DNA from: Robiginitomaculum sp.
GTDB lineage: Bacteria; Pseudomonadota; Alphaproteobacteria; Caulobacterales; Maricaulaceae
Reading direction: 5' to 3'
Length of the DNA stretch: 64,000 nucleotides
NCBI GenBank assembly: GCA_021776515.1
Contig: JAJFFS010000002.1
Span: 1-64,000, forward strand
Shown here: one piece after another, positions 1 to 64,000 of the stretch
Layout of the letters: every line of letters begins with the position of its first letter
How positions within the stretch are numbered: the stretch's first letter is position 1
The notes under the pieces: model-generated
The model's database searches: none
Seen by the model: the letters and a program-made list of their open reading frames with translations, nothing else
What the model was told of the DNA's origin: nothing
Position numbers and translations under genes: made by a program

Positions 1-1
1 T

Positions 2-445
2 GGTGCGCCACCTCCACCTCCGCCACCACCACCTCCGCCACCACCTCCACCACCTCCTCCGCCACCTCCTCCGCCACCTCCGCCACCACCTCCGGCGCCT
101 GTGTGTAACAATGTGGCATTCACGGTGTATTTTGAGTGGGATAAATCTGACCTCACACCTGAGGCCTACCAGCAAATTGCAGCTGCTGCCGCAAGAGCAC
201 AACGTTGCACCATTACGCTGGCAACTGTCACAGGTTACACGGATAGGTCTGGCTCCAAGAGCTATAATGTTGGCCTATCAAAACGCCGGGCAGAAATTGT
301 TCAAGGTGAATTGGTTAATCGTGGCGTAAATGTCGAACTGATAACCATTGATTACAAGGGTGAAACTAACACCGCTGTAACAACGCCTGATGGCGCACGT
401 GAGCCGCTAAACCGCCGCTCTGCGGTATCCATCCAAGTGCGCTAA
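2..445 (+). CDS. OmpA-family C-terminal domain protein, 5' truncated by window edge
   Basis: The reading frame is open from the left edge to a TAA at 443-445. It begins with 29 consecutive proline codons (8-94), then a short APV-C linker and an OmpA-like peptidoglycan-binding domain. The domain starts with VYFEWDKSDLT and continues through TGYTDRSGS and LSKRRAE to a C-terminal NRRSAVSIQV. These match the OmpA_C fold, in which a conserved Asp and Arg hold meso-diaminopimelate of peptidoglycan. The likely whole protein is an outer-membrane beta-barrel or lipoprotein with a proline-rich periplasmic spacer. The N-terminal part is outside the window, so the barrel or anchor type is unknown. A GTG at 101 could be mistaken for a start, but it lies inside the linker-domain frame. 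Confidence 0.85.
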   Translation, partial: GAPPPPPPPPPPPPPPPPPPPPPPPPPPPPPAPVCNNVAFTVYFEWDKSDLTPEAYQQIAAAAARAQRCTITLATVTGYTDRSGSKSYNVGLSKRRAEIVQGELVNRGVNVELITIDYKGETNTAVTTPDGAREPLNRRSAVSIQVR

Positions 446-467
446 CTCTTTCGCACTTACAAGTTTG

Positions 468-505
468 AAAAAGCGGCTTGACCCTGTGTCAGGCCGCTTT
501 TTTTA
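468..505 (+). terminator. Rho-independent terminator after OmpA-domain gene
   Basis: AAGCGGC (471-477) pairs with GCCGCTT around a loop of about 14 bases and is followed by a run of T. It lies 25 bp after the stop codon of the OmpA-domain gene, which separates that gene from the downstream catabolic cluster. Confidence 0.85.
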
Positions 506-625
506 TGCTTAAAAACAACAGGCAGACATGGTGCATGCGGCTTTCCATTGTGAGAAAACAGGTGCAAAATTGAATCAACGTAATGCTTACCGAATGACTC
601 GAAAGCTAAAGCGTGGAGATACCTT

Positions 626-1918
626 ATGAGCAAATCTGAAAAACCATATCGCAAGCGCAAGATTGGCAACCATACCCTGAAGCCAGAATCACTGGTTATG
701 GGTTATGGGCACGATCCGCACCTGTCTGAAGGGGCCATTAAACCTCCCATATTTCAAACCTCCACATTTGCTTTTCGCAGTGCAGAACATGGTGCCGCTT
801 ACTTTCGCCTTTCCCGAGGCAAGGCTGAACCGGGTGATATGGAAGATCCAGGCCTTGCCTATACCCGCATTAACAACCCCAATCTGGAGGTGCTTGAAGA
901 CCGATTGACGCTTTATGATGGTGCCGAAGATGCCCTGGCATTTGCCAGTGGTATGGGCGCTATTACAACGGCGCTGATGGCATTTGCCGATCCGGGTAAG
1001 GTGTTTATCTATTCCAGCCCTTTATATGGGCCAAGTGAGATGTTCTTGCAGAACTTCCTGCCACGTTTCGGCGTCAAGAGTATTTCTTTCATGGCTGATG
1101 CCAGTGATGATGAGGTGCGTGCGGTCTTTAAGGAAGCGGCGTCAATGGGTGAAGTGGCCTGTGTTTATACCGAAACTCCAGCCAACCCGACCATTGCTCT
1201 TGTAGATCTTGATCTGTGTGTAACGCTGGCGAATGAATTAGAGGAAACCCAAGGCACAAAACCAGTGGTGATGGTCGACAACACACTGCTTGGCCCATTG
1301 GGTCAAACCCCCATCATCACCAATGGCGTTGATCTGCTCCTCTACTCCCTGACCAAATATATCGGTGGGCATTCTGATCTGATTGCCGGCGCTGCTCTTG
1401 GTTCATCCCAATATATTGCGCAGATACGGGCCATGCGCACCGTATTTGGCGCTGTACCTGACCCACACACGTGTTGGCTTCTCATGCGTTCACTGGAAAC
1501 TGTAAAACTGCGCATGGTGGCTGCCGCTGACAATGCCAAAATCTGCGCTGACTTTCTACGTGATCACCCCAAAGTAGACAAAGTGCGCTACCTTGGTCAT
1601 CTGGATGATGATCCGGTTAAAAAGGAACGGTTTTCACGTATGGGTCAATCCCCGGGTTCCACATTCTCATTTGATTTGAAGGGTGGTCAGGAAGCCGCAT
1701 TTAAAATGCTTAATGTCTTGCAAATGATCAAACTGGCCGTCAGCCTTGGCGGTACAGAAAGCCTGATGTGCCATCCGGGTTCTACAACTCATTCGGGTGT
1801 GCCAGAGGATATTCGTGAGGCTCAGGGTTATACGCCGGGACTGGTGCGTTTTTCAGTAGGTATAGAAAGTGCTGATGACCTGCTTGTTGATCTTGAACAG
1901 GCGTTAGGTGCCATCTGA
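626..1918 (+). CDS. Cystathionine gamma-synthase family PLP enzyme
   Basis: 430-aa fold-type I PLP enzyme of the Cys/Met metabolism family. The Schiff-base lysine is K244 in SLTKYIGGHSD, the signature of the family. Upstream are the cofactor-phosphate segment (ASGMGAITTA), YTRINNPN, and the PLP-ring Asp in MVDNTLLG. Compared with MetB/MetC it carries an insert around residues 60-75 (FRLSRGKAEPGDMEDPG), typical of a longer alphaproteobacterial subgroup usually named only to family level. The reaction could be gamma-synthase, gamma-lyase or beta-lyase chemistry on sulfur amino acids; sequence alone does not decide. The start ATG at 626 has GGAG about 10 nt upstream. Only 4 bp separate its stop from the next gene, so it is probably cotranscribed with the arginine succinyltransferase genes. 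Confidence 0.85.
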   Translation: MSKSEKPYRKRKIGNHTLKPESLVMGYGHDPHLSEGAIKPPIFQTSTFAFRSAEHGAAYFRLSRGKAEPGDMEDPGLAYTRINNPNLEVLEDRLTLYDGAEDALAFASGMGAITTALMAFADPGKVFIYSSPLYGPSEMFLQNFLPRFGVKSISFMADASDDEVRAVFKEAASMGEVACVYTETPANPTIALVDLDLCVTLANELEETQGTKPVVMVDNTLLGPLGQTPIITNGVDLLLYSLTKYIGGHSDLIAGAALGSSQYIAQIRAMRTVFGAVPDPHTCWLLMRSLETVKLRMVAAADNAKICADFLRDHPKVDKVRYLGHLDDDPVKKERFSRMGQSPGSTFSFDLKGGQEAAFKMLNVLQMIKLAVSLGGTESLMCHPGSTTHSGVPEDIREAQGYTPGLVRFSVGIESADDLLVDLEQALGAI

Positions 1919-1922
1919 GCCC

Positions 1923-3182
1923 ATGACCATGGGAGCCACCGCCCTTACCAAAGAAGAACAATCCATCATGCAGGCCATCGGCGCGCGTGAAACCCTTATG
2001 GTTAGCCGCGTTAAGGCCTGGTCAGAGATCAATTCCGGCAGCACAAACAGCGTTGGTCTTGATCGGCAACGCCAAGCCCTGAAAGAGGCATTCTCTGCAT
2101 TGGGGGGGGATATTGAAGAACTTGCCCTGCCCGCCGTTTCTGAGGTTCGCAGCGATGGCGAGGAAGAAATTCGCACCTTTGCCCCGGCTTTAGTGGTACG
2201 CAAAAGACCCACAGCACCAATACAAATAGTCCTGACCGGGCATTATGATACGGTTTTCGCCGCTGATCATGATTTCCAGAATTGGCAAATGCTGGATGAT
2301 GATACCATTAATGGCCCCGGCACAGCCGATATGAAGGGGGGGCTCCTGGTCATGCTCGAAGCCCTGATAGCGCTTGAGCAAAGTTCTCAAAAAAACAAAC
2401 TTGGGTTTACCGTGCTGATGAGCCCGGACGAGGAAATTGGTTCACCGGCTTCGGCCCCCTTGCTGGCCAAATATGGCGCGATTGCAGATCTTGGCATGAC
2501 CTATGAGCCCGCTTTAGCAGACGGTTCGTTATCGGGTGCGCGCAAAGGTTCGGGTAATTTTGCATTGATCATCCGTGGTAAGGCCGCCCATGCCGGGCGC
2601 GAACACCATCTGGGCCGTAATGCGCTGGTCGCAGCGGCGCAAGCCGTGCACGCGCTGGCGGCCCTGACCAATGCGCGCCCCGGATTGACCATTAACCCTG
2701 CAAAGATTGAGGGCGGTGGCCCTAGCAACATCGTACCTGATCTTGCCATTGTGCGTTTTAATGTGCGCCTGACGCTGCCTGAAGATGCCCAATGGTTAGA
2801 AAAACAGTTTAAACTTATCGCAGAACATATTGAAAGTATTGATGGTATTACCACTAAATTAACTGGTGGATTTACCCGACCACCCAAGCCTATGGCACCG
2901 CCAAATAAACGGCTTTTTGAAATGACGCGGGCCGCCGGTGCGGCTCTTGGTCTTGAGATTAGCTGGCGCGATACAGGCGGCGTGTGCGAAGGCAATAATC
3001 TGTGGGCGGCGGGTTGCCCCAATGTTGATACACTGGGTGTGCGCGGCGGTAATATTCATTCAGCGCAAGAATTTGCTATTCTTTCCAGCCTGGTTGAACG
3101 CGCACAACTGAGCGCCGTCCTTTTACTGAAATTTGCCTCTGGTGAATTTGACGCTAAATCACTTAAAGCCTTAACTTCATAA
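1923..3182 (+). CDS. M20 family metallo-deacylase/peptidase, candidate succinylglutamate desuccinylase
   Basis: About 419 aa. The M20 di-zinc ligands are visible: TGHYDTV (His), GTADMKGG (bridging Asp), SPDEEIGS (catalytic Glu plus ligand Glu), MTYEPAL (Glu/Asp position) and GGNIHSAQE (C-terminal His). The dimerisation domain lies between the two halves (GKAAHAGREHHLG region). The family hydrolyses N-acyl or peptide bonds (DapE, ArgE, CPG2-type). It sits 4 bp after the PLP enzyme and 17 bp before astA, in a cluster that has astA, astD and astB but no M14-type AstE. Cleavage of N-succinylglutamate is therefore a reasonable inference, not a demonstrated role. ATG at 1923 is chosen (1929 also possible); an upstream GTG at 1908 would overlap the previous gene. 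Confidence 0.85.
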   Translation: MTMGATALTKEEQSIMQAIGARETLMVSRVKAWSEINSGSTNSVGLDRQRQALKEAFSALGGDIEELALPAVSEVRSDGEEEIRTFAPALVVRKRPTAPIQIVLTGHYDTVFAADHDFQNWQMLDDDTINGPGTADMKGGLLVMLEALIALEQSSQKNKLGFTVLMSPDEEIGSPASAPLLAKYGAIADLGMTYEPALADGSLSGARKGSGNFALIIRGKAAHAGREHHLGRNALVAAAQAVHALAALTNARPGLTINPAKIEGGGPSNIVPDLAIVRFNVRLTLPEDAQWLEKQFKLIAEHIESIDGITTKLTGGFTRPPKPMAPPNKRLFEMTRAAGAALGLEISWRDTGGVCEGNNLWAAGCPNVDTLGVRGGNIHSAQEFAILSSLVERAQLSAVLLLKFASGEFDAKSLKALTS

Positions 3183-3199
3183 ACCCAACGGATCCGCCC

Positions 3200-4213
3200 A
3201 TGTATGTCGTTCGCCCCATAGAAAAGAAAGATTTTGACGCACTGGTTGAGCTTGCAGAGCTTTCAGGCCCAGGCTTTACCAGCCTGCCAAATGAGCCTGC
3301 GTTGCTAAAAGAGCGCGTTGGCCTATCGCAAACAAGTTTCAAGGCGTCGGTAAGCAGCCCCAAAGAAGAAGGTTATTTACTCGTTCTCGAAGATATGACT
3401 ACCGGAAAAGTTGTTGGCACCTCGGCCGTCAAGGTCGGCATTGGTATGAGCAAGCCGTTTTTTAATTTTCGCCTGTTCAATATTGCCCAGGTTTCTGCGG
3501 TGGCCGGGCGTCGCTTTGACATGGAGGTGATGATCCTCGTTAACGAGCATAACGGCAGCACAGAAGTTGGCACGCTGTTTGTTCATCCCGATGCGCGCGG
3601 TGGTGGCACGGGCGGTCTGATTGCGCAATCACGTTATTTGCTGATGGCGGCAGAACCAAACCGCTTTGGCCGTAATATCCTGGCCGAATTACGTGGTGTG
3701 ATTGATGAAAATGGCTATTCGCCATTCTGGGAGCATTTAACCAACAAGTTCTTCCATATGGAATTTTCCAAAGCTGATTTTCTGTCGGGAACTACGGACA
3801 AACAGTTCATTCTTGACCTGATGCCCAAATACCCGATTTATACTGATTTACTGCCATCCGAAGCCCGCGACGTTATAGGTCAGGTACACACAGAGGGCGG
3901 CGGCGCGCGAAAGCTTCTGGAGCGCGAGGGTTTTGCATTTGATCGCATTATAGACATATTCGAGGGTGGCCCTCTGGTCTCTGCCCCCCGTGACAGCTTG
4001 CGTACATTACGCGAAAGCCGACGCTTACGCATTCAAACAGGCACACCGGATGGGGGACAATTTATGCGCCTTTCCAATGATCGCATAGCCGGATTTCGCG
4101 CCTGTGGGGCCAAGGTTGTGCTCAGTGATAATAACGTCATTGCTGAGGCCGATATACTCGATGCATTACAAGTTAAGGAGGGCGATACCGTTCGGGTCGT
4201 GGATAACACATGA
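3200..4213 (+). CDS. astA: Arginine N-succinyltransferase AstA
   Basis: 337 aa, the usual AstA length. It starts with the family signature MYVVRPIEKKDFDAL..LAELSGPGFTSLP and carries GTSAVKVGIG and a GNAT-like fold (VHPDARGGGTG). AstA transfers succinyl from succinyl-CoA to the alpha-amino group of L-arginine, the first step of the AST arginine catabolic route. The stop overlaps the astD start (ATGA), indicating translational coupling. The cytosolic pathway releases two ammonia in the AstB step and ends in glutamate plus succinate. Assignment is firm from the N-terminal motif and the neighbouring astD and astB. Confidence 0.95.
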   Translation: MYVVRPIEKKDFDALVELAELSGPGFTSLPNEPALLKERVGLSQTSFKASVSSPKEEGYLLVLEDMTTGKVVGTSAVKVGIGMSKPFFNFRLFNIAQVSAVAGRRFDMEVMILVNEHNGSTEVGTLFVHPDARGGGTGGLIAQSRYLLMAAEPNRFGRNILAELRGVIDENGYSPFWEHLTNKFFHMEFSKADFLSGTTDKQFILDLMPKYPIYTDLLPSEARDVIGQVHTEGGGARKLLEREGFAFDRIIDIFEGGPLVSAPRDSLRTLRESRRLRIQTGTPDGGQFMRLSNDRIAGFRACGAKVVLSDNNVIAEADILDALQVKEGDTVRVVDNT

Positions 4214-5670
4214 GTTGGGAAAAAGGTAACCTTATAAACGGCCAGTGGGTTGCCGGAAACGGCCCTGCCCTTACCTCCATCAACCCTTCTGATGGCACCC
4301 CTCTGTGGCAAGGTGCCTGTGCTGATACCGCGCAAGTAAATGCAGCCTATGATGCGGCACGTTCTGCCTTTACGAGGTGGAGCCGCCAAAGTCTGGAAGA
4401 CCGCACCGGGATTGCCCTGCAATTCAAGGCACAACTTGAAACTCATAAAGAAGAACTGGCGGTCCTCATCGCCCGCGAGACCGGCAAGGTGCTGTGGGAA
4501 ACACGCGGCGAAGTTGGGGCCATGATCGGCAAGGTCGGCATTTCTATTGATGCCTACGCGGCACGCACGGGTGAACAAACCGCTGATGCCGCCTTTGGCC
4601 GGGTGCAACTGCGCCATCGTCCCCACGGCATTATGGCCGTACTCGGGCCTTATAATTTTCCGGGACATTTGCCCAACGGTCATATTGTACCGGCACTTCT
4701 GGCCGGCGATTGTGTGGTGTTCAAACCCAGTGAATTAACCCCTGCGGTTGGTGCCTTCATGACCTGGCTTTGGTGCGAAGCGGGATTGCCTGCCGGTGTG
4801 TTGAACCTGGTTCAAGGTGCACGCGACACCGGGGCAGCGCTTTTGGATAACCCCACACTTAACGGCGTTCTGTTTACTGGCTCTGCGGCAACGGGTACGT
4901 TTATTCACCGCAAATTTGCCGGCCACCCTGAAATCATACTGGCACTGGAAATGGGCGGTAATAACCCGCTGATTGCCTGGGATACAGCCGATATAGAGGC
5001 GGTTGCAAATCTGGTGATCCATTCCGCCTTTGCCACCACAGGGCAGAGGTGCAGTTGCGCCCGCCGTTTGATTTTACCCGCAGGAGATAAAGGGGATGCC
5101 ATAGTTGAGGCTATCGCCGCAGGGATAGACACGGTGCGCATCGGCCCGTGGGACAGCGACCCAGAGCCCTTTATGGGGCCACTAATTTCTGAAGGTTCTG
5201 CGAATATGGTCTTGTCTGCACAAGCAAGCCATGTACGCGCTGGTGCCAAAGCTGTGCGTCAGGCTCAAGGGTTGGGTTGGTCAGCCAGTGCGGTGAGCCC
5301 GGCATTATTGGAAATGGGCGATACCGAAGCCGAGGATGAGGAAGTGTTTGGGCCTCTCTTGCAGGTTTATCGGGCGAATAATTTTGAAGCTGCCATCAAC
5401 CGCGCCAATGCCAGTAAATACGGTCTTTCTGCGGGTCTTATTAGCGACAACGCGGGTTTGTGGGATGTTTTTGTGCGCGATATACGCGCCGGGATTGTCA
5501 ATTTTAATCGCCCCACCACCGGCGCGGCCAGCACCATGCCCTTTGGTGGCCCGGGACTGAGCGGCAATTTTCGCCCCGGTGCCTGGTATGCCGCCGATTA
5601 TTGTGCCTGGCCTATGGCCAGCCAAATTGCCGACATCCCCACCGCCATTAACGCCCCGGGTCTGGGTTAG
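4210..5670 (+). CDS. astD: N-succinylglutamate 5-semialdehyde dehydrogenase AstD
   Basis: 486-aa NAD(P)-dependent aldehyde dehydrogenase. The ALDH Glu motif appears as LEMGGNNPLI and the catalytic cysteine lies in TTGQRCSCARR. The N-terminal LINGQWVAGNG and GPYNFPGHLPNGHIVPALLAGD are typical of AstD rather than of other ALDHs. It oxidises succinylglutamate semialdehyde to succinylglutamate, step 4 of the pathway. The start overlaps the end of astA by 4 bp, and astB follows 2 bp after its stop. The step before it (AstC transaminase) has no gene here and would need an ArgD/AstC enzyme elsewhere. Confidence 0.95.
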   Translation: MSWEKGNLINGQWVAGNGPALTSINPSDGTPLWQGACADTAQVNAAYDAARSAFTRWSRQSLEDRTGIALQFKAQLETHKEELAVLIARETGKVLWETRGEVGAMIGKVGISIDAYAARTGEQTADAAFGRVQLRHRPHGIMAVLGPYNFPGHLPNGHIVPALLAGDCVVFKPSELTPAVGAFMTWLWCEAGLPAGVLNLVQGARDTGAALLDNPTLNGVLFTGSAATGTFIHRKFAGHPEIILALEMGGNNPLIAWDTADIEAVANLVIHSAFATTGQRCSCARRLILPAGDKGDAIVEAIAAGIDTVRIGPWDSDPEPFMGPLISEGSANMVLSAQASHVRAGAKAVRQAQGLGWSASAVSPALLEMGDTEAEDEEVFGPLLQVYRANNFEAAINRANASKYGLSAGLISDNAGLWDVFVRDIRAGIVNFNRPTTGAASTMPFGGPGLSGNFRPGAWYAADYCAWPMASQIADIPTAINAPGLG

Positions 5671-5672
5671 CC

Positions 5673-7013
5673 ATGGCCACAATCGAGGCCAATTACGATG
5701 GACTGGTAGGACTGACCCATAATTATGGCGGACTTTCAGCCGGCAATTTAGCCAGCGCACGCAACACCGGTCAGGTCTCGCACCCTCGCCAAGCCGCCTT
5801 GCAAGGCCTTGCCAAGATGAAATTCCTGGCCGATGCAGGGCTTGTGCAGGGTGTTTTGCCACCCCATGAGCGTCCGTTTTTACCGCTTTTGCGCAATGCT
5901 GGATTTACGGGAAGTGACGCACAAGTCATTGAAAGTGCTGCAACCCAGGCACCGGCGCTATTAAAAGCCGCCTCATCCTCCGCCAATATGTGGGCAGCCA
6001 ATGCCGCCATTATCAGCCCATCAGCCGATACCAGTGATGGCCGAATGCACGCCAGTGCCGCCAATCTGGTAACCATGTTACATCGCTCTATCGAAGGGCC
6101 GCAAACAGCGCGGGCCTTACGCGCTGCCTTTCCAGATACGAACCATTTCACAATTCATGAGCCACTACCGGCACAAGACAGCTTTGCCGATGAAGGTGCC
6201 GCCAACCATGTGCGCCTGTGCGCCGAACATGGTGCGCCAGGGGTTGAACTGTTTGTCCATGGACGAGAAGCAGGCTTTACACCTGAACTGAAATTTCCGG
6301 CAAGACAAACACGCGAGGCCAATCAGGCTTTGGCACGGCGCCACGGCTTGAATAGCAATAACGTTATCTTTGCTGCACAATCCCATACGGCCATAGAGGC
6401 CGGAGCCTTTCATAATGATGTAGTATGTGTAGGTGCCAAAACCTGCCTGTTTTTCCACGAGAATGCCTTTGCGAACACCACGGCAACGCTTGAAGATATA
6501 CGCCGCGCCGCAAATGGCCGCTTTGAGCCGCAATTTGTACAGGTTAGCGCCGAAGACGTACCCTTACGTGATGCAGTGACCTCTTACCTGTTTAATTCCA
6601 TGTTAGTAGAATGGCCGGGCGAAGAGCGTCTGGTGCTGGTGGCCCCGGCTGAGTGCCGCGAAACGCCTTCTGTAGAGCGCTATTGTGAAAAACTGGTTAG
6701 CGGCAACGGCCCCATAGGCCGGATTGAGTTTGTTGATGTGCGCCAGTCCATGCGCAATGGCGGCGGCCCGGCTTGCTTGCGTTTACGGGTAGTATTAACG
6801 GATGCCGAACGCGCAGCCTGCAACCCTGATATGCTGATGAATGCAGCATTATACACCACACTGACGCGCTGGGTTGAAAAACATTACCGCGAAGAACTGC
6901 CCCCTGCCGACCTTGCCGACCCGGCCTTGCTGGCCGAGGGGCATATTGCCCTGGATAAGTTATGCGCAATACTGGGCCTTGGCTCTAACTTTTATCCATT
7001 CCAAAGAGGTTAA
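5673..7013 (+). CDS. astB: N-succinylarginine dihydrolase AstB
   Basis: 446 aa, full length for AstB. It starts with the family pattern EANYDGLVGLTHNYGGLS..GN. The guanidine-modifying (amidinotransferase-like) fold places a catalytic His in GAFHNDVVCVG and a nucleophilic Cys near the C-terminus in NGGGPACLRLRV, both present. The enzyme hydrolyses N2-succinylarginine to N2-succinylornithine, 2 NH3 and CO2. The gene follows astD by 2 bp and its stop overlaps the phhA stop on the other strand by 4 bp, so the transcripts from both sides converge with no visible terminator. Confidence 0.95.
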   Translation: MATIEANYDGLVGLTHNYGGLSAGNLASARNTGQVSHPRQAALQGLAKMKFLADAGLVQGVLPPHERPFLPLLRNAGFTGSDAQVIESAATQAPALLKAASSSANMWAANAAIISPSADTSDGRMHASAANLVTMLHRSIEGPQTARALRAAFPDTNHFTIHEPLPAQDSFADEGAANHVRLCAEHGAPGVELFVHGREAGFTPELKFPARQTREANQALARRHGLNSNNVIFAAQSHTAIEAGAFHNDVVCVGAKTCLFFHENAFANTTATLEDIRRAANGRFEPQFVQVSAEDVPLRDAVTSYLFNSMLVEWPGEERLVLVAPAECRETPSVERYCEKLVSGNGPIGRIEFVDVRQSMRNGGGPACLRLRVVLTDAERAACNPDMLMNAALYTTLTRWVEKHYREELPPADLADPALLAEGHIALDKLCAILGLGSNFYPFQRG

Positions 7014-7900
7014 ACCGGCTTAATGCCGCGTTTTCGCCCCCCTGCCCGGCCATATTCCTGTGTCCCACGTGTATAGACACGATCTGATTCTATGGCAGCC
7101 GTTGCTGTATAATCAAAGCAAGGGTTCAACCGCTCATAAAGCGGCGCAAAATCTGTGTCTACCGTAGACCGGAAAAGCTCCTCAAATGAAGCATTGACGA
7201 AATAGGTTTGTTGAAAATCATCAATCAGATAATCGGTGCGCATTACCCGTTCCAGATCAAAATGAATACGATTGGGAGAACGCGCTTCAAGGGAAAAAAT
7301 TGACTCGTTATGGGAAGAAATAATCCCTGCACCATAAATACGCATACCTTTTGGGGTGTTAATCAGGCCAAATTCCACCGTGTACCAGTAAAGGGCGGCA
7401 AGAGCTTTAAGACGGTCGTAACCACCGGCACGCATCCCTCCTTTGCCATAAGCCTCCATATAGTCAGCAAAAACAGGGTCGGTAAGTAAGGGTACATGAC
7501 CAAAAACATCATGAAACACATCAGGTTCCTGAATATAGTCGAGCTGATCACGCTTTCTGATGAAATTACCGGCAGGAAAGCGTCGATTGGCCAAATGTTC
7601 AAAAAATACATCATCAGGAACCAGGCATGGTACGGCAACCACCTGCCAGCCGGTGAGTTTCATCAACTCGACATTGACTTTGCGATAATCAGGGACCCCC
7701 CCCCTACCAAGATCAAGCGCCTTTAGTCCGTCAAGAAACCCGTCATACGCACGGCCGGGAAGGCATTCCATCTGGCGCTTGTAAAGAATATCCCAGGTCC
7801 CATGCTCTTCATCTGTATAATTATCCCAGCCCTGGTCGATGGTAAAATCATCGCGCACGCCATCGGTGCGTGGGTCGGCATAGATATTTGCGGGGTCCAT
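7010..7900 (-). CDS. phhA: Phenylalanine 4-monooxygenase
   Basis: 296 aa with start ATG at 7900, which has GGAGAG 5-10 nt upstream; more upstream in-frame starts have no such site. The non-haem iron triad is H130 and H135 (HDVFGHVP) and E176 (TVEFGL). The spacing of 5 and 46 residues is the same as in the bacterial monomeric enzymes (about 297 aa). The protein hydroxylates L-phenylalanine to tyrosine using O2 and a tetrahydropterin cofactor. Neither a pterin recycling gene (phhB) nor a regulator is adjacent. It converges on astB with a 4-bp overlap of stop codons. Divergent from ppx with about 230 bp between the starts, where its promoter must lie. Confidence 0.95.
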   Translation of the reverse strand: MDPANIYADPRTDGVRDDFTIDQGWDNYTDEEHGTWDILYKRQMECLPGRAYDGFLDGLKALDLGRGGVPDYRKVNVELMKLTGWQVVAVPCLVPDDVFFEHLANRRFPAGNFIRKRDQLDYIQEPDVFHDVFGHVPLLTDPVFADYMEAYGKGGMRAGGYDRLKALAALYWYTVEFGLINTPKGMRIYGAGIISSHNESIFSLEARSPNRIHFDLERVMRTDYLIDDFQQTYFVNASFEELFRSTVDTDFAPLYERLNPCFDYTATAAIESDRVYTRGTQEYGRAGGRKRGIKPV

Positions 7901-8130
7901 AAAATCTCTCCATAGTATTTCCGATTCTACTTTTTGCCATTGTACAGTATTTACCTCGTCTGAGGGTGCGCGAATGCGCACAGGTGAAATACATAGCAGT
8001 CGGCGCGCTTGGGAATTTTCTTGTTTAGCTCTATGCTGGTCTGTGAACAGGTGGGCCGAGGCTATCACCTCAAGCATTTTACGGCGTGCAGGACATAAGC
8101 CTTGTCTCGCACCCGAAGGGTTAGAGTATT

Positions 8131-9255
8131 ATGGCAGACGGCGCTGCGCCGTCTCCTGTCCGCAAGGAACGTCGCCGCAAAAAACGACGCCACGGCGCGG
8201 CAGAGAGAACGCGATCCAAAACCGGGCCTCTCTACGGGGCGCTGGATCTGGGTACAAACAATTGCCGACTTTTGGTGGCGAGTCCTTTGAAGCATGGCTT
8301 TAAGGTCATAGACAGTTACTCGCAAATCGTACGCCTGGGCGAAGGCCTGGATGCCAATGGCGCCCTTGGTGATGCCGCTATGGATCGGGCAATAGAAGCC
8401 CTGAAGGTATGTGCAACCAAGATAAAACGGCATCGTGTTCGACGCATTCGTAACGTGGCAACCCAGGCTTGTCGTAGTGCCAGTAACGGTGCCGCATTTC
8501 TTGATCGTGTGCATGAAGAAACAGGTTTACGCCTGCAAACGATTTCTACCGGACAAGAGGCCCAGTTGGCTGTCCGGGGCTGCGAAGATTTATTGGACAC
8601 CGAATGCGATGCCGCATTAGTCATTGATATTGGTGGTGGTTCTACAGAATTAAGCTGGGTTGATTTTCGGCGAGACGAAAATGAACACAATAGACAGCAC
8701 CAGGTCAAAGCCAGTATTTCAATACCCATGGGTGTTGTGAATATGGCCGAGCGATTTCCCGAAGAAGGCGAGCGCGGCCCCTGGTTTAGTCGTATGCGTA
8801 CCTTTGCCCGCGATCAGGTTTCTGCCTTTGACAATGCCCGTGAATTCACACCCTTGTTTGCCAACGGCAATGTCCATTTTGTTGGCACATCCGGTGCGGT
8901 AACCTCACTTGGTGGAGTACATCTGAATTTGCCGCGCTATATCCGCTCCAAGGTAGATGGTATATGGCTTAGCCGAAAAGAAACTGAAAATGCCATAGCA
9001 CGCCTTTTGGCAAAATCACTTGAAGAACGTGCCGAGGAGCCATGTATTGGCCATGAGCGTGCTGATCTGGTGTTGGCAGGTTGCGCAATCCTTGCCGGCA
9101 TTCAGGATGTTTGGCCGGCACCGCGAATTCGTGTCGCAGACCGAGGATTACGCGAAGGGCTTTTACTAGGCATGATAGGCGCTGATCAGCGCCGGGCAAA
9201 ACGCCGGCATAGTAAACATAGCAATCATTCACCACGGAAAAACAATAATGTCTGA
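8131..9255 (+). CDS. Ppx/GppA exopolyphosphatase/pppGpp phosphatase family
   Basis: 374 aa. After a basic Arg/Lys-rich N-terminus (about residues 10-30) comes the actin-fold phosphate-1 motif LDLGTNNCRLL and later the phosphate-2 motif VIDIGGGSTELSW. These place it in the Ppx/GppA family, which hydrolyses terminal phosphates of polyphosphate or of pppGpp. It is shorter than E. coli Ppx, containing only the ASKHA domain region, like many alphaproteobacterial members. Its 3' end overlaps rlmE by 8 bp, a pairing (ppx then rlmE) often seen in alphaproteobacteria. Which substrate it prefers cannot be read from sequence. Confidence 0.9.
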   Translation: MADGAAPSPVRKERRRKKRRHGAAERTRSKTGPLYGALDLGTNNCRLLVASPLKHGFKVIDSYSQIVRLGEGLDANGALGDAAMDRAIEALKVCATKIKRHRVRRIRNVATQACRSASNGAAFLDRVHEETGLRLQTISTGQEAQLAVRGCEDLLDTECDAALVIDIGGGSTELSWVDFRRDENEHNRQHQVKASISIPMGVVNMAERFPEEGERGPWFSRMRTFARDQVSAFDNAREFTPLFANGNVHFVGTSGAVTSLGGVHLNLPRYIRSKVDGIWLSRKETENAIARLLAKSLEERAEEPCIGHERADLVLAGCAILAGIQDVWPAPRIRVADRGLREGLLLGMIGADQRRAKRRHSKHSNHSPRKNNNV

Positions 9256-9985
9256 GGGTGATGACAAGCGGCGCTGGAAAGGTGCCAAAGACAAGATAGA
9301 TGGCACGGGCGAGCGAAGGCGAGGCCTCAGCAAACGTGTAAAAACGGCCCGTGGGCGAAAGCTGTCCTCTACGCTTTGGTTGCAACGGCAACTCAATGAC
9401 CCTTATGTGCAACGCGCAAAAGACGAAGGCTGGCGCTCGCGTGCCGCCTATAAACTGATTGAACTGGATGAACGGTTTTCTCTCATTAAACCGGGCTCGC
9501 GCATTGTTGATCTTGGTGCCGCCCCCGGCGGTTGGGCGCAGGTCGCCATTTTTCGCGGTGCCAAACATGTCGCCGGTATTGATCTTCTGGAAATGGAACC
9601 ACTGGACAACGCCATTTTCCTGAAAATGGACTTTATGGATGAAGATGCACCGGCGGCAGTGCTTCATGAGTTGGGAGGCCGTACGGATTTGGTTCTTTCA
9701 GATATGGCCGCCAATACAACAGGGCACAAGGCAACCGATCATTTACGCGTTGTTGCCCTGGCCGAGGCCGCCGCGCACTTTGCCATTGAAACGCTTAGTC
9801 CCGGCGGTGCTTTTGTTGCCAAGGTATTTCAGGGCGGCGCTACGGAAAGCCTGTTGAACCTGCTAAAAACCCATTTCACGGATGTGCGCCATGTTAAACC
9901 CAAGTCCAGCCGCGCAGGCAGCCCAGAGACTTATGTAGTTGCCCTCGGGTTTCGCAAATCGGCAAATCCAGTCTCAAAGACATAA
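9248..9985 (+). CDS. rlmE: 23S rRNA 2'-O-ribose U2552 methyltransferase RlmE
   Basis: 245 aa, RrmJ/FtsJ family. The SAM-binding motif is VDLGAAPGGWAQVA. The K-D-K-E tetrad is visible as RAAYKLIELD, LVLSDMAAN, FVAKVFQGG and SRAGSPETYVV. A basic, glycine-rich N-terminal extension of about 40 residues precedes the Rossmann domain, common in alphaproteobacterial RlmE and likely rRNA-binding. It methylates U2552 in the A-loop during late 50S assembly. Translation is probably coupled to the preceding ppx-like gene by the 8-bp overlap. It ends about 45 bp before the end of lolD on the opposite strand. Confidence 0.95.
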   Translation: MSEGDDKRRWKGAKDKIDGTGERRRGLSKRVKTARGRKLSSTLWLQRQLNDPYVQRAKDEGWRSRAAYKLIELDERFSLIKPGSRIVDLGAAPGGWAQVAIFRGAKHVAGIDLLEMEPLDNAIFLKMDFMDEDAPAAVLHELGGRTDLVLSDMAANTTGHKATDHLRVVALAEAAAHFAIETLSPGGAFVAKVFQGGATESLLNLLKTHFTDVRHVKPKSSRAGSPETYVVALGFRKSANPVSKT

Positions 9986-10032
9986 CCCTTTAAGAAACAG
10001 CATCTGTTACAATATTGACAAGCGGGTTCTCA

Positions 10033-10761
10033 TCAAACGCTTTTGTTTTGCGTAATGGCCTTACCCTCATGCATTACCAGAACCCGGTCCATATAAGATT
10101 GCAGATCATGATTATGGGTGGCGACCAGCGCCGCCACACGTTCTATACGAACCAGATCAAACAGGCTTTGAAAAACTGCCGCCGAGGTATTGGGATCCAG
10201 GTTTCCTGTGGGTTCATCGGCTAGCAAAATACGCGGGCGGTTGACCAAGGCCCGGGCAATGGCAACACGTTGCTGCTCCCCACCGGAAAGCTGTGAGGGC
10301 TGGTGCATTAATCGGTCGGCCAGCCCCATTAATACCAACAATCGCTCTGCTTCCTGACGGGCATAGTGCTTGCCCTCACCAGCTATACGCAAAGGCATGG
10401 CAACATTATCAAGCGCGGAAAATTCAGGGAGCAAATGGTGAAATTGATAAACAAAGCCAATGGCATTGCGGCGCACAGCCGTGCGCCCGCCATCTTTTAG
10501 GGAAAGACATTCCTGACCATCAATCCACACCTTGCCACCATCCGGTTTTTCCAAAAGCCCGGCAGCATGAAGCAGCGTGGATTTACCAGAACCAGAGGGG
10601 CCAATAAGACCGACAAACTCCCCGGCATCAACTTGAATATCAACCCCTGAAAGAACATTCAAAAATCCACTGCCCGACGAGTATTTCCGGGTAATACCCT
10701 CAAGGCGCAACACCGGCTCTGACGTTGCACTGTACCCAAACCCGTCCCTATGCTCACTCAT
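10033..10761 (-). CDS. lolD: Lipoprotein-releasing ABC transporter ATPase LolD
   Basis: 242 aa ABC ATPase. Walker A is GPSGSGKST, the signature is [15 protein letters not shown], Walker B is [12 protein letters not shown], and the switch His is in VATHNHD. The Q-loop segment [22 protein letters not shown] is diagnostic for LolD. It powers extraction of outer-membrane lipoproteins from the inner membrane. The start lies inside the end of the permease gene (8-bp overlap), so the two are coupled. Together with proS and lolC/E it forms an operon in the order proS-lolC-lolD, common in alphaproteobacteria. Confidence 0.95.
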
Positions 10762-12073
10762 AGCGAAGCGCCTCTACCGGATCGAGACGTGATGCGCGCC
10801 ATGATGGTGGCAAGGTGACCAGAATTGACATCACAAAACCAAACCCGGCGATGACCAGAACCTCCAGCCATTCAATTTTGGCGGGAAGGCGCGCCAGTTC
10901 ATAAACGGCGGCATCAAACAAACGCTCGCCCGGATTAAAGATAGCAAACACCCACTGGATAGCATCCTGAATGGGGTCAATATAAATAGCAAAGACAATA
11001 CCCAGGAACAGCCCGGCGAGCGTGCCAAAACCGCCAATAGCCGCACCCGCCATAATGAATATGCGCATGGCCGCGCCGCGCGTGGCACCCATCGTGCGTA
11101 AAATAGCAATATCCCGACCTTTATTTTTGACCAGCATAACGAGGCCAGAAATAATATTCATCACGGCGATGGCAATGATCAGCATCAGGATCATGCGCAT
11201 CATCATACGCTCTACCTTTAGTGCTGTGACATAGGTCTTGTTCCTGTCTTTCCAGTCATCAATGTAAATCGGCACGGCGGCTGCTTCTGCAAGGGCCAGG
11301 CGAATTGGTATCGTATCGAACGGGTCATCCACCCGAATTTCAATATAGTCCGGGCGATCACCACGGCTAAAAAAAACCTGCGCCTGTTCTAGCGGCATAT
11401 AAATAAATGCCCCATCATAATCTGCCAAACCCATCTCAAACACAGCACCAATACGATAGAGTTTACTGCGAGGTGTGGAACCAAAGGGCGTCATGGTGCT
11501 GGAGCTGAAAGACAGAAGTTTTAAATCATCACCAACGCCGATGTTAAACTTGCGTGCCATCTGGGCACCAATGACAATCTCATTGCCGCCATTACGCCCT
11601 TCACCAAATGTGTCAAAGCCGCCCGCCACCAGTTTTTCAGCAACAAGGGGAGTTTGCACAATGTCCTCAGGGTTTATACCGAACACAACCGAAAGACTGG
11701 CATCACCGCCCCGGTTCGAGAGCGCCGCTGCCTGCCCCATGACCATTGAACGCGCAGAACGCACATGAGATACCGTGGCCAGACGTTGGCGCAACGGTTC
11801 AATCTCGTCAGGTTCAAAATTTGATGTTTGGACAAAAATATGCCCCTGCGCACCCATCATGATGTCGAATATTTTGTCACGATAACCGTTCATTACCGAC
11901 ATCACAATAATCATCACCGCCACCGCCAGCATGATGCCGATAAAGGATATTGTGGTAATCAGCGACACGCCGCCTTCGGCCTTTTTGGCGCGTAAATAGC
12001 GCCAGGCTATTGTCCGCTCAAAAGCAGAAAACGGGGCGGCGCCGCGCCGTGAAAGGGATGATTGTCCGCTCAT
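10754..12073 (-). CDS. Lipoprotein-releasing ABC transporter permease LolC/E-type
   Basis: 439 aa, FtsX-like permease with one N-terminal TM (about residues 38-60), a large periplasmic MacB_PCD-type domain and three C-terminal TMs. The N-terminal [38 protein letters not shown] pattern, written here in fragments, is that of the LolC/LolE family. There is a single permease gene with lolD, so the transporter is probably a homodimeric LolC/E (LolF-like) form rather than a LolCE heterodimer. It overlaps proS at its start and lolD at its end by a few bases. Confidence 0.93.
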
Positions 12074-13404
12074 TCAGTGATCACACATCTGGATTGCAGC
12101 AGATTTATGGCCGCCTCCAGCGGCAGGCTTTGACGTTCCCCACTGGCGCGTTCTTTCACCTCGACAACACCATCTTTCAAACCACGCGGGCCGATGATGA
12201 GCTGCCAGGGAAGACCAATGAGGTCCATACGTGAAAACTTTGCACCAGCGCGAGATTCGCTATCATCATATAACGGCTCCAACCCGGCGGCTTCCAATGT
12301 CTGATGGGCGCTATCACACGCCGCATCGGTGGCCTCATCACCCTGGCGCAAATTAATGATACCCACCTTGAACGGTGCCACTGCCAGGGGCCAGACAATC
12401 CCATTTTCGTCATGGCTGGCCTCGATAATCGCCCCGGCGAGGCGCGAAACACCAACACCATAAGAGCCCATATGAACCGGATGATCACTGCCATCGGGGT
12501 GCGTGACATTAGCCCGCATCAGCTCAGAATATTTGGTGCCAAAATAGAAAACCTGGCCGACCTCAATGCCCCGTGCGCTAAGGCGTTTATCCTCAGGCAC
12601 CTCCATAAAGGCGTCCTCATCGTGAACATCCTCGGTGGCCGCATAAAGCGCTGTGCGCTCATCAACCATCGCCTGAAGGTCGCTGTCAAAATCCACATCC
12701 AGTCCCGGCGACGGCATATCAACCAGATCCTTATGGCAAAAAACGGCAGATTCGCCAGTTTCAGCCAGAATGATAAACTCATGCGAGAGATCGCCACCAA
12801 TAGGCCCGGTTTCGGCGCGCATCGGCACCGCCTGCAGCCCCATGCGGCTAAAGGTATTCAGATAGGCGATGAACATACGGTTATAGGACCGACGCGATGC
12901 CGCCTCATCAATGTCAAAAGAATAGCAATCTTTCATCAAAAATTCGCGCCCCCGCATCACCCCGAAGCGGGGCCGCACTTCATCACGAAACTTCCACTGG
13001 GTGTGGTAAAGAAGCTTGGGCAATTCCTTGTAGGACTTGCAGTATGAGCGAAAAATTGCTGTCAGCATTTCCTCGTTGGTAGGCCCATAAAGCATGTCAC
13101 GCTTGTGCCGGTCGGTGATGCGCAACATTTCCTTGCCATAGGCGTCATAGCGCTCGCTTTCACGCCAGAGCTCGGCGGGTTGAATGGTGGGCATCAGCAT
13201 TTCTACCGCGCCTGCGCGGTTTTGTTCCTCGCGCACAATCTGTTCAATTTTTTGCAAGACCTTGAACCCCAGTGGCAACCAGGAATAAATCCCGGCGGCT
13301 TCCTGGTGCACCATGCCAGCGCGTAGCATCAGGCGGTGCGAGGCAATCTGTGCCTCGGAGGGGGTTTCTTTCAGAGTTGGCAAAAAATATCGGGATACGC
13401 GCAT
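12070..13404 (-). CDS. proS: Prolyl-tRNA synthetase, short alphaproteobacterial form
   Basis: 444 aa class II aaRS. Motif 2 is visible around [23 protein letters not shown] (given in part) and the N-terminus [13 protein letters not shown] is characteristic. The editing insertion (INS) present in the roughly 570-aa E. coli enzyme is absent; short ProRS without INS is usual in alphaproteobacteria, where Ala-tRNAPro editing is done by a separate ProXp-ala if present. The C-terminal anticodon-binding domain ([14 protein letters not shown] onward) is complete. The first gene of a proS-lolC-lolD unit; a 17-bp dyad lies 20 bp upstream of its start. Confidence 0.95.
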
Positions 13405-13424
13405 CAGAAATTCCAGTCTGTAAA

Positions 13425-13441
13425 TATCACCTGTGGTGATA
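13425..13441. promoter_or_regulatory. 17-bp dyad upstream of proS
   Basis: TATCACC-TGT-GGTGATA is a perfect 7-bp inverted repeat with a 3-bp centre, placed about 20-37 bp upstream of the proS start codon. It could be an operator or part of a leader hairpin. No known regulator is assigned from the sequence. Confidence 0.4.
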
Positions 13442-13510
13442 GACTGACACGCATCGCCCTGTCCACAGCATGCTTATGCTATGGCACAGTTTTCTCTTGC
13501 AAATTTATGC

Positions 13511-15955
13511 TTATTGCACCGTTACCGCCGCGCTGGTGACCGAGCGCGTGGGAGCACCGGGTGCGCCAAACTCTATAAAGCGCAGGAACACCCGGGCATT
13601 GGCCGGATCAAGCGGAATACCACCGGAGCCATTATCACTGACAAAGACGGCAAAGAAACTGGCCCCGTCACCAATAATTGCTGCAATATCCGGTGTTGTC
13701 GGCGGGCTTAGGCATTGCGATGCCGCATTCAACTCACAGACCGTCAATGTAACATTTAAGGGGTTCGCACCGGTATCAGCCGAAACCGCCACCTGCACAT
13801 CATTCGAGCCGGGTGCACCGCCCACCCCAATATTGATCGCCGCAGCGGTCATCAAGCTGGCCCCATCCACCGGCACCGTAATAATGCCATTGCCATCAAT
13901 TGTTGCGCCAATAGAGAGAACATCCGGTATCGCTGTCGAATCAATTGATAAAAACACCGTATTGACACCCGGAATAGCTGCAACATTAGCGTTATCACAC
14001 GCCACATCAGGAAAGATGTCTTCGCCTGTGCTGGTGGCATTGGGGGTAAACGCCAGAATGAAAGAACGCGTCTGAGAAGGGTCAAGATTAAATACCGCAT
14101 CAGCCGGTCCCACCGGTGCATTGGCTGCATCGGTCAATTGGTAACTCAAGGTTACAGGGGCTGTACCCGGAACGACAATACGGCAGTTTTTGGCCAAAAC
14201 ACTCCCGGCATTATTGGCCGAGAAAAACACCGTAATCACCGGACCACCGATAAAGCCGCCGCGCGCAGCGGGTAACAGAGAGGTGAACACAGTTGTCGGG
14301 TCCAGCACCTGGGGAATTCCATAAACAACTGACCCTATTTGTCGCGAACGGGCTGATAGAACGACATCAGGCGTCCCATCGCCATTTATGTCCCCGGCAC
14401 CGCTAACCGTCAGGCCGGTTTGATCAAAATTATTCTCACCACTAATGTTGAAACCATTAGCACCATCCAGTGTGGCCAAATCAAAAGCCGCACCAAACCC
14501 GCTTTGCTTGCCAAAGATCACATGTGTGACACCAACACCATCACGAGCGCCAACATCACCGCGTGGCCCGCCAATAATGACATCGGCAAACCCGTCACCA
14601 TTCGGGTTTCCAAAACTAGTCCCCGTTCCCAGCTGACCGGATTCCGTTAATCCATGCGCAACAAAACCGTTACTGCCATCAAGTGTTCCCACGTCCAGGC
14701 TGGCACCAAAAGGACTGGCACTCCCGAAAACGACAAAACCGGCACCACCCTGGTCAGGAGGAGACTTGTTAAGAAACGGCGCACCGATGAGAACCTCATC
14801 TGCACCATCGCCATTCAAATCGCCGCCAGAGGCAACAGACAAACCAAATTGGCTAAATTCAAACTGGTTACCAGCCGTTGGGCCATTAATTTTGAAGCCA
14901 TTTGTGCCATCAAGCGCCGATAACTCCAGCGTAGCTGCAAATGGATTGGTGGAGCCAAACACAACATAGGCAGCATCACTGGGGCCAAATGGTGCCCCTA
15001 TGACCACATCAGGAATTGTATCGCCGTTTACATCGCCCGAACTGACCGACGTCCCGGCTTCATCACTTGCAGCTTCACCATGGATTGCAAACCCGTCAGA
15101 GCCATCCAACAGGTTCAGGCCAATGGCAGCATTGAATGGGCCTGGTTTCCCAAAAAGGACATATGTTGTACCAGCACCGTTGCGACCGCCCGGATCCGCC
15201 TGAGCTGCCCCAACAATCAAATCTTCTCTGCCATCACCATTTATATCACCTGCACCAACGGATGCACCCATTCTGTCCCCAGACGCTATACCATTGACGG
15301 TAAAACCATCTGTGCCGTCCAGATCAGCAATCTCAACCATGGGTGGAAATGCGCTGGTGCTACCAAAAACGACGTAAGCCGCACCGTTTGCACCAGCGAA
15401 TGGTGCGCCAATGAGAACATCGTCCGCACCATCATTGTTAATATCGCCAACGCTAACCGATGTGCCCGCCTCACCAAAAGCAATACCAGGGTCGCCGTTA
15501 ATAATAAAGCCGTTGCTGCCATTGAGCGCGAGGGCACCATTACGGTTACCATCATTCGGGTCGGCATCGGGCAAATAGAGGTCAAACGGCGATGGAAGGC
15601 CGCTAGAACTACCAAAAATGACGTAAATAATGCCATTAAAATTGTTTTCTGAACCTGCACCAATAATTAAATCGTCAATATCATCACCATTGATGTCACC
15701 AGTAGCAGAGGCAATGGCATCAAAATTATCAAGGGCGGGATCTACTGAAAAACCATTGGTTCCATCAAGGCTGCTCAACTGGAAATCAGCAGGAAAACCT
15801 TGCGCCAGCGCATTAGCCGTTAATGCCCCTGTTCCTATCAAAACCATACAAACAAACATCAGCGCCTGACGCCAAATGCTCACACCTGATACTTTTCTTG
15901 AATGGCACCGCACAGAAGAAAAGGGTTGATTGGACGTCATGGATTTGGAGAACAT
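13511..15955 (-). CDS. Large secreted FG-GAP (integrin-alpha-like beta-propeller) repeat protein
   Basis: 814 aa. An N-terminal signal peptide runs to about residue 52 (hydrophobic stretch ending ANALAQG). Seven FG-GAP repeats follow, each with a Ca-binding DxNxDxxxD loop and IGA/IGG: GDINGDDIDDLIIGA, GDINNDGADDVLIGA, GDINGDGREDLIVGA, GDVNGDTIPDVVIGA, GDLNGDGADEVLIGA, GNPNGDGFADVIIGG and GDINGDGTPDVVLSA. Seven blades suggest a closed propeller. The last 250 residues are a beta-rich region with no recognised motif. Likely exported, possibly surface-adhesive; function is not known. The gene has AT-rich flanking DNA and separates proS from DUF1467/mce, which are commonly adjacent in relatives, so it may be an acquired insertion. 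Confidence 0.85.
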   Translation of the reverse strand: MFSKSMTSNQPFSSVRCHSRKVSGVSIWRQALMFVCMVLIGTGALTANALAQGFPADFQLSSLDGTNGFSVDPALDNFDAIASATGDINGDDIDDLIIGAGSENNFNGIIYVIFGSSSGLPSPFDLYLPDADPNDGNRNGALALNGSNGFIINGDPGIAFGEAGTSVSVGDINNDGADDVLIGAPFAGANGAAYVVFGSTSAFPPMVEIADLDGTDGFTVNGIASGDRMGASVGAGDINGDGREDLIVGAAQADPGGRNGAGTTYVLFGKPGPFNAAIGLNLLDGSDGFAIHGEAASDEAGTSVSSGDVNGDTIPDVVIGAPFGPSDAAYVVFGSTNPFAATLELSALDGTNGFKINGPTAGNQFEFSQFGLSVASGGDLNGDGADEVLIGAPFLNKSPPDQGGAGFVVFGSASPFGASLDVGTLDGSNGFVAHGLTESGQLGTGTSFGNPNGDGFADVIIGGPRGDVGARDGVGVTHVIFGKQSGFGAAFDLATLDGANGFNISGENNFDQTGLTVSGAGDINGDGTPDVVLSARSRQIGSVVYGIPQVLDPTTVFTSLLPAARGGFIGGPVITVFFSANNAGSVLAKNCRIVVPGTAPVTLSYQLTDAANAPVGPADAVFNLDPSQTRSFILAFTPNATSTGEDIFPDVACDNANVAAIPGVNTVFLSIDSTAIPDVLSIGATIDGNGIITVPVDGASLMTAAAINIGVGGAPGSNDVQVAVSADTGANPLNVTLTVCELNAASQCLSPPTTPDIAAIIGDGASFFAVFVSDNGSGGIPLDPANARVFLRFIEFGAPGAPTRSVTSAAVTVQ

Positions 15956-16170
15956 GTTTACCTCTGACTAAACACACAGGCCAGCAATTAAGTACAAAGC
16001 CCATAAAACAAAAAAACACTACCCTGGCCACCTTCGAATCTCAAGTGGGCAGGAGAACAAAACTAAAGTAAATCTAACCCAACGGATTACAAGTCGATAT
16101 AGTACATACGTACTACATTAAGCCCCTCAATACATATTGAATTAGAATAATATTAAAATAAAAGAATAAA

Positions 16171-16208
16171 TAATAAAAAAAAAACGGCCGGAGCAAAAGC
16201 ACCGGCCG
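16171..16208 (-). terminator. Rho-independent terminator of the birA-DUF1467 transcript
   Basis: On the minus strand CGGCCGG and CCGGCCG pair across a GC-flanked TTTT loop (16185-16208), followed by about ten T residues. It lies 185 bp after the DUF1467 stop and is the first clear stop signal for the long nuo-birA-coaX-rnj-mce transcript. Confidence 0.85.
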
Positions 16209-16281
16209 AAAGGTTTGGAAACGCCATCAAAGCATTATCGATGATCGAGCAATCGCCACCGACACGTATATAATGACCACC

Positions 16282-16297
16282 TGCATCTATAGATGCA
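16282..16297. repeat. 16-bp perfect palindrome
   Basis: TGCATCTATAGATGCA is its own reverse complement with no spacer. It sits in the AT-rich gap, beyond the terminator, about 100 bp from the end of the DUF1467 gene and 330 bp upstream of the FG-GAP gene start. Could be a protein-binding site for the FG-GAP gene. Confidence 0.5.
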
Positions 16298-16393
16298 ACC
16301 TTAAATGCAAAAATAATTCTAATTTACCTGAAAAAATCGTGCCAAAGTGCAAATTTTTACGCTTTAAAGCGGATAAACGAAAAATAATTTCAT

Positions 16394-16669
16394 TCAAGGC
16401 GCCCTTTGTGGCCCAAACAGCCAGTCAAAAGAAAACATTTCCATCGCGTTGGTAACAACAATCAGATAAACCAGCACCCAGAAAACCGCCGCAACCCCCG
16501 TCGTAATCGCGAACTTTCGCAAAATTTGCGGCTTTACCGGCGCACCCGGCTCGGAACCATCTTTAACCTTCCCCTCTTCCCATTGGCTTTTCACACCAAA
16601 GGGCAGGACCAGAAACAAAGACGTCCACCAAACAATAATAAAGGTCACTATACCCGTTGTAATACTCAT
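16394..16669 (-). CDS. DUF1467 family small membrane protein
   Basis: 91 aa with two TM helices (about residues 6-26 and 55-74) separated by a polar, Gly/Pro-rich loop with the family pattern LPFGVKSQWEEG..GSEPGAP. This matches DUF1467, a family of unknown function that in alphaproteobacteria is regularly found directly after mce and before proS. Here it follows mce with a 4-bp overlap (ATGA). The start is fixed by that overlap. No function is known. Confidence 0.88.
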   Translation of the reverse strand: MSITTGIVTFIIVWWTSLFLVLPFGVKSQWEEGKVKDGSEPGAPVKPQILRKFAITTGVAAVFWVLVYLIVVTNAMEMFSFDWLFGPQRAP

Positions 16670-17091
16670 GAGATTGCCTCCGCAGGGATTTGCATTAATT
16701 CAACAAGAACACCGCCACTATCCTTGGGGTGAACAAAAATGACGGGCGTGCCATGAGCACCCATGCGCGGCTCGCCCGTGCCCAGCACCCGCGCGCCCTT
16801 GGTACGCATGTCATCGCGCGCAGCAAAAATATCCTCAACTTCAAAACAGACATGGTGCTGACCACCAGCCGGGCTTCTGGCAAGAAACCCAAGCAAGGGT
16901 GAAGCATCGCCTAAAGGTTCAATCAGTTCTATCTGACTGTTGGGAAGATCGATAAACTTTACCCGCACGCCCTGTTCCGGCATATCAAAGGCATCATGCG
17001 CTTTGGTAGCACCATAAAGTTCCAGCCACACCTTGGCTGCTTTTTCCACGTCTGGTGTAGCAATGCCAATATGGTTCATCCGGCCAATCAT
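16666..17091 (-). CDS. mce: Methylmalonyl-CoA epimerase
   Basis: 141 aa vicinal-oxygen-chelate protein. Metal ligands are visible as the first His in MNHIGIATPDVEKA, the central Glu in IELIEPLGD, HHVCFEVEDI, and a C-terminal Glu in GVLVELMQIP. It interconverts (2R)- and (2S)-methylmalonyl-CoA in propionyl-CoA degradation. It lies 12 bp after rnj and overlaps DUF1467, so it is part of the birA-coaX-rnj-mce unit. The mutase and carboxylase genes of the pathway are not in the window. Confidence 0.93.
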   Translation of the reverse strand: MIGRMNHIGIATPDVEKAAKVWLELYGATKAHDAFDMPEQGVRVKFIDLPNSQIELIEPLGDASPLLGFLARSPAGGQHHVCFEVEDIFAARDDMRTKGARVLGTGEPRMGAHGTPVIFVHPKDSGGVLVELMQIPAEAIS

Positions 17092-17103
17092 GGTGCTTCT
17101 CCT

Positions 17104-18780
17104 TTATAGCGGCAGTACAATGACTTCCACATGCGGGCGTTTTCCCCAGATTTTTGGTGCCAGACGCCGCACCGCCTGTAATACCGCATTTTCTGTGGCC
17201 TGTTCATCGCCGCGCGAACGCTTGGGCATGTTATCGACAGCCTTTTGTGCTGCCTCACATAACGCATCAATAACCGCATCAAAGCCGTCTTGTGGTTCTG
17301 CCAGACCAAAAACATTGGCTTCTGGCCCGGAATGAATACGCCCTGCCCCATCAACAGCCAACGCCATGCTGATGACACCACCAAAGGCCAGTTTTTTACG
17401 TTCTCGCAATGCCCCGCCATCAGCCGGCGTCAGCACATTACCATCACGATAAATGCGCCCGTTAGGCACCTCATCGACCAGTTCAGCACCCGCATCAGAG
17501 AGCATGATCATATCGCCATTTCTGGGGGCAAAGCCGTGGGGCACCTGTAATTCCTGCGCCAGCTTGGCGTGTTCGATCAGATGGCGCCGCTCCCCATGCA
17601 CCGGAATGGCAATGCGGGGCCGCGCCCAGGCATACATCTGGCGCAACTCGTCCCGGCAGGGGTGGCCGGAAACGTGAATATGGCGATCCTTTTCACCGAT
17701 CACCGCAACCCCCATGCTGACCAGTGCATTTTGCAAGGCAAAAATAGACTTCTCATTGCCCGGTATCACCCGCGAGGAGAACAATACGCTATCCCCATTT
17801 CCAAGTTTGACATGACGGTGCGACCCACTGGCAATACGCGACAGGGCTGCGCGCGGCTCGCCCTGACTGCCGGTGCAAAGATACAGCACCTTGTTTTTGG
17901 GCAACGCTGCCGCATCTTCTTCGTCGATAAAGGGTTTGGCATTGGCAAACAGCCCCACATGGCGCGCTGCGCCCATCATGCGGTGCATGGAACGCCCCAC
18001 CAGACAGACCGTGCGGCCATTCTGCTCGGCAGCTTCCACCGCGCTTTGCAAGCGTGCCACATTTGAAGCAAAGGCCGCCACGGCAACGCGGCCATCCTGT
18101 TCGCCCACCAGTTTAATAAGCTCCCCGCGCACCCCGGCTTCGGAACCGGCCTCGCCCTCGGTCAGTACATTGGTGGAATCGCATACCATAGCGAGAACGC
18201 CTTCTTCACCAGCCGCCATCAGCGCACCGGCGTCTGTTGGTGCACCGATCAGAGGCTCGGGATCAATTTTCCAGTCCCCGGTATGTAATACCATACCCGC
18301 CGGCGTGCGGATCAACAGCCCGTTTGGCTCAGGGATGGAATGGGTCAGCGTCACCAGTTCCATATCGAACGGGCCAAGGGTAATGCGCCCGCCAAGCGGC
18401 ACTTCATGCAAGGCCACCTGATCCAGCAACCCGGATTCCGCCAACCGGTCACGCACAAGATAGGCGGTAAACGGCGTTGCATAAACCGGAGCGCGCAATT
18501 GCGGCCATAGCGACGCCACCGCCCCCATATGATCTTCATGGGCGTGGGTCAGCACAATGCCCAGCAGATCATCGGCACGCGCAGCGATAAATTCCGGGTC
18601 GGGCATGATCACCTCAACCCCGGGCGTACTGGAATCACCAAAGGTGACGCCCAGATCAACAATGATCCATTGTTCGCGCCCCTCTGGCCCGAAGCCGTAT
18701 AAATTCAAGTTCATGCCAATCTCGCCAGAACCACCAAGTGGCACAAAGACGAGACGGTCTTTGTTATTTGAAGAGGTCAA
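17104..18780 (-). CDS. rnj: Ribonuclease J
   Basis: 558 aa metallo-beta-lactamase/beta-CASP ribonuclease. Motif 2 HAHEDHMGA carries the zinc ligands; motif A-C features of the beta-CASP domain follow ([41 protein letters not shown]). The C-terminal domain is of the short alphaproteobacterial type. RNase J has 5'-3' exo- and endonuclease activity in rRNA maturation and mRNA turnover. Start ATG overlaps the coaX stop by 4 bp. Conserved neighbour order birA-coaX-rnj-mce supports the call. Confidence 0.95.
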
Positions 18781-19553
18781 ATTTTTCCTCGATTGCGTTC
18801 ATAAATATCCAATAGCCCGCGAATGGTCAGGTCAGAATCAAAACGCTCTATAGTTTCAGATGATCCGGAAAACAGAGGCGAAATGCCGCCTGTCCCAATA
18901 ACGGTTAACGTCTCCGGATATTCATTTTTAATACGGCGTACCAGACCATCAATCAGGCCAACATAGCCCCAGAAAATACCCGATTGCATGGCACTGACCG
19001 TATTGGTACCAATGGTTTTTTCAGGCTTTTCTATGGCGATACGCGGCAGTTTTGCTGCTGCATCATGCAAGGCTTGCAAGGCCAGATACATACCCGGCGC
19101 AATCGCACCACCCAAAAACTCGCCCTTGGCAGACACAAGATCAAATGTGGTCGCTGTACCCGAGTCTACCAGTAACAGCGCCCCTTCAATAAAACTTCTG
19201 GCGCCCGCAGCATTAACCAGCCGGTCGGCCCCGACCTCTCGCGGATTATCAATCACGGCGACAACGCCAATATCCAGATCATCCTCACCGACCACCATAG
19301 GTTCGCACTTCAGATAGCGCCGCGACAGATTGCGAAAATGAAAAAGTGATTGCGGCACCACTGTTGAGATAATGCACGCATCCATATCGGCCAGGGTCAG
19401 GTTTTCCATGCCCAGCAACTGGTGCAACCAGACGGCATACTCGTCCGCCGTACGCGATGTTGCGGTTGCCGTGCGCCATTGCGCCCGCCATGTCTTACCA
19501 TCGTGGACAGCAAACAAGGCATTGGTATTGCCGCAATCAATGGCCAGCAACAT
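18777..19553 (-). CDS. coaX: Type III pantothenate kinase
   Basis: 258 aa ASKHA-fold kinase. The phosphate motif is [15 protein letters not shown], with [12 protein letters not shown] and [12 protein letters not shown] as the second phosphate and pantothenate-binding segments; [10 protein letters not shown] is also conserved. It phosphorylates pantothenate in the first step of CoA synthesis and is typically insensitive to CoA feedback. GAGGAG lies about 6-11 nt before the ATG. It is followed by rnj with a 4-bp overlap. Confidence 0.95.
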
Positions 19554-19565
19554 TGTGAAATCTCC

Positions 19566-20303
19566 TCAATCGGCAAAGAAAACTTCGCCTGCACTAACCT
19601 GAATGGACCGGCCAGACATTTGACGCAAGACCAGAGCGCCGTTTGAGGACAGGTCTTCAAACACACCTGTCTCGTCAGAACTGGTACGCAGAGGTTGGCC
19701 CAGACCATAGGCACGGGCAAGCCAGGCAAGCCGCAATGGCGCAAATCCCTCATCGCGCAACCGTATGCGCCAGCCCTCAAAAGCTGTCATGAGGGCATCT
19801 AAAACGCTTTGGGTTGCTGGGATAGCTTTGCCGTCGCGCAAATGATCGCCAAGGCATGTGGCAGGGTATGGTAAATCCGTGGGGGCGTATTGGAGATTAA
19901 TACCAACACCCACCGCCAGCCAGTGCCCACCACCGGGTGCAACACCGGATTCCAGTAATATTCCGGCAACTTTAGCCCCGCCCAGCAACACATCATTGGG
20001 CCATTTAAGGCTTAGCGTTTCAGCACCAGAAATCCATATATCAAGCGTTTCAGCCACGGCCAAAGCGGCCGCGAAACCAAGCTGCGCCGAACCCGCAAGT
20101 GGCCCAGGCCAATGGTATAGCCCGCTGCACGCAAGATTTCCCACCGGGCTTTGCCAGTGTCGCCCGCGCCGCCCGCGCCCGGCGGTTTGCTGATCAGCAA
20201 ATACCCAAAGTGGCCCCCGCTCGCCAGCAAGGCCCAGCCGCCTGGCCTCTTCATTGGTGCTATCCAGAACGGGATAGTGTTTTACTGGCAGGCTTGAGCG
20301 CAC
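19566..20303 (-). CDS. birA: Biotin--[acetyl-CoA-carboxylase] ligase
   Basis: 245 aa, monofunctional BirA without an N-terminal helix-turn-helix. The biotinyl-AMP loop is GRGRRGRHW, preceded by QQTAG, and the core has LKWPNDVLLGGAKVAGILLE and GVGINL. It attaches biotin to carboxyl carrier proteins. The likely start is a GTG directly after the nuoN stop (TAG-GTG), with no clear ribosome-binding site, so translation probably depends on termination of nuoN. This links complex I genes and the birA-coaX-rnj-mce block in one transcript. Confidence 0.92.
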   Translation of the reverse strand: MRSSLPVKHYPVLDSTNEEARRLGLAGERGPLWVFADQQTAGRGRRGRHWQSPVGNLACSGLYHWPGPLAGSAQLGFAAALAVAETLDIWISGAETLSLKWPNDVLLGGAKVAGILLESGVAPGGGHWLAVGVGINLQYAPTDLPYPATCLGDHLRDGKAIPATQSVLDALMTAFEGWRIRLRDEGFAPLRLAWLARAYGLGQPLRTSSDETGVFEDLSSNGALVLRQMSGRSIQVSAGEVFFAD

Positions 20304-21743
20304 CTAAAACAGGCTGGCGGCAGCAGCTTGCGACCAGCGTTCCAGTGCTGGCAGCAACCAAACAGCACCCGGCACCATCATAAAGGCGGCAGCACCGGCG
20401 GTCAGTGGCAAGACAAGGGATGAAGGCACAAAGGCCGGGGCCGGTTCATCAAACCACATGATTTTGACAATACGCAAATAATAGAACGCCCCCACCACAC
20501 TGAGCACCGCGCCATAAATGGCCAGCCATAAAAGACCGCCCTCAACCGCTGCCAGAAAAATATAAAGCTTGCCAAAAAAGCCCGCCATAGGCGGCAATCC
20601 GGCAATGGAAAACAGCAGAACGCTGAAGCTGATGGCTAAGCCACGCTGGTTTTGCGATAGACCTGCCAGATCATCTATATTTTCAACCATACCTTCGCTT
20701 TGGCGCATGGCCAGAATACAGGCAAACATGCCCAGCGTGGTAATAAGGTACAGCCCCATATAAAGCAGAAGTGCCTCCAGCCCGCGCTGGCTGCCCGCCG
20801 CCAGGGCAATCATCGCATAGCCCATATTGGCAATAGAGGAATAAGCCATCAGGCGCTTGATATTGCGTTGCATAATTGCGCCGAAATACCCGACAGTCAT
20901 GGACAAGACACTAAGTGCCACCACAACCTGCTGCCATTGGTCCATCATGTCGCTAAACGGCCCCATCAGAAGACGGGCGATAAGCGCAATGGCGGCAAAT
21001 TTGGGCGCAGAGGCAAAAAATGCGGTAACCGGCGTAGGTGCGCCCTGATAAACATCGGGCGTCCACATGTGAAACGGCACGGCGGAGATTTTAAAAGCCA
21101 GACCACTGAGGACAAACACAACGCCAATCACGAGGCCGACAGAGGCATCCATATGCGCCGCCTCGGCAATGCCTTCAAAGCGCGTTGTCCCGGCAAAACC
21201 ATAAACCAGGGACATGCCGTAAAGCAAAAGCCCGGATGATAATGCGCCCAACACAAAATACTTCAGCCCCGCCTCCGAGGCCCGCAGGGATGAGCGGTTA
21301 AATGCCGCCAGCACATAAAGCGAGAGGCTTTGCAGCTCCAGCCCGATATAAAGTGACAACAAATCATTGGCCGAAACCATGACCATCATCCCCAATGTGG
21401 CCAGCAATATCAGGATGGCATATTCGTATTTAACAATCTTTTCGATCTTCAAAAACCCGGCACCAATAACCAATACCAGCGCCGCCGACAAGAGGATGGC
21501 AGTTTTGGCAAACAGCGCCAACCGGTCCAGAATAAGCGCACCACCAAAGGCTTGCGTTGGATCCGCCCCGGCAGACCTCAGTCCTAAAACTGCGGCGAAG
21601 AGCAGCACTACGATACTGATCGTATTGATAAGGTTGTTCGCCTTTTCACCACGAACCGCACCGCCAACAAGCAAGGCAAGGGCAGCAAGGGTCAGCGCCA
21701 CTTCAGGGCCAATAAGCGAAAGGTTGGAGACAAAGGACGTCAT
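20304..21743 (-). CDS. nuoN: NADH-quinone oxidoreductase subunit N
   Basis: 479 aa, about 14 TM helices, proton-pumping Mrp-antiporter-like subunit of the membrane arm. Family hallmarks include [57 protein letters not shown] and [11 protein letters not shown], which carry the conserved Glu, Lys and His residues of the proton channel. Start overlaps nuoM by 4 bp. Last gene of the nuo set, followed without gap by birA. Confidence 0.96.
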
Positions 21744-23260
21744 TGCATGCCCTCCAGAATTGATGGCTCAACGGCGGCAGCAATGTGCTCGACAAGCGCC
21801 TCCACAGCCGGCCCGGTCATGTCTGTGAGAAGAGAAGGCCAAACACCAAGAACAATGGTGGCGATAACCAGGGGTGAAAATGTGATAACTTCGCGCCTCA
21901 CCATATCGGAAATGTCCTCAAGCTTGGCATTAGTGATTGTCCCATAAATAACTTTTTTATACAGCGTCAGTGCATAAACCGCCGACAGGATCACCCCGAA
22001 CGCGGCACCAAAGGCAATCCAGCTGCTCACCTGATAGCCGCCCACCATGGTCAAAAATTCGCCAATAAAACCCGACGTGCCAGGCAAGCCGACATTGGCC
22101 ATGGTAAAGAGCATAAAAATGGTCGCATAAACCGGCATACGCTGCGCCAACCCGCCATAGGCAGCAATTTCGCGGGTGTGCATCCGGTCATAGATCACGC
22201 CGACGATAAGAAACAATGCGCCAGAGACGATGCCGTGGCTGATCATCTGGAACATGGCACCCTGCACGCCAATAACGTTCATCGAGAAAATACCAATGGT
22301 GACAAAGCCCATATGCGCCACAGAGGAATAGGCGATCAGCTTTTTCATATCCGTTTGGCGGAACGCCACCAAAGATGTGTAGATAATAGCGATAACCGAA
22401 AGCGTGAATACCAGTGGTGCAAAGGTTTGCGAGGCATCAGGGAACATCGGCAAGGAAAAACGGATAAACCCGTACCCGCCCATTTTCAGCAATACCCCGG
22501 CCAGGATAACCGAACCCGCTGTTGGTGCCTGAACGTGCGCATCGGGCAACCATGTATGCACCGGCCACATGGGCATTTTAACCGCGAACGAGGCAAAGAA
22601 ACCCAGCCACAACCAGGTTTGCATACCCAGGGGGAAGTCATAGTCCAGAAGCGCTACCATGTCGGTAGTGCCTGCGGTCAGGATCATCGCCACCACCGCA
22701 ATCAGCATCAAAACTGAACCAAGCAGCGTGTAGAGGAAAAACTTGAAGGCCGCATAAACACGCTCTGCACCGCCCCACACCCCGATGATGAGAAACATCG
22801 GGATCAGGCCCGCTTCGAAGAAAATATAGAAAAGCACAATGTCGAGAGAGCTAAACACCCCGATCATCAGTGTTTCCAGCACAAGAAATGCCACCATGTA
22901 TTCGGTCACGCGCTTTTTCACCACACCCCAACTGGCGATAAAGCAAAGCGGCATAAGGAAGGTGGTCAACACGATCAAGGATAGTGAAATACCATCCACA
23001 CCCAAATGATAGGACATATCGCCGAACCAGTTTGCCTTTTCAACAAACTGAAAGCCGGGATCGGCCATGTTGAAATCCATTAGCGCCCAAAGTGACATCC
23101 CGAAGGTGATGAGGCTGGTGGCCAGGGCAACGCTGGGGGCATTGCGGTCAATCACATCGGCGTCTTCGCCTCTGGCGCTCATGCGGAACACAACCAGCAC
23201 CACGGCCCCAAGCAAAGGCAGAAAGGTAATCAGTGATAAAATATGCGGCAGAGTATTCAT
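21740..23260 (-). CDS. nuoM: NADH-quinone oxidoreductase subunit M
   Basis: 506 aa with about 14 TM helices. Typical NuoM segments are [39 protein letters not shown] (channel Glu), [20 protein letters not shown] and [18 protein letters not shown]. It is one of three antiporter-like proton-pumping subunits of complex I. It begins 1 bp after nuoL ends and overlaps nuoN by 4 bp. Confidence 0.96.
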
Positions 23261-23261
23261 G

Positions 23262-25292
23262 TCAGTGCCCCCCGCTTACGCCGGATACGAGTATCCAGGT
23301 GATAAAGCCCACAAGCCCGATCAACATGACAAAGGCATAGTGGTATAAAAATCCGGTTTGCAGTTTGGCGATACGTTTTGCCCCGGCCAATGTCGCCGCC
23401 GCAAACCCGTTAGGGCCAAAACCGTCAATGATACGCTGATCGCCACCTTTCCAGAAAAGGTCGCCAAGTTTGCGCGCGCCCCGGACCAGAACAATGTCGT
23501 AGAGTTCGTCGAAATACCATTTGTTATAAAGAAACGGATGCACATAACGGCTACGCGCCGCCATACGGGCGCCAAGGCCTTCGCGGGTAATGTACATGAA
23601 CCAGGCAATGGCAAAGCCAATCAATGTCACCACAAAGGGCGACCAGGCCACCCATGTCGGCACATGATGGCCACCACCATGATCTTCAGCACTGGCGGCG
23701 GCGTGTTGTTCGGGGACAGCATGGGCGTCGGGTGCTTCATGAGAGGTATCCGCAACCGCCTCGATCACCGTTGCCCCGCGCCAGAAGCCTGCCTGTTTAT
23801 CGCCAATGAAATCACCGGCAAACAACACACCCGCAAATATGGCACCGGCAGAGAGAAGCGCCAAAGGCACCAGCATGGAACGCGGGGATTCGTGCGCATG
23901 ATCAAACGTATGCTGGTCTCCGCGATAGGTGCCGTGAAAGGTCATGAAAATCACTCGCCAGGAGTAAAAAGACGTCATCAGCGCAGCAACAATACCTACC
24001 CAAAACGCCTGATAACCAAAGGCCGTACCGGCAACACCGGCTTCCCACGCACCCTCGATAATGGCGTCTTTGGAGAAGAACCCGGCAAAGCCAAATGAAG
24101 TACCCGGAATGCCCACACCGGTAAGCGCGATGGTACCAATAATCATGAATATCCAGGTCAGCGGCATCTTTTTGGCGATACCGCCCATTTTGCGCATGTC
24201 CTGTTCGTGGTGCAGGCCGATAATTACCGAGCCAGCGCCAAGGAACAACAATGCCTTGAAAAAAGCGTGAGTGAACAGGTGGAAAATCGCCGCGTCATAC
24301 ATGCCCAAACCACCGGCCATAAACATATAGCCAAGCTGCGAGCAGGTGGAGTACGCGATAACCCGCTTGATGTCGTTTTGTACAAGACCAACAGTGGCCG
24401 CAAAAAATGCGGTCATGGCCCCGATAACCGTAACAAACAGGCTGGCATGCGGTGCCATCTCAAACAGCGGCGCACAACGGGCCACCAGAAACACCCCGGC
24501 GGTAACCATGGTCGCGGCATGGATCAGGGCGGAAACCGGCGTCGGGCCTTCCATGGCGTCCGGCAACCAGACATGCAGGAAGAACTGTGCAGATTTGCCC
24601 ATGGCACCGATGAACAGCAAAAATGCAATCAGCTCGATGGCGTTAAACTGCATCCATAAAAATGGAATAACCAGCGCAGCATTATCATGTGCAGCACCAA
24701 ATACGGTATCAAAATCCAACGCGCCAAAAACGGCAAAAATCGTCAAAATACCAAGGGCAAAGCCAAAATCACCAACCCGGTTGGTGACAAACGCCTTGAT
24801 CGCAGCCGCATTGGCTTCGGGCTTTTTGTACCAGAACCCGATCAGCAGATAGGACGCCAGTCCCACCCCTTCCCAGCCAAAAAACATTTGCAGGAAGTTA
24901 TTGGCCGTTACCAGCATCAACATGGCGAAGGTAAAGAACGACAGATAAGCAAAGAAACGGGCTTTGTGCGGATCGTCCGCCATATAGCCCCAGGAATACA
25001 CATGCACGAGGCTGGAAACAAAGGTCACCACCACCAGCATGACGGCGGTTAGCGTATCAACACGCAAGGCCCAGGCAGCCTGAAAATCCCCAACAGCAAA
25101 CCAGTTCATGACATGGATAAGTTGTTCGTGTCCGTTATAGGCCACCTGATTGAAGGCAAACAGCGATAATACCGCCGACAGGATTAAAAACCCCGTTGTC
25201 ACCAGCTGTGCTGACTTGTCACCCAGAATGCGCCCAAAAAGACCGGCAATCAGTGCGCCCAGTAATGGCCCGAAAACAATGAGAAGATACAT
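23262..25292 (-). CDS. nuoL: NADH-quinone oxidoreductase subunit L
   Basis: 676 aa, the distal antiporter-like subunit with the long C-terminal lateral helix. Conserved parts include [74 protein letters not shown] (quoted in part) and [15 protein letters not shown] His-rich insert is present near residue 535 ([10 protein letters not shown]). It lies between nuoK (7 bp gap) and nuoM (1 bp gap). Confidence 0.96.
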
Positions 25293-25299
25293 GGTCCGC

Positions 25300-25611
25300 T
25301 CAGCCCTTCATCAGATTGATGTCAGCCACGGCAATATTGCCGCGATTGCGAAAATAAACCACCAGAATGGCCAGCCCGACGGCGGCTTCGGCAGCGGCAA
25401 CGGTCAATACAAAAAGCGCGAAAACCTGCCCGCCAAGGTCGTTCAAATACGTGGAAAACGTGACAAAATTTATATTGACCGAAAGCAGGATTAACTCGAC
25501 CGACATCAGAATGACAATAACATTCTTCCGGTTCACGAAAATACCAAAAACTCCGATGGAAAACATGATGGCCGCGACGGCCAGATAATGCCCTAGTCCA
25601 ATATCCATCAT
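25300..25611 (-). CDS. nuoK: NADH-quinone oxidoreductase subunit K
   Basis: 103 aa, three TM helices; hydrophobic core [31 protein letters not shown] contains the two conserved membrane Glu residues (one in MSVELILL, one in VAAAEAAVG). The start is set at the ATG at 25611 (MMDIGLGHY), directly after the nuoJ stop and with AGGGGA about 7 nt upstream. A longer frame reading into nuoJ is rejected because it adds a non-conserved N-terminus. Confidence 0.95.
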
Positions 25612-25612
25612 A

Positions 25613-26233
25613 TTAAATCCCCTGCCCCGGTTTGACATCAACCAGTTCCACGCCGTCCTCGGCCCGGCGAGCAACCTGCGCAGGAATATTCTGCCGTTTG
25701 ACGCCCTTTTTATGAAAGTTTGTCAGCACAATCGCACCAATCATCGCCACCAGCAGCACCAACCCGGCCGCCTCCAGAAAGAAGGCATAGTCGGTATAGA
25801 GCACTGCGGAAAATGCCTGCAAATTATCCTGCCCCTCGGTTATCGGAGCCTGACGCAGCTCTTCCGCCTTGCCGCTAATGCTCCAACTGGCCCCCAGTAC
25901 AATCAGTTCCACAGTCAGGACAAAGGCCAGAAGCCCTCCAAGCGGTAGATAGTCGGCAAAGCCTTGTTTCATCTCGACAAAATCAATGTCCAGCATCATC
26001 ACCACGAAAAGAAAAAGCACTGCAACCGCGCCCACATAAACCATGACCAAAATCATCGCCAGGAACTCTGCACCCAGAAGCACAAACAGCCCGGCAGCCG
26101 AGAAAAACGTCATGATCAGAAACAGGACAGAGCGCACCGGATTGCGCGCGGCAACCACCCCGAATGCAAACGCTATGGCCGCGCCAGCGAAGACGTAAAA
26201 CGCTATTGCGGGAAGAAGAACTGCCAGTTCCAT
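25613..26233 (-). CDS. nuoJ: NADH-quinone oxidoreductase subunit J
   Basis: 206 aa, five TM helices. [32 protein letters not shown] and [19 protein letters not shown] match NuoJ/ND6, including the region of the pi-bulge helix that couples quinone reduction to pumping. It lies 19 bp after nuoI and directly before nuoK. Confidence 0.96.
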
Positions 26234-26252
26234 TATGCTCTCCTATGCCCCA

Positions 26253-26741
26253 TCACCGATACGGCTCATCAAGTTTAAGGTTTTGCGCAATTTCACGCTC
26301 CCACCTGTCGCCATTATCCAAAAGCCGGGCCTTGTCGTAGAAAAGTTCTTCGCGGGTTTCGGTGGCAAATTCAAAGTTTGGCCCCTCGACGATGGCATCC
26401 ACCGGACAGGCTTCCTGACAGTAACCGCAATAAATGCACTTGGTCATGTCAATGTCATAGCGCGTGGTACGGCGCGAGCCATCCTCACGCGGTTCAGCCT
26501 CAATGGTGATCGCTTGTGCCGGGCAAATGGCCTCGCAGAGCTTGCACGCAATGCAGCGTTCTTCGCCGCTGTCATAACGACGCAAGGCATGTTGACCGCG
26601 AAAACGCGGACTAAGCGGGCCTTTCTCAAAAGGGTAGTTCAGCGTTGGTTTGGGGCGGAAGAAATACTTCATGGCCAAAGCAAACGCGCCCAGAAAATCC
26701 AGCAAAAATGCACTGCGTACAAAGCGTATAACGGCGCTCAT
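26253..26741 (-). CDS. nuoI: NADH-quinone oxidoreductase subunit I
   Basis: 162 aa when started at [16 protein letters not shown] (26741), which begins 2 bp before the nuoH stop; a longer frame runs back into nuoH and is not used. Two 4Fe-4S ferredoxin motifs are present: [12 protein letters not shown] and [12 protein letters not shown], binding clusters N6a and N6b. The N-terminal amphipathic helix lies on the membrane. It passes electrons from NuoG towards NuoB. Confidence 0.96.
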
Positions 26742-26742
26742 C

Positions 26743-27798
26743 TCAGGCACCCCCTTGCGCAAAAACAACCCAGGCGGAAACCAGCACAACCGCCCCCATG
26801 GAAAGTGGTAGAAACACCTTCCAGCCAAGACGCATCAACTGGTCATAGCGATAACGCGGCACAATGGCCTTCACCATGGCAAACAAAAAGAAGATAAACA
26901 GCGCCTTGATGGAAAACCACAATACCGGCGGCACCCAGGTAAAGGGGGCAAAATCAAATGGCGCGTGCCAACCACCCAAAAACAATATGGTGACCATGGA
27001 ACACATCAGCACGATGTTCAGGTACTCACCGATCATAAAGAGAAGGTATAACGTCGAGGAATATTCAACCTGATACCCCGCCACCAGTTCAGATTCGGCC
27101 TCGGGCAGATCAAACGGCGGGCGGTTGGTTTCAGCCAATGCCGAAATAAAGAACACCACCATCATCGGCAGCATCACCAGCGTGATCGGGGAAAACGCAA
27201 GGCCGTACCAGTGCCAGAAGCCACCGGCCTGTGCCTCAACTATTTCGCTAAGGTTCATGGAACCGGCCAGCAGCAAAACCGTAACGATGACAAAGCCTAT
27301 GGAAACCTCATAGGACACCATTTGCGCGGTCGAGCGCAACGCCCCCAAAAAGGAATATTTTGAGTTTGAGGCCCAGCCCCCAAGGATAATGCCGTAAACG
27401 CCTAAGGATGAAATCGCCAGCAAATACAATATGCCGACGTTCAGGTCAGAAATAACCCAGCCCGGTGCCACTGGCACCACTGACCAGGCGATAAAGGCCA
27501 TCACCAGCGATAAAAACGGCGCCATTATAAAGATAAACTTGTCCGTACCGGCCGGAATAATGACTTCCTTGAAAGCGAATTTGAGAAAGTCGGCAAAGGA
27601 TTGCAGCAGGCCAAAAGCCCCCACCACATTCGGCCCTTTGCGCATTTGTACCGCCGCCCAGATCTTGCGATCCGCCAGCAGGATAAATGCCAGCGACACC
27701 AGCAGCACGACCACAAAGCCCAGCACCTTAAGGAGCGTCACAACGCTCCAGCCCAGCGGTGTGGCGGTATCAAAAAGCAGGGAGAAAAATTCGCTCAT
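26743..27798 (-). CDS. nuoH: NADH-quinone oxidoreductase subunit H
   Basis: 351 aa, eight TM helices. The quinone-pocket loops are present: [23 protein letters not shown] and [26 protein letters not shown] (quoted in part), plus [25 protein letters not shown]. It forms the heel of complex I and part of the quinone-binding cavity. Its start codon abuts a palindromic repeat (27799-27899) that makes up nearly the whole leader between nuoG and nuoH. Confidence 0.96.
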
Positions 27799-27818
27799 CG
27801 GGCAATGACTCCAGGAGT

Positions 27819-27899
27819 GTCATTACCGGGCTTGTCCCGGTAATCCAGTACTGAGTAACCAGGGAAATACTGGATTACCCGAATAAATCGGGCAATGAC
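27819..27899. repeat. Palindromic repeat family A, copy 1 (nuoG/nuoH junction)
   Basis: 81 bp. Ends are inverted: GTCATTACCGGGCTTGTCC at the left, with the mirror CGGGCAATGAC at the right. Inner arms TAATCCAGTA and TACTGGATTA also pair. Between it and the nuoH start lies a further CGGGCAATGACTCCAGGAGT, which includes the only GGAG near nuoH. Two other copies are at 30022-30093 and 33827-33898. Confidence 0.85.
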
Positions 27900-27937
27900 A
27901 TGGTAAGGTGACGGCACTTTTTGTTTTCCCATATTCA

Positions 27938-30001
27938 TCACTCCGCCGCCTCTCGCACGCCAAGCACATTGGCGGCACACTCGGCCATAATGGCGCTGGC
28001 GCGGGCAATCGGGTTGGTCAGATAATAATCCCTGATGGGCGAGGCAAATGGCACATCAGCCATAGTCCCCTCTTCGCCAAGCTTGGCCGGATCAAACGCT
28101 TGTGCATCAGGCCGCCTTATGGTGCTCCGCAAGGTTTCCACATCATCATAGGGCAGGGTTCTGCTGTCCACATGATCGGAAAGCGCACGAATAATGGTCC
28201 AGTCCTCGCGGGCATCGCCCTTGGGGAATACGGCGCGCAAACCGTCCTGCATCCGCCCTTCTGTGTTTGTGTAAAGCGCATTTTTCTCTGTGTAGGCTGC
28301 GCCCGGCAGAATTACATCGGCGCGGTGCGCCCCCGCATCCCCGTGGCTGCCCTGATAAATAACAAAAGCATCGCCCAGCGCGTTCATATCTATTTCATCA
28401 GCGCCCAGCAGATAAACCGTATCCACCTCGCCTTTGGTTGCGCCATCCAGAATGCCTGCCAGATCGCGGCCACCATTATGGGGGATAAAACCAATATCCA
28501 GACCGCCAACACGCGCCGCCGCCGTGTGCAGCACGTTAAAGCCGTTCCAGTCTTCACGAACCACGCCTAATTTCGCCGCCAGTTCACCAGCGGCACGCAT
28601 GACCTGCGCTCCGTCCGGGCGGGCCAGCGCCCCCATGCCGATGATAACCATGGGCCGTTTGGCATCGCGTAATGTCTTGGCAAAACCGCCACGTTTTTTG
28701 GCTAACGCCGTCAACGCTGCCGGGTCATTACCCAAATGCTCATAAGGGTAGGTCAGGTCAGCCGCTTCGCCGATCATGGCGATCTGCGCGTCGCCATTAA
28801 GCCAGGCGCCGCGAATACGTGCATTAATAATCGGCGCTTCCATACGCGGATTGCAACCGACGAGCAAAATCGCGTCCGCCTCGTCTATCCCGGCAATGCC
28901 AGAATTAAACAGATAGCCTTCACGGCCCTGCCCCCCTATTGTCGCGCCATCATTGCGGCAATCCATCGAGGAAACACCCAGTGAGCCCATCAGGTCCTTT
29001 AACGCCTTCATGCTTTCCATGTCACATAGATCGCCAGCGATAGCGGCGATGCGTTCCGGGTCGCCCTTCAGGCGTGTCGCCACCATATCCAGCGCTTCGC
29101 CCCAACTGGCTTCGCGTAGTTTTCCATTGTCCCGAACATAGGGCTTATCAAGACGCTGGCGTTTCAGACCGTCCCAGACAAAACGGGTTTTGTCTGAAAT
29201 CCATTCCTCGTTCACGTCATCATGATTACGCGGTAAAATACGCATAACCTCTGCACCACGTGCATCTACGCGGATGTTGCTGCCCACAGCATCCATCACA
29301 TCCACGCTTTCGGTTTTTCGCAATTCCCAGGGCCGCGCATTAAACGCATAAGGGCGTGAGGTCAGTGCGCCCACAGGGCATAAATCAATCACATTACCGG
29401 ACAATTCTGACGTTAAGTTTGCCTGCAAGTACGTTGTAATTTCTGCACTTTCACCCCGGTTTACAAGGCCAAGTTCTTCAACGCCCGCAACTTCGGAAAT
29501 AAAGCGCACACAGCGCGTACACTGGATACAGCGGGTCATATTGGTTTTGACCAGCGGCCCCATATTTTTTTCGTCAACGGCGCGTTTGCCCTCGTCATAA
29601 CGGGTGCGCGAGCGGCCATAAGCCACGGCTTGATCCTGCAAATCACACTCGCCGCCCTGATCGCAAATAGGGCAATCCAGCGGGTGATTGATCAGCAAAA
29701 ATTCCATCACCCCTTCGCGGGCCTTTTTAACCGTGGCGCTATCGGTACGAATATTGGCTGGCGTTCCATCGCGGTTGGGGCGCAAATCGTTGACCGACAT
29801 GGCGCAGGACGCCATAGGCTTGGGCGCGCCCACCCATTCGACCAGGCACATGCGGCAATTGCCCGCCACAGACAGGCGCTCGTGATAGCAAAACCGCGGA
29901 ATTTCCGCACCCGCTTCCTCGCACGCCTGCATCAGCGTGTAATGACCCGGAACTTCAATTTCCTTGCCGTCTACGTTTACTTTGCGCAATTGGTCGCTCA
30001 T
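27938..30001 (-). CDS. nuoG: NADH-quinone oxidoreductase subunit G
   Basis: 687 aa. N-terminal ferredoxin-like part with 2Fe-2S ligands (CYHERLSVAGNCRMCLVE), the His/Cys 4Fe-4S motif (HPLDCPICDQGGECDLQD) and CIQCTRCVRF for the next cluster. A molybdopterin-oxidoreductase-like domain follows (residues about 215-600), which is structural. Length is the usual one for alphaproteobacterial NuoG. The start codon abuts a copy of repeat family A with the same 30-odd bases as upstream of nuoH. Confidence 0.96.
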   Translation of the reverse strand: MSDQLRKVNVDGKEIEVPGHYTLMQACEEAGAEIPRFCYHERLSVAGNCRMCLVEWVGAPKPMASCAMSVNDLRPNRDGTPANIRTDSATVKKAREGVMEFLLINHPLDCPICDQGGECDLQDQAVAYGRSRTRYDEGKRAVDEKNMGPLVKTNMTRCIQCTRCVRFISEVAGVEELGLVNRGESAEITTYLQANLTSELSGNVIDLCPVGALTSRPYAFNARPWELRKTESVDVMDAVGSNIRVDARGAEVMRILPRNHDDVNEEWISDKTRFVWDGLKRQRLDKPYVRDNGKLREASWGEALDMVATRLKGDPERIAAIAGDLCDMESMKALKDLMGSLGVSSMDCRNDGATIGGQGREGYLFNSGIAGIDEADAILLVGCNPRMEAPIINARIRGAWLNGDAQIAMIGEAADLTYPYEHLGNDPAALTALAKKRGGFAKTLRDAKRPMVIIGMGALARPDGAQVMRAAGELAAKLGVVREDWNGFNVLHTAAARVGGLDIGFIPHNGGRDLAGILDGATKGEVDTVYLLGADEIDMNALGDAFVIYQGSHGDAGAHRADVILPGAAYTEKNALYTNTEGRMQDGLRAVFPKGDAREDWTIIRALSDHVDSRTLPYDDVETLRSTIRRPDAQAFDPAKLGEEGTMADVPFASPIRDYYLTNPIARASAIMAECAANVLGVREAAE

Positions 30002-30021
30002 CGGGCAATCACTCCAAGAGT

Positions 30022-30093
30022 GTCATTACCGGACTTGTTCCGGTAATCCAGTCCAGCGTTAAACTGGATTGCCCGAATAAATCGGGCAATGAC
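30022..30093. repeat. Palindromic repeat family A, copy 2 (nuoF/nuoG junction)
   Basis: 72 bp with arms GTCATTACCGGACTTGTTCC and GATTGCCCGAATAAATCGGG, and inner AATCCAGT/ACTGGATT pairing. Differs from copy 1 by a few substitutions and by the centre. It reaches to within 20 bp of the nuoG start. Confidence 0.85.
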
Positions 30094-30106
30094 AGCAAGA
30101 GATGTC

Positions 30107-30173
30107 GTCATTCCGGTGAAAACCGGAATCCAGAGCAGAAGCACAACTAGTTTCCGGCTTGCGCCGGAATGAC
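30107..30173. repeat. Palindromic repeat family B, copy 1 (nuoF/nuoG junction)
   Basis: Two short hairpins, TTCCGGTGAAAACCGGAA and TTCCGGCTTGCGCCGGAA, flanked by GTCA at the left and TGAC at the right, with ATCCAG after the first. Placed between family-A copy 2 and the start of nuoG's upstream neighbour. Confidence 0.8.
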
Positions 30174-30203
30174 GAGACATGATGTTTCGTTCGCTCATAG
30201 CCC

Positions 30204-31502
30204 CTACTCCGCCGCCACGGCGTGGACAGATTTGTCCGCGCGATAGCTGGTGATTTTGTCTTCGATCTCGTGCCGGAAATGCCGGATCAGCCCTTGCACC
30301 GGCCAGGCCGCCGCATCGCCCAGGGCGCAAATGGTATGGCCCTCAATTTCCTGGGAAACGTCCAACAGCATATCAATTTCGGCCATTTCCGCCTTACCTT
30401 CGCACATGCGGGTCAGCACCCGCCACATCCAGCCCGTACCCTCGCGGCACGGCGTACATTGGCCGCAGCTTTCATGCTTGTAAAAATACGCAAGCCGCAT
30501 AATCGCCCGCACCATATCGGTGCTTTGATCCATAACGATCACCGCCGCCGTACCCAGGCCGGAGCGATGCTCTTTTAACGCGTCAAAATCCATCAAGACT
30601 GTATCGCAAATGTCTCTGGGCAGACACGGAACGGACGAGCCGCCCGGGATGATGGCTTTGAGGTTATCCCAGCCACCAACAACCCCGCCCGCGTGCTTTT
30701 CAATAAGGGTTTTCAGAGGGATAGACATTTCCTCCTCGACATTGCACGGCGTGTTAACATGGCCGGAAATGCAAAACACCTTGGTGCCGACATTGCCCGG
30801 ACGCCCAAAGGAAGAAAACCACCCGGAACCCCGGCGCAAAATAGTGGGCGTTACCGCGATGCTTTCGACGTTGTTCACTGTCGTGGGGCAACCATATAGC
30901 CCGGCATTAGCAGGAAATGGTGGTTTTAAGCGCGGCTGGCCTTTCTTTCCCTCGAGGCTCTCGAGTAATGCAGTTTCCTCGCCGCAAATATACGCCCCGG
31001 CCCCATGATGCAGGTAAAGATCAAAGTCATAGCCGGAGCCGCAGGCGTTTTTGCCGATATGCCCGGCGGCATAAGCTTCATCAATGGCTTTTTGCAGGGC
31101 AATGCGCTCGTCAATATATTCGCCGCGCAAATAGATATAGCAAGCGTTGGCGCGCATGGCGAAAGAGGCGATCAGGCAGCCTTCGATCAACAAATGCGGG
31201 TCGTGACGCATGAGATCGCGGTCCTTGCAGGTACCCGGTTCGCTCTCATCGGCATTGACCACCAGATAGTGTGGGCGATCGCCAACTTCCTTGGGCATAA
31301 ACGACCATTTCAGTCCCGTCGGGAAGCCCGCGCCGCCGCGCCCGCGCAACCCGCTCTCTTTAATCTGCGTAACAATCCAGTCATCGCCCAGCGCCATAAA
31401 TTCCGCGGTGCCATTCCATGCACCACGCTTTTTGGCAGCCTCAAGGCCCGGATCATGCAGTCCATAAAGATTGGTGAAGATGCGGTCTTTATCGTCAAGC
31501 AT
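30204..31502 (-). CDS. nuoF: NADH-quinone oxidoreductase subunit F
   Basis: About 432 aa starting [14 protein letters not shown], the family N-terminus; a GTG three codons earlier at 31511 is a weaker choice. FMN/NADH site [15 protein letters not shown] and [16 protein letters not shown] are present. The N3 4Fe-4S cluster ligands are [10 protein letters not shown] plus the downstream [14 protein letters not shown]. It is the NADH-oxidising subunit. Its start overlaps the end of the 79-aa membrane protein by 8 bp. Confidence 0.96.
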
Positions 31503-31734
31503 TGCCTGCACCCTTCTTTTTGCTGTCTTGCCAGCTTAAATACGCCACGGCCAAACCGGCAATGACCAGAACAGCGACGCCCACGTGAATCCATGTGTCC
31601 GCTTTGGTGATGAAATATCCCACAGCCAGGCCGCCAAGAACCAGCATTTCCGCCAGCGTAATCAGCGCCACCAAAATCTGGTTATCGCTCATGGGTTTTA
31701 GCGTTTTTGCGGGTGAAGAAGAAGGCGTTTCCAT
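31495..31734 (-). CDS. Small two-TM membrane protein inside nuo operon
   Basis: 79 aa starting [10 protein letters not shown] at 31734, with GGAGGTGT about 8 nt upstream; a longer in-frame version translates the adjacent repeat and is not real. Two TM helices are predicted at about residues 20-42 ([21 protein letters not shown]) and 50-67, with a basic C-terminus (SKKKG). It overlaps the nuoF start, so translation is coupled. No family is recognised. Unassigned reading frames between nuo genes are known in other alphaproteobacteria (Rhodobacter capsulatus nuo locus). It may be an accessory or assembly factor for complex I; this is inference from position. Confidence 0.75.
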
Positions 31735-31748
31735 ATCGCTACACCTCC

Positions 31749-31834
31749 GACATTCCGGCGAAGGCCGGAAACCATTTTGAAGCTGAATGTAAATGAAGGT
31801 ACGCCCTGTGGACCCCGGCCTGCGCCGGGGTGAC
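31749..31834. repeat. Repeat family B, copy 2 (nuoE/79-aa gene junction)
   Basis: Hairpins CCGGCGAAGGCCGG and CCCCGGCCTGCGCCGGGG with terminal GACATT and GGTGAC, separated by about 45 bp. Translation of the minus strand gives the RRRPGS-like stretch common to such repeats, which explains the false upstream extension of the 79-aa frame. Confidence 0.75.
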
Positions 31835-31866
31835 ACGAAGAGTGAGAGCATGAAAATTCTCATAGC

Positions 31867-32601
31867 TCATTTCCCTGCCCCCTTCTTTGCCACAGGCTTT
31901 GCCGCAGGTTTCTTTTTTGCTTTGGGTTTTGCTGCTGCCTTTGGTGCATTAGGTATTTTTTTCAACGGCTTGGCGCGCGAACCGTCATAGAGCGCCTTGG
32001 CGGTCAGGGTCTGTGCCCCGCCCAATGGCTCAGACGTGTGTCGGCCATTTTGCGGCCCGTGCTTGACTTTGCGGCCCGCAGCCAGATCGTCCAGCAGTTT
32101 TTCCATACTGGCCTCATTCAGATCCTCATAATAAGCATCGCCAGCAGTGTTGGAGATTTGCACCATAGGCGCGTTGACGCAGGCGCCCAGACATTCCACC
32201 TCTTCCCAGGTGAACTTGCCATCCGCAGAGATGGTGTTTTTCTCGCCAATGCGTTTTTTGCACACCTTGATGATGTCGCCCGAGCCGCGCAACATGCACG
32301 GCGTGGTACCGCAAACCTGTATCAAATGCTCGCCCACAGGTTCCAGCTTGAACATGGTGTAAAACGTGGCCACTTCCAGCACCCGGATATGCGCCATGCC
32401 CAGACGGTCACCAACGGCACGCATGGCCGGTTCAGATAACCAGCCGCCATTGTCTTTTTGCGCAATCCACAGAAGCGGAATAACCGCAGAGCGTTCCTTG
32501 CCCTTGGGATATTTAGCAATCCAGTATTTGGCTTTCTTTTCGCCATCCTTGGAGAAAGTAAAGCTGTCTGGTTGTTCCTTGGCGAGGTGACGGCCACTCA
32601 T
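31867..32601 (-). CDS. nuoE: NADH-quinone oxidoreductase subunit E with basic C-terminal tail
   Basis: 244 aa. Thioredoxin-like 2Fe-2S (N1a) ligands [10 protein letters not shown] and [11 protein letters not shown] are present. The standard NuoE ends near residue 175; the remaining 70 residues form a tail rich in Lys, Ala and Pro ([20 protein letters not shown]) with no fold. Such tails occur in several alphaproteobacterial NuoE proteins. Start overlaps nuoD's stop by 4 bp. Works with NuoF and NuoG in the NADH module. Confidence 0.95.
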
Positions 32602-33785
32602 CGGTCAATCTCCCCGAACACAACATCAAGCGAGCCGATAATGGCGGCAATGTCGGCCAGCATGTGGCCTTTATTGAGAAAATCCATGGCTTGCAAATGC
32701 ATAAATCCCGGTGCCTTGATCTTACAGCGATAGGGCTTGTTGGTGCCATCCGATACCAGATAAACGCCGAACTCGCCTTTGGGTGCCTCTACGGCGGCAT
32801 ATACTTCACCTTCGGGCACATGAAAGCCTTCAGTGAAAAGTTTGAAATGGTGGATCATGGCTTCCATGCTTTGCTTCATGTCGCCACGTTTTGGTGGTGC
32901 CACCTTGCCAGAGGCTTCCATAATCGGTCCCTTTGGCATTTTTGCCAAACATTGTTGCATGATTTTTACGCTCTCGCGCATTTCCGCCATGCGCACCAGA
33001 TAACGGTCATAGCAATCACCATGTTTGCCAATGGCAATGTCAAAATCAAGTTCAGAATAAACTTCATAGGGCTGCGCACGGCGCAAATCCCAAGCCATGC
33101 CAGAGCCGCGCACCATGACGCCGGAAAAGCCCCATTCCAGCGCGTCCTGTTCGCTAACCACACCAATGTCGGCATTGCGTTGCTTGAAAATACGATTGTC
33201 GGTCAGCAGGGTTTCAATGTCGTCCAGAACCTGTGGAAATGTTTCACAAAATTTGCCAATGTCATCCAGCAAGTCTTGCGGTAAATCCTGATGCACTCCG
33301 CCCGGGCGAAAATACGCCGCGTGCATACGCGAGCCAGAGGCGCGCTCGTAAAACACCATCAGCTTTTCGCGCTCTTCAAAGCCCCAAAGCGGCGGCGTTA
33401 GCGCACCCACATCCATGGCCTGCGTGGTGACGTTCAGAAGATGCGACAATAGCCGCCCAATTTCACTATAAAGCACGCGAATAAACTGCGCCCGGCGCGG
33501 CACCTCTATGTCAGCCAGTTTTTCAACGGCCAGACAAAAGGCGTGTTCCTGGTTCATCGGTGCCACATAATCCAGTCGGTCAAAATACGGCATGGCCTGT
33601 ACGTATGTTTTGTGCTCGATCAGTTTTTCCGTGCCGCGATGCAAAAGCCCGATATGCGGGTCCACACGCTCGACCACTTCGCCGTCAAGCTCGACCACAA
33701 GGCGTAAAACCCCGTGCGCTGCCGGGTGTTGGGGGCCAAAATTGATGGTGAAATTGCGTTTTTCTGTCTCTGCCTCAGCCATCAC
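32598..33785 (-). CDS. nuoD: NADH-quinone oxidoreductase subunit D
   Basis: 395 aa. [20 protein letters not shown] is the family signature, containing the His at the quinone site; [18 protein letters not shown] and the C-terminal DVVFGEIDR are also typical. It is separate from NuoC, unlike the fused NuoCD of enterobacteria. Quinone-binding subunit of the Q module. A family-A repeat occupies the 157-bp gap to nuoC. Confidence 0.96.
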
Positions 33786-33826
33786 ACTTATGCCTCACCA
33801 CGAAAGTTTGACCAACGACAACAGGT

Positions 33827-33898
33827 GTCATTACCGGGCTTGTCCCGGTAATCCAGTTGGGCGAAAAGCTGGATTACCCGAATAAATCGGGTAATGAC
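33827..33898. repeat. Palindromic repeat family A, copy 3 (nuoC/nuoD junction)
   Basis: 72 bp with GTCATTACCGGGCTTGTCC at one end and ACCCGAATAAATCGGGTAAT at the other; inner arms AATCCAG and CTGGATT pair. The changed arm base (GGGTAATGAC instead of GGGCAATGAC) keeps pairing with GTCATTACC. Confidence 0.85.
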
Positions 33899-33942
33899 AA
33901 CAAGTGGTACCCCGGGATCACGCATGAAAAGTAGAACTGAAC

Positions 33943-34554
33943 TCATTGCCCCTCACCCTCTGCATCCGCATCCTGTTCCAGCACATATTGCGCACCTTCC
34001 CATGGGCTTAAGTTATCGAAATTACGAAATTCCTGTGTCAGGGATACCGGCTCGTAAACCACGCGTCGCTGCTCTTCGTCATAGCGGCATTGCACATGAC
34101 CGGATAACGGAAAATCCTTGCGCAAGGGATGTCCTTCAAAGCCATAATCGGTGAGGATGCGGCGCAGGTCAGGGTGACCTGAGAACAAAATGCCATACAT
34201 GTCAAAGGCTTCGCGTTCGTTCCAGTTTGCCGCTGGATGCACATCCACAACACTGGGAACGGCCACGCCTTCGTCAACCTTGACCTTAACCCGCACACGT
34301 ATGTTCTCACGCATGGACAGCAAATGATAAACTACATCAAAGCGCTTTTGCCGCCCCGGGTGATCCACGCCGCAAATATCGATGAGCGTTTCAAAACGAC
34401 ATTCGCTATCATCGCGCAAAAAGATGAGTATTTTGACGATTTGTTCTGCATGCGCATAAAACGTCAAATCACCAAAACTGATCTCACTACCGGTTAGCGC
34501 CGTATCCAGTGCGGCATTCAGATATTCCTGCATTTCGCCCAAGGGTTTACTCAT
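33943..34554 (-). CDS. nuoC: NADH-quinone oxidoreductase subunit C
   Basis: 203 aa with start at 34554 ([12 protein letters not shown]), overlapping the nuoB stop as ATGA; a 57-residue upstream extension reads antisense-like nuoB sequence and is not used. The 30-kDa subunit signature is present: [12 protein letters not shown]-like segment [29 protein letters not shown] (quoted in part) and [11 protein letters not shown]. Part of the Q module next to NuoD. Confidence 0.95.
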
Positions 34555-35114
34555 CGAATGATGTCCCCCACGCGGCGGATTTTCTTTTGCAATTGCAAAA
34601 TACCATAAACCAGCGCTTCGGCTGTTGGCGGGCAACCGGGCACATAAATATCCACCGGCACAATGCGGTCGCACCCGCGCACAACAGAATAAGAATAATG
34701 ATAATAGCCGCCACCATTGGCACAACTGCCCATGGAGATAACGTAACGCGGCTCGGGCATCTGGTCGTACACTTTACGCAAAGCCGGAGCCATTTTATTG
34801 GTCAGCGTACCTGCCACAATCATCACATCGGACTGGCGCGGGGAAGCGCGCGGCGCAAAACCAAAGCGTTCCACGTCATAACGTGGCATGGCCGCCTGCA
34901 TCATCTCTACGGCGCAACAGGCAAGGCCGAATGTCATCCACATGAGCGAGCCGGTGCGCGCCCAGGTGATCAACTCGTCCGCACTGGCAATGACAAAGCC
35001 CTTGTCCATCAGCGCGTCCGTAACACCGTCATGAAACGGGTCATGTTTTTGGGGATCATAAAGCGGTGTTGCCACACGAGCGCCACCAAAGGCAGGAATG
35101 TTTTTCTCACTCAT
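34551..35114 (-). CDS. nuoB: NADH-quinone oxidoreductase subunit B
   Basis: 187 aa from [11 protein letters not shown], 4 bp after the nuoA stop. Ligands of the terminal 4Fe-4S cluster N2 are visible: the adjacent Cys pair in [22 protein letters not shown] and [13 protein letters not shown]. It delivers electrons to quinone at the NuoB-NuoD interface. Confidence 0.96.
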
Positions 35115-35118
35115 TGGC

Positions 35119-35484
35119 TTAATCCCATTCCAGCGCGCCGCGACGCCACGCATAAGCAAACCCGATCATCAGCTCACCCAGAAATATCATCATGGTCCAA
35201 AAGGCATACGGCCCCAGCGCCTTGAGGTTAACCGCCCAGGGAAAAAGAAAAACCACCTCAAGGTCAAACACAATAAAAAGGATGGCCACCAGATAAAATT
35301 TAACGTCAAATTTCATCCGCGCATCATCAAATGCCTCAAAACCACATTCATAGGTGGATACTTTTTCACTGTCGGGACTAGATGGTGCCAGGATCACCGG
35401 CAACACCATAAACACCAGGGCAATGACAGCAGCAATGGCCAGAAAAATCAGGACAGGCAGGTATTCGAGCAAATAGCCGCTCAT
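35119..35484 (-). CDS. nuoA: NADH-quinone oxidoreductase subunit A
   Basis: 121 aa, three TM helices. [33 protein letters not shown] (quoted in part) is the ND3 signature including the conserved Cys of the flexible loop. The start ATG at 35484 has GGAGCC just upstream. First gene of the operon; the promoter lies in the 210-bp gap to the divergent 35698 gene. Confidence 0.95.
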
Positions 35485-35697
35485 AAAAGGCTCCGATGGT
35501 TTAGCACAAGGCAAAACAATGGTGCGGCGACTCAGTTACGTCTGAGCCCCCGCTCTGGCCCGAGAAGCTAGAACTGTGCGCGCCTTATGGCAATCACCTT
35601 TACGGGGCGATTTGCCGCGCTTGGGCATTTTTTTCAGTATGCGCGTAAACTTCTCCTAGTGCCGCCCTATTGCACGCTCATTTAAAACAGCAATAAG

Positions 35698-36141
35698 ATG
35701 CTAAATATGGAAAAACGTAAAATCATAACAAATGGATTGGGTTGGGTTCGCTTTTTGCTGGTTCCCGTTATTCTGTTTGTTACAATTCAAATGCTCTCCG
35801 GGCAGTTTAACGGGCAGAACAAAGCCTCAATTATTGTGCTTCTTGCCATTGCCTTTTTTTTACTCACCCTGGCGAGACGTCTGCATTATGATGAAAAAGG
35901 GCTTTATTTCATTCGTGGCAAACAGGAAACGCTTATCCCGTTCAGGGCCATACTCAGCATTAAACGCAGCGCCACTAAAGTTAACGGGAGTAGGTACTGG
36001 GTGCTGAAACATGGCGATGCTACAGGTAAAGTGCGCACCATACGATACTACGGCAGCTATGATGCCCAAGATTTTATCAATCTTGCGTTACGGGAAAATC
36101 CGGATATCACTTTTTGGGCACATCCGCATTTTCATGATTGA
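35698..36141 (+). CDS. Membrane protein with two TM helices and PH-like beta domain
   Basis: 147 aa. Two TM helices (about residues 15-34 and 43-60) are followed by a short beta-rich cytoplasmic part (LHYDEKGLYFIRGKQETLIPFRAILSI.. and KVRTIRYYG), which resembles bacterial PH-domain proteins where IPFxxI segments link the strands. No specific family is assigned. ATG at 35698 or 35707 may be the start. Divergent from nuoA and convergent with the lipoprotein gene 20 bp downstream. Confidence 0.7.
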   Translation: MLNMEKRKIITNGLGWVRFLLVPVILFVTIQMLSGQFNGQNKASIIVLLAIAFFLLTLARRLHYDEKGLYFIRGKQETLIPFRAILSIKRSATKVNGSRYWVLKHGDATGKVRTIRYYGSYDAQDFINLALRENPDITFWAHPHFHD

Positions 36142-36161
36142 AGAGGCCTGCTGCTGTGGTT

Positions 36162-37106
36162 TCATTCTTCCACAGGCATAATTTTTGTAATGACGTTATT
36201 TGTACGCAGTGTGTAATAGGCCGTTACGGTTTTACCATTAGCCAACACCATTTCGGGGGGAATATATTCATCAAAGCTGAGCCGATTACCCTCGGCATCC
36301 TTTACGCTAACTTTATCTGGCAAATCCCCCATACTTTCGGATTCGGCGTCGCCCAATATCCCGGTGATGGTTTTCCACTCACTTTGCACATCCCCCGCGC
36401 TGCCACCCAGCAGAAACTGTTCACCAAATTTCATTTCCATCAGATATGTTTCCAAATCACTGGTATAATGAATTGTGGCATATTTTCCGGCCATGCCCGA
36501 CAGCGCAGCGACATCGGTTGTCACCGCCTCAACATTCAGGTTGAAACTTTCCTGAAAACCTCGCTCAGGAAACTCCACCGTTACCACAAACATCGGGTAC
36601 ACGCCGTCCTCAACAGTTACGACACGCCCAAACTCACGAATGTCATCATCGTCCAGACCATCCTCTTCTGGCTCTGCAAACACAGCCTCTTCGGTAAAAA
36701 GCAACGTCCCGACACCATCATAGACGGAATACCCAAAATCAGACTGTGCAGTAAAGTTCCCGTTTTTATCCTGCCAGACATTTGGCGCTATGTTACGCAA
36801 AATGAGCGCCCCCCCTTCGGGCAGAAAAAGCTCAATAGCAGAATGCTTTTCATCAACAATAATCGAAGCCGCCAAGGTTGCCTCGGCATTTTGTGCGTCG
36901 ATCAAAGTCTTGCCAATTTCAAATGTACGAATGCAGTCTTGCATGAGTGAAGACCAAACATAGCCTGCTGAACTTACGCAATCATTGGCATCTCGATAAG
37001 CACCAACGATTTCAGGCTTATCTTGTGAATGATTATTTTCTGCTGGTGTACAAGCTAGTAAAAAAATGCCCATAAAAAAGAAAATTTGAACATGAATACT
37101 CTTCAT
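36162..37106 (-). CDS. Predicted lipoprotein of unknown function
   Basis: 314 aa starting MKSIHVQIFFFMGIFLLAC, with GGGGGAC about 6 nt upstream. The lipobox LLAC places the lipidated Cys at residue 19. The mature part begins with a short Asn/Ser/His-rich linker, contains an acidic stretch (EEDGLDDDD near 165), and is mostly beta-rich. No domain is recognised. Presumably anchored in the inner or outer membrane facing the periplasm. A longer in-frame start at 37181 lacks a signal peptide at the right place. Confidence 0.75.
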   Translation of the reverse strand: MKSIHVQIFFFMGIFLLACTPAENNHSQDKPEIVGAYRDANDCVSSAGYVWSSLMQDCIRTFEIGKTLIDAQNAEATLAASIIVDEKHSAIELFLPEGGALILRNIAPNVWQDKNGNFTAQSDFGYSVYDGVGTLLFTEEAVFAEPEEDGLDDDDIREFGRVVTVEDGVYPMFVVTVEFPERGFQESFNLNVEAVTTDVAALSGMAGKYATIHYTSDLETYLMEMKFGEQFLLGGSAGDVQSEWKTITGILGDAESESMGDLPDKVSVKDAEGNRLSFDEYIPPEMVLANGKTVTAYYTLRTNNVITKIMPVEE

Positions 37107-37348
37107 TGCCGTCCCCCATTTTAACTCATAATGCCGGGTTTTCATCCACCTGGATAATTTTTCATTGGATAATAGTGACACGATACCCCCATAATACCGG
37201 TCTAATCAATAAGTTGAGTTACCCTGCCAGAAAGGGGCCAGCCTTATGCATTATTAACCTCACCTCAAATCGTCACGCCAATGCCTCATTTCCGGCAAGA
37301 TGTTGCGCGAAGCATTGATCTTGCGGGGGCGCAAAAGAGGTTGAAACA

Positions 37349-38479
37349 ATGAAACACCTGTTCGTCGGCGCATCGCTTTGCGCCTTAGCCTTCATCCCAA
37401 GCATGCCCGCCAGCGCTACAACCATCGCCCCGTCCTATGACGTTGATGTAGCTTTTGTGCTGGATACTACGGGCTCCATGTCTGGCCTTATCGAAGGTGC
37501 CAAACAGAAAATCTGGTCTATCGCCAACGACATAGCCGACACCCGTCAGGGTCAACAAGGTACGATACGTTTTGCCCTTATCGGTTATCGTGATCGCGGT
37601 GATGCGTACATTACCAAAACATTTGACCTTACCACTGATCTAAGCGGCATTTACGGCCATTTGCTCGAATTTCGGGCGCAAGGCGGCGGTGACCACCCCG
37701 AATCGGTTAATCAGGCGCTGGACGAAAGCATTACAGACCTGCAATGGGACAGAAACCGGGATACCCTGCGCCTTGTCTTTCTGGTTGGCGATGCCCCGCC
37801 GCACATGGATTACCAGAATGACGTACCCTATGCGGTGACCCTGCGCGATGCACGCGATGCCAATATAATCGTCAATACGGTCCAGGCTGGACGACACACT
37901 GCTACCACCAAAATCTGGCACGAAATTGCTGATCTGGGCGATGGTGAATACCTCGCCATCCCTCAAAATGGTGGCATGAGGCAGGTTCACACCCCTTATG
38001 ATGAGCAGATAGAAACAATGCAACGGGCCATGAACGCAGGGGTGCTCAGCTATGGCTCTCACGCAGAACAGGCCATGGTGCAAAAGAAACGCAGCACAGC
38101 CCTTGCCGCTGCCGCACCTGTTGCTTCTGACATGGCCAGCTATCGCTTCAAAGCGGGCAAGAAAAACAAGGTGGTAACCGGCGGCCATGAACTGATCGAG
38201 GATTATGAAGACGGTAAAATAACGCTGGACGCCCTGGAGGAAGACAAACTTCCCGAAGAACTTAAAGGCCTGACCAAGGAAGAGCAAAAGGCGCGCCTTG
38301 ATACGCTGGTCGCAGAGCGTCAGAAGCTGAACGCGGATATGGAAGAACTGGTTAAAAAACGAGACGCCTTTCTGAAGGAAGACGCCGAAAAACGCGCCAA
38401 AGAATCCCCCGACGATGCCTTTGATGTGCAGGTCCGCGAAACCATCCGCAAACAGGCGGCGGCCAAAAGTAAGAGATAG
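37349..38479 (+). CDS. Secreted von Willebrand factor A domain protein
   Basis: 376 aa. Signal peptide ends near PASA-TT (residue 23). The vWA domain (about 30-220) begins VAFVLDTTGSMSG, a MIDAS with Asp-Thr-Thr-Gly-Ser in place of DxSxS, and continues FALIGYRDRGD and FLVGDAPPHMDY. The C-terminal third is highly charged and helical (KGLTKEEQKARLDTLVAERQ.. onward), a likely coiled coil. AGAGGT lies 9 nt before the ATG. vWA proteins bind metal-dependent ligands; the partner is unknown and no neighbouring gene suggests it. Confidence 0.85.
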   Translation: MKHLFVGASLCALAFIPSMPASATTIAPSYDVDVAFVLDTTGSMSGLIEGAKQKIWSIANDIADTRQGQQGTIRFALIGYRDRGDAYITKTFDLTTDLSGIYGHLLEFRAQGGGDHPESVNQALDESITDLQWDRNRDTLRLVFLVGDAPPHMDYQNDVPYAVTLRDARDANIIVNTVQAGRHTATTKIWHEIADLGDGEYLAIPQNGGMRQVHTPYDEQIETMQRAMNAGVLSYGSHAEQAMVQKKRSTALAAAAPVASDMASYRFKAGKKNKVVTGGHELIEDYEDGKITLDALEEDKLPEELKGLTKEEQKARLDTLVAERQKLNADMEELVKKRDAFLKEDAEKRAKESPDDAFDVQVRETIRKQAAAKSKR

Positions 38480-38496
38480 GGTGCCTTTGTGTTTCT

Positions 38497-38601
38497 CCAT
38501 ACTTCGAGGGCGCTACGCGCCACCTCAGCATGAGGTTGAGTATTGTATATATTCACCCTTATCCTGAGGGATTGCGTCTTCGCAATCGTCTCGAAGGATG
38601 G
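38497..38601. repeat. Interspersed repeat family C
   Basis: Left half CCATACTTCGAGGGCGC and TACGCGCCACCTCAGCATG; right half TTATCCTGAGGGATTGCGTC, TTCGCAATCGTCTCGAAGGA. Each half has an inner hairpin (GGCGCTACGCGCC; GATTGCGTCTTCGCAATC), and the outer CTTCGAG/CTCGAAG and CCTCAG/CTGAGG segments pair. This layout is common to intergenic repeats in many alphaproteobacteria. Only one copy is in the window. Confidence 0.75.
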
Positions 38602-38706
38602 ATGCTTCAAAAGAAAAAAAGGATTGTCCGGACACGAAAATATTTGATTTTACCGTATTTCCCCCCTTAACTTTAACCACATTCACGTCAATACGGTGGG
38701 ATCAAA

Positions 38707-39393
38707 ATGGCCGACAATAAAGACAAGCAGCAAAGCAAAAAATCTGAATCCATCGAAGTGCGATTGCCCTTTGAAACGAAAGCTGCTTTGGCAGCAAGAT
38801 CAAAACGCGATGGTCAGTCTATGAGTGACGTTGTGCGCCTTCTCATTGAGCAATATTTGGCAAATACCCATGCCTTAGCGCCACAATTTTCCAACACTAA
38901 AAGACTTTTCATTATCACGCGCAAGAGAGCCGCTGCCGTTTTATCGGCACTTGCTGTCAGCACCGCTATCGCCCTAGCCACGATGGCACCAAGCCAGGCA
39001 GATGATGTAGAGCTATCCATAGGCGGACACATCACCCAAGGCCATGGCAAAACAGAAATAACAAAACAAAACGGAACGGTTGGTATTATTTCCGACGGGA
39101 TTTCCGTAATAAAGTTGAACGACAAGGTCATTACCGAATATGGAAAACCGGTTGTAATAAGCCATACAGTAAATGGTACTACAGCGTATATTTTAGAATT
39201 TACGTCCAGGCCAACCGATGAGGGCAATGTTTATATTTCGGTCACAATAAAACACCGCGAAGGGGGGGATGAAAAAATTATTGCAACCCCCTCAATTACG
39301 GTTGAGTATCAGAAAAATGCTCGCATCGAGATTGCTGGCGATAATGACAGTGCAAGCCTATTATCTTTAAACGTTTTAGTGAAAAAATTATAA
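38707..39393 (+). CDS. Ribbon-helix-helix domain fused to TM and periplasmic domain
   Basis: 228 aa. Residues 15-52 (SIEVRLPFETKAALAARSKR, then DGQSMSDVVRLLIEQYL) fit a CopG/Arc-type ribbon-helix-helix: a short beta strand with basic residues followed by two helices. A basic patch (TRKRAAA) then leads to a hydrophobic helix at about 75-95, followed by SQADD. The remaining 130 residues are beta-rich and polar, as in an exported domain. The topology is a cytoplasmic DNA-binding domain tethered to the membrane, similar in plan to ToxR/CadC but with RHH in place of winged helix. The hydrophobic segment might instead be an internal signal (AxA-like PSQA). No family is recognised. Confidence 0.75.
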   Translation: MADNKDKQQSKKSESIEVRLPFETKAALAARSKRDGQSMSDVVRLLIEQYLANTHALAPQFSNTKRLFIITRKRAAAVLSALAVSTAIALATMAPSQADDVELSIGGHITQGHGKTEITKQNGTVGIISDGISVIKLNDKVITEYGKPVVISHTVNGTTAYILEFTSRPTDEGNVYISVTIKHREGGDEKIIATPSITVEYQKNARIEIAGDNDSASLLSLNVLVKKL

Positions 39394-39413
39394 TCCCTTT
39401 CAAACAAGCAAAC

Positions 39414-39451
39414 AAAAAAGGCATGTGCCGCGAAGCACATGCCTTTTTTAT
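39414..39451 (+). terminator. Terminator between RHH gene and tRNA-Asp, probably bidirectional
   Basis: AAAAAAGGCATGTGC pairs with GCACATGCCTTTTTT around CGCGAA. T-runs follow the stem on both strands, so it can stop both the RHH gene from the left and the tRNA-Asp transcript from the right. Confidence 0.9.
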
Positions 39452-39461
39452 TAGCATGAAA

Positions 39462-39538
39462 TGGCGCGAGTGACGGGACTCGAACCCGCGACCTCCGGCG
39501 TGACAGGCCGGCACTCTAACCAGCTGAGCTACACCCGC
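39462..39538 (-). tRNA. tRNA-Asp (GTC)
   Basis: 77 nt including encoded CCA. Acceptor GCGGGTG pairs with CACTCGC with one G-U; anticodon stem CCGGC/GCCGG holds loop CTGTCAC with anticodon GTC; T-arm GCGGGTTCGAGTCCCGT is intact. The first G is followed by GTAGCTCAG D-arm. Confidence 0.97.
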
Positions 39539-39668
39539 TCATTTCATTACCCGACGCACGGATGCGAGGGAGGCCGTCAGATACGGTGCCAGCGCGAACA
39601 CGTCAACCGTATCTACTCACTAAAATACCGCGCTCAAAGTTGTGCATCAGCACCGCTATAGAGCAAGG

Positions 39669-39740
39669 AATAACGCCCTCATGCAGTGAAGCGGTAGGGC
39701 AAAAAATAACGCCCTCATGCAGCGAAGCAATAGGGTAAAA
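39669..39740. repeat. 36-bp tandem duplication between tRNAs
   Basis: Two copies (39669-39704 and 39705-39740) of AATAACGCCCTCATGCAG followed by (C/T)GAAGC and TAGGG(C/T)AAAA, differing at four positions. Each has a GCCCT/AGGGC hairpin, imperfect in the second copy. Two copies only, so not a CRISPR array. Lies just downstream of tRNA-Val. Confidence 0.85.
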
Positions 39741-39743
39741 AAA

Positions 39744-39819
39744 TGGTGGGCGATGAGAGGCTCGAACTCCCGACATCCACGGTGTAAACGTGGCGCTCTC
39801 CCAACTGAGCTAATCGCCC
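39744..39819 (-). tRNA. tRNA-Val (TAC)
   Basis: 76 nt with encoded CCA. Acceptor GGGCGAT/ATCGCCC is perfect; anticodon stem CCACG/CGTGG with loop TTTACAC gives anticodon TAC; T-arm GGGAG-TTCGAGC-CTCTC is normal. Placed downstream of hupB, as in many alphaproteobacteria. Confidence 0.97.
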
Positions 39820-39874
39820 CCAATTGAGAATGGGGAATATGCCTAAAACTACGCTATGGGCAAGGGCAAAACTG

Positions 39875-39904
39875 AAAAAGGGCCAGCAAATGCCAGCCCT
39901 TTCC
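39875..39904 (-). terminator. Terminator of hupB
   Basis: On the minus strand AAAGGGC pairs with GCCCTTT across a TGGCATTTGCTG loop and is followed by TTTC. It begins 22 bp after the hupB stop. Confidence 0.7.
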
Positions 39905-39925
39905 TCAGTAAAATAAATTACCGGA

Positions 39926-40201
39926 TTAGCAGTTTACGCAATCCTTGAAGGATTTGCCTGCTTTAAATTTGGGGCGTTTGGAAGCCGGACGGTCGACCAA
40001 TTCGCCAGTACGCGGGTTGCGGGCCTTGCCAGCTGCACGATGGGCAACGGTAAAAGAACCAAAGCCCGGAATACGGACATCACCGCCAGCGGCGAGGGAT
40101 TCTTCTACAACGCTGACGAAAGCATTCACGACCTCTGCACCTTGGGCTTTGGTCATGCCTGCTTTTGCGGCTACGGCTTCTGCTAGTTCACTCTTGTTCA
40201 T
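39926..40201 (-). CDS. hupB: HU family DNA-binding protein
   Basis: 91 aa, standard HU length. MNKSELAEAVAAKAGMTKAQ starts the helical body, and the DNA-grasping arm contains FGSFTVAHRAAGKARNPRTGE with the conserved RNPRTG tip. It binds and bends DNA as nucleoid protein. The C-terminus ends in an unusual pair of cysteines (DCVNC). Its common neighbour lon is 2.2 kb upstream, separated by an S9 peptidase gene on the same strand. A promoter of its own is likely in the 160 bp upstream. Confidence 0.95.
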   Translation of the reverse strand: MNKSELAEAVAAKAGMTKAQGAEVVNAFVSVVEESLAAGGDVRIPGFGSFTVAHRAAGKARNPRTGELVDRPASKRPKFKAGKSFKDCVNC

Positions 40202-40361
40202 GGTGTCTCCCCATTAAGGTTAGCGCCGAATCAATGGCACGATGAAGGTGACACTGCCCCAAAAGCCTTATTTTGCAAAGGCTTTGGCATCCTTTTCCTC
40301 ACTGAAAAATTAAAAAAAAGCAAAAAAGAGAAAAAGCTTGCCCTTTCAGGAGGCAGATTGA

Positions 40362-42302
40362 TCATTTCTTCAGGTGCTGGTGGAGGAATTTTTCAAGCGA
40401 ACTTAGCGTTTGCATCCGGGATTCGGCTGTATCCAAAGTATGGTCCCCGTTTTCTAGAGTAACAAACTGGACATCTTTTTTTTGCCGTTCAAGCTTTCTA
40501 ACCATGCTCCTTGCTTGATTGTATGGAATGCGAAAATCATCTTTAGCGTGGATAATCATAACGGGAATTTTTATTTTCTCCGCCTGATGGTGCGGCGATA
40601 CCATGACAGCCCGCTCACCTGAAAGCCCCATGGATTTTGTCCATGCTCTTCCGCCAATATAGTCTTTATCACCATCAATTAATGCTGCCAGATTCAACAC
40701 ACCATTTATGCTGGCAGCACATTGAAATAAGTCCGGTGTTTTAATCGCCCCCATCATTGCTGCATAACCACCATAGGATGCACCAACAATACAAATACGA
40801 TCCGGGTCAGCAATGCCTTGTTCAATCAGATAATGAACACCATCGGTAACATCGTTCTGCATATCACCGCCCCATTGTTTCTTCCCTAATTCAGCATATT
40901 TTTTTCCATAACCGTCTGACCCACGAAAATTGGGTTGCAATACACCGTATCCGCGTGAGGCAAAAAACTGAGAAAAATAATCAAACATCTGCGTATCGCG
41001 CGCCTCGGGTCCCCCATGAGGAAAAATTACGAAGGGGAGGTTTTTTTTGGGTCCCGTGCGTGGCAAAGTTACATACGCTGGAATAGACAAACCATCACGG
41101 GCTTTATAGTGAACGGGTGTGGTGGATGCCAGGTTTTCCGGCCTTAGCCCGGGCATGGTTTCAGATATGTATTGCATTTTTTTCTGTTGCATATCCAAAA
41201 AATAATACCCCCCGGGCTCAATATCACTACTTGAAAATATCAAATATTTTTTCTGTCCCGATACGCGGCTAACAATACGATTAACCATACCAGGCAAGGC
41301 TTTATCTATGCTGGCCTGAAGTTTCTCAAAAGCCTTATCCCAATAATAAAATGCTGGTTTGTCCACAGTGTATTGCACACCGACAGGATAACCCTTCTCA
41401 GGGTCATAAATAATGTGGTCGTAATCTACGGTTTCATTCAAAAATACAGTTTCAAGTAATGTTCCTTTTGAGAGATTTATTTTGTAGATTCCATAAGTCC
41501 CCTTATCACTGAGACCACTTGCATAAGCAATTTGCGGGTTCTCTGAAAATGCAATCGGCGATAGCCCCTTACTCCCCAAAACACTTTTGCGAACGCTTGT
41601 CCACTTTTGGGTTTCTGGAGCAAAATACATGTAGTTGAATTGCGAACGAGTAACCGGGTCATACCCCCACCCCAAACGCAAATTATGGTTCTGATCAGTC
41701 TGATAATTCTGCATGCCCCGAAACCCTTCTGTGAGTTCCTGGAAATTACCGGTGTTGACGTTTATTTTGCGGACTTCATTTTTCCCATTCAAATCCGCAT
41801 CAATAGAAAGTAGAAAATGCTCAGGGTCCTCAGGTAGCCAGTCAATCACATCATCCTGGATTTGTGCTATAACAGTATTTTGGGCTAATCGGGTACCCGT
41901 ATAGTGCTGCTTTTTAGGAAGAACGAGTGGACTATAATTATTCCCGTCCCTATCAATACCCATCAATCGTGTTTCACGAACCAGAACACGGTTTCGCTTT
42001 GACGTAAACGCAAAAGAAATGGCAAGCCGATTATTATTAACCCAGTGGAACCATGAAATATCTGCGTCTGTGCCAGGAGGGATGGCAACGCCATTTTGCC
42101 CATCAATACCCTGAATAATCAAATGCATCTTGCCATTGTGGGGCGTTGTCATCGCAATATAATCACCATCAGGTGACAAGCGCATTGAAGCGGCAGAGGG
42201 AAGCTGTGCAAATGCTTCAATAGGGATTTTGTCTGCATTTTGCGCCATACATGGCAAAGCTAAAGCAAAAAAAACAAATCCCCAGAAAACATGTAACCGC
42301 AT
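40362..42302 (-). CDS. Secreted S9 family (prolyl oligopeptidase-like) peptidase
   Basis: 646 aa starting MRLHVFWGFVFF at 42302, with a G-run about 6 nt upstream. The signal peptide ends near ALPCMAQ. An N-terminal seven-bladed propeller (about 35-390) precedes the alpha/beta-hydrolase domain. Catalytic residues are visible: Ser in GASYGGYAAMMG, Asp in HAKDDFRIPYN and His in LENGDHTLD. This is the S9C/acylaminoacyl-peptidase-like layout. Probably a periplasmic or secreted oligopeptidase used in nutrition. It lies between lon and hupB, which are adjacent in many relatives, so it looks inserted. Confidence 0.9.
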   Translation of the reverse strand: MRLHVFWGFVFFALALPCMAQNADKIPIEAFAQLPSAASMRLSPDGDYIAMTTPHNGKMHLIIQGIDGQNGVAIPPGTDADISWFHWVNNNRLAISFAFTSKRNRVLVRETRLMGIDRDGNNYSPLVLPKKQHYTGTRLAQNTVIAQIQDDVIDWLPEDPEHFLLSIDADLNGKNEVRKINVNTGNFQELTEGFRGMQNYQTDQNHNLRLGWGYDPVTRSQFNYMYFAPETQKWTSVRKSVLGSKGLSPIAFSENPQIAYASGLSDKGTYGIYKINLSKGTLLETVFLNETVDYDHIIYDPEKGYPVGVQYTVDKPAFYYWDKAFEKLQASIDKALPGMVNRIVSRVSGQKKYLIFSSSDIEPGGYYFLDMQQKKMQYISETMPGLRPENLASTTPVHYKARDGLSIPAYVTLPRTGPKKNLPFVIFPHGGPEARDTQMFDYFSQFFASRGYGVLQPNFRGSDGYGKKYAELGKKQWGGDMQNDVTDGVHYLIEQGIADPDRICIVGASYGGYAAMMGAIKTPDLFQCAASINGVLNLAALIDGDKDYIGGRAWTKSMGLSGERAVMVSPHHQAEKIKIPVMIIHAKDDFRIPYNQARSMVRKLERQKKDVQFVTLENGDHTLDTAESRMQTLSSLEKFLHQHLKK

Positions 42303-42412
42303 TGTGCACCCCCCCCGATAACAAACACGAAGTTTACTAACGCCAGTATACATTACAAGCAAAAATGTAAATTTAGCGCAAGAAAACGAGAACTACGCCT
42401 CTAAGCTTGCAC

Positions 42413-44815
42413 TTAATGCGTACTCAGGGTGTCGGCATCATTGCTTTTGCCTGATGCTGCTGCAATAGCAAGTTCATCTTCTTCATTCCATTCAACCGGT
42501 TCCAATGGAGAGACAAGCGCTTTTTCAAGCACCTCGGACACCGTCTTGACCGGGATGATCTCCAGATTGTTTTTCACGTTATCAGGGATCTCAGCCAAAT
42601 CCTTGGCATTATCAGCTGGAATGAGCACGGTTTTTACACCGCCGCGCAAAGCCGCCAGCAATTTTTCTTTCAAGCCACCGATTTCCAGCACGCGACCGCG
42701 CAAGGTGATTTCGCCCGTCATGGCAATGTCCTTGCGAATGGGGATGCCGCTTAGCACAGATACAATAGCCAGCGCCATGGCCACCCCGGCAGAGGGGCCA
42801 TCCTTGGGCGTTGCGCCTTCGGGAACGTGTACATGGATGTCAGATTTTCTGAACTCATTGGCCTTGATGCCAAAATTAGCCGCGCGGGAATGCACATAAG
42901 AGTTTGCCGCCGAAATGCTTTCCTTCATCACATCGCGCAAATTCCCGGTTACGGTCATCAGCCCGCGCCCCGGCATTTTCACTGCCTCGATGGTCAGAAG
43001 ATCGCCGCCGGTTTCTGTCCACGCCAGCCCGGTCACAACACCCACCTGATCTTCCTTGTCAGTTTCGCCAAAGCTGCATTTGCGCACACCGGCATAGTCG
43101 CCAAGATTGTCCACCGTAATATGAATATTTGTCGCTTTGCCACTTTCAAGATCACGCACACTTTTGCGGGCAAGATTGGCCAGTTCACGTTCCAGATTAC
43201 GCACCCCGGCTTCGCGGGTGTAATAGCGGATGAGGTCACGCAAGGCAGCTTCATCCAGTTTAAACTCCGTATCTTTCAAAGCATGGTTTTCAAGTTGTTT
43301 TGGAATGAGATGGCGGGTCGCAATTTCCACCTTCTCATCCTCGGTGTATCCGGGAATACGAATAATTTCCATACGATCCATCAACGGGCGCGGCATGTTC
43401 AGTGTATTGGCTGTGGTGATAAACATGACGTTGGAAAGGTCATAGTCCACCTCCAGATAATGGTCATTAAAATTTGAATTTTGTTCCGGGTCCAAAACCT
43501 CCAACAGCGCCGCTGCCGGATCACCGCGATAATCCGCGCCCAGCTTGTCTATCTCATCCAAAAGGAAAAGCGGGTTATTGGATTTGGCCTTTTTCATAGA
43601 CTGGATTATCCGCCCCGGCATGGAGCCAATATAAGTACGCCTGTGGCCACGAATTTCCGCTTCATCGCGCACACCGCCCAGCGAAACGCGCACGAAGTTA
43701 CGCCCCGTCGCCCGTGCGATAGATTTACCCAGCGAGGTTTTACCAACCCCGGGTGGGCCGACAAGACACAGGATCGGACCACGCAGTTTTTTGGTCCGCG
43801 CCTGCACGGCCAAGTGCTCCAAAATGCGTTCCTTGACCTTCTCCAACCCATAATGATCTTCATCAAGAATGGTTTCGGCCTTTTGTAATTCAATTTTGGC
43901 ACGGCGCTTCTTGCCCCACGGAATGGCGGTCATCCATTCAAGATAATTGCGCACGACGGTTGATTCTGCCGACATGGGGCTCATCTGGCGAAGTTTCTTC
44001 ATCTCCGCCTCGGCCTTGATGCGGGCTTCTTTTGACAGTTTGGTTTTTTTGACCTTCTCGGCAAGTTCATCCAGCTCATCGCCGCTTTCATCACCACTAC
44101 CCAGTTCGCGCTGGATCGCTTTCATTTGTTCGTTGAGATAGTATTCGCGCTGGGATTTTTCCATCTGGCGTTTTACCCGGCGCCTAATTTTTTTCTCAAC
44201 CTGTAGTACGCTAATCTCGCCTTCCATGGCAGCAAATGCCATTTCCAGACGGTCTGAAACCCCGGCAGTTTCCAGCAGTTTTTGTTTTTCAGGCAATTTA
44301 ACCGCCAAATGCGCCGCAATGGTATCAGCCAAACGGCTGGGGTCATCAATTTCGTTTAATGACGCCACCACATCTGGCGCAATTTTTTTGTTAAGCTTGA
44401 CGTAGTTTTCAAAATTTTCAGCGACCGCGCGCATCAGTGCCCCGATCTCGGCACTGGTGTCCTCTTCCTTGGCAAAAGGGCGAGCTTCGGCTTCGAGAAA
44501 GTCTTCCTTTTCCACGATCTGATCAAGACTGACGCGCTCAATCCCTTCAACCAGAACTTTCAAGGTGCCATCGGGCAATTTCAAAAGTTGCAGCACCTTG
44601 GCGATACAGCCGACTTCATAAAGATCGGCAGGTGCCGGATCATCAATGGATGGCTCGCGCTGGGTCAGAAGAAGGATTGTTTTCTCCCCGTCCATGACCT
44701 GCTCAAGTGCTTTGATCGATTTATCACGACCCGCAAAAAGCGGCACAATCATGTGCGGGAACACCACGATATCGCGCAAAGGCAAAACCGGCAGGGTCTG
44801 AAGGGTGTCACTCAT
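42413..44815 (-). CDS. lon: ATP-dependent protease Lon
   Basis: About 800 aa from MSDTLQTLPVLPLRDIVVFPHM (44815), with AGGAT 9 nt upstream; ATG at 44827 and GTG at 44836 are alternatives. N-terminal LON domain, AAA+ module with Walker A GPPGVGKTS and Walker B LFLLDEIDKLG, then the protease domain with catalytic Ser in PKDGPSAGVAMA and Lys in GGLKEKLLAALRGG. It degrades misfolded proteins and regulators; in Caulobacter it degrades DnaA, CcrM and SciP. Clusters with clpX and clpP further along on the same strand. Confidence 0.96.
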   Translation of the reverse strand: MSDTLQTLPVLPLRDIVVFPHMIVPLFAGRDKSIKALEQVMDGEKTILLLTQREPSIDDPAPADLYEVGCIAKVLQLLKLPDGTLKVLVEGIERVSLDQIVEKEDFLEAEARPFAKEEDTSAEIGALMRAVAENFENYVKLNKKIAPDVVASLNEIDDPSRLADTIAAHLAVKLPEKQKLLETAGVSDRLEMAFAAMEGEISVLQVEKKIRRRVKRQMEKSQREYYLNEQMKAIQRELGSGDESGDELDELAEKVKKTKLSKEARIKAEAEMKKLRQMSPMSAESTVVRNYLEWMTAIPWGKKRRAKIELQKAETILDEDHYGLEKVKERILEHLAVQARTKKLRGPILCLVGPPGVGKTSLGKSIARATGRNFVRVSLGGVRDEAEIRGHRRTYIGSMPGRIIQSMKKAKSNNPLFLLDEIDKLGADYRGDPAAALLEVLDPEQNSNFNDHYLEVDYDLSNVMFITTANTLNMPRPLMDRMEIIRIPGYTEDEKVEIATRHLIPKQLENHALKDTEFKLDEAALRDLIRYYTREAGVRNLERELANLARKSVRDLESGKATNIHITVDNLGDYAGVRKCSFGETDKEDQVGVVTGLAWTETGGDLLTIEAVKMPGRGLMTVTGNLRDVMKESISAANSYVHSRAANFGIKANEFRKSDIHVHVPEGATPKDGPSAGVAMALAIVSVLSGIPIRKDIAMTGEITLRGRVLEIGGLKEKLLAALRGGVKTVLIPADNAKDLAEIPDNVKNNLEIIPVKTVSEVLEKALVSPLEPVEWNEEDELAIAAASGKSNDADTLSTH

Positions 44816-45022
44816 AAACAAACTCATCCTATTCACTGCGCCCTGATTATCAGAACGAATAACGATTCGACACTAGTATGACAGAGAAAACATAACAGTG
44901 CCTGAATGAAAAATGGCGATGAACACCTGATGCTTCAAGGTTTCACATTGGTAATGCGCAGTACGCTTGCCAGTTCCCGGCCTCATCTTCATCATAGCTT
45001 TATAAAAAACGAGGATGCCATC

Positions 45023-46480
45023 ATGAAATTTCCCCTTACTTTCTCGCACAGCAATTATCGCTCTCTTGTTGCCATGCTGGCCTTGTCCACTGGTCTTATC
45101 GCCAGCGCCGCTGAAGCCACCCCACCGTGCGAGGCAAAACCCTGCCCCAGCAGCTGGGTTGGCATGAGCGCGGAGCAGGAAAAAGAGGTGGAGAAATTTG
45201 CCAAGGATTATAAGCGTTTTATCAACAAAGCCCGAACCGAGACCACCACGGTAACCCAAACGGTAAAACTGGCACGTGCCGCCGGTTTCAAGCCGTGGCA
45301 TTTGGGCGCGTCCCTAAAACCCGGCACTAAATATTACGACGTTAATCGTGACCGCGCCATGACGTTGTTTATTATGGGGCAAGACGCACTGGAAACCGGG
45401 GCGCGTATCTCTGCCTCCCATATAGACAGTCCGCGTCTGGAACTAAAAGGGCGGCCCCTTTACGGAAAATCCGGCTTTGCGCTGTTGCAGACGAATTATC
45501 ACGGCGGTATCAAAAACTATCAATGGACCAATATCCCGCTGGCATTATTGGGCCATGTGGACCGCAAGGATGGCAAGCGCATTGATATTTCCATTGGCCT
45601 GAACGCCGATGATCCGGTTTTTATTATTCCAGGTTTATCGCCCCATGTGGATGTGGACTTACGCGGGCGCAAGAACCGTGATGTGATTGCCGCCGAAGAG
45701 TTGGACCCCATTGCCGGACACCGAGAAAAAGACGAAACAAATGGTGCCAAAGCGCTGGTGACCTCATATTTGCGCGAAACTTATGACATTGGCCTTGATG
45801 ATCTGGTTTCAGCTGAACTGGCACTGGTTCCGGCTTTTGCCCCGCGTGATGTTGGTTTTGATCGTTCCCTTATTGCCGCCTATGGGCAGGATGATCGCCT
45901 CTCGGCCTATGCCTCTATCCGGGCCATCTTAGCGGCGAAAACACCACAAAAAACTGCCTTTGTTTTGCTGGCCGATAATGAGGAGGTGGGCAACCGCAAT
46001 AATACCGGCGCGCATTCGACCTATTTCAATGATCTGTACGCAGATTTGTTGTTGGCCCAGATGGGCGATCGCTACCGTGAACCACATTTAAAACGCGCCC
46101 TTAAGGCCAGCAAGGTTGTCTCCACCGATGTAAACCCCGGCATCAACCCCCTATGGCCATCAGCATGGGAAGGTGGCAATGCGCCGCGCCACAGCCACGG
46201 CGTAAACTTAAAAATCTACGGCAAGGGCAATAATGCCAATTCAGAATATACCGCCTGGATCCGCGCCATGCTGGATGATGCCGGCATACCCTGGCAAACC
46301 GCCACCTATAAAGTTGGCAAAGGCGGCGGCGGCACGCTGGGTGGTGAGTTGTCACACTATAACATGGACGTAGTAGATTTTGGTGTTCCGGTGCTTTCCA
46401 TCCATACGCCCTATGCCATCAGTTCAAAATCTGACCTCTATTGGCTGTACAAGGCCAATACGGCATTTATCTCGCGGTGA
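45023..46480 (+). CDS. M18-type aminopeptidase with N-terminal signal peptide
   Basis: 485 aa from ATG 45023, with AGGA 8 nt upstream. The first 33 residues form a signal peptide (RSLVAMLALSTGLIASAAEA-TP). The remainder is an M18 tetrahedral aminopeptidase: SHIDSPRLELK (His and Asp ligands), PLLGHVDRK-like region, LLADNEEVGNRNNTG (catalytic Glu pair and ligands), DVNPGINP and a C-terminal GGTLGGELSHYNMDVVDFGVPVLSIHTPYAISS (quoted in part). Known M18 enzymes are cytoplasmic, so export is unusual. It may assist peptide use in the periplasm together with the S9 enzyme. Confidence 0.88.
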   Translation: MKFPLTFSHSNYRSLVAMLALSTGLIASAAEATPPCEAKPCPSSWVGMSAEQEKEVEKFAKDYKRFINKARTETTTVTQTVKLARAAGFKPWHLGASLKPGTKYYDVNRDRAMTLFIMGQDALETGARISASHIDSPRLELKGRPLYGKSGFALLQTNYHGGIKNYQWTNIPLALLGHVDRKDGKRIDISIGLNADDPVFIIPGLSPHVDVDLRGRKNRDVIAAEELDPIAGHREKDETNGAKALVTSYLRETYDIGLDDLVSAELALVPAFAPRDVGFDRSLIAAYGQDDRLSAYASIRAILAAKTPQKTAFVLLADNEEVGNRNNTGAHSTYFNDLYADLLLAQMGDRYREPHLKRALKASKVVSTDVNPGINPLWPSAWEGGNAPRHSHGVNLKIYGKGNNANSEYTAWIRAMLDDAGIPWQTATYKVGKGGGGTLGGELSHYNMDVVDFGVPVLSIHTPYAISSKSDLYWLYKANTAFISR

Positions 46481-46525
46481 ATGTGACTGGATAAGTTTGA
46501 GGTGCTTTGGCCTGTTCTATCGGGC

Positions 46526-46551
46526 GTCATTGCGGCGAAGGCCGCAATGAC
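46526..46551. repeat. Short perfect hairpin, repeat family B half-element
   Basis: GTCATTGCGGC and GCCGCAATGAC pair perfectly around GAAG. It corresponds to one half of the family B element. Placed 45 bp after the M18 gene, it may also act as a 3' stabilising stem, although no T-run follows. Confidence 0.7.
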
Positions 46552-46618
46552 GAAAAGAGTGTGTTGCCGGAGATAACCTGTCCTGCAGAGTAATTATCTA
46601 GCGCAATAATCAACCTTC

Positions 46619-46685
46619 GTCATGCCGACAGAAGTCGGCATCCAGTGCAACGTCTTAACTGGACACCGATTTGCATCGGTGTGAC
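46619..46685. repeat. Repeat family B, copy 3
   Basis: GTCATGCCGACAGAAGTCGGCATCC and GACACCGATTTGCATCGGTGTGAC, each a hairpin (TGCCGAC/GTCGGCA; ACACCGAT/ATCGGTGT), separated by a short spacer with CCAGT/ACTGG pairing. Confidence 0.8.
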
Positions 46686-46765
46686 GCGGGTGCCGCACCC
46701 ACAACCCTGAAGCATTTGTTTTTATATCGCATAATGATCTCCTGATCCGGTGATAAATTCATTTT

Positions 46766-47299
46766 CTAGAAAAACGTATCTTTGACAAATCCGATAGTGC
46801 CCCAGAAAAGAAACCACAGGGCGATAAAGATAAACAGACCAAAGAACCCTTTGACAAAGCCAAAGCCGTCCATCCAGCTAATGCCTTTTTGGATGGGGTC
46901 AGATGGGCCTGAAAAGAACGTGGCCTTCTCTTGTTCGCTTGGCTCACGAACGCCCGTTATCGGGTAACGCCAGCGCCTGATGGCATCAATTAACATCGGC
47001 GAAGAGAAGAGGGTAAACAGAACGGCAAGAACTATCAGCTCTGTTTTGGAAAAGCCTTTGCCCACCCACATAATAAAAGCGATAACGCCGGTAACGATAA
47101 TGGCAGATGCGAGATAGACACCCCCAGAACCAGCCGATGACAGCGTGACTTCATGGCCGCAATCGGGGCAGATGAAAATGCTTTCGGTATTAAATCCGCT
47201 TAGCTTGCGCGTTGTTGAGGTCATTTCCTTGTTTTCGCATTGCCGACAACGTCTGATTTCCAAGCTCGGAGCCAGGGTTTCATCATCCGAATTTGTCAT
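46766..47299 (-). CDS. Zinc-ribbon membrane protein of unknown function
   Basis: 177 aa from MTNSDDETLAP (47299), with GGGGGTG about 5 nt upstream. An N-terminal zinc ribbon has CRQC at about residue 20 and CPDC at about 46. Three TM helices follow (approximately 65-82, 92-108 and 152-174), with a charged cytoplasmic or periplasmic segment between the second and third. No family is recognised. Convergent with the M18 gene, 285 bp apart with repeats between. Confidence 0.7.
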   Translation of the reverse strand: MTNSDDETLAPSLEIRRCRQCENKEMTSTTRKLSGFNTESIFICPDCGHEVTLSSAGSGGVYLASAIIVTGVIAFIMWVGKGFSKTELIVLAVLFTLFSSPMLIDAIRRWRYPITGVREPSEQEKATFFSGPSDPIQKGISWMDGFGFVKGFFGLFIFIALWFLFWGTIGFVKDTFF

Positions 47300-47401
47300 G
47301 TGCACCCCCAAGCTAGTTGACTAAAACCACAAAACCAAACAATGGCAATAGCACAATCATACTATAGCAATGCCCGAGGTTGGATAAGGTTAGGATACTT
47401 A

Positions 47402-47498
47402 CCCTCGTCGCCCTACGGCTTGACCAGAGGGTCTATAGAGATTGGCAGCCAATTTTTACATTCACAATGGATCCTCTGGTCAAGCCAGAGGACGAGGA
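47402..47498. repeat. Inverted repeat family E
   Basis: CCTCGTCGCCCTACGGCTTG with ACCAGAGG at the left is mirrored by GGATCCTCTGGTCAAGCCAG and AGGACGAGG at the right, with a 35-bp spacer. Nearly 30-bp arms with a few mismatches. Possibly a miniature non-autonomous element. Confidence 0.75.
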
Positions 47499-47532
47499 AA
47501 GAGGGGGTGTTAGGGCGGCACCTAACTCACGT

Positions 47533-47599
47533 GTCATACCGTCGAAAGACGGTATCCAGAACAGCTTCACTACTGGACCCCGATTTACACCGGGGTGAC
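47533..47599. repeat. Repeat family B, copy 4
   Basis: GTCATACCGTCGAAAGACGGTATCC and GGACCCCGATTTACACCGGGGTGAC, the same design as copy 3, with changed but still pairing stems (ATACCGTC/GACGGTAT; ACCCCG/CGGGGT). Confidence 0.8.
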
Positions 47600-47610
47600 G
47601 GTGGTATGGT

Positions 47611-47760
47611 TTATAATGAAGATAAGTAACCGCTTATCCCCGTTTGATCCTCAAGGGTCATTTCAAGGGGCATGCGCTGCCCCTTAACAGCCCCTCTTGC
47701 GGCCCTTATGAGAGGTAAAATCAGATAAATTGCCCCTGTAGCAACACTAAAATCAGGCAT
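47611..47760 (-). CDS. Possible 49-aa small protein
   Basis: ATG at 47760 is preceded by GGGGCAAT, with GGGG at about 4-7 nt. The translation starts MPDFSVATGAIYLILPLIRA and continues to a TAA, with a moderately hydrophobic N-terminal half (residues 4-22) and a basic, polar C-terminal half. No homolog is recognised. It lies between repeats and may be chance. Confidence 0.22.
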   Translation of the reverse strand: MPDFSVATGAIYLILPLIRAARGAVKGQRMPLEMTLEDQTGISGYLSSL

Positions 47761-47991
47761 ATTGCCCCATAGTGTCCCTCAAAAATTCAGGGTTGCCGGA
47801 AAGGCATATAGCCTTATCCGGTACCCAGAGTGAATTTCAAAGGCCAGATAAACTCCGGGTCCAAAAGCCCGGAGAGCCTGAAATAATTGACGATTTAACG
47901 GTCAATACAACCACTTATCCCCGCCCTGCTCAGACCAGTTATAATGGCTCAATTTGGATGATGTCATTGCCTCAAAGTCGGGCCGCTGAAT

Positions 47992-49269
47992 TTACGAAGC
48001 GACTTTGGTTTGTGTCTTTTTCTTCTTGTCAGAATAGATCAACAAAGGCTGTGCGTCGCCCTCAACCACCTCGGCATTAACCACGACTTCTTCAACCCCG
48101 TCATGCCCCGGCAGATCAAACATCGTGTCGAGCAGTATGCCTTCCATGATGGAACGCAAACCGCGGGCACCAGTTTTGCGAGAAATTGCCTTGCGAGCCA
48201 CAGCCATCAACGCATCTTCGGAGAAGGTCAGTTTAACTTCCTCCATATCAAAAAGGCGCTCATACTGTTTAATCAAGGCATTTTTTGGCTGGGTAAGAAT
48301 GGTTACCAGGGCTTCTTCATCGAGATTTTCAAGAGTAGCGATAACCGGCAAACGTCCGATAAACTCAGGGATCAGGCCGAAGCGCATCAAATCGTCTGGC
48401 TCCACGCCTTGCAGGATGTCGCCCACTTCGCGGACATCTTCCTCTTGCACATCGGCCCCAAAGCCGATGGAGGAACCTTTGCCACGCTGACTGATGACTT
48501 TCTCAAGCCCGGAAAATGCGCCGCCAACGATAAAGAGAATATCCGTGGTGTCGACTTGCAAAAACTCTTGCTGCGGGTGTTTACGCCCGCCCTGCGGTGG
48601 AACCGAGGCAACGGTGCCTTCCATGATTTTCAAAAGCGCCTGTTGCACACCTTCGCCGGACACATCACGGGTGATTGAAGGGTTATCAGACTTGCGACTG
48701 ATTTTATCAACTTCATCAATATAAACGATGCCGCGCTGGGCCTTCTCGACATTATAGTCAGCCGACTGAAGAAGTTTCAGAATGATGTTTTCAACATCTT
48801 CGCCAACATAACCCGCTTCGGTCAAGGTTGTGGCATCAGCCATAGTGAAAGGCACATCCAGAATGCGCGCCAGTGTTTGCGCCAACAAAGTCTTGCCACA
48901 ACCAGTAGGGCCGATCAGCAGGATGTTGGACTTGGCAAGCTCAACTTCGGAGTTTTGCGCCGCATGGTTCAGCCGCTTGTAATGGTTATGCACAGCCACA
49001 GAAAGCACACGCTTGGCGTAGGCCTGTCCAATAACATAATCGTTCAGTACTTCGCAAATCTCGCGGGGCGTGGGTACACCATCGCTAGATTTGGTCAGCG
49101 TGCTTTTGGCCTCATCCCGGATAATATCCATACACAATTCGACACATTCATCACAGATGAACACAGTCGGGCCAGCAATCAGCTTTCGAACTTCGTGCTG
49201 GCTCTTGCCGCAAAAAGAACAATACAGTGTGCTTTTTGAATCACCACTTTCTTCGCCAGATTTACTCAC
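47992..49269 (-). CDS. clpX: ATP-dependent Clp protease ATP-binding subunit ClpX
   Basis: 425 aa. The N-terminal zinc-binding domain has CSFCGK and CDECVELC. The AAA+ module has Walker [13 protein letters not shown], Walker [10 protein letters not shown], and the pore loop GYVG; the IGF loop for ClpP binding is in SIGFGAD. In Caulobacter, ClpXP degrades CtrA with CpdR, RcdA and PopA. It lies 212 bp after clpP on the same strand, and was the likely neighbour of lon before intervening genes. Confidence 0.97.
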
Positions 49270-49481
49270 ACGTTACTCCACCGTTTTGTCAATTCGCACT
49301 GGCTAGCTATAACCAACGCGAAGACCATTGCATTGAATGATAGGCCAAGGCCAGCAACATTCAAACCCTAAATGCTAGTAATAAGAGCAAGCCTTCAAGA
49401 TATGTTTAACAAGAGTGACATCAATGCTACACACTACACAAAGGGAAAACACCGCTCACCAGGGGAACTGGTCGCTATGTG

Positions 49482-50114
49482 TTACTCATCCTTGGCATCA
49501 TCATCTGCTTCGCGGCGCTCATAAACCTGATCAATAAGGCCAAACTCCTTGGTTTCCTCAGCCGACATGAAGTGGTCACGATCCAGAGTTTCCTCAATTA
49601 CATCATACGGTTGCCCGGTATGTTTAACGTAAATTTCGTTAAGCCGGCGCTTCACTTTGACGATATCTTCTGCATGGCGAACAATGTCAGATGCCTGCCC
49701 CTGATACCCGCCAGAAGGTTGGTGGACCATGACCCGTGCATTGGGTGTGGCAAAGCGCATACCTTTCTCCCCGGCTGTCAAAAGCAGGGACCCCATAGAA
49801 GCTGCCTGGCCAATACAGGCGGTGGAAACAGGTGATTTAATGTATTGCATGGTGTCATAAATCGCCAAACCTGAGGTGACTACACCGCCAGGCGAGTTAA
49901 TGTACATCGAAATTTCCTTCTTCGGATTTTCCGATTCGAGGAACAAAAGCTGGGCAGTAATCAAGCTGGCCATGCCATCCTCCACCGGCCCGGTAAGGAA
50001 AATAATCCGTTCTTTGAGAAGACGGGAGAAAATGTCAAAGGCGCGTTCCCCCCGGCTGGTCTGCTCGACCACCATGGGAACCAAATTCATCATTACGTCT
50101 TGTGGGTCTCTCAT
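49482..50114 (-). CDS. clpP: ATP-dependent Clp protease proteolytic subunit ClpP
   Basis: 210 aa serine protease. Catalytic Ser106 lies in [12 protein letters not shown] and His131 in [10 protein letters not shown], with the 25-residue spacing of the family; the Asp follows in the [10 protein letters not shown] region. The N-terminus [21 protein letters not shown] forms the axial loops. It forms a two-ring tetradecamer working with ClpX (and ClpA). Divergent from the MFS gene with 179 bp between the starts. Confidence 0.97.
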
Positions 50115-50293
50115 ATTTCTTTCCTTACAGGGCGGCGCGAATATGCCTGATTCGTGTTTCGATTTTCACATGAATATCAGCACAGGGTTAACGACATGCA
50201 AGCGTAACGACAGCAAAAGCATTTTTTTGCTCACAAGCGTGACAATATCCAACTGGCTCTATATTCCACAACACTTCCATTATGGCGTAAAAC

Positions 50294-51475
50294 ATGAACG
50301 ATATATCACCATCAGGAGCTACCCCCCTTCCGGGCTGGCGCAGATCTGCGGCGGCGGCGATTTCGTGCATCAGCATTACCGGCATGTCGTTCGGGTTAGG
50401 CTTGCCCTTATTGGCGTTTAATCTGGAATTCATGACCGGGTCAGGCACCATCATTGCCTTAAATGCCCTGGTGGCCGCGCTTTCGACAGTTATTGCCGCA
50501 CCGTTTGCGCCAGCCATTTTGGCCCGCGTGCCAACACGGCCCTTTATGATTTTTTGTCTGCTCTATACCGCGTTCAGTTTTGTGTCTTACAAACTGGTGC
50601 CATCAGTGCCCTTCTGGATGTTTATGCGCTTTACCTCCGGGCTTGCTATTTCCATACTTTTTGTCGCCAGTGAAACATGGATTATACAAATGGCACCCAA
50701 GAGCATACGCGGGCGCGTGCTGGGTCTCTATTCCATGTCATTAGGGGCCGGTTTTGGTCTTGGGGGGCTAATGATAGCTGTGCTGGGCGTGCGCGGCTGG
50801 GCACCGTTTATTGCTGGAAGCGCGGTTTGTCTTGTCGCAACGATCCCTCTGCTTTTACCCGGCCCTGGATTACATATCCCGGAAAAAACCCGCAGCGGAC
50901 TTTTCCATTTCGTTGACAAGATTGCCAAAGCCCCCCGCCTGATGCTGGCCGCTTTAGCCTTTGGTGCCATTGAGACATCCGCCATGCATTTTTCCCCGAT
51001 CTGGGCCTTTCGCACCGGATTTGGAGAAACCCAGGCGCAGTTATTAGTGGCGGCCGGGGCGCTTGGGGTTATCCTGTTGCAGCTACCCATTAGCTGGTTT
51101 GGCGATTACATTAGTCGATACAAGTTGTTATTTGCCTGTGCACTTGCCGGTTTAATCGGCCCTGTTTTGATGTTCTTGGCAGGCCAGTCTCTCTCGCCCA
51201 CAATTTATCTGGTGTTTTTCTTCTATGTCGGCCTGACAGAAGCTCTTTATGTTCTGGCCATGGCTGTTATCGGCGAAAAGTTTGATAATAAAGACTTGAC
51301 TGGTGCCAATGCGGCATTGGTGACCATGTACGGGATTGGTTCGCTCAGCAGCCCTATTCTGGTAGGGCCACTCATGGACATTATCAATCCGGCCGGCGCG
51401 TTATTGGGACTTTTCATAATTGGCCTGATTTACCCACTGGCTGCATTGCTGCGCTCAATAACAAAGCGTGGTTGA
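50294..51475 (+). CDS. MFS transporter
   Basis: 393 aa with about 12 hydrophobic helices. The loop 2-3 segment is weak, but [12 protein letters not shown] and [23 protein letters not shown] (helix 4-5 region, quoted in part) fit the major facilitator fold of the YcaD/quinone-drug efflux type. Substrate cannot be read. The ATG at 50294 is used; the N-terminus is short and polar ([14 protein letters not shown]). rpmG begins 71 bp after its stop. Confidence 0.82.
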
Positions 51476-51546
51476 CAGAGAACACGCGAACAGTATGTTG
51501 CGCGGCTTGTGTCGGGGCAGTCCCGAAAAACAAAGGAATCACGGTG

Positions 51547-51714
51547 ATGGCCAAAGCGGCAACAATTAAAATCCGTCTCAACTCAACCGCGGACACAGGC
51601 TTCTTCTATGTCACCAAGAAGAATTCTCGTACCCAGACTGAAAAGCTGGTACTACGCAAATATGACCCGGTTGTTCGCAAGCATGTTGATTTCAAAGAAG
51701 GCAAGATCAAGTAA
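51547..51714 (+). CDS. rpmG: 50S ribosomal protein L33
   Basis: 55 aa from [20 protein letters not shown], with AAGGA about 9 nt upstream; an in-frame upstream extension has no L33 counterpart and is not used. [24 protein letters not shown] and the end FKEGKIK (quoted in part) are the L33 signature. It lacks the four-Cys zinc motif (C- form). Convergent with pleD, whose stop is 36 bp away. Confidence 0.96.
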
Positions 51715-51750
51715 CTTTTTGCTGCTCTTGACCTCTTAATTACATTGCCA

Positions 51751-53151
51751 TTACCCTAGAGACTCTTGCAGTTGGCCCTTATTCATGCCTGCGCTTAGGA
51801 CGCGGTTACGCCCCTTGCTCTTCGCATGATAAAGCGCCTTGTCGGCACGAATAAGCCCTGTTTCGTGGGTATCCCCCTTAAACAACTCTGTTACACCGGC
51901 ACTAATAGTAATGGGAATGGTGCCATGCTCGCTGCCCAACTCAAAAGGTTCGAGCGCGACAGCCTCACGCAGTCGTTCGGCAGCTTGCATTGCAGCATTA
52001 ATGTCTGAGCCCGGCATTACCACTACAAATTCCTCGCCGCCATAACGACATAAAATATCAATGGCACGCATATTCGCTTTTATGCGCGAGGCAACTTCCT
52101 GCAATACCTTATCGCCAGCATCATGCCCCCACCGGTCATTGACCAACTTAAAGTGATCCACATCTGCAATCAGAATTGACGCCGACTCCACACCACGCTC
52201 CAGACGTGTCAGTGCATCCTCTATCCTAGTTTGCATAAATCGACGATTGTGTAAGCCCGTAAGCTGATCGGTGACAGACATTTCAAAACTGGAATCAAGT
52301 GATTGACGCAAAGTGTCTGCATAATGCTTGCAACGCAATTGCGTATTTACCCGGGCTGTAAGTTCATTGGCATCAACAGGGCGCAACAGCACATCATTAA
52401 CACCAATATCAAATGCGCGTACAATTTGCTCACGATTATCCGGGTTAACCAGTGCCAAAATTGGGATTACCCGCCCCTTGTCGTTTGAGCGCATTCGAGC
52501 ACACAAGCGCAAACCATCAAAACCACGAGCGGCTAGATTTACCACCAAAAGGTCAAAGTTTTCCGCATCAAGGCGCTCTGAAGCCTCACGGGGATCAGTA
52601 CACAAGGCCAGATGATACCCCTCTCCTAACTTGTGAGCCAGACGTGCGCACTGGCGCTCGTCATCCTCAAGGATCAATATGTTTGCAGGCGTATCGGTGT
52701 CATCCAGACGCGGCATGGTATCACTGATTGCACCAAGTGCACGCCCACTGGCTTCGCGCTGGCGTAATTCATCCATAACCATTTTCAAGCGCAATAATGA
52801 GCGTACTCGTGCAAACAGCGCCACATCATCGATAGGCTTGGATAGAAAATCATCTGCACCGGCCTCAAGCCCCTTCACTTTATCTTCCTGATGATCCAGT
52901 GCCGTCACCATGACAACAGGAATATGGCGGGTGCGTGGGTCATTCTTTAGGCGCGTACAAACTTCAAAACCATCCATTTGCGGCATCATCACATCCAGCA
53001 GGATCAGATCCGGAACAAACTGGCGCGCAGATTCAATGGCATCCATGCCGTTATTTGCTGTAATAACATCATAATACTCGGCCTCAAGTTTGGCCTTTAA
53101 CAGGCGCACATTGGGCTCGATATCATCGACAACAAGGATGCGTCCACTCAC
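51751..53151 (-). CDS. pleD: PleD-type diguanylate cyclase response regulator (REC-REC-GGDEF)
   Basis: 466 aa. REC1 (1-120) has the acidic pair in LVVDDIEPN and phospho-acceptor Asp in LILLDVMMPQMDG. REC2 (about 150-275) is degenerate, with LLVVNLAARGFDG at the acceptor strand, as in Caulobacter PleD. The GGDEF domain has GGEEF at 371-375 and the inhibitory RxxD site RAID at 362-365, so both catalysis and product inhibition should be intact. In Caulobacter it controls the swarmer-to-stalked transition. divK lies 5 bp upstream on the same strand, the same order as in Caulobacter. Confidence 0.96.
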   Translation of the reverse strand: MSGRILVVDDIEPNVRLLKAKLEAEYYDVITANNGMDAIESARQFVPDLILLDVMMPQMDGFEVCTRLKNDPRTRHIPVVMVTALDHQEDKVKGLEAGADDFLSKPIDDVALFARVRSLLRLKMVMDELRQREASGRALGAISDTMPRLDDTDTPANILILEDDERQCARLAHKLGEGYHLALCTDPREASERLDAENFDLLVVNLAARGFDGLRLCARMRSNDKGRVIPILALVNPDNREQIVRAFDIGVNDVLLRPVDANELTARVNTQLRCKHYADTLRQSLDSSFEMSVTDQLTGLHNRRFMQTRIEDALTRLERGVESASILIADVDHFKLVNDRWGHDAGDKVLQEVASRIKANMRAIDILCRYGGEEFVVVMPGSDINAAMQAAERLREAVALEPFELGSEHGTIPITISAGVTELFKGDTHETGLIRADKALYHAKSKGRNRVLSAGMNKGQLQESLG

Positions 53152-53156
53152 TTACC

Positions 53157-53522
53157 TTACCCCAGATACTTGCGGATGGTTTCCAAAAACGAACTAACCG
53201 TAATCGGCTTGGAAATATAGGCTTCGCACCCCCCCTCGCGGATACGTTCCTCATCGCCCTTCATGGCAAAGGCGGTAACCGCGATAACAGGAATAGAGGC
53301 CAGTTCCTCATCGGCTTTCAGCCATTTGGTGACTTCAAGGCCGGAAACCTCTGGCAACTGAATGTCCATAAGGATCAAATCTGGATGATGCTCGCGCGCA
53401 ATATCCAGTGCTTTCAACCCTTCCTGGGTTTGAAGGGTTTCGTACCCATGAGCTTCAAGCAGGTCATGAAACAGTTTCATGTTCAGCTCGTTATCTTCAA
53501 CGATTAAGACTTTTTTTGGCAT
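53157..53522 (-). CDS. divK: Single-domain response regulator DivK
   Basis: 121 aa from [26 protein letters not shown] at 53534 is a second option. Single REC domain with Asp in [13 protein letters not shown], Thr in [12 protein letters not shown] and Lys in YISKPI, all conserved in DivK. It shuttles phosphate with DivJ and PleC and feeds the CckA-CtrA pathway. The gene overlaps nothing and leads pleD by 5 bp. Its promoter must lie in the 216 bp between it and dinB. Confidence 0.95.
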
Positions 53523-53738
53523 AGTTTCAAGCATGGCGCGTACGCCTACCACCCGTTCATCCAACACAATTTTTATTCTTGATTAGTGTTAAACCACAAT
53601 AACCTTAAACAACTCTTGATTTGAAGATAAAAAACGCATTTAAACGAACATACCATGAACAGCAATCATTCTAATTGCCATGGTTTTTATGCTAGGTATG
53701 ATTATTTATGGCCGTATTACACCTCAGTGGAACAAACA

Positions 53739-55013
53739 ATGCCTGATATCTGGTGCCGATCCTGTATGCAGGTTTCCTTTGCGCCCGGGCGGTGCACCCA
53801 TTGTTCGGGTACACGATTGCTTGATCACCCTGAGTCCTCAAAACTAAACATAGCCCATATTGATTGTGATGCTTTTTATGCCTCTATTGAAAAACGTGAT
53901 GACCCTTCGCTGGCAACCATACCATTAATCATTGGTGGCAATGGCCGACGCGGTGTTGTGGCAACGGCGTGCTACATGGCCCGCGCCTTTGGCGTACATT
54001 CTGCCATGCCCATGTATAGAGCTAAAAAGCTATGCCCTGATGCGCGCATACTGCCCCCCAGCATGTCTAAATACAGCCATGAAGGAGAGCGGCTGCGCAC
54101 CATGATGCGAAACCTGACCCCATTGGTTGAACCCCTGTCCATTGATGAAGCTTTTATGGACCTTACCGGCACGGCCCGTGTACATGGCGGACCACCAGTG
54201 CAAACCCTGATGCAGTTTCAAAATGATGTTGAGCAGGAGATAGGTATCACGGTATCAATCGGTTTGTCTTGCAACAAGTTTCTTGCCAAAACGGCTTCTG
54301 ATCTGGATAAACCACGGGGCTTTTCTATTCTGGCGCAGGACGAGGCATTAATGTTTCTGGCGGACAGACCTGTGCAATTTATATACGGGGTAGGCCCTGC
54401 CTTTACTCGCAAGCTGGCGGCGGCGGGCATCACCAAAATCAAACAAATTCAAAACTTACCAATAGAAACAATGACAAATCGTTTTGGTGAACAGGGGTGG
54501 CGCCTGGCGCATCTGGCACGCGGCCTGGACACACGCAAAGTATCACCTGAGCAAAACCGCAAATCCATTTCTTCGGAAACTACATTTTCTGATAACATAT
54601 CAAACCTTGCCGCACTGGAAAAGCAACTCTGGCAACAATGTGAAAAGGCATCACGTCAGGCAAAAGCCAAAGATTTGGCTGGTGGTACAGCGGTTCTAAA
54701 ACTTAAAGATGAGCACCATCAGACCATTTCCCGTCAAAAGCCTCTTGATCCACCAAGTAATCTTGCTGATGTGCTGTTTCGCACGTTACAGCCCAGTCTG
54801 GCCAAAGAAACCACGGGTCGCTTTTTTCGACTGATCGGTGCCGGATTTACCAATCTTGTCCCGAATTTGGAAGGTGATGAATGGCGCGATTTATTGGATA
54901 GTGAGGCACCGCGGCGCGCCCGTGCCGAGCGAGCCATGGATAATGCCCGTGCCCGTTTTGGCGTGGATGCAGTACAAAAGGGACGGGCTATCGGATCAAT
55001 CAAACCAGATTAG
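53739..55013 (+). CDS. dinB: DNA polymerase IV with N-terminal Cys cluster
   Basis: 424 aa from MPDIWCRSC (53739). An N-terminal zinc-ribbon-like extension WCRSC..GRCTHCSG (residues 4-24) precedes the Y-family palm; such extensions occur in alphaproteobacterial DinB. Catalytic segments are HIDCDAFYASIEKRDDP and SIDEAFMDLTG; the thumb and little-finger domains follow. It carries out error-prone translesion synthesis. The C-terminus lacks a clear canonical beta-clamp motif (ends GRAIGSIKPD). Convergent with the PopA-like gene 10 bp later. Confidence 0.93.
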   Translation: MPDIWCRSCMQVSFAPGRCTHCSGTRLLDHPESSKLNIAHIDCDAFYASIEKRDDPSLATIPLIIGGNGRRGVVATACYMARAFGVHSAMPMYRAKKLCPDARILPPSMSKYSHEGERLRTMMRNLTPLVEPLSIDEAFMDLTGTARVHGGPPVQTLMQFQNDVEQEIGITVSIGLSCNKFLAKTASDLDKPRGFSILAQDEALMFLADRPVQFIYGVGPAFTRKLAAAGITKIKQIQNLPIETMTNRFGEQGWRLAHLARGLDTRKVSPEQNRKSISSETTFSDNISNLAALEKQLWQQCEKASRQAKAKDLAGGTAVLKLKDEHHQTISRQKPLDPPSNLADVLFRTLQPSLAKETTGRFFRLIGAGFTNLVPNLEGDEWRDLLDSEAPRRARAERAMDNARARFGVDAVQKGRAIGSIKPD

Positions 55014-55023
55014 GGGCAGGGCT

Positions 55024-56334
55024 TTATTTGTCTTTCAACGCCCGTTCCAACAAGCCTTCGCTCGATTCGCGCGCACGTAATTCAACAACCCGCGTTTCCA
55101 TTTCCAGTTGAAACGGGCGGTCCTCATTACCACTTTCAAAAGCCGTGCAATCAACAACACCTTCAATCCGGTTTATGGCAGTTTTCGCCTCCACCTCAGC
55201 GGTACCCGGCATGACAATCACAAATGCACCGGAACCAAAGCGCGAAGCCATATCTTCCGCCCGCACAAGATGGCGCAACATACCGCCAAGCTGCCGCCGG
55301 GCCGACTGGCGATAAATTGCCTCAATATCTGGCGGTGAACCTGCCCGCAGAACGGCAAGTGAAAGCGGGCGATTTATTTCGCGGGCACGGCGGGTCATCC
55401 GGGCAAGGTGGCTGGCAAAAAAAGCGGGGTTAAACAGTCCAGTATCTTTCTCTACGACACTATCGGTACGTACTCCTTCAAAAAGCACCTTGGTGTGCTC
55501 GTGGCGTTGCCGCTCGCGGGCCAGCCCCAGCACTCTTTGTCGAGCATCACCCTCATCCACACTGGCGTCCAGAAGATCACTGGCACCACGGGCAAAAGCT
55601 TCGTCAATATCGGCAAAGGTCTTTGAATTTACCAATAATATTGCAGGTACATGGAATAAACGCGTATTGCGACGCATGGCTGCTACAATGGTAAATGCCG
55701 GTTCATTTTCTACCAACGCGTTTAAAATAATGGCGTCAAAGCGACTATCATGAAGATAATCAAAGGCTGTGAAAGATGTCATGGCCGCTGTCACCTCAGC
55801 CCCGGTTTGTTCCAATGCGTTTTTCAAGGCAATGAATTGCGGAGCAGCAGCGCCAACAAAAAGAATGGATAAATTTTCTTCTTTTTTTGCACCAAGACCA
55901 AAGCTTTTAACTGACTTGCTTAGCGCCATTAATGTCTTGCGACGTTGCACAGCCTCTTCTTCCATCAAGGCTACACGTAATGCAGATTGCAAACGCGCCT
56001 CTAACTGCGCAGGGTGAACCGGAGGTCGCAAAAGGCTGGCAAACAACTCCTCGCCGCTGGCATTTTCTTTTTGCTTGGCCACGGCCAAGACAGGCAAGGG
56101 CCGAGGTGTGGCTGTTTCTTTAAGACGACGTGCCAGCTCTGCTGTTTCATCAAAGTTTCGCCCCACAGCATCGATCAACACACCTTCCACTGTAAAGTCT
56201 GCGGCGGCGACAACAGCTTCATCATCCGTTTTGGCAAAAATAGTTTTTAATCCTGCATTATCCAGCCGGGCCGCTGTTTCAGCGACAACACCCTCTCCAT
56301 TAGAGACAATAAGAATTCGTGCCGTAAAATCCAT
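55024..56334 (-). CDS. PopA-like protein: degenerate REC-REC-GGDEF with intact I-site
   Basis: 436 aa. Both receiver domains are degenerate: the first starts ILIVSNGEG without the acidic pair, and the second (about 150-275) has ILNALVENEP at the acceptor strand. The GGDEF domain has FGSGAF (367-371) in place of GGEEF, so cyclase activity is unlikely, but RAED at 358-361 fits the RxxD c-di-GMP inhibitory site. This combination matches Caulobacter PopA, which binds c-di-GMP and brings RcdA and CtrA to ClpXP. It sits beside divK, pleD and dinB, and 5 kb from clpXP. Orthology to PopA is inference. Confidence 0.82.
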   Translation of the reverse strand: MDFTARILIVSNGEGVVAETAARLDNAGLKTIFAKTDDEAVVAAADFTVEGVLIDAVGRNFDETAELARRLKETATPRPLPVLAVAKQKENASGEELFASLLRPPVHPAQLEARLQSALRVALMEEEAVQRRKTLMALSKSVKSFGLGAKKEENLSILFVGAAAPQFIALKNALEQTGAEVTAAMTSFTAFDYLHDSRFDAIILNALVENEPAFTIVAAMRRNTRLFHVPAILLVNSKTFADIDEAFARGASDLLDASVDEGDARQRVLGLARERQRHEHTKVLFEGVRTDSVVEKDTGLFNPAFFASHLARMTRRAREINRPLSLAVLRAGSPPDIEAIYRQSARRQLGGMLRHLVRAEDMASRFGSGAFVIVMPGTAEVEAKTAINRIEGVVDCTAFESGNEDRPFQLEMETRVVELRARESSEGLLERALKDK

Positions 56335-56409
56335 TCGTTAAGCTACAATCCCCTGCGATTCGCTGAATGAACATACCGGCATAAACGAACCAGAAGAAAG
56401 GGAAAAGGT

Positions 56410-57525
56410 ATGAGAAATAACACAAGATCATCTGGGCCCCTTACCGGGCTGAGAATTCTTGAGTTTGCCGGCCTTGGCCCGGCACCCTTTTGCGCCATGT
56501 TACTAAACGATCTTGGCGCAGATGTTGTACGAATTGATCGCCCCGGCACCCCCGATGGTGGACCAAACGATATTACTTCCCGAGGGCGTCGATCCATCAC
56601 CCTTGACCTGAAATCAGCACAAGATCAGAAAACCGCCCTCGCCCTGTCCGGCAAAGCCGATGCCTTGCTGGAGGGGTTTCGCCCGGACGTCATGGAAAAA
56701 CTGGGCCTTGGTCCTGATACACTCCTGGCGGCTAACCCGCGTCTTGTTTACGGACGCATGACGGGATGGGGACAGGACGGGCCGCTGGCGCAAGCCGCTG
56801 GCCATGACCTGAACTATATCGCCATTACCGGCGCACTTGGGGCCATGGGCAAGGCAGACCAGCCCCCTGCCCCGCCGCTTAATCTGGTGGGCGATTATGG
56901 TGGTGGCGCTCTTTATCTGGCCTTTGGCATTATGGCGGCCTTGCACCATGCGCAAAAAACCGGCGAGGGGCAGGTGGTGGATTGCGCCATAGTTGACGGG
57001 GTGATGAGTATGATGGCCCCCATTCACTGGCTGCGCCAAAGCGGAAACTGGAATGCACAGGCCCGTCAAGCCAACTTACTGGACGGCGGTGCCTTCTTTT
57101 ATGCCAGTTACGCCTGTGCTGATGGCACGTTTTTCTCTATCGGCGCTATTGAACCGCAATTCTATGCCATCTTACGCGAAAAACTGAACCTGGCTGGTAA
57201 GGAGTGGGACAACCCTTATGATGCAGAACGCTGGCCGGTTTTACGTGAAAAACTGGCTGCAATTTTCATCCAGCACCCCCGTCAGTACTGGCAGGATTTG
57301 CTGGAAGGCACAGATGCGTGCGCTGCCGGGGTTATGGATATGGTCGAGGCAGCAGAGCACCCCCATAACAAGGCCCGGAAAAACCTGATAGATATTGATG
57401 GCGTGCTTCAGCCCGCCCCTGCGCCGCGTTTTTCCAAAACCCCGGGTGCCATCGCTGGCCCACCACCAAAACCCGGCGCAGATACGGATGATGTGTTAAA
57501 GGACTGGGGCATCAATGAGGCCTAG
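56410..57525 (+). CDS. CaiB/BaiF CoA-transferase family, alpha-methylacyl-CoA racemase-like
   Basis: 371 aa. N-terminus LTGLRILEFAGLGPAPFCAMLLNDLGADV is typical of AMACR; the catalytic pair appears as His in AAGHDLNYIAITG and Asp in NLVGDYGGGALYL, at the positions used by the mycobacterial racemase (His/Asp). True CoA-transferases of the family have an Asp nucleophile elsewhere, so a racemase role on 2-methylacyl-CoA is favoured. Start ATG at 56410; divergent from the PopA-like gene. It overlaps the methyltransferase stop by 4 bp. Confidence 0.85.
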   Translation: MRNNTRSSGPLTGLRILEFAGLGPAPFCAMLLNDLGADVVRIDRPGTPDGGPNDITSRGRRSITLDLKSAQDQKTALALSGKADALLEGFRPDVMEKLGLGPDTLLAANPRLVYGRMTGWGQDGPLAQAAGHDLNYIAITGALGAMGKADQPPAPPLNLVGDYGGGALYLAFGIMAALHHAQKTGEGQVVDCAIVDGVMSMMAPIHWLRQSGNWNAQARQANLLDGGAFFYASYACADGTFFSIGAIEPQFYAILREKLNLAGKEWDNPYDAERWPVLREKLAAIFIQHPRQYWQDLLEGTDACAAGVMDMVEAAEHPHNKARKNLIDIDGVLQPAPAPRFSKTPGAIAGPPPKPGADTDDVLKDWGINEA

Positions 57526-58418
57526 CTCCGCACTGCCTGAACAACTCCGGCGGAGCACAGGAACATACCGCGCCATGAACCTTCAAATTCCATTTTCATC
57601 GCCGTATCGCGAAAGCTCTGCCCTATTGTGTTCTCTAACATAGGAGGGGCGGGGTGATAATGATACCAATGGATTTTAGCATTTGAAAACCCGAGCTTTT
57701 CAAATTGTTCCATCAACTCTAGCGGATTGTGATAATTCGCCTGAATGAGGTCATAGCCTGGTCCATCACCATCTTCGTTTTGGGTCCGCAAAGGCGGCAT
57801 ATTGGTTGCCAGTCGTTTATCAAGTTCACCTGCCACTACATCGCGAATATGAGAGGGCGCATCCCCTAACAAATCCTCAAGGAAAAATTCTCTGGTGAAC
57901 CGGTTCATCGTAAAAAGCGAAAAGAGTTTGTTGCGAAACTCGACAAATACAGTTCCACCTGGACGCACAATAGAGCGCATGTTTAGCAAGGCTTTTTCAT
58001 CATCAACTACATGTGGCAATACACCTGAGGCCATCATGGCGTCAAAAGGCCCGCTTTCAAGCTGATTGGCAAAACTATCTGGCTCATCAATACTGCCCAT
58101 CTGAATCACATCCGGATCAAGGCCACGTCTGGTAAAATTTGTTTTCGCGGCGGTCACCATGTTTTGTGCAATATCGTTGCCCGCAACACGCAAACCCATG
58201 TGCGCCATATGCGCCAAAGGTGTGCCTTCACCCAAGCCAGCTTCATAAATGGATGTTGCCCCTAGCCTGGCCACCTCTCTTTTAAGCATTTGCAGGCGAA
58301 AATAGTTCGCAGGATAGTGCGGCAAGGTTTTGTAGGCATCATCATCATAATTGAGGTGATAATCATCAACCACAGAATTATAGTGATCCGCTACCGCCAC
58401 TGTTTTATTTTTACTCAT
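57522..58418 (-). CDS. Class I SAM-dependent methyltransferase
   Basis: 298 aa. Motif I is YEAGLGEGTPLAHMA with Asp at the end of strand 2 (RVAGNDIAQNMV); motif II/III fall in FDAMMASGVLPHVVDDE and VRPGGTVFVEFRN. The substrate is not evident; YDLIQANYHNPLEL and PAPPML follow. Start overlaps the DUF4910 gene stop (ATGA), so the two are translated together. Pairs of this kind often occur among glycan or nucleotide-sugar biosynthesis genes, but no glycosyltransferase is near. Confidence 0.8.
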   Translation of the reverse strand: MSKNKTVAVADHYNSVVDDYHLNYDDDAYKTLPHYPANYFRLQMLKREVARLGATSIYEAGLGEGTPLAHMAHMGLRVAGNDIAQNMVTAAKTNFTRRGLDPDVIQMGSIDEPDSFANQLESGPFDAMMASGVLPHVVDDEKALLNMRSIVRPGGTVFVEFRNKLFSLFTMNRFTREFFLEDLLGDAPSHIRDVVAGELDKRLATNMPPLRTQNEDGDGPGYDLIQANYHNPLELMEQFEKLGFSNAKIHWYHYHPAPPMLENTIGQSFRDTAMKMEFEGSWRGMFLCSAGVVQAVRS

Positions 58419-59764
58419 CCCACTTCCTCCAACAAGCCGTATGCGGCCAACTCCTCAATAAAAGGCACCAACTCCCAGACAGGCGTACGCAATTTATCCG
58501 CTAACGCCAAAAGGTCATGATTCCCGTCAGCATACGACAAAATATGCATACGGAGCCGCGTTGCCACCTCTGGCGCTCGTGTGCCAAGGGTTGAGTAGAG
58601 GCCACGCCGACCCATTTGTGGCTCGCATTGCATTGTCGCCCGCCATACCCTGTTGGCTTCCAATACCTCAAGCGCCCGGCGAACCGCAAAATAACCACCC
58701 GCAAGTCCCTTGGGCGTAACAAAATCAAGATCGTCCAGCGAGGTATGGTATTCAGGGTAGGTATGGTATTTTGAACGCATCATACTGGCAATCGGCAAAT
58801 CTATACCAGGCGCACAATACTGGCGTTCGTCACTTCCACGGTCCAGCCAGTCATAACGAATAAAGTCCGGTGCCATATGGTCCAATACATGTACCGCCGC
58901 ACGATCAGAAAGTGTATTGCCCATGCGGCTGGGCAAATATGAATAGCTGCGCTCGTCCCCCATACAGGTCAAATTAAAACCCGCCCGGACATGGTTTTGT
59001 AAATGCGTCAGGTTTTTTGACAAATAACAAATAGAGCCAATGGTTTCAGGAATGAACACAAACCGATAGCTGAATCTGCGCGGTGCCTGTTGCACCCACT
59101 TCGCCAGCCAGACAGCCACCATCGGCCCGGAAAGTTCGTTATTGGCCATGCTGGGATGGCATATATAAGTCGAAAGTAAAACTTCATCTGCACTCTCACC
59201 CGGGATCAAAACATCGGCATAGGTCAGATTGCCATTTGGGTTATGGTCTGCATCGATTTTAACTCTGTATTTTCCAGGTTTCAGCGCGCTACGCTGTGCA
59301 TCACATAGACAAAAACCCCAGCGTTCCTGATAATATGAAGTGATATAAGGGATAGCGTCCGGCGTACCCGGCAAAGAGTGCAAATGGCCTTGTAATTCTT
59401 CCAGATCTATCAATCGATCAACCGGCGTGGAATAACCAACAACATGTAGATTATTGGTTGTAAAGTCGATTACCCGTTTGCCATCCGGATCCTCAATCCA
59501 TGCTTCCCTTACATTCCATTCCTGTGGTATAACCCAGTCAAAACAATTTGTTCCTGAGTTAACTTCATGTATTTGTAAATTTGCAATATGTATTTTTAGT
59601 GCGGCTAACGTATCGCGCACACCATTCCCTGTAAGACTACGACATATTGGGAAAAGGCGCGTGGCAAGGGCGTGCATATCCTCGCCCGCCTGCATGGTTT
59701 CTGTATCAAGCATAATGCCCACCAAATGACCTGAGGTCACACTCTGCCCTGATTCTTCTGACAT
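58415..59764 (-). CDS. DUF4910 aminopeptidase-like protein with C-terminal winged helix
   Basis: 449 aa. M28-like fold: putative zinc ligands in LLSTYICHPSMANNELSG, FIPETIGS and YHTYPEYHTSLDDLDF, with RGSDERQYCAPGIDLP between them. An inserted DUF2172-type domain is placed at about 60-160. The last 80 residues (EVATRLRMHILSYADG to the end) look like a winged helix. Family members are of unknown substrate and are frequent in surface-polysaccharide loci. Coupled with the methyltransferase. The start has no strong ribosome-binding site; a later ATG at residue 18 (MLDTETM) is possible. Confidence 0.82.
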   Translation of the reverse strand: MSEESGQSVTSGHLVGIMLDTETMQAGEDMHALATRLFPICRSLTGNGVRDTLAALKIHIANLQIHEVNSGTNCFDWVIPQEWNVREAWIEDPDGKRVIDFTTNNLHVVGYSTPVDRLIDLEELQGHLHSLPGTPDAIPYITSYYQERWGFCLCDAQRSALKPGKYRVKIDADHNPNGNLTYADVLIPGESADEVLLSTYICHPSMANNELSGPMVAVWLAKWVQQAPRRFSYRFVFIPETIGSICYLSKNLTHLQNHVRAGFNLTCMGDERSYSYLPSRMGNTLSDRAAVHVLDHMAPDFIRYDWLDRGSDERQYCAPGIDLPIASMMRSKYHTYPEYHTSLDDLDFVTPKGLAGGYFAVRRALEVLEANRVWRATMQCEPQMGRRGLYSTLGTRAPEVATRLRMHILSYADGNHDLLALADKLRTPVWELVPFIEELAAYGLLEEVG

Positions 59765-59791
59765 GTTGAATGAGGAATAAAATTTACGCGC

Positions 59792-60865
59792 TCACCTGCC
59801 GCTGAGCGCACTGGCCTTGATCTGCGCAAAGACCTCACCACCAACAACAAGCCCAAGATTACCGGCGGATTTTTTGGTAATGCGGGCCAAAATCATCTCG
59901 CCCCCAAGCTCCAGTGTGATATTAACCAACCCGGGCGGCAATAAACCCTGCCTATCGGCATGTTCAACCTGCAAAACGGTAACCGGCAAGATATTCAGGA
60001 CACTGCTATCCTGATGATGCGCGCGACTAAGACTTATGTCTCCAGCGCGAATGCGAAGGCGTACGGGCTGTCCTTTGGTTAGGGCAACCCCCGGTGTGAA
60101 TATGTTGATGCCACCAAATTCCAGTATGTTTAGCCCATCGCCAGCCTCATACCCTTTGGCTTTGGCATGAAGCACCACGCAAGCGTCATCACGATAACGA
60201 TAGGGCAAACGATTATCCAGCAGACACGTATTGAGCGCGCCCTGCGCAACCACCTTGCCATCGTCCAGATAGATCATGAAATCAGCCAATCTGGATAGCG
60301 TATCCAGCTCATGACTGACAAATAAAACTGGCAGGTTTTGCACCTCGCAAACCTGATGCAGCAAGCCAAGCAAGGCGTGGCGTGCCTCAATATCCAGTGC
60401 GCCAAACGGCTCGTCCAGTGCCAACAGGCGCGGGTTTGAAAGAAGCGCACGGGCCAGAACAAGGCGTTGCTTTTGACCGCCCGAAAGCGCCCCTGCATTT
60501 TGCCCTAACCGCCGGGTTAGTGAAAATTGCTCAGCCACGCCTGCCAGATCTACGCCGCCCGGCGCAGCATGGCGCACGGCAAATTCAAGGTTCTCACGCA
60601 CGCTGAGATGCGCAAACACATCGTCATGCTGGCTGACCCAGGCCATGCGCCTTTTGTGCGCAGGGGTAAGCGTACTGGCGTTTTGCAAAGTTTCGCCGGC
60701 AAATTCCATTTGCCCTTGCCCGTGCTCCAAACCCACCACCGCACGCAACAAACTGCTCTTGCCCGCCCCGGATGGCCCGGCAATGACCGTCATGCCGACA
60801 TCTGGCCACTCAGCCTTGGCGTGAAGGGTAAAACCGCCTTTGTTGAGTTTTATATCCACTTTCAT
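59792..60865 (-). CDS. modC: Molybdate ABC transporter ATPase ModC
   Basis: 357 aa from MKVDIKLNKGG at 60865, where it overlaps the modB stop (ATGA). Walker A GPSGAGKSS, signature ALSGGQKQRLVLARAL and Walker B LLALDEPFGALD are present. A C-terminal Mop/TOBE domain (about 285-355, SVLNILPVTVLQVEHADRQG onward) binds oxyanion and can regulate uptake. Last gene of the molybdenum cluster. Confidence 0.93.
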   Translation of the reverse strand: MKVDIKLNKGGFTLHAKAEWPDVGMTVIAGPSGAGKSSLLRAVVGLEHGQGQMEFAGETLQNASTLTPAHKRRMAWVSQHDDVFAHLSVRENLEFAVRHAAPGGVDLAGVAEQFSLTRRLGQNAGALSGGQKQRLVLARALLSNPRLLALDEPFGALDIEARHALLGLLHQVCEVQNLPVLFVSHELDTLSRLADFMIYLDDGKVVAQGALNTCLLDNRLPYRYRDDACVVLHAKAKGYEAGDGLNILEFGGINIFTPGVALTKGQPVRLRIRAGDISLSRAHHQDSSVLNILPVTVLQVEHADRQGLLPPGLVNITLELGGEMILARITKKSAGNLGLVVGGEVFAQIKASALSGR

Positions 60866-61500
60866 GGCGCAGAACTCCGGCCATTCAGCCATGAAAGCAC
60901 CAGAAGAATGGCAAAGGAAAAACCCAACAAACCAAAGGAAAGGAAATGTGCCATAGCGTAATCAAGCCGTTCAACCGCATCAAAAATAGCCACAGACAAT
61001 ACCCGGGTTTTACCGGCAATATTTCCGCCAATCATCAGCACCACACCAAATTCACCCAGCGTGTGGGCAAAGCCTAATATAGCCGCGCTGATAATACCCC
61101 GGCGCGCCATAGGGATGGCCAGACGGGTTATGCGATGCCACGGCCCGGCACCAAGGCTGGCGGCACTCTCTAACAAATTATCAGAAATACCCTCAAATGC
61201 GCTTTGTATGGGGCGCAAGACAAAGGGGAGTGAAAATACCACCGAGCCAACCACAAGCCCCCAAAATGAAAACACCAGATGCAAGGGTGCCAATGGCCCA
61301 TCCGGGCCAAGCAGCAGAAGCAGATAAAACCCGAGCACCGTTGGCGGCAAAACCAGTGGCAAAGTCAAAAATGCCTCGGCAAAGGGCCGCCATGCCCCAC
61401 GACCTCGCGCCAGTAGCCAGCCAAGCGGAATACACAGCATCAGCAATATCACCGTGGTGACGCTGGCAAGACGCAGGCTTAACAGAATAGGTTCCATCAT
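60862..61500 (-). CDS. modB: Molybdate ABC transporter permease ModB
   Basis: 212 aa, about five TM helices. The ABC-binding EAA loop is EGISDNLLESAASLGAGPWHRI followed by IPMARRGI, and LPLVLPPTVLGFYLLLLLG is the family segment. It starts 4 bp before the end of modA and overlaps modC. Inner-membrane channel for molybdate. Confidence 0.95.
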   Translation of the reverse strand: MMEPILLSLRLASVTTVILLMLCIPLGWLLARGRGAWRPFAEAFLTLPLVLPPTVLGFYLLLLLGPDGPLAPLHLVFSFWGLVVGSVVFSLPFVLRPIQSAFEGISDNLLESAASLGAGPWHRITRLAIPMARRGIISAAILGFAHTLGEFGVVLMIGGNIAGKTRVLSVAIFDAVERLDYAMAHFLSFGLLGFSFAILLVLSWLNGRSSAP

Positions 61501-62228
61501 GATTCAGCCTCATAGCCTGCACCCAGCATCATGGTTTTAATGCGCGGTATTTGTAAAAACTCTATAAGGCAATTCACAGCACTGGATTGGCGTAAAACAG
61601 CAACGTCCTGCCGGACAGGTTTATGCCAATTTTGAGGAATAATGAAATACTCACCCTCGCTGACAGAACCCAAACGCACCAACGATAAAGGCACCAGCCC
61701 CGCCTGCGCCGCCCCGGTGGCAACAAACTGGAAAACCTGCCCCGCATTCCTGCCCCATACAGTATCATTGGGCAGGTCGTATTGTTGTCGTAACCGGGTA
61801 AGGCTTTGCATGGCCGCTTGCCCAAAAGGGGCCAGTTTCGGATCAGCCATAGCCAGGGGGCGCGGGTCATCGGGGTTTGGGTTTTTTAACGATGGCTGCC
61901 AATAGACAAGACGCCCGATGGCATAAGTTTGCCGAAACATGGCTTTGCCTTGTTGAGCTAACATGGCCGGTCGCGCTTCATCGGCTGAGAAAAAAATATC
62001 AAATGGGGCACCGTTAAGAATTTGTGTGGTCAACATACCCGTCGAACCTGAACTTACCTGCATTTTGAATTGGCAATGTTTTTGAACATCTTCGGTGATG
62101 GTGTTTAAAAATGGCGCAAAGTTACTGGCTGCCGCGACTTGTAAATCCGGTGTGGTCTTGGGTTTAACGCCGACAAAAGTAAAAATCAGCGTTGCCAGAA
62201 CCAGAATAATAACGGCCAGTTTTTTCAT
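61497..62228 (-). CDS. modA: Molybdate-binding periplasmic protein ModA
   Basis: 243 aa from MKKLAVIILVLATLIFTFVG (62228), whose N-terminal hydrophobic helix is a signal peptide or anchor. Substrate-binding segments are VAAASNFAPFLNTI, SSGSTGMLTTQILNGAPFDIFFSAD and FVATGAAQAGLVP. The oxyanion Ser residues of ModA (Ser in AASN and GSTG) are present. It lies 7 bp after the 110-aa gene and overlaps modB. Confidence 0.93.
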   Translation of the reverse strand: MKKLAVIILVLATLIFTFVGVKPKTTPDLQVAAASNFAPFLNTITEDVQKHCQFKMQVSSGSTGMLTTQILNGAPFDIFFSADEARPAMLAQQGKAMFRQTYAIGRLVYWQPSLKNPNPDDPRPLAMADPKLAPFGQAAMQSLTRLRQQYDLPNDTVWGRNAGQVFQFVATGAAQAGLVPLSLVRLGSVSEGEYFIIPQNWHKPVRQDVAVLRQSSAVNCLIEFLQIPRIKTMMLGAGYEAES

Positions 62229-62235
62229 GGAGCAC

Positions 62236-62568
62236 TCATGCCGGCTTTCCAGGTTTGGCAAAGTCTTTGACATTCACCTCAATAGTAAAAACACCTTCTT
62301 CAAAAACGCCCTCTATGCCTTTTTTTGAAGGCTCATCAGCCAGTTTTTGGGCGTCATCTGTTGAGATATAAAACATAAAGTTCGGCCCCGCAGGATCAAA
62401 GGAAAATTGCGGTACTGGCAAACCCTCCATAGTGCCAATGGCCAATACATAATTCGCGCCGCCCGGTAGTGCTATGGTGTCATTTATGGTACCATCTTTA
62501 ACCAGGTTTTGCGCCTCTTCGCGGGTAATACGGCACCGCACGGCCCCCATTTCAAGTTTGAGTTTCAT
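62236..62568 (-). CDS. Small protein of unknown function in molybdenum cluster
   Basis: 110 aa, soluble, mostly beta (MKLKLEMGAVRCRITREEAQ; GVFEEGVFTIEVNVKDFAK). It starts inside mobA (17-bp overlap) and modA begins 7 bp after its stop, so it is cotranscribed with both. A small conserved-looking globular protein with one Cys; no domain is recognised. A role linked to molybdate or molybdopterin is inferred from position only. Confidence 0.75.
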   Translation of the reverse strand: MKLKLEMGAVRCRITREEAQNLVKDGTINDTIALPGGANYVLAIGTMEGLPVPQFSFDPAGPNFMFYISTDDAQKLADEPSKKGIEGVFEEGVFTIEVNVKDFAKPGKPA

Positions 62569-63103
62569 GGCTTTCCTCCCAGGTTTTCAAATCCGCCTGT
62601 GTATTGATATTGGTTAGCTCGCGCGTATTGATTTCACTTATCGCCAGTGTACGCACATCAAGTTCGCTCACGAAGTTGCGGATGGAAAGATCCGCATCCG
62701 GCGTTTGTAATATCTGCTCAAGACGCGCCTTAACTCTGTCACTCAGGGTGAGTTTAAGCGGTAGAGACTGGTTTTTATAAAACACCACTTCGCCAGGCGT
62801 TGCCGCCAGTTGCTTCAGGCTATCGGCGCTTAAATCAGGCATATCAACCGGCACAACCAACAGAAAATTAGCCTCACCCGCATGGCCAAAAGCAGCCTGC
62901 ATACCCGCCAATGGCCCCTTGCCGGGATAAGCATCGGGGATGCCTCCATTGCCGCTTAATAAAACCGGTGCGCAACCTGCAGCCTGCAAAACTTCCGTCA
63001 TGGTTTCGACCAGTGTTTTCCCCCTGACCGATAGCTGCGCCTTATTGCGCCCCATGCGCCGAGAGGCCCCACCGGCCAGCACCAGCCCCGCCAGATCAGT
63101 CAT
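62552..63103 (-). CDS. mobA: Molybdenum cofactor guanylyltransferase
   Basis: 183 aa from MTDLAGLVLAGGASRRMGRNKA at 63103; ATGs at 63112 and 63121 are also possible. The nucleotide-binding LAGGxSRRMGxxK signature is perfect, and VPVDMPDLS carries the metal Asp. It makes Mo-bis-MGD or the dinucleotide form from Mo-MPT and GTP. Overlaps moaE at the start and the 110-aa gene at the end. Confidence 0.93.
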   Translation of the reverse strand: MTDLAGLVLAGGASRRMGRNKAQLSVRGKTLVETMTEVLQAAGCAPVLLSGNGGIPDAYPGKGPLAGMQAAFGHAGEANFLLVVPVDMPDLSADSLKQLAATPGEVVFYKNQSLPLKLTLSDRVKARLEQILQTPDADLSIRNFVSELDVRTLAISEINTRELTNINTQADLKTWEESHETQT

Positions 63104-63563
63104 GGTGGGCATGGTCACCATGCTGGCACAGCGCATGGCCCTGCACCCATTCACTGTCGCCATCGGTATAGTGTTCCTGTTTCCATACTGGCGAGCGTTC
63201 TTTAATTTCCTCAATTACATAACGGCACGCCTTGAAGGCCTCATCGCGGTGCGGCGATCCAGCCGCAATAACAATGCTAAGTCCACCAACATCCAGCCGC
63301 CCTTTGCCGTGGATGACAAAGAGACGCAGACCGTCGCCCCACTTGTCCTGGGCCTCGGCGCAAATTTCACGAAAACTTTGTTCAGCCAGCGGTGCAAAAA
63401 CGTCATAACTGACCCCATCAACATCCCGGCCCTGATTGCGATTGCGTACGGCACCTAAAAACAAAGCCCCCGCGCCATGCCCCGGTGCCTCAACAAAATG
63501 CAAGGCCTCAACAGGATCAAGGTTTTGTTGGGTCACATCACGAACTTCTACATGAATGTTCAT
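63096..63563 (-). CDS. moaE: Molybdopterin synthase catalytic subunit MoaE
   Basis: 155 aa. GAGALFLGAVRNRNQG, VIHGKGRLDVGG (the HRxGxL-like loop) and SPHRDEAFKACRYVIEEIKERSPVWKQEHY (quoted in part) contain the active-site Lys and Arg. The tail is His-rich (HGDHAHH). It joins with MoaD to convert cPMP into molybdopterin. 2 bp separate it from moaD. Confidence 0.95.
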   Translation of the reverse strand: MNIHVEVRDVTQQNLDPVEALHFVEAPGHGAGALFLGAVRNRNQGRDVDGVSYDVFAPLAEQSFREICAEAQDKWGDGLRLFVIHGKGRLDVGGLSIVIAAGSPHRDEAFKACRYVIEEIKERSPVWKQEHYTDGDSEWVQGHALCQHGDHAHHD

Positions 63564-63565
63564 TG

Positions 63566-63811
63566 TTAACCTCCTGATACAGGTGGTAAAATTGCAAGTC
63601 GTGCGTCAGAAGAAAATGTTGCAGTTTCAGCCAGAACAACACGCTCGTCTGCAAATCTGCTCACCTCTAAAAGCTCGTGCAAATCACTTGGCAGCTTCTC
63701 TTGAAAGGTTATCCGTAAATCCCCGATGCTGGCCCCGTCTGGCAGATCAAGCACCATTTCCTCGCCCAGAGGACGAAACGCACCAAAAAGCTGCACCGTT
63801 ATCTTACCCAT
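63566..63811 (-). CDS. moaD: Molybdopterin synthase sulfur carrier subunit MoaD
   Basis: 81 aa ubiquitin-like protein ending in the Gly-Gly (LAILPPVSGG) that carries the thiocarboxylate. N-terminus KITVQLFGAFRPLG. Its ATG overlaps the moeA stop by 1 bp (TGATG), and moaE follows. Confidence 0.95.
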   Translation of the reverse strand: MGKITVQLFGAFRPLGEEMVLDLPDGASIGDLRITFQEKLPSDLHELLEVSRFADERVVLAETATFSSDARLAILPPVSGG

Positions 63812-64000
63812 CAGGCACCTCCTGCAAACGGAACGAATTGGACGGTATCACCGGCGCACAGACTCTCTACCTCGGCGGGTAAAACCGCCCAGCCATTAGC
63901 GTGTAAAAGTGGTTCCAGTCGAAAGGATTGTTGCCCTGATAAAATCTCAATTTCAGCGCCGCTCTGCCGCGCCTTGGCAAACATGGTGAGACCTTTTTTC
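63811..64000 (-). CDS. moeA: Molybdopterin molybdenumtransferase MoeA, 3' end only
   Basis: The minus-strand frame is open to the right edge and ends at TGA 63813-63811. The last 62 residues include TMFAKARQSGAEIEILSGQQSFRL, then LLHANGWAVLP and GDTVQFVPF (quoted in part), the C-terminal domain IV of MoeA. The N-terminal three-quarters lie outside the window. It inserts molybdate into adenylated molybdopterin. Its stop couples to moaD. Confidence 0.88.
   Translation of the reverse strand, partial: KKGLTMFAKARQSGAEIEILSGQQSFRLEPLLHANGWAVLPAEVESLCAGDTVQFVPFAGGA

Follow-up and report, generated by a model that had tools for sequence, protein, structure and literature searches.

In the window, the 64,000-nucleotide stretch of Robiginitomaculum sp. 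DNA analysed here, one gene encodes an N-terminal ribbon-helix-helix (RHH) domain, a hydrophobic helix and an outer beta domain. On balance, the product is probably a self-regulating membrane-tethered one-component regulator, which would bind and probably repress its own promoter. Its relatives in the Caulobacterales and beyond keep the RHH and hydrophobic parts and exchange the outer part, and a palindrome, TGTCCGGACA in the window, stands upstream of more than half of the family genes compared. Direct binding, repression and topology are what we infer from sequences and models, and signal-peptidase cleavage of the protein is the main rival interpretation.

Results

RHH domain of the window protein

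RHH proteins are usually small soluble dimers. An RHH domain had been proposed for the N-terminus in a preliminary description of this gene, with structure prediction of the region as one check, and both the searches and the model bear it out. Pfam RHH_1 matched residues 16-52 with 22.7 bits, above its gathering score of 20.5; the best Pfam matches of the protein were RHH_1, FitA-like, RHH_5 and RelB, and those of the N-terminal part were RHH families only. A profile of the family N-termini gave solved RHH proteins as top matches, DinJ (7e-5) followed by ORF56, ParG, MazE7 and VapB26. In the AlphaFold2 model, residues 22-34 and 39-56 form the two RHH helices, and confidence there is high (block means of 87-97 across residues 11-50). 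The protein has the strand-helix-helix order, the length of about 40 residues and the profile match that define the RHH superfamily, and on these sequence and model comparisons its RHH domain is genuine. In Arc, the DNA-facing strand residues are Gln9-Asn11-Arg13; by analogy, we take S15, E17 and R19 to be the DNA-facing residues of the window protein.

Table 1. Features of the RHH gene and its surroundings in the window
Feature	Position	Strand	Basis
Secreted vWA protein gene, upstream neighbour	37349-38479		VWA_4, 42.8 bits
Palindrome TGTCCGGACA, putative autoregulatory operator, 73 bp before ATG	38625..38634	.	Enrichment upstream of family genes
Putative -35 TTTGAT	38643..38648	+	Placement from family logo only
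Putative -10 TTAACT	38667..38672	+	Placement from family logo only
Likely ribosome-binding site GGTGGGA	38695..38701	+	Direct sequence reading
RHH-membrane-beta-domain CDS, 228 aa	38707..39393	+	ATG start; orthologs
RHH domain, residues 16-52	38752..38862	+	Pfam, profile, model
Basic linker, residues 53-73	38863..38925	+	Sequence
Hydrophobic helix, residues about 74-92 (membrane anchor or signal-peptide core)	38926..38982	+	Hydrophobicity, model
MAPSQA/DD, residues 93-100, signal-peptidase-I-like motif	38983..39006	+	Sequence
C-terminal beta domain, residues 99-228	39001..39390	+	Family comparison, model
19-pair terminator-like hairpin 3' of gene	39411..39452	.	Reported on minus strand; plus-strand reading also runs into T's

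Hydrophobic segment and outer domain

Hydrophobicity is highest in the 19-mer starting at residue 76 (KD 1.98), and the AlphaFold2 model places one continuous helix at residues 61-91. With its conservation in the family, described below, this agrees with the single membrane-spanning stretch proposed earlier; by sequence and model, a DNA-binding domain and a transmembrane segment are joined in a single protein, as in one-component regulators. The end of the hydrophobic stretch resembles that of a cleavable signal peptide, so that the tethering of the window protein is open to doubt. This MAPSQA/DD site and the palindrome upstream of the gene (Table 1) had both been missed in the preliminary description. 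A P-x-A type motif follows the hydrophobic stretch in 86 of 137 family members, while several others (L018, L022 and L257) have plain helices free of a cleavage motif and retain the operator, suggesting that tethering is accepted. Separate production of a secreted protein from an internal start was considered and rejected: from the RHH domain to the end of the hydrophobic stretch the window gene offers neither ATG nor GTG, the only candidate start codons among codons 51-98 being TTG at 51 and ATG at 93.

Modelled alone, residues 98-228 form an all-beta structure, a single-sequence prediction of low confidence (mean pLDDT 62.8, pTM 0.62), which fits the beta-rich domain of about 130 residues described earlier. 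The same type of domain is common to a subset of the family, and it also occurs free of any RHH domain behind a plain signal peptide in two loci (L150:1216-1794 and L153:1180-1803), supporting a periplasmic location, as had been supposed; this stand-alone domain matched no Pfam family. The full-length model gave a best Foldseek E of 0.038 and VIA Z scores of at most 5.4. For the low-confidence model of the beta domain alone, the best Foldseek E was 0.006, to a fold other than secretin, and the best VIA hit was a designed beta protein (Z 8.8), then secretins (about 7-8.5, with InvG at Z 8.5, rmsd 4.6 and 111 aligned) and C2 domains (about 6-7). Pfam gave no secretin match in the window protein and, at E up to 1, no EF-hand profile; these fold matches of the modelled outer domain are not decisive.

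Extent and architecture of the family

Relatives of the window protein were found in 29 of 99 related genomes, its own included, and the arrangement is conserved both in orthologs of 46-49% identity and across the family, which argues for more than chance. When genome contigs were scanned with a single protein as query nothing was detected; an alignment query succeeded. With the alignment of N-terminal parts, relatives were detected in 106 of 299 genomes from the order but in only 3 of 240 taken from across the class. Scanning the named genomes with the alignment gave 139 relatives, of which 80 loci, selected with an RHH peptide pattern and tblastn, were kept. In all, 148 proteins were collected, 137 of them non-redundant, so that the profile search for RHH-membrane fusions suggested in the preliminary description yielded a whole family. 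It is concentrated in Caulobacterales and extends to Kordiimonadales, Sphingomonadales and Ruegeria, with members in Parvularcula, Ponticaulis, Henriciella, Hyphomonas, Maricaulis, Brevundimonas, Caulobacter, Phenylobacterium, Kordiimonas and Sphingomonas.

A hydrophobic segment follows the RHH domain in 137 of 137 members, a count that leans towards such a segment because the recruiting alignments included the hydrophobic part; in 129 its mean KD is at least 1.6 over 17 residues, and among the named loci 79 of 80 have a segment with KD of at least 1.4 over 19 residues. The RHH and hydrophobic parts are constant, and the outer part consists of EF-hand loops in most members, or of a beta domain or TonB_C. 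By a loose pattern, at least one EF-hand-like loop follows the hydrophobic segment in 100 of 137; Pfam EF-hands above the cut-off were found in five members (L061, L067, L104, L132 and L267), and Pfam TonB_C in one from Henriciella (L085). The smallest members, from Brevundimonas and other Caulobacteraceae (L080, L097, L101, L106, L119 and similar), have about 100-115 aa, in which the RHH domain and the hydrophobic segment are followed by just one EF-hand. As RHH proteins form dimers, the EF-hands of two subunits could pair.

Palindrome upstream of the family genes

In 61 of 103 genes, the 260 bp preceding the RHH region include the general form of the palindrome, TGTCNNGACA; its place is nearly constant, in most genes 65-155 bp ahead of the KKSE codons. 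It is the top-ranking one of 2304 inverted dyads, being present in 55 of 97 non-redundant upstream regions (best unrelated dyad, 8). At the named loci, 47 palindromes were counted in 80 upstream regions of 260 bp against 1.2 expected, the expectation being derived from 69 sites elsewhere in 1.19 Mb. Of 7 occurrences of a 20-bp version of the operator in 299 genomes, 6 are upstream of a family gene. Two sets of 40 genomes, hand-picked from the 299 of the order, were compared for TGTCCGGACANGAWW: 14 of 17 matches were upstream of a family gene in the family-positive set, whereas all 8 matches in the family-negative set were inside predicted ORFs. The two sets together have 11 matches at other places, 10 in predicted ORFs and one (L206, in G037) between two predicted ORFs. 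TGTCCGGACA recurs at three loci (L189, L191 and L193) inside genes judged by eye to be apparent 2-oxoglutarate dehydrogenase E1 genes; these are false operator matches.

The aligned logo reads TGTCCGGACA-(C/G)GA(A/T)TT-n-n-CTGGC, and in many relatives an imperfect second copy follows about 21-22 bp downstream. From the logo, CTGGC would be the -35 element and T....T at +42 to +47 the -10 element; the second copy would then lie between -35 and -10, which suggests repression. The upstream region of the window gene holds no clear second copy, and a scan for consensus sigma-70 promoters reported none at the place of its putative -35 and -10, which are not consensus. Outside the order of the window but within the same class, one genome (G323) has two sites 22 bp apart before a gene for an RHH-hydrophobic-EF-hand protein. 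The strict palindrome is absent in 42 of 103 genes, mostly short Brevundimonas-type and Kordiimonas members, and a de novo search for dyads in 35 non-redundant upstream regions lacking the relaxed palindrome gave nothing above 6 of 35. Among the minimal Brevundimonas-type members, which lack the palindrome, six (L086, L116, L119, L123, L124 and L136) retain a GATTTCNCTGGC-like part. A same-genus family gene broken by stops (L156, on contig C62 of G005) still has TGTCCGGACA 110 bp upstream. In the main texts of open-licence papers, no bacterial description of the operator string was encountered, the matches listed being from p53-family or other eukaryotic work.

Operator centre and RHH strand residue

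The centre of the operator covaries with strand residue 5, which precedes the conserved L/I-E-V/I-R strand and would face the DNA by analogy with Arc. RHH dimers bind DNA through a two-stranded sheet, and for this family the covariation would be only an indirect sign of such binding. The discovery set consisted of 103 genes, 35 of them without a relaxed site. Among those with a site, a Lys at this position went with an AT centre in 9 of 10, and other residues in 0 of 58 (Fisher 2e-10, ignoring relatedness). For a held-out set, 60 further family genes from about 150 places were combined with L143 and L147, which had already been glimpsed; after removal of 11 genes without the motif pattern and 8 near-duplicates, 43 remained, carrying a relaxed site in 34 and a strict one in 24. 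The AT centre was found in 12 of 12 Lys-type genes of this set and in 0 of 22 others; with all genes pooled, the counts are 21 of 22 and 0 of 81. Paralogs within single genomes (G103, G136 and G152) fit the same rule: the three of G103 (L039, L229 and L230) carry M, S (with an E-to-D change) and K as the strand residue, and CG, CT and AT as the operator centre. On a tree of 103 genes, however, the fewest changes were 6 for Lys and 7 for AT, with one independent pair on supported branches; this single pair gives no significance, and repeated co-evolution is not statistically established. Much of the observed pattern would also be expected from one old Lys/AT subfamily.

Gene layout and neighbouring genes

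The window gene forms a single-gene unit with a hairpin on either side, a terminator-like one at 38524-38540 between the vWA gene and the RHH gene, and a strong one after the gene (Table 1). It is flanked by the vWA protein gene on one side and by tRNAs and an HU-like gene on the other. Among the loci examined, the vWA-RHH adjacency is retained in same-genus orthologs only (L154 and L155). A conserved partner operon was not seen in the 20 fetched loci, 18 of which had a called family gene; members stand mostly alone among housekeeping genes. Inspected by eye, the immediate neighbours of the window gene include nothing toxin-like, and the adjacent toxin gene in one operon that marks a type II antitoxin is absent. 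The entire 2.57-Mb genome has a single copy of TGTCCGGACA, located in the promoter region of the RHH gene itself, and the two other places matching YGTCCGGACR are inside predicted ORFs. Regulation of the neighbouring vWA and tRNA genes, which had been suggested earlier, is rejected for this lack of sites, and the flanking hairpins and the restricted vWA adjacency also speak against it. The single-gene layout, the lack of a conserved partner and the lack of other exact sites fit a self-addressed loop.

Discussion

In the mechanism proposed here, a dimer of cytoplasmic RHH domains would bind TGTCCGGACA just upstream of the -35 element of its own gene, and in many relatives the second imperfect copy would lie between -35 and -10. 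Binding from the membrane face would most likely repress the gene. The hydrophobic helix would carry the C-terminal domain across the inner membrane, where the interchangeable outer domain may be either a sensor that alters RHH binding, or a useful product, the amount of which is controlled by the loop. An extension is advanced tentatively, with somewhat less confidence than an even chance: the family may represent modular one-gene circuits, in which tethered RHH receptors sense a periplasmic signal and address only their own promoter, paralogs being insulated by strand-residue changes. As parts of this extension, the signal would be calcium in the EF-hand majority and another ligand for the window beta domain, and the code would pair T, S or M with CCGG-like, and K with CATG operator centres.

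It is rather unlikely, though this is the main alternative, that the protein is a precursor, the RHH domain being a long cytoplasmic leader ahead of a real signal peptide, with cleavage by signal peptidase I setting the outer beta or EF-hand part free in the periplasm; at the same modest likelihood, the RHH stub or unexported precursor would repress the gene, making it an autorepressor that reports on export. The APSQA/DD sequence, the P-x-A type motifs of other members and the plain secreted beta domains of L150 and L153 favour cleavage, but the members that keep the operator and have no motif do not fit it, and those with a single EF-hand would free only a very short peptide. A classical ToxR/CadC-like sensor with distant targets, for which the self-site is one of several, appears unlikely: the arrangement agrees with that of transmembrane transcription regulators as treated in the main text of PMC10269533, yet exact sites, to which the counts refer, are essentially confined to the promoters of the family itself.

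The palindrome could instead belong to another regulator of these envelope genes, with the RHH domain serving another role, since a shared site by itself does not name the protein that binds it. This is quite improbable, because the family-negative genomes compared carry the site only inside ORFs and the operator centre tracks the RHH strand residue. A soluble antitoxin-like RHH protein, with the hydrophobic stretch buried in a globular fold, would agree with the best Pfam matches, but it is extremely improbable in view of the hydrophobic segment throughout the family (partly favoured by recruitment), the continuous modelled helix and the neighbourhood, in which no toxin-like gene was seen by eye. 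The self-regulating tethered regulator is the reading that we prefer.

If it is correct, this widespread family would bring a further DNA-binding fold into one-component membrane signalling, and periplasmic calcium would be coupled to transcription by a very short path. Together, the operator and the residue that matches it would make a ready-made specificity code for orthogonal membrane sensors; under this code, the CATG-centred counterpart of the window operator, TGTCATGACA, would pair with S15K (KKSES to KKSEK). In the main texts of open-licence papers, no description of a membrane-tethered RHH regulator was found; on this search the family appears to be without earlier description, and its autoregulatory signature would be new here.

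Comparison with known systems

The DNA-binding domain of ToxR and CadC is a winged helix (Trans_reg_C type). The window protein, which matches RHH families only at its N-terminus, has an RHH domain in that place and is for this reason not a member of the ToxR/CadC family. The only strong site found is in its own promoter, and its hydrophobic stretch may be cleavable. The preliminary description, which saw a one-component regulator in the ToxR/CadC style, thus holds for the arrangement, with a different DNA-binding fold, while continued tethering is in doubt because of the cleavable-looking stretch. The likeness to regulators of this type, as given in the main text of the survey PMC10269533, lies in an N-terminal DNA-binding domain, a single membrane helix and a periplasmic domain within one protein. 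The same main text contains no mention of RHH, CopG or ribbon; a further list of over a hundred DNA-binding domains stands in Table S1 of the survey.

Another link between a periplasmic EF-hand protein and gene regulation, likewise among Caulobacter and its relatives, is the CaBP-SigV circuit of Caulobacter vibrioides (PMC13171946); CaBP is, however, a secreted protein of 133 aa that acts with a sigma factor, and the abstract of that report mentions no RHH. From the soluble RHH autorepressors Arc, CopG and RelB, the window family differs by its membrane segment, its exchangeable periplasmic domain and the lack of a visible toxin partner, and it shares with them the RHH fold, palindromic operators in its own promoter and a predicted strand-residue contact.
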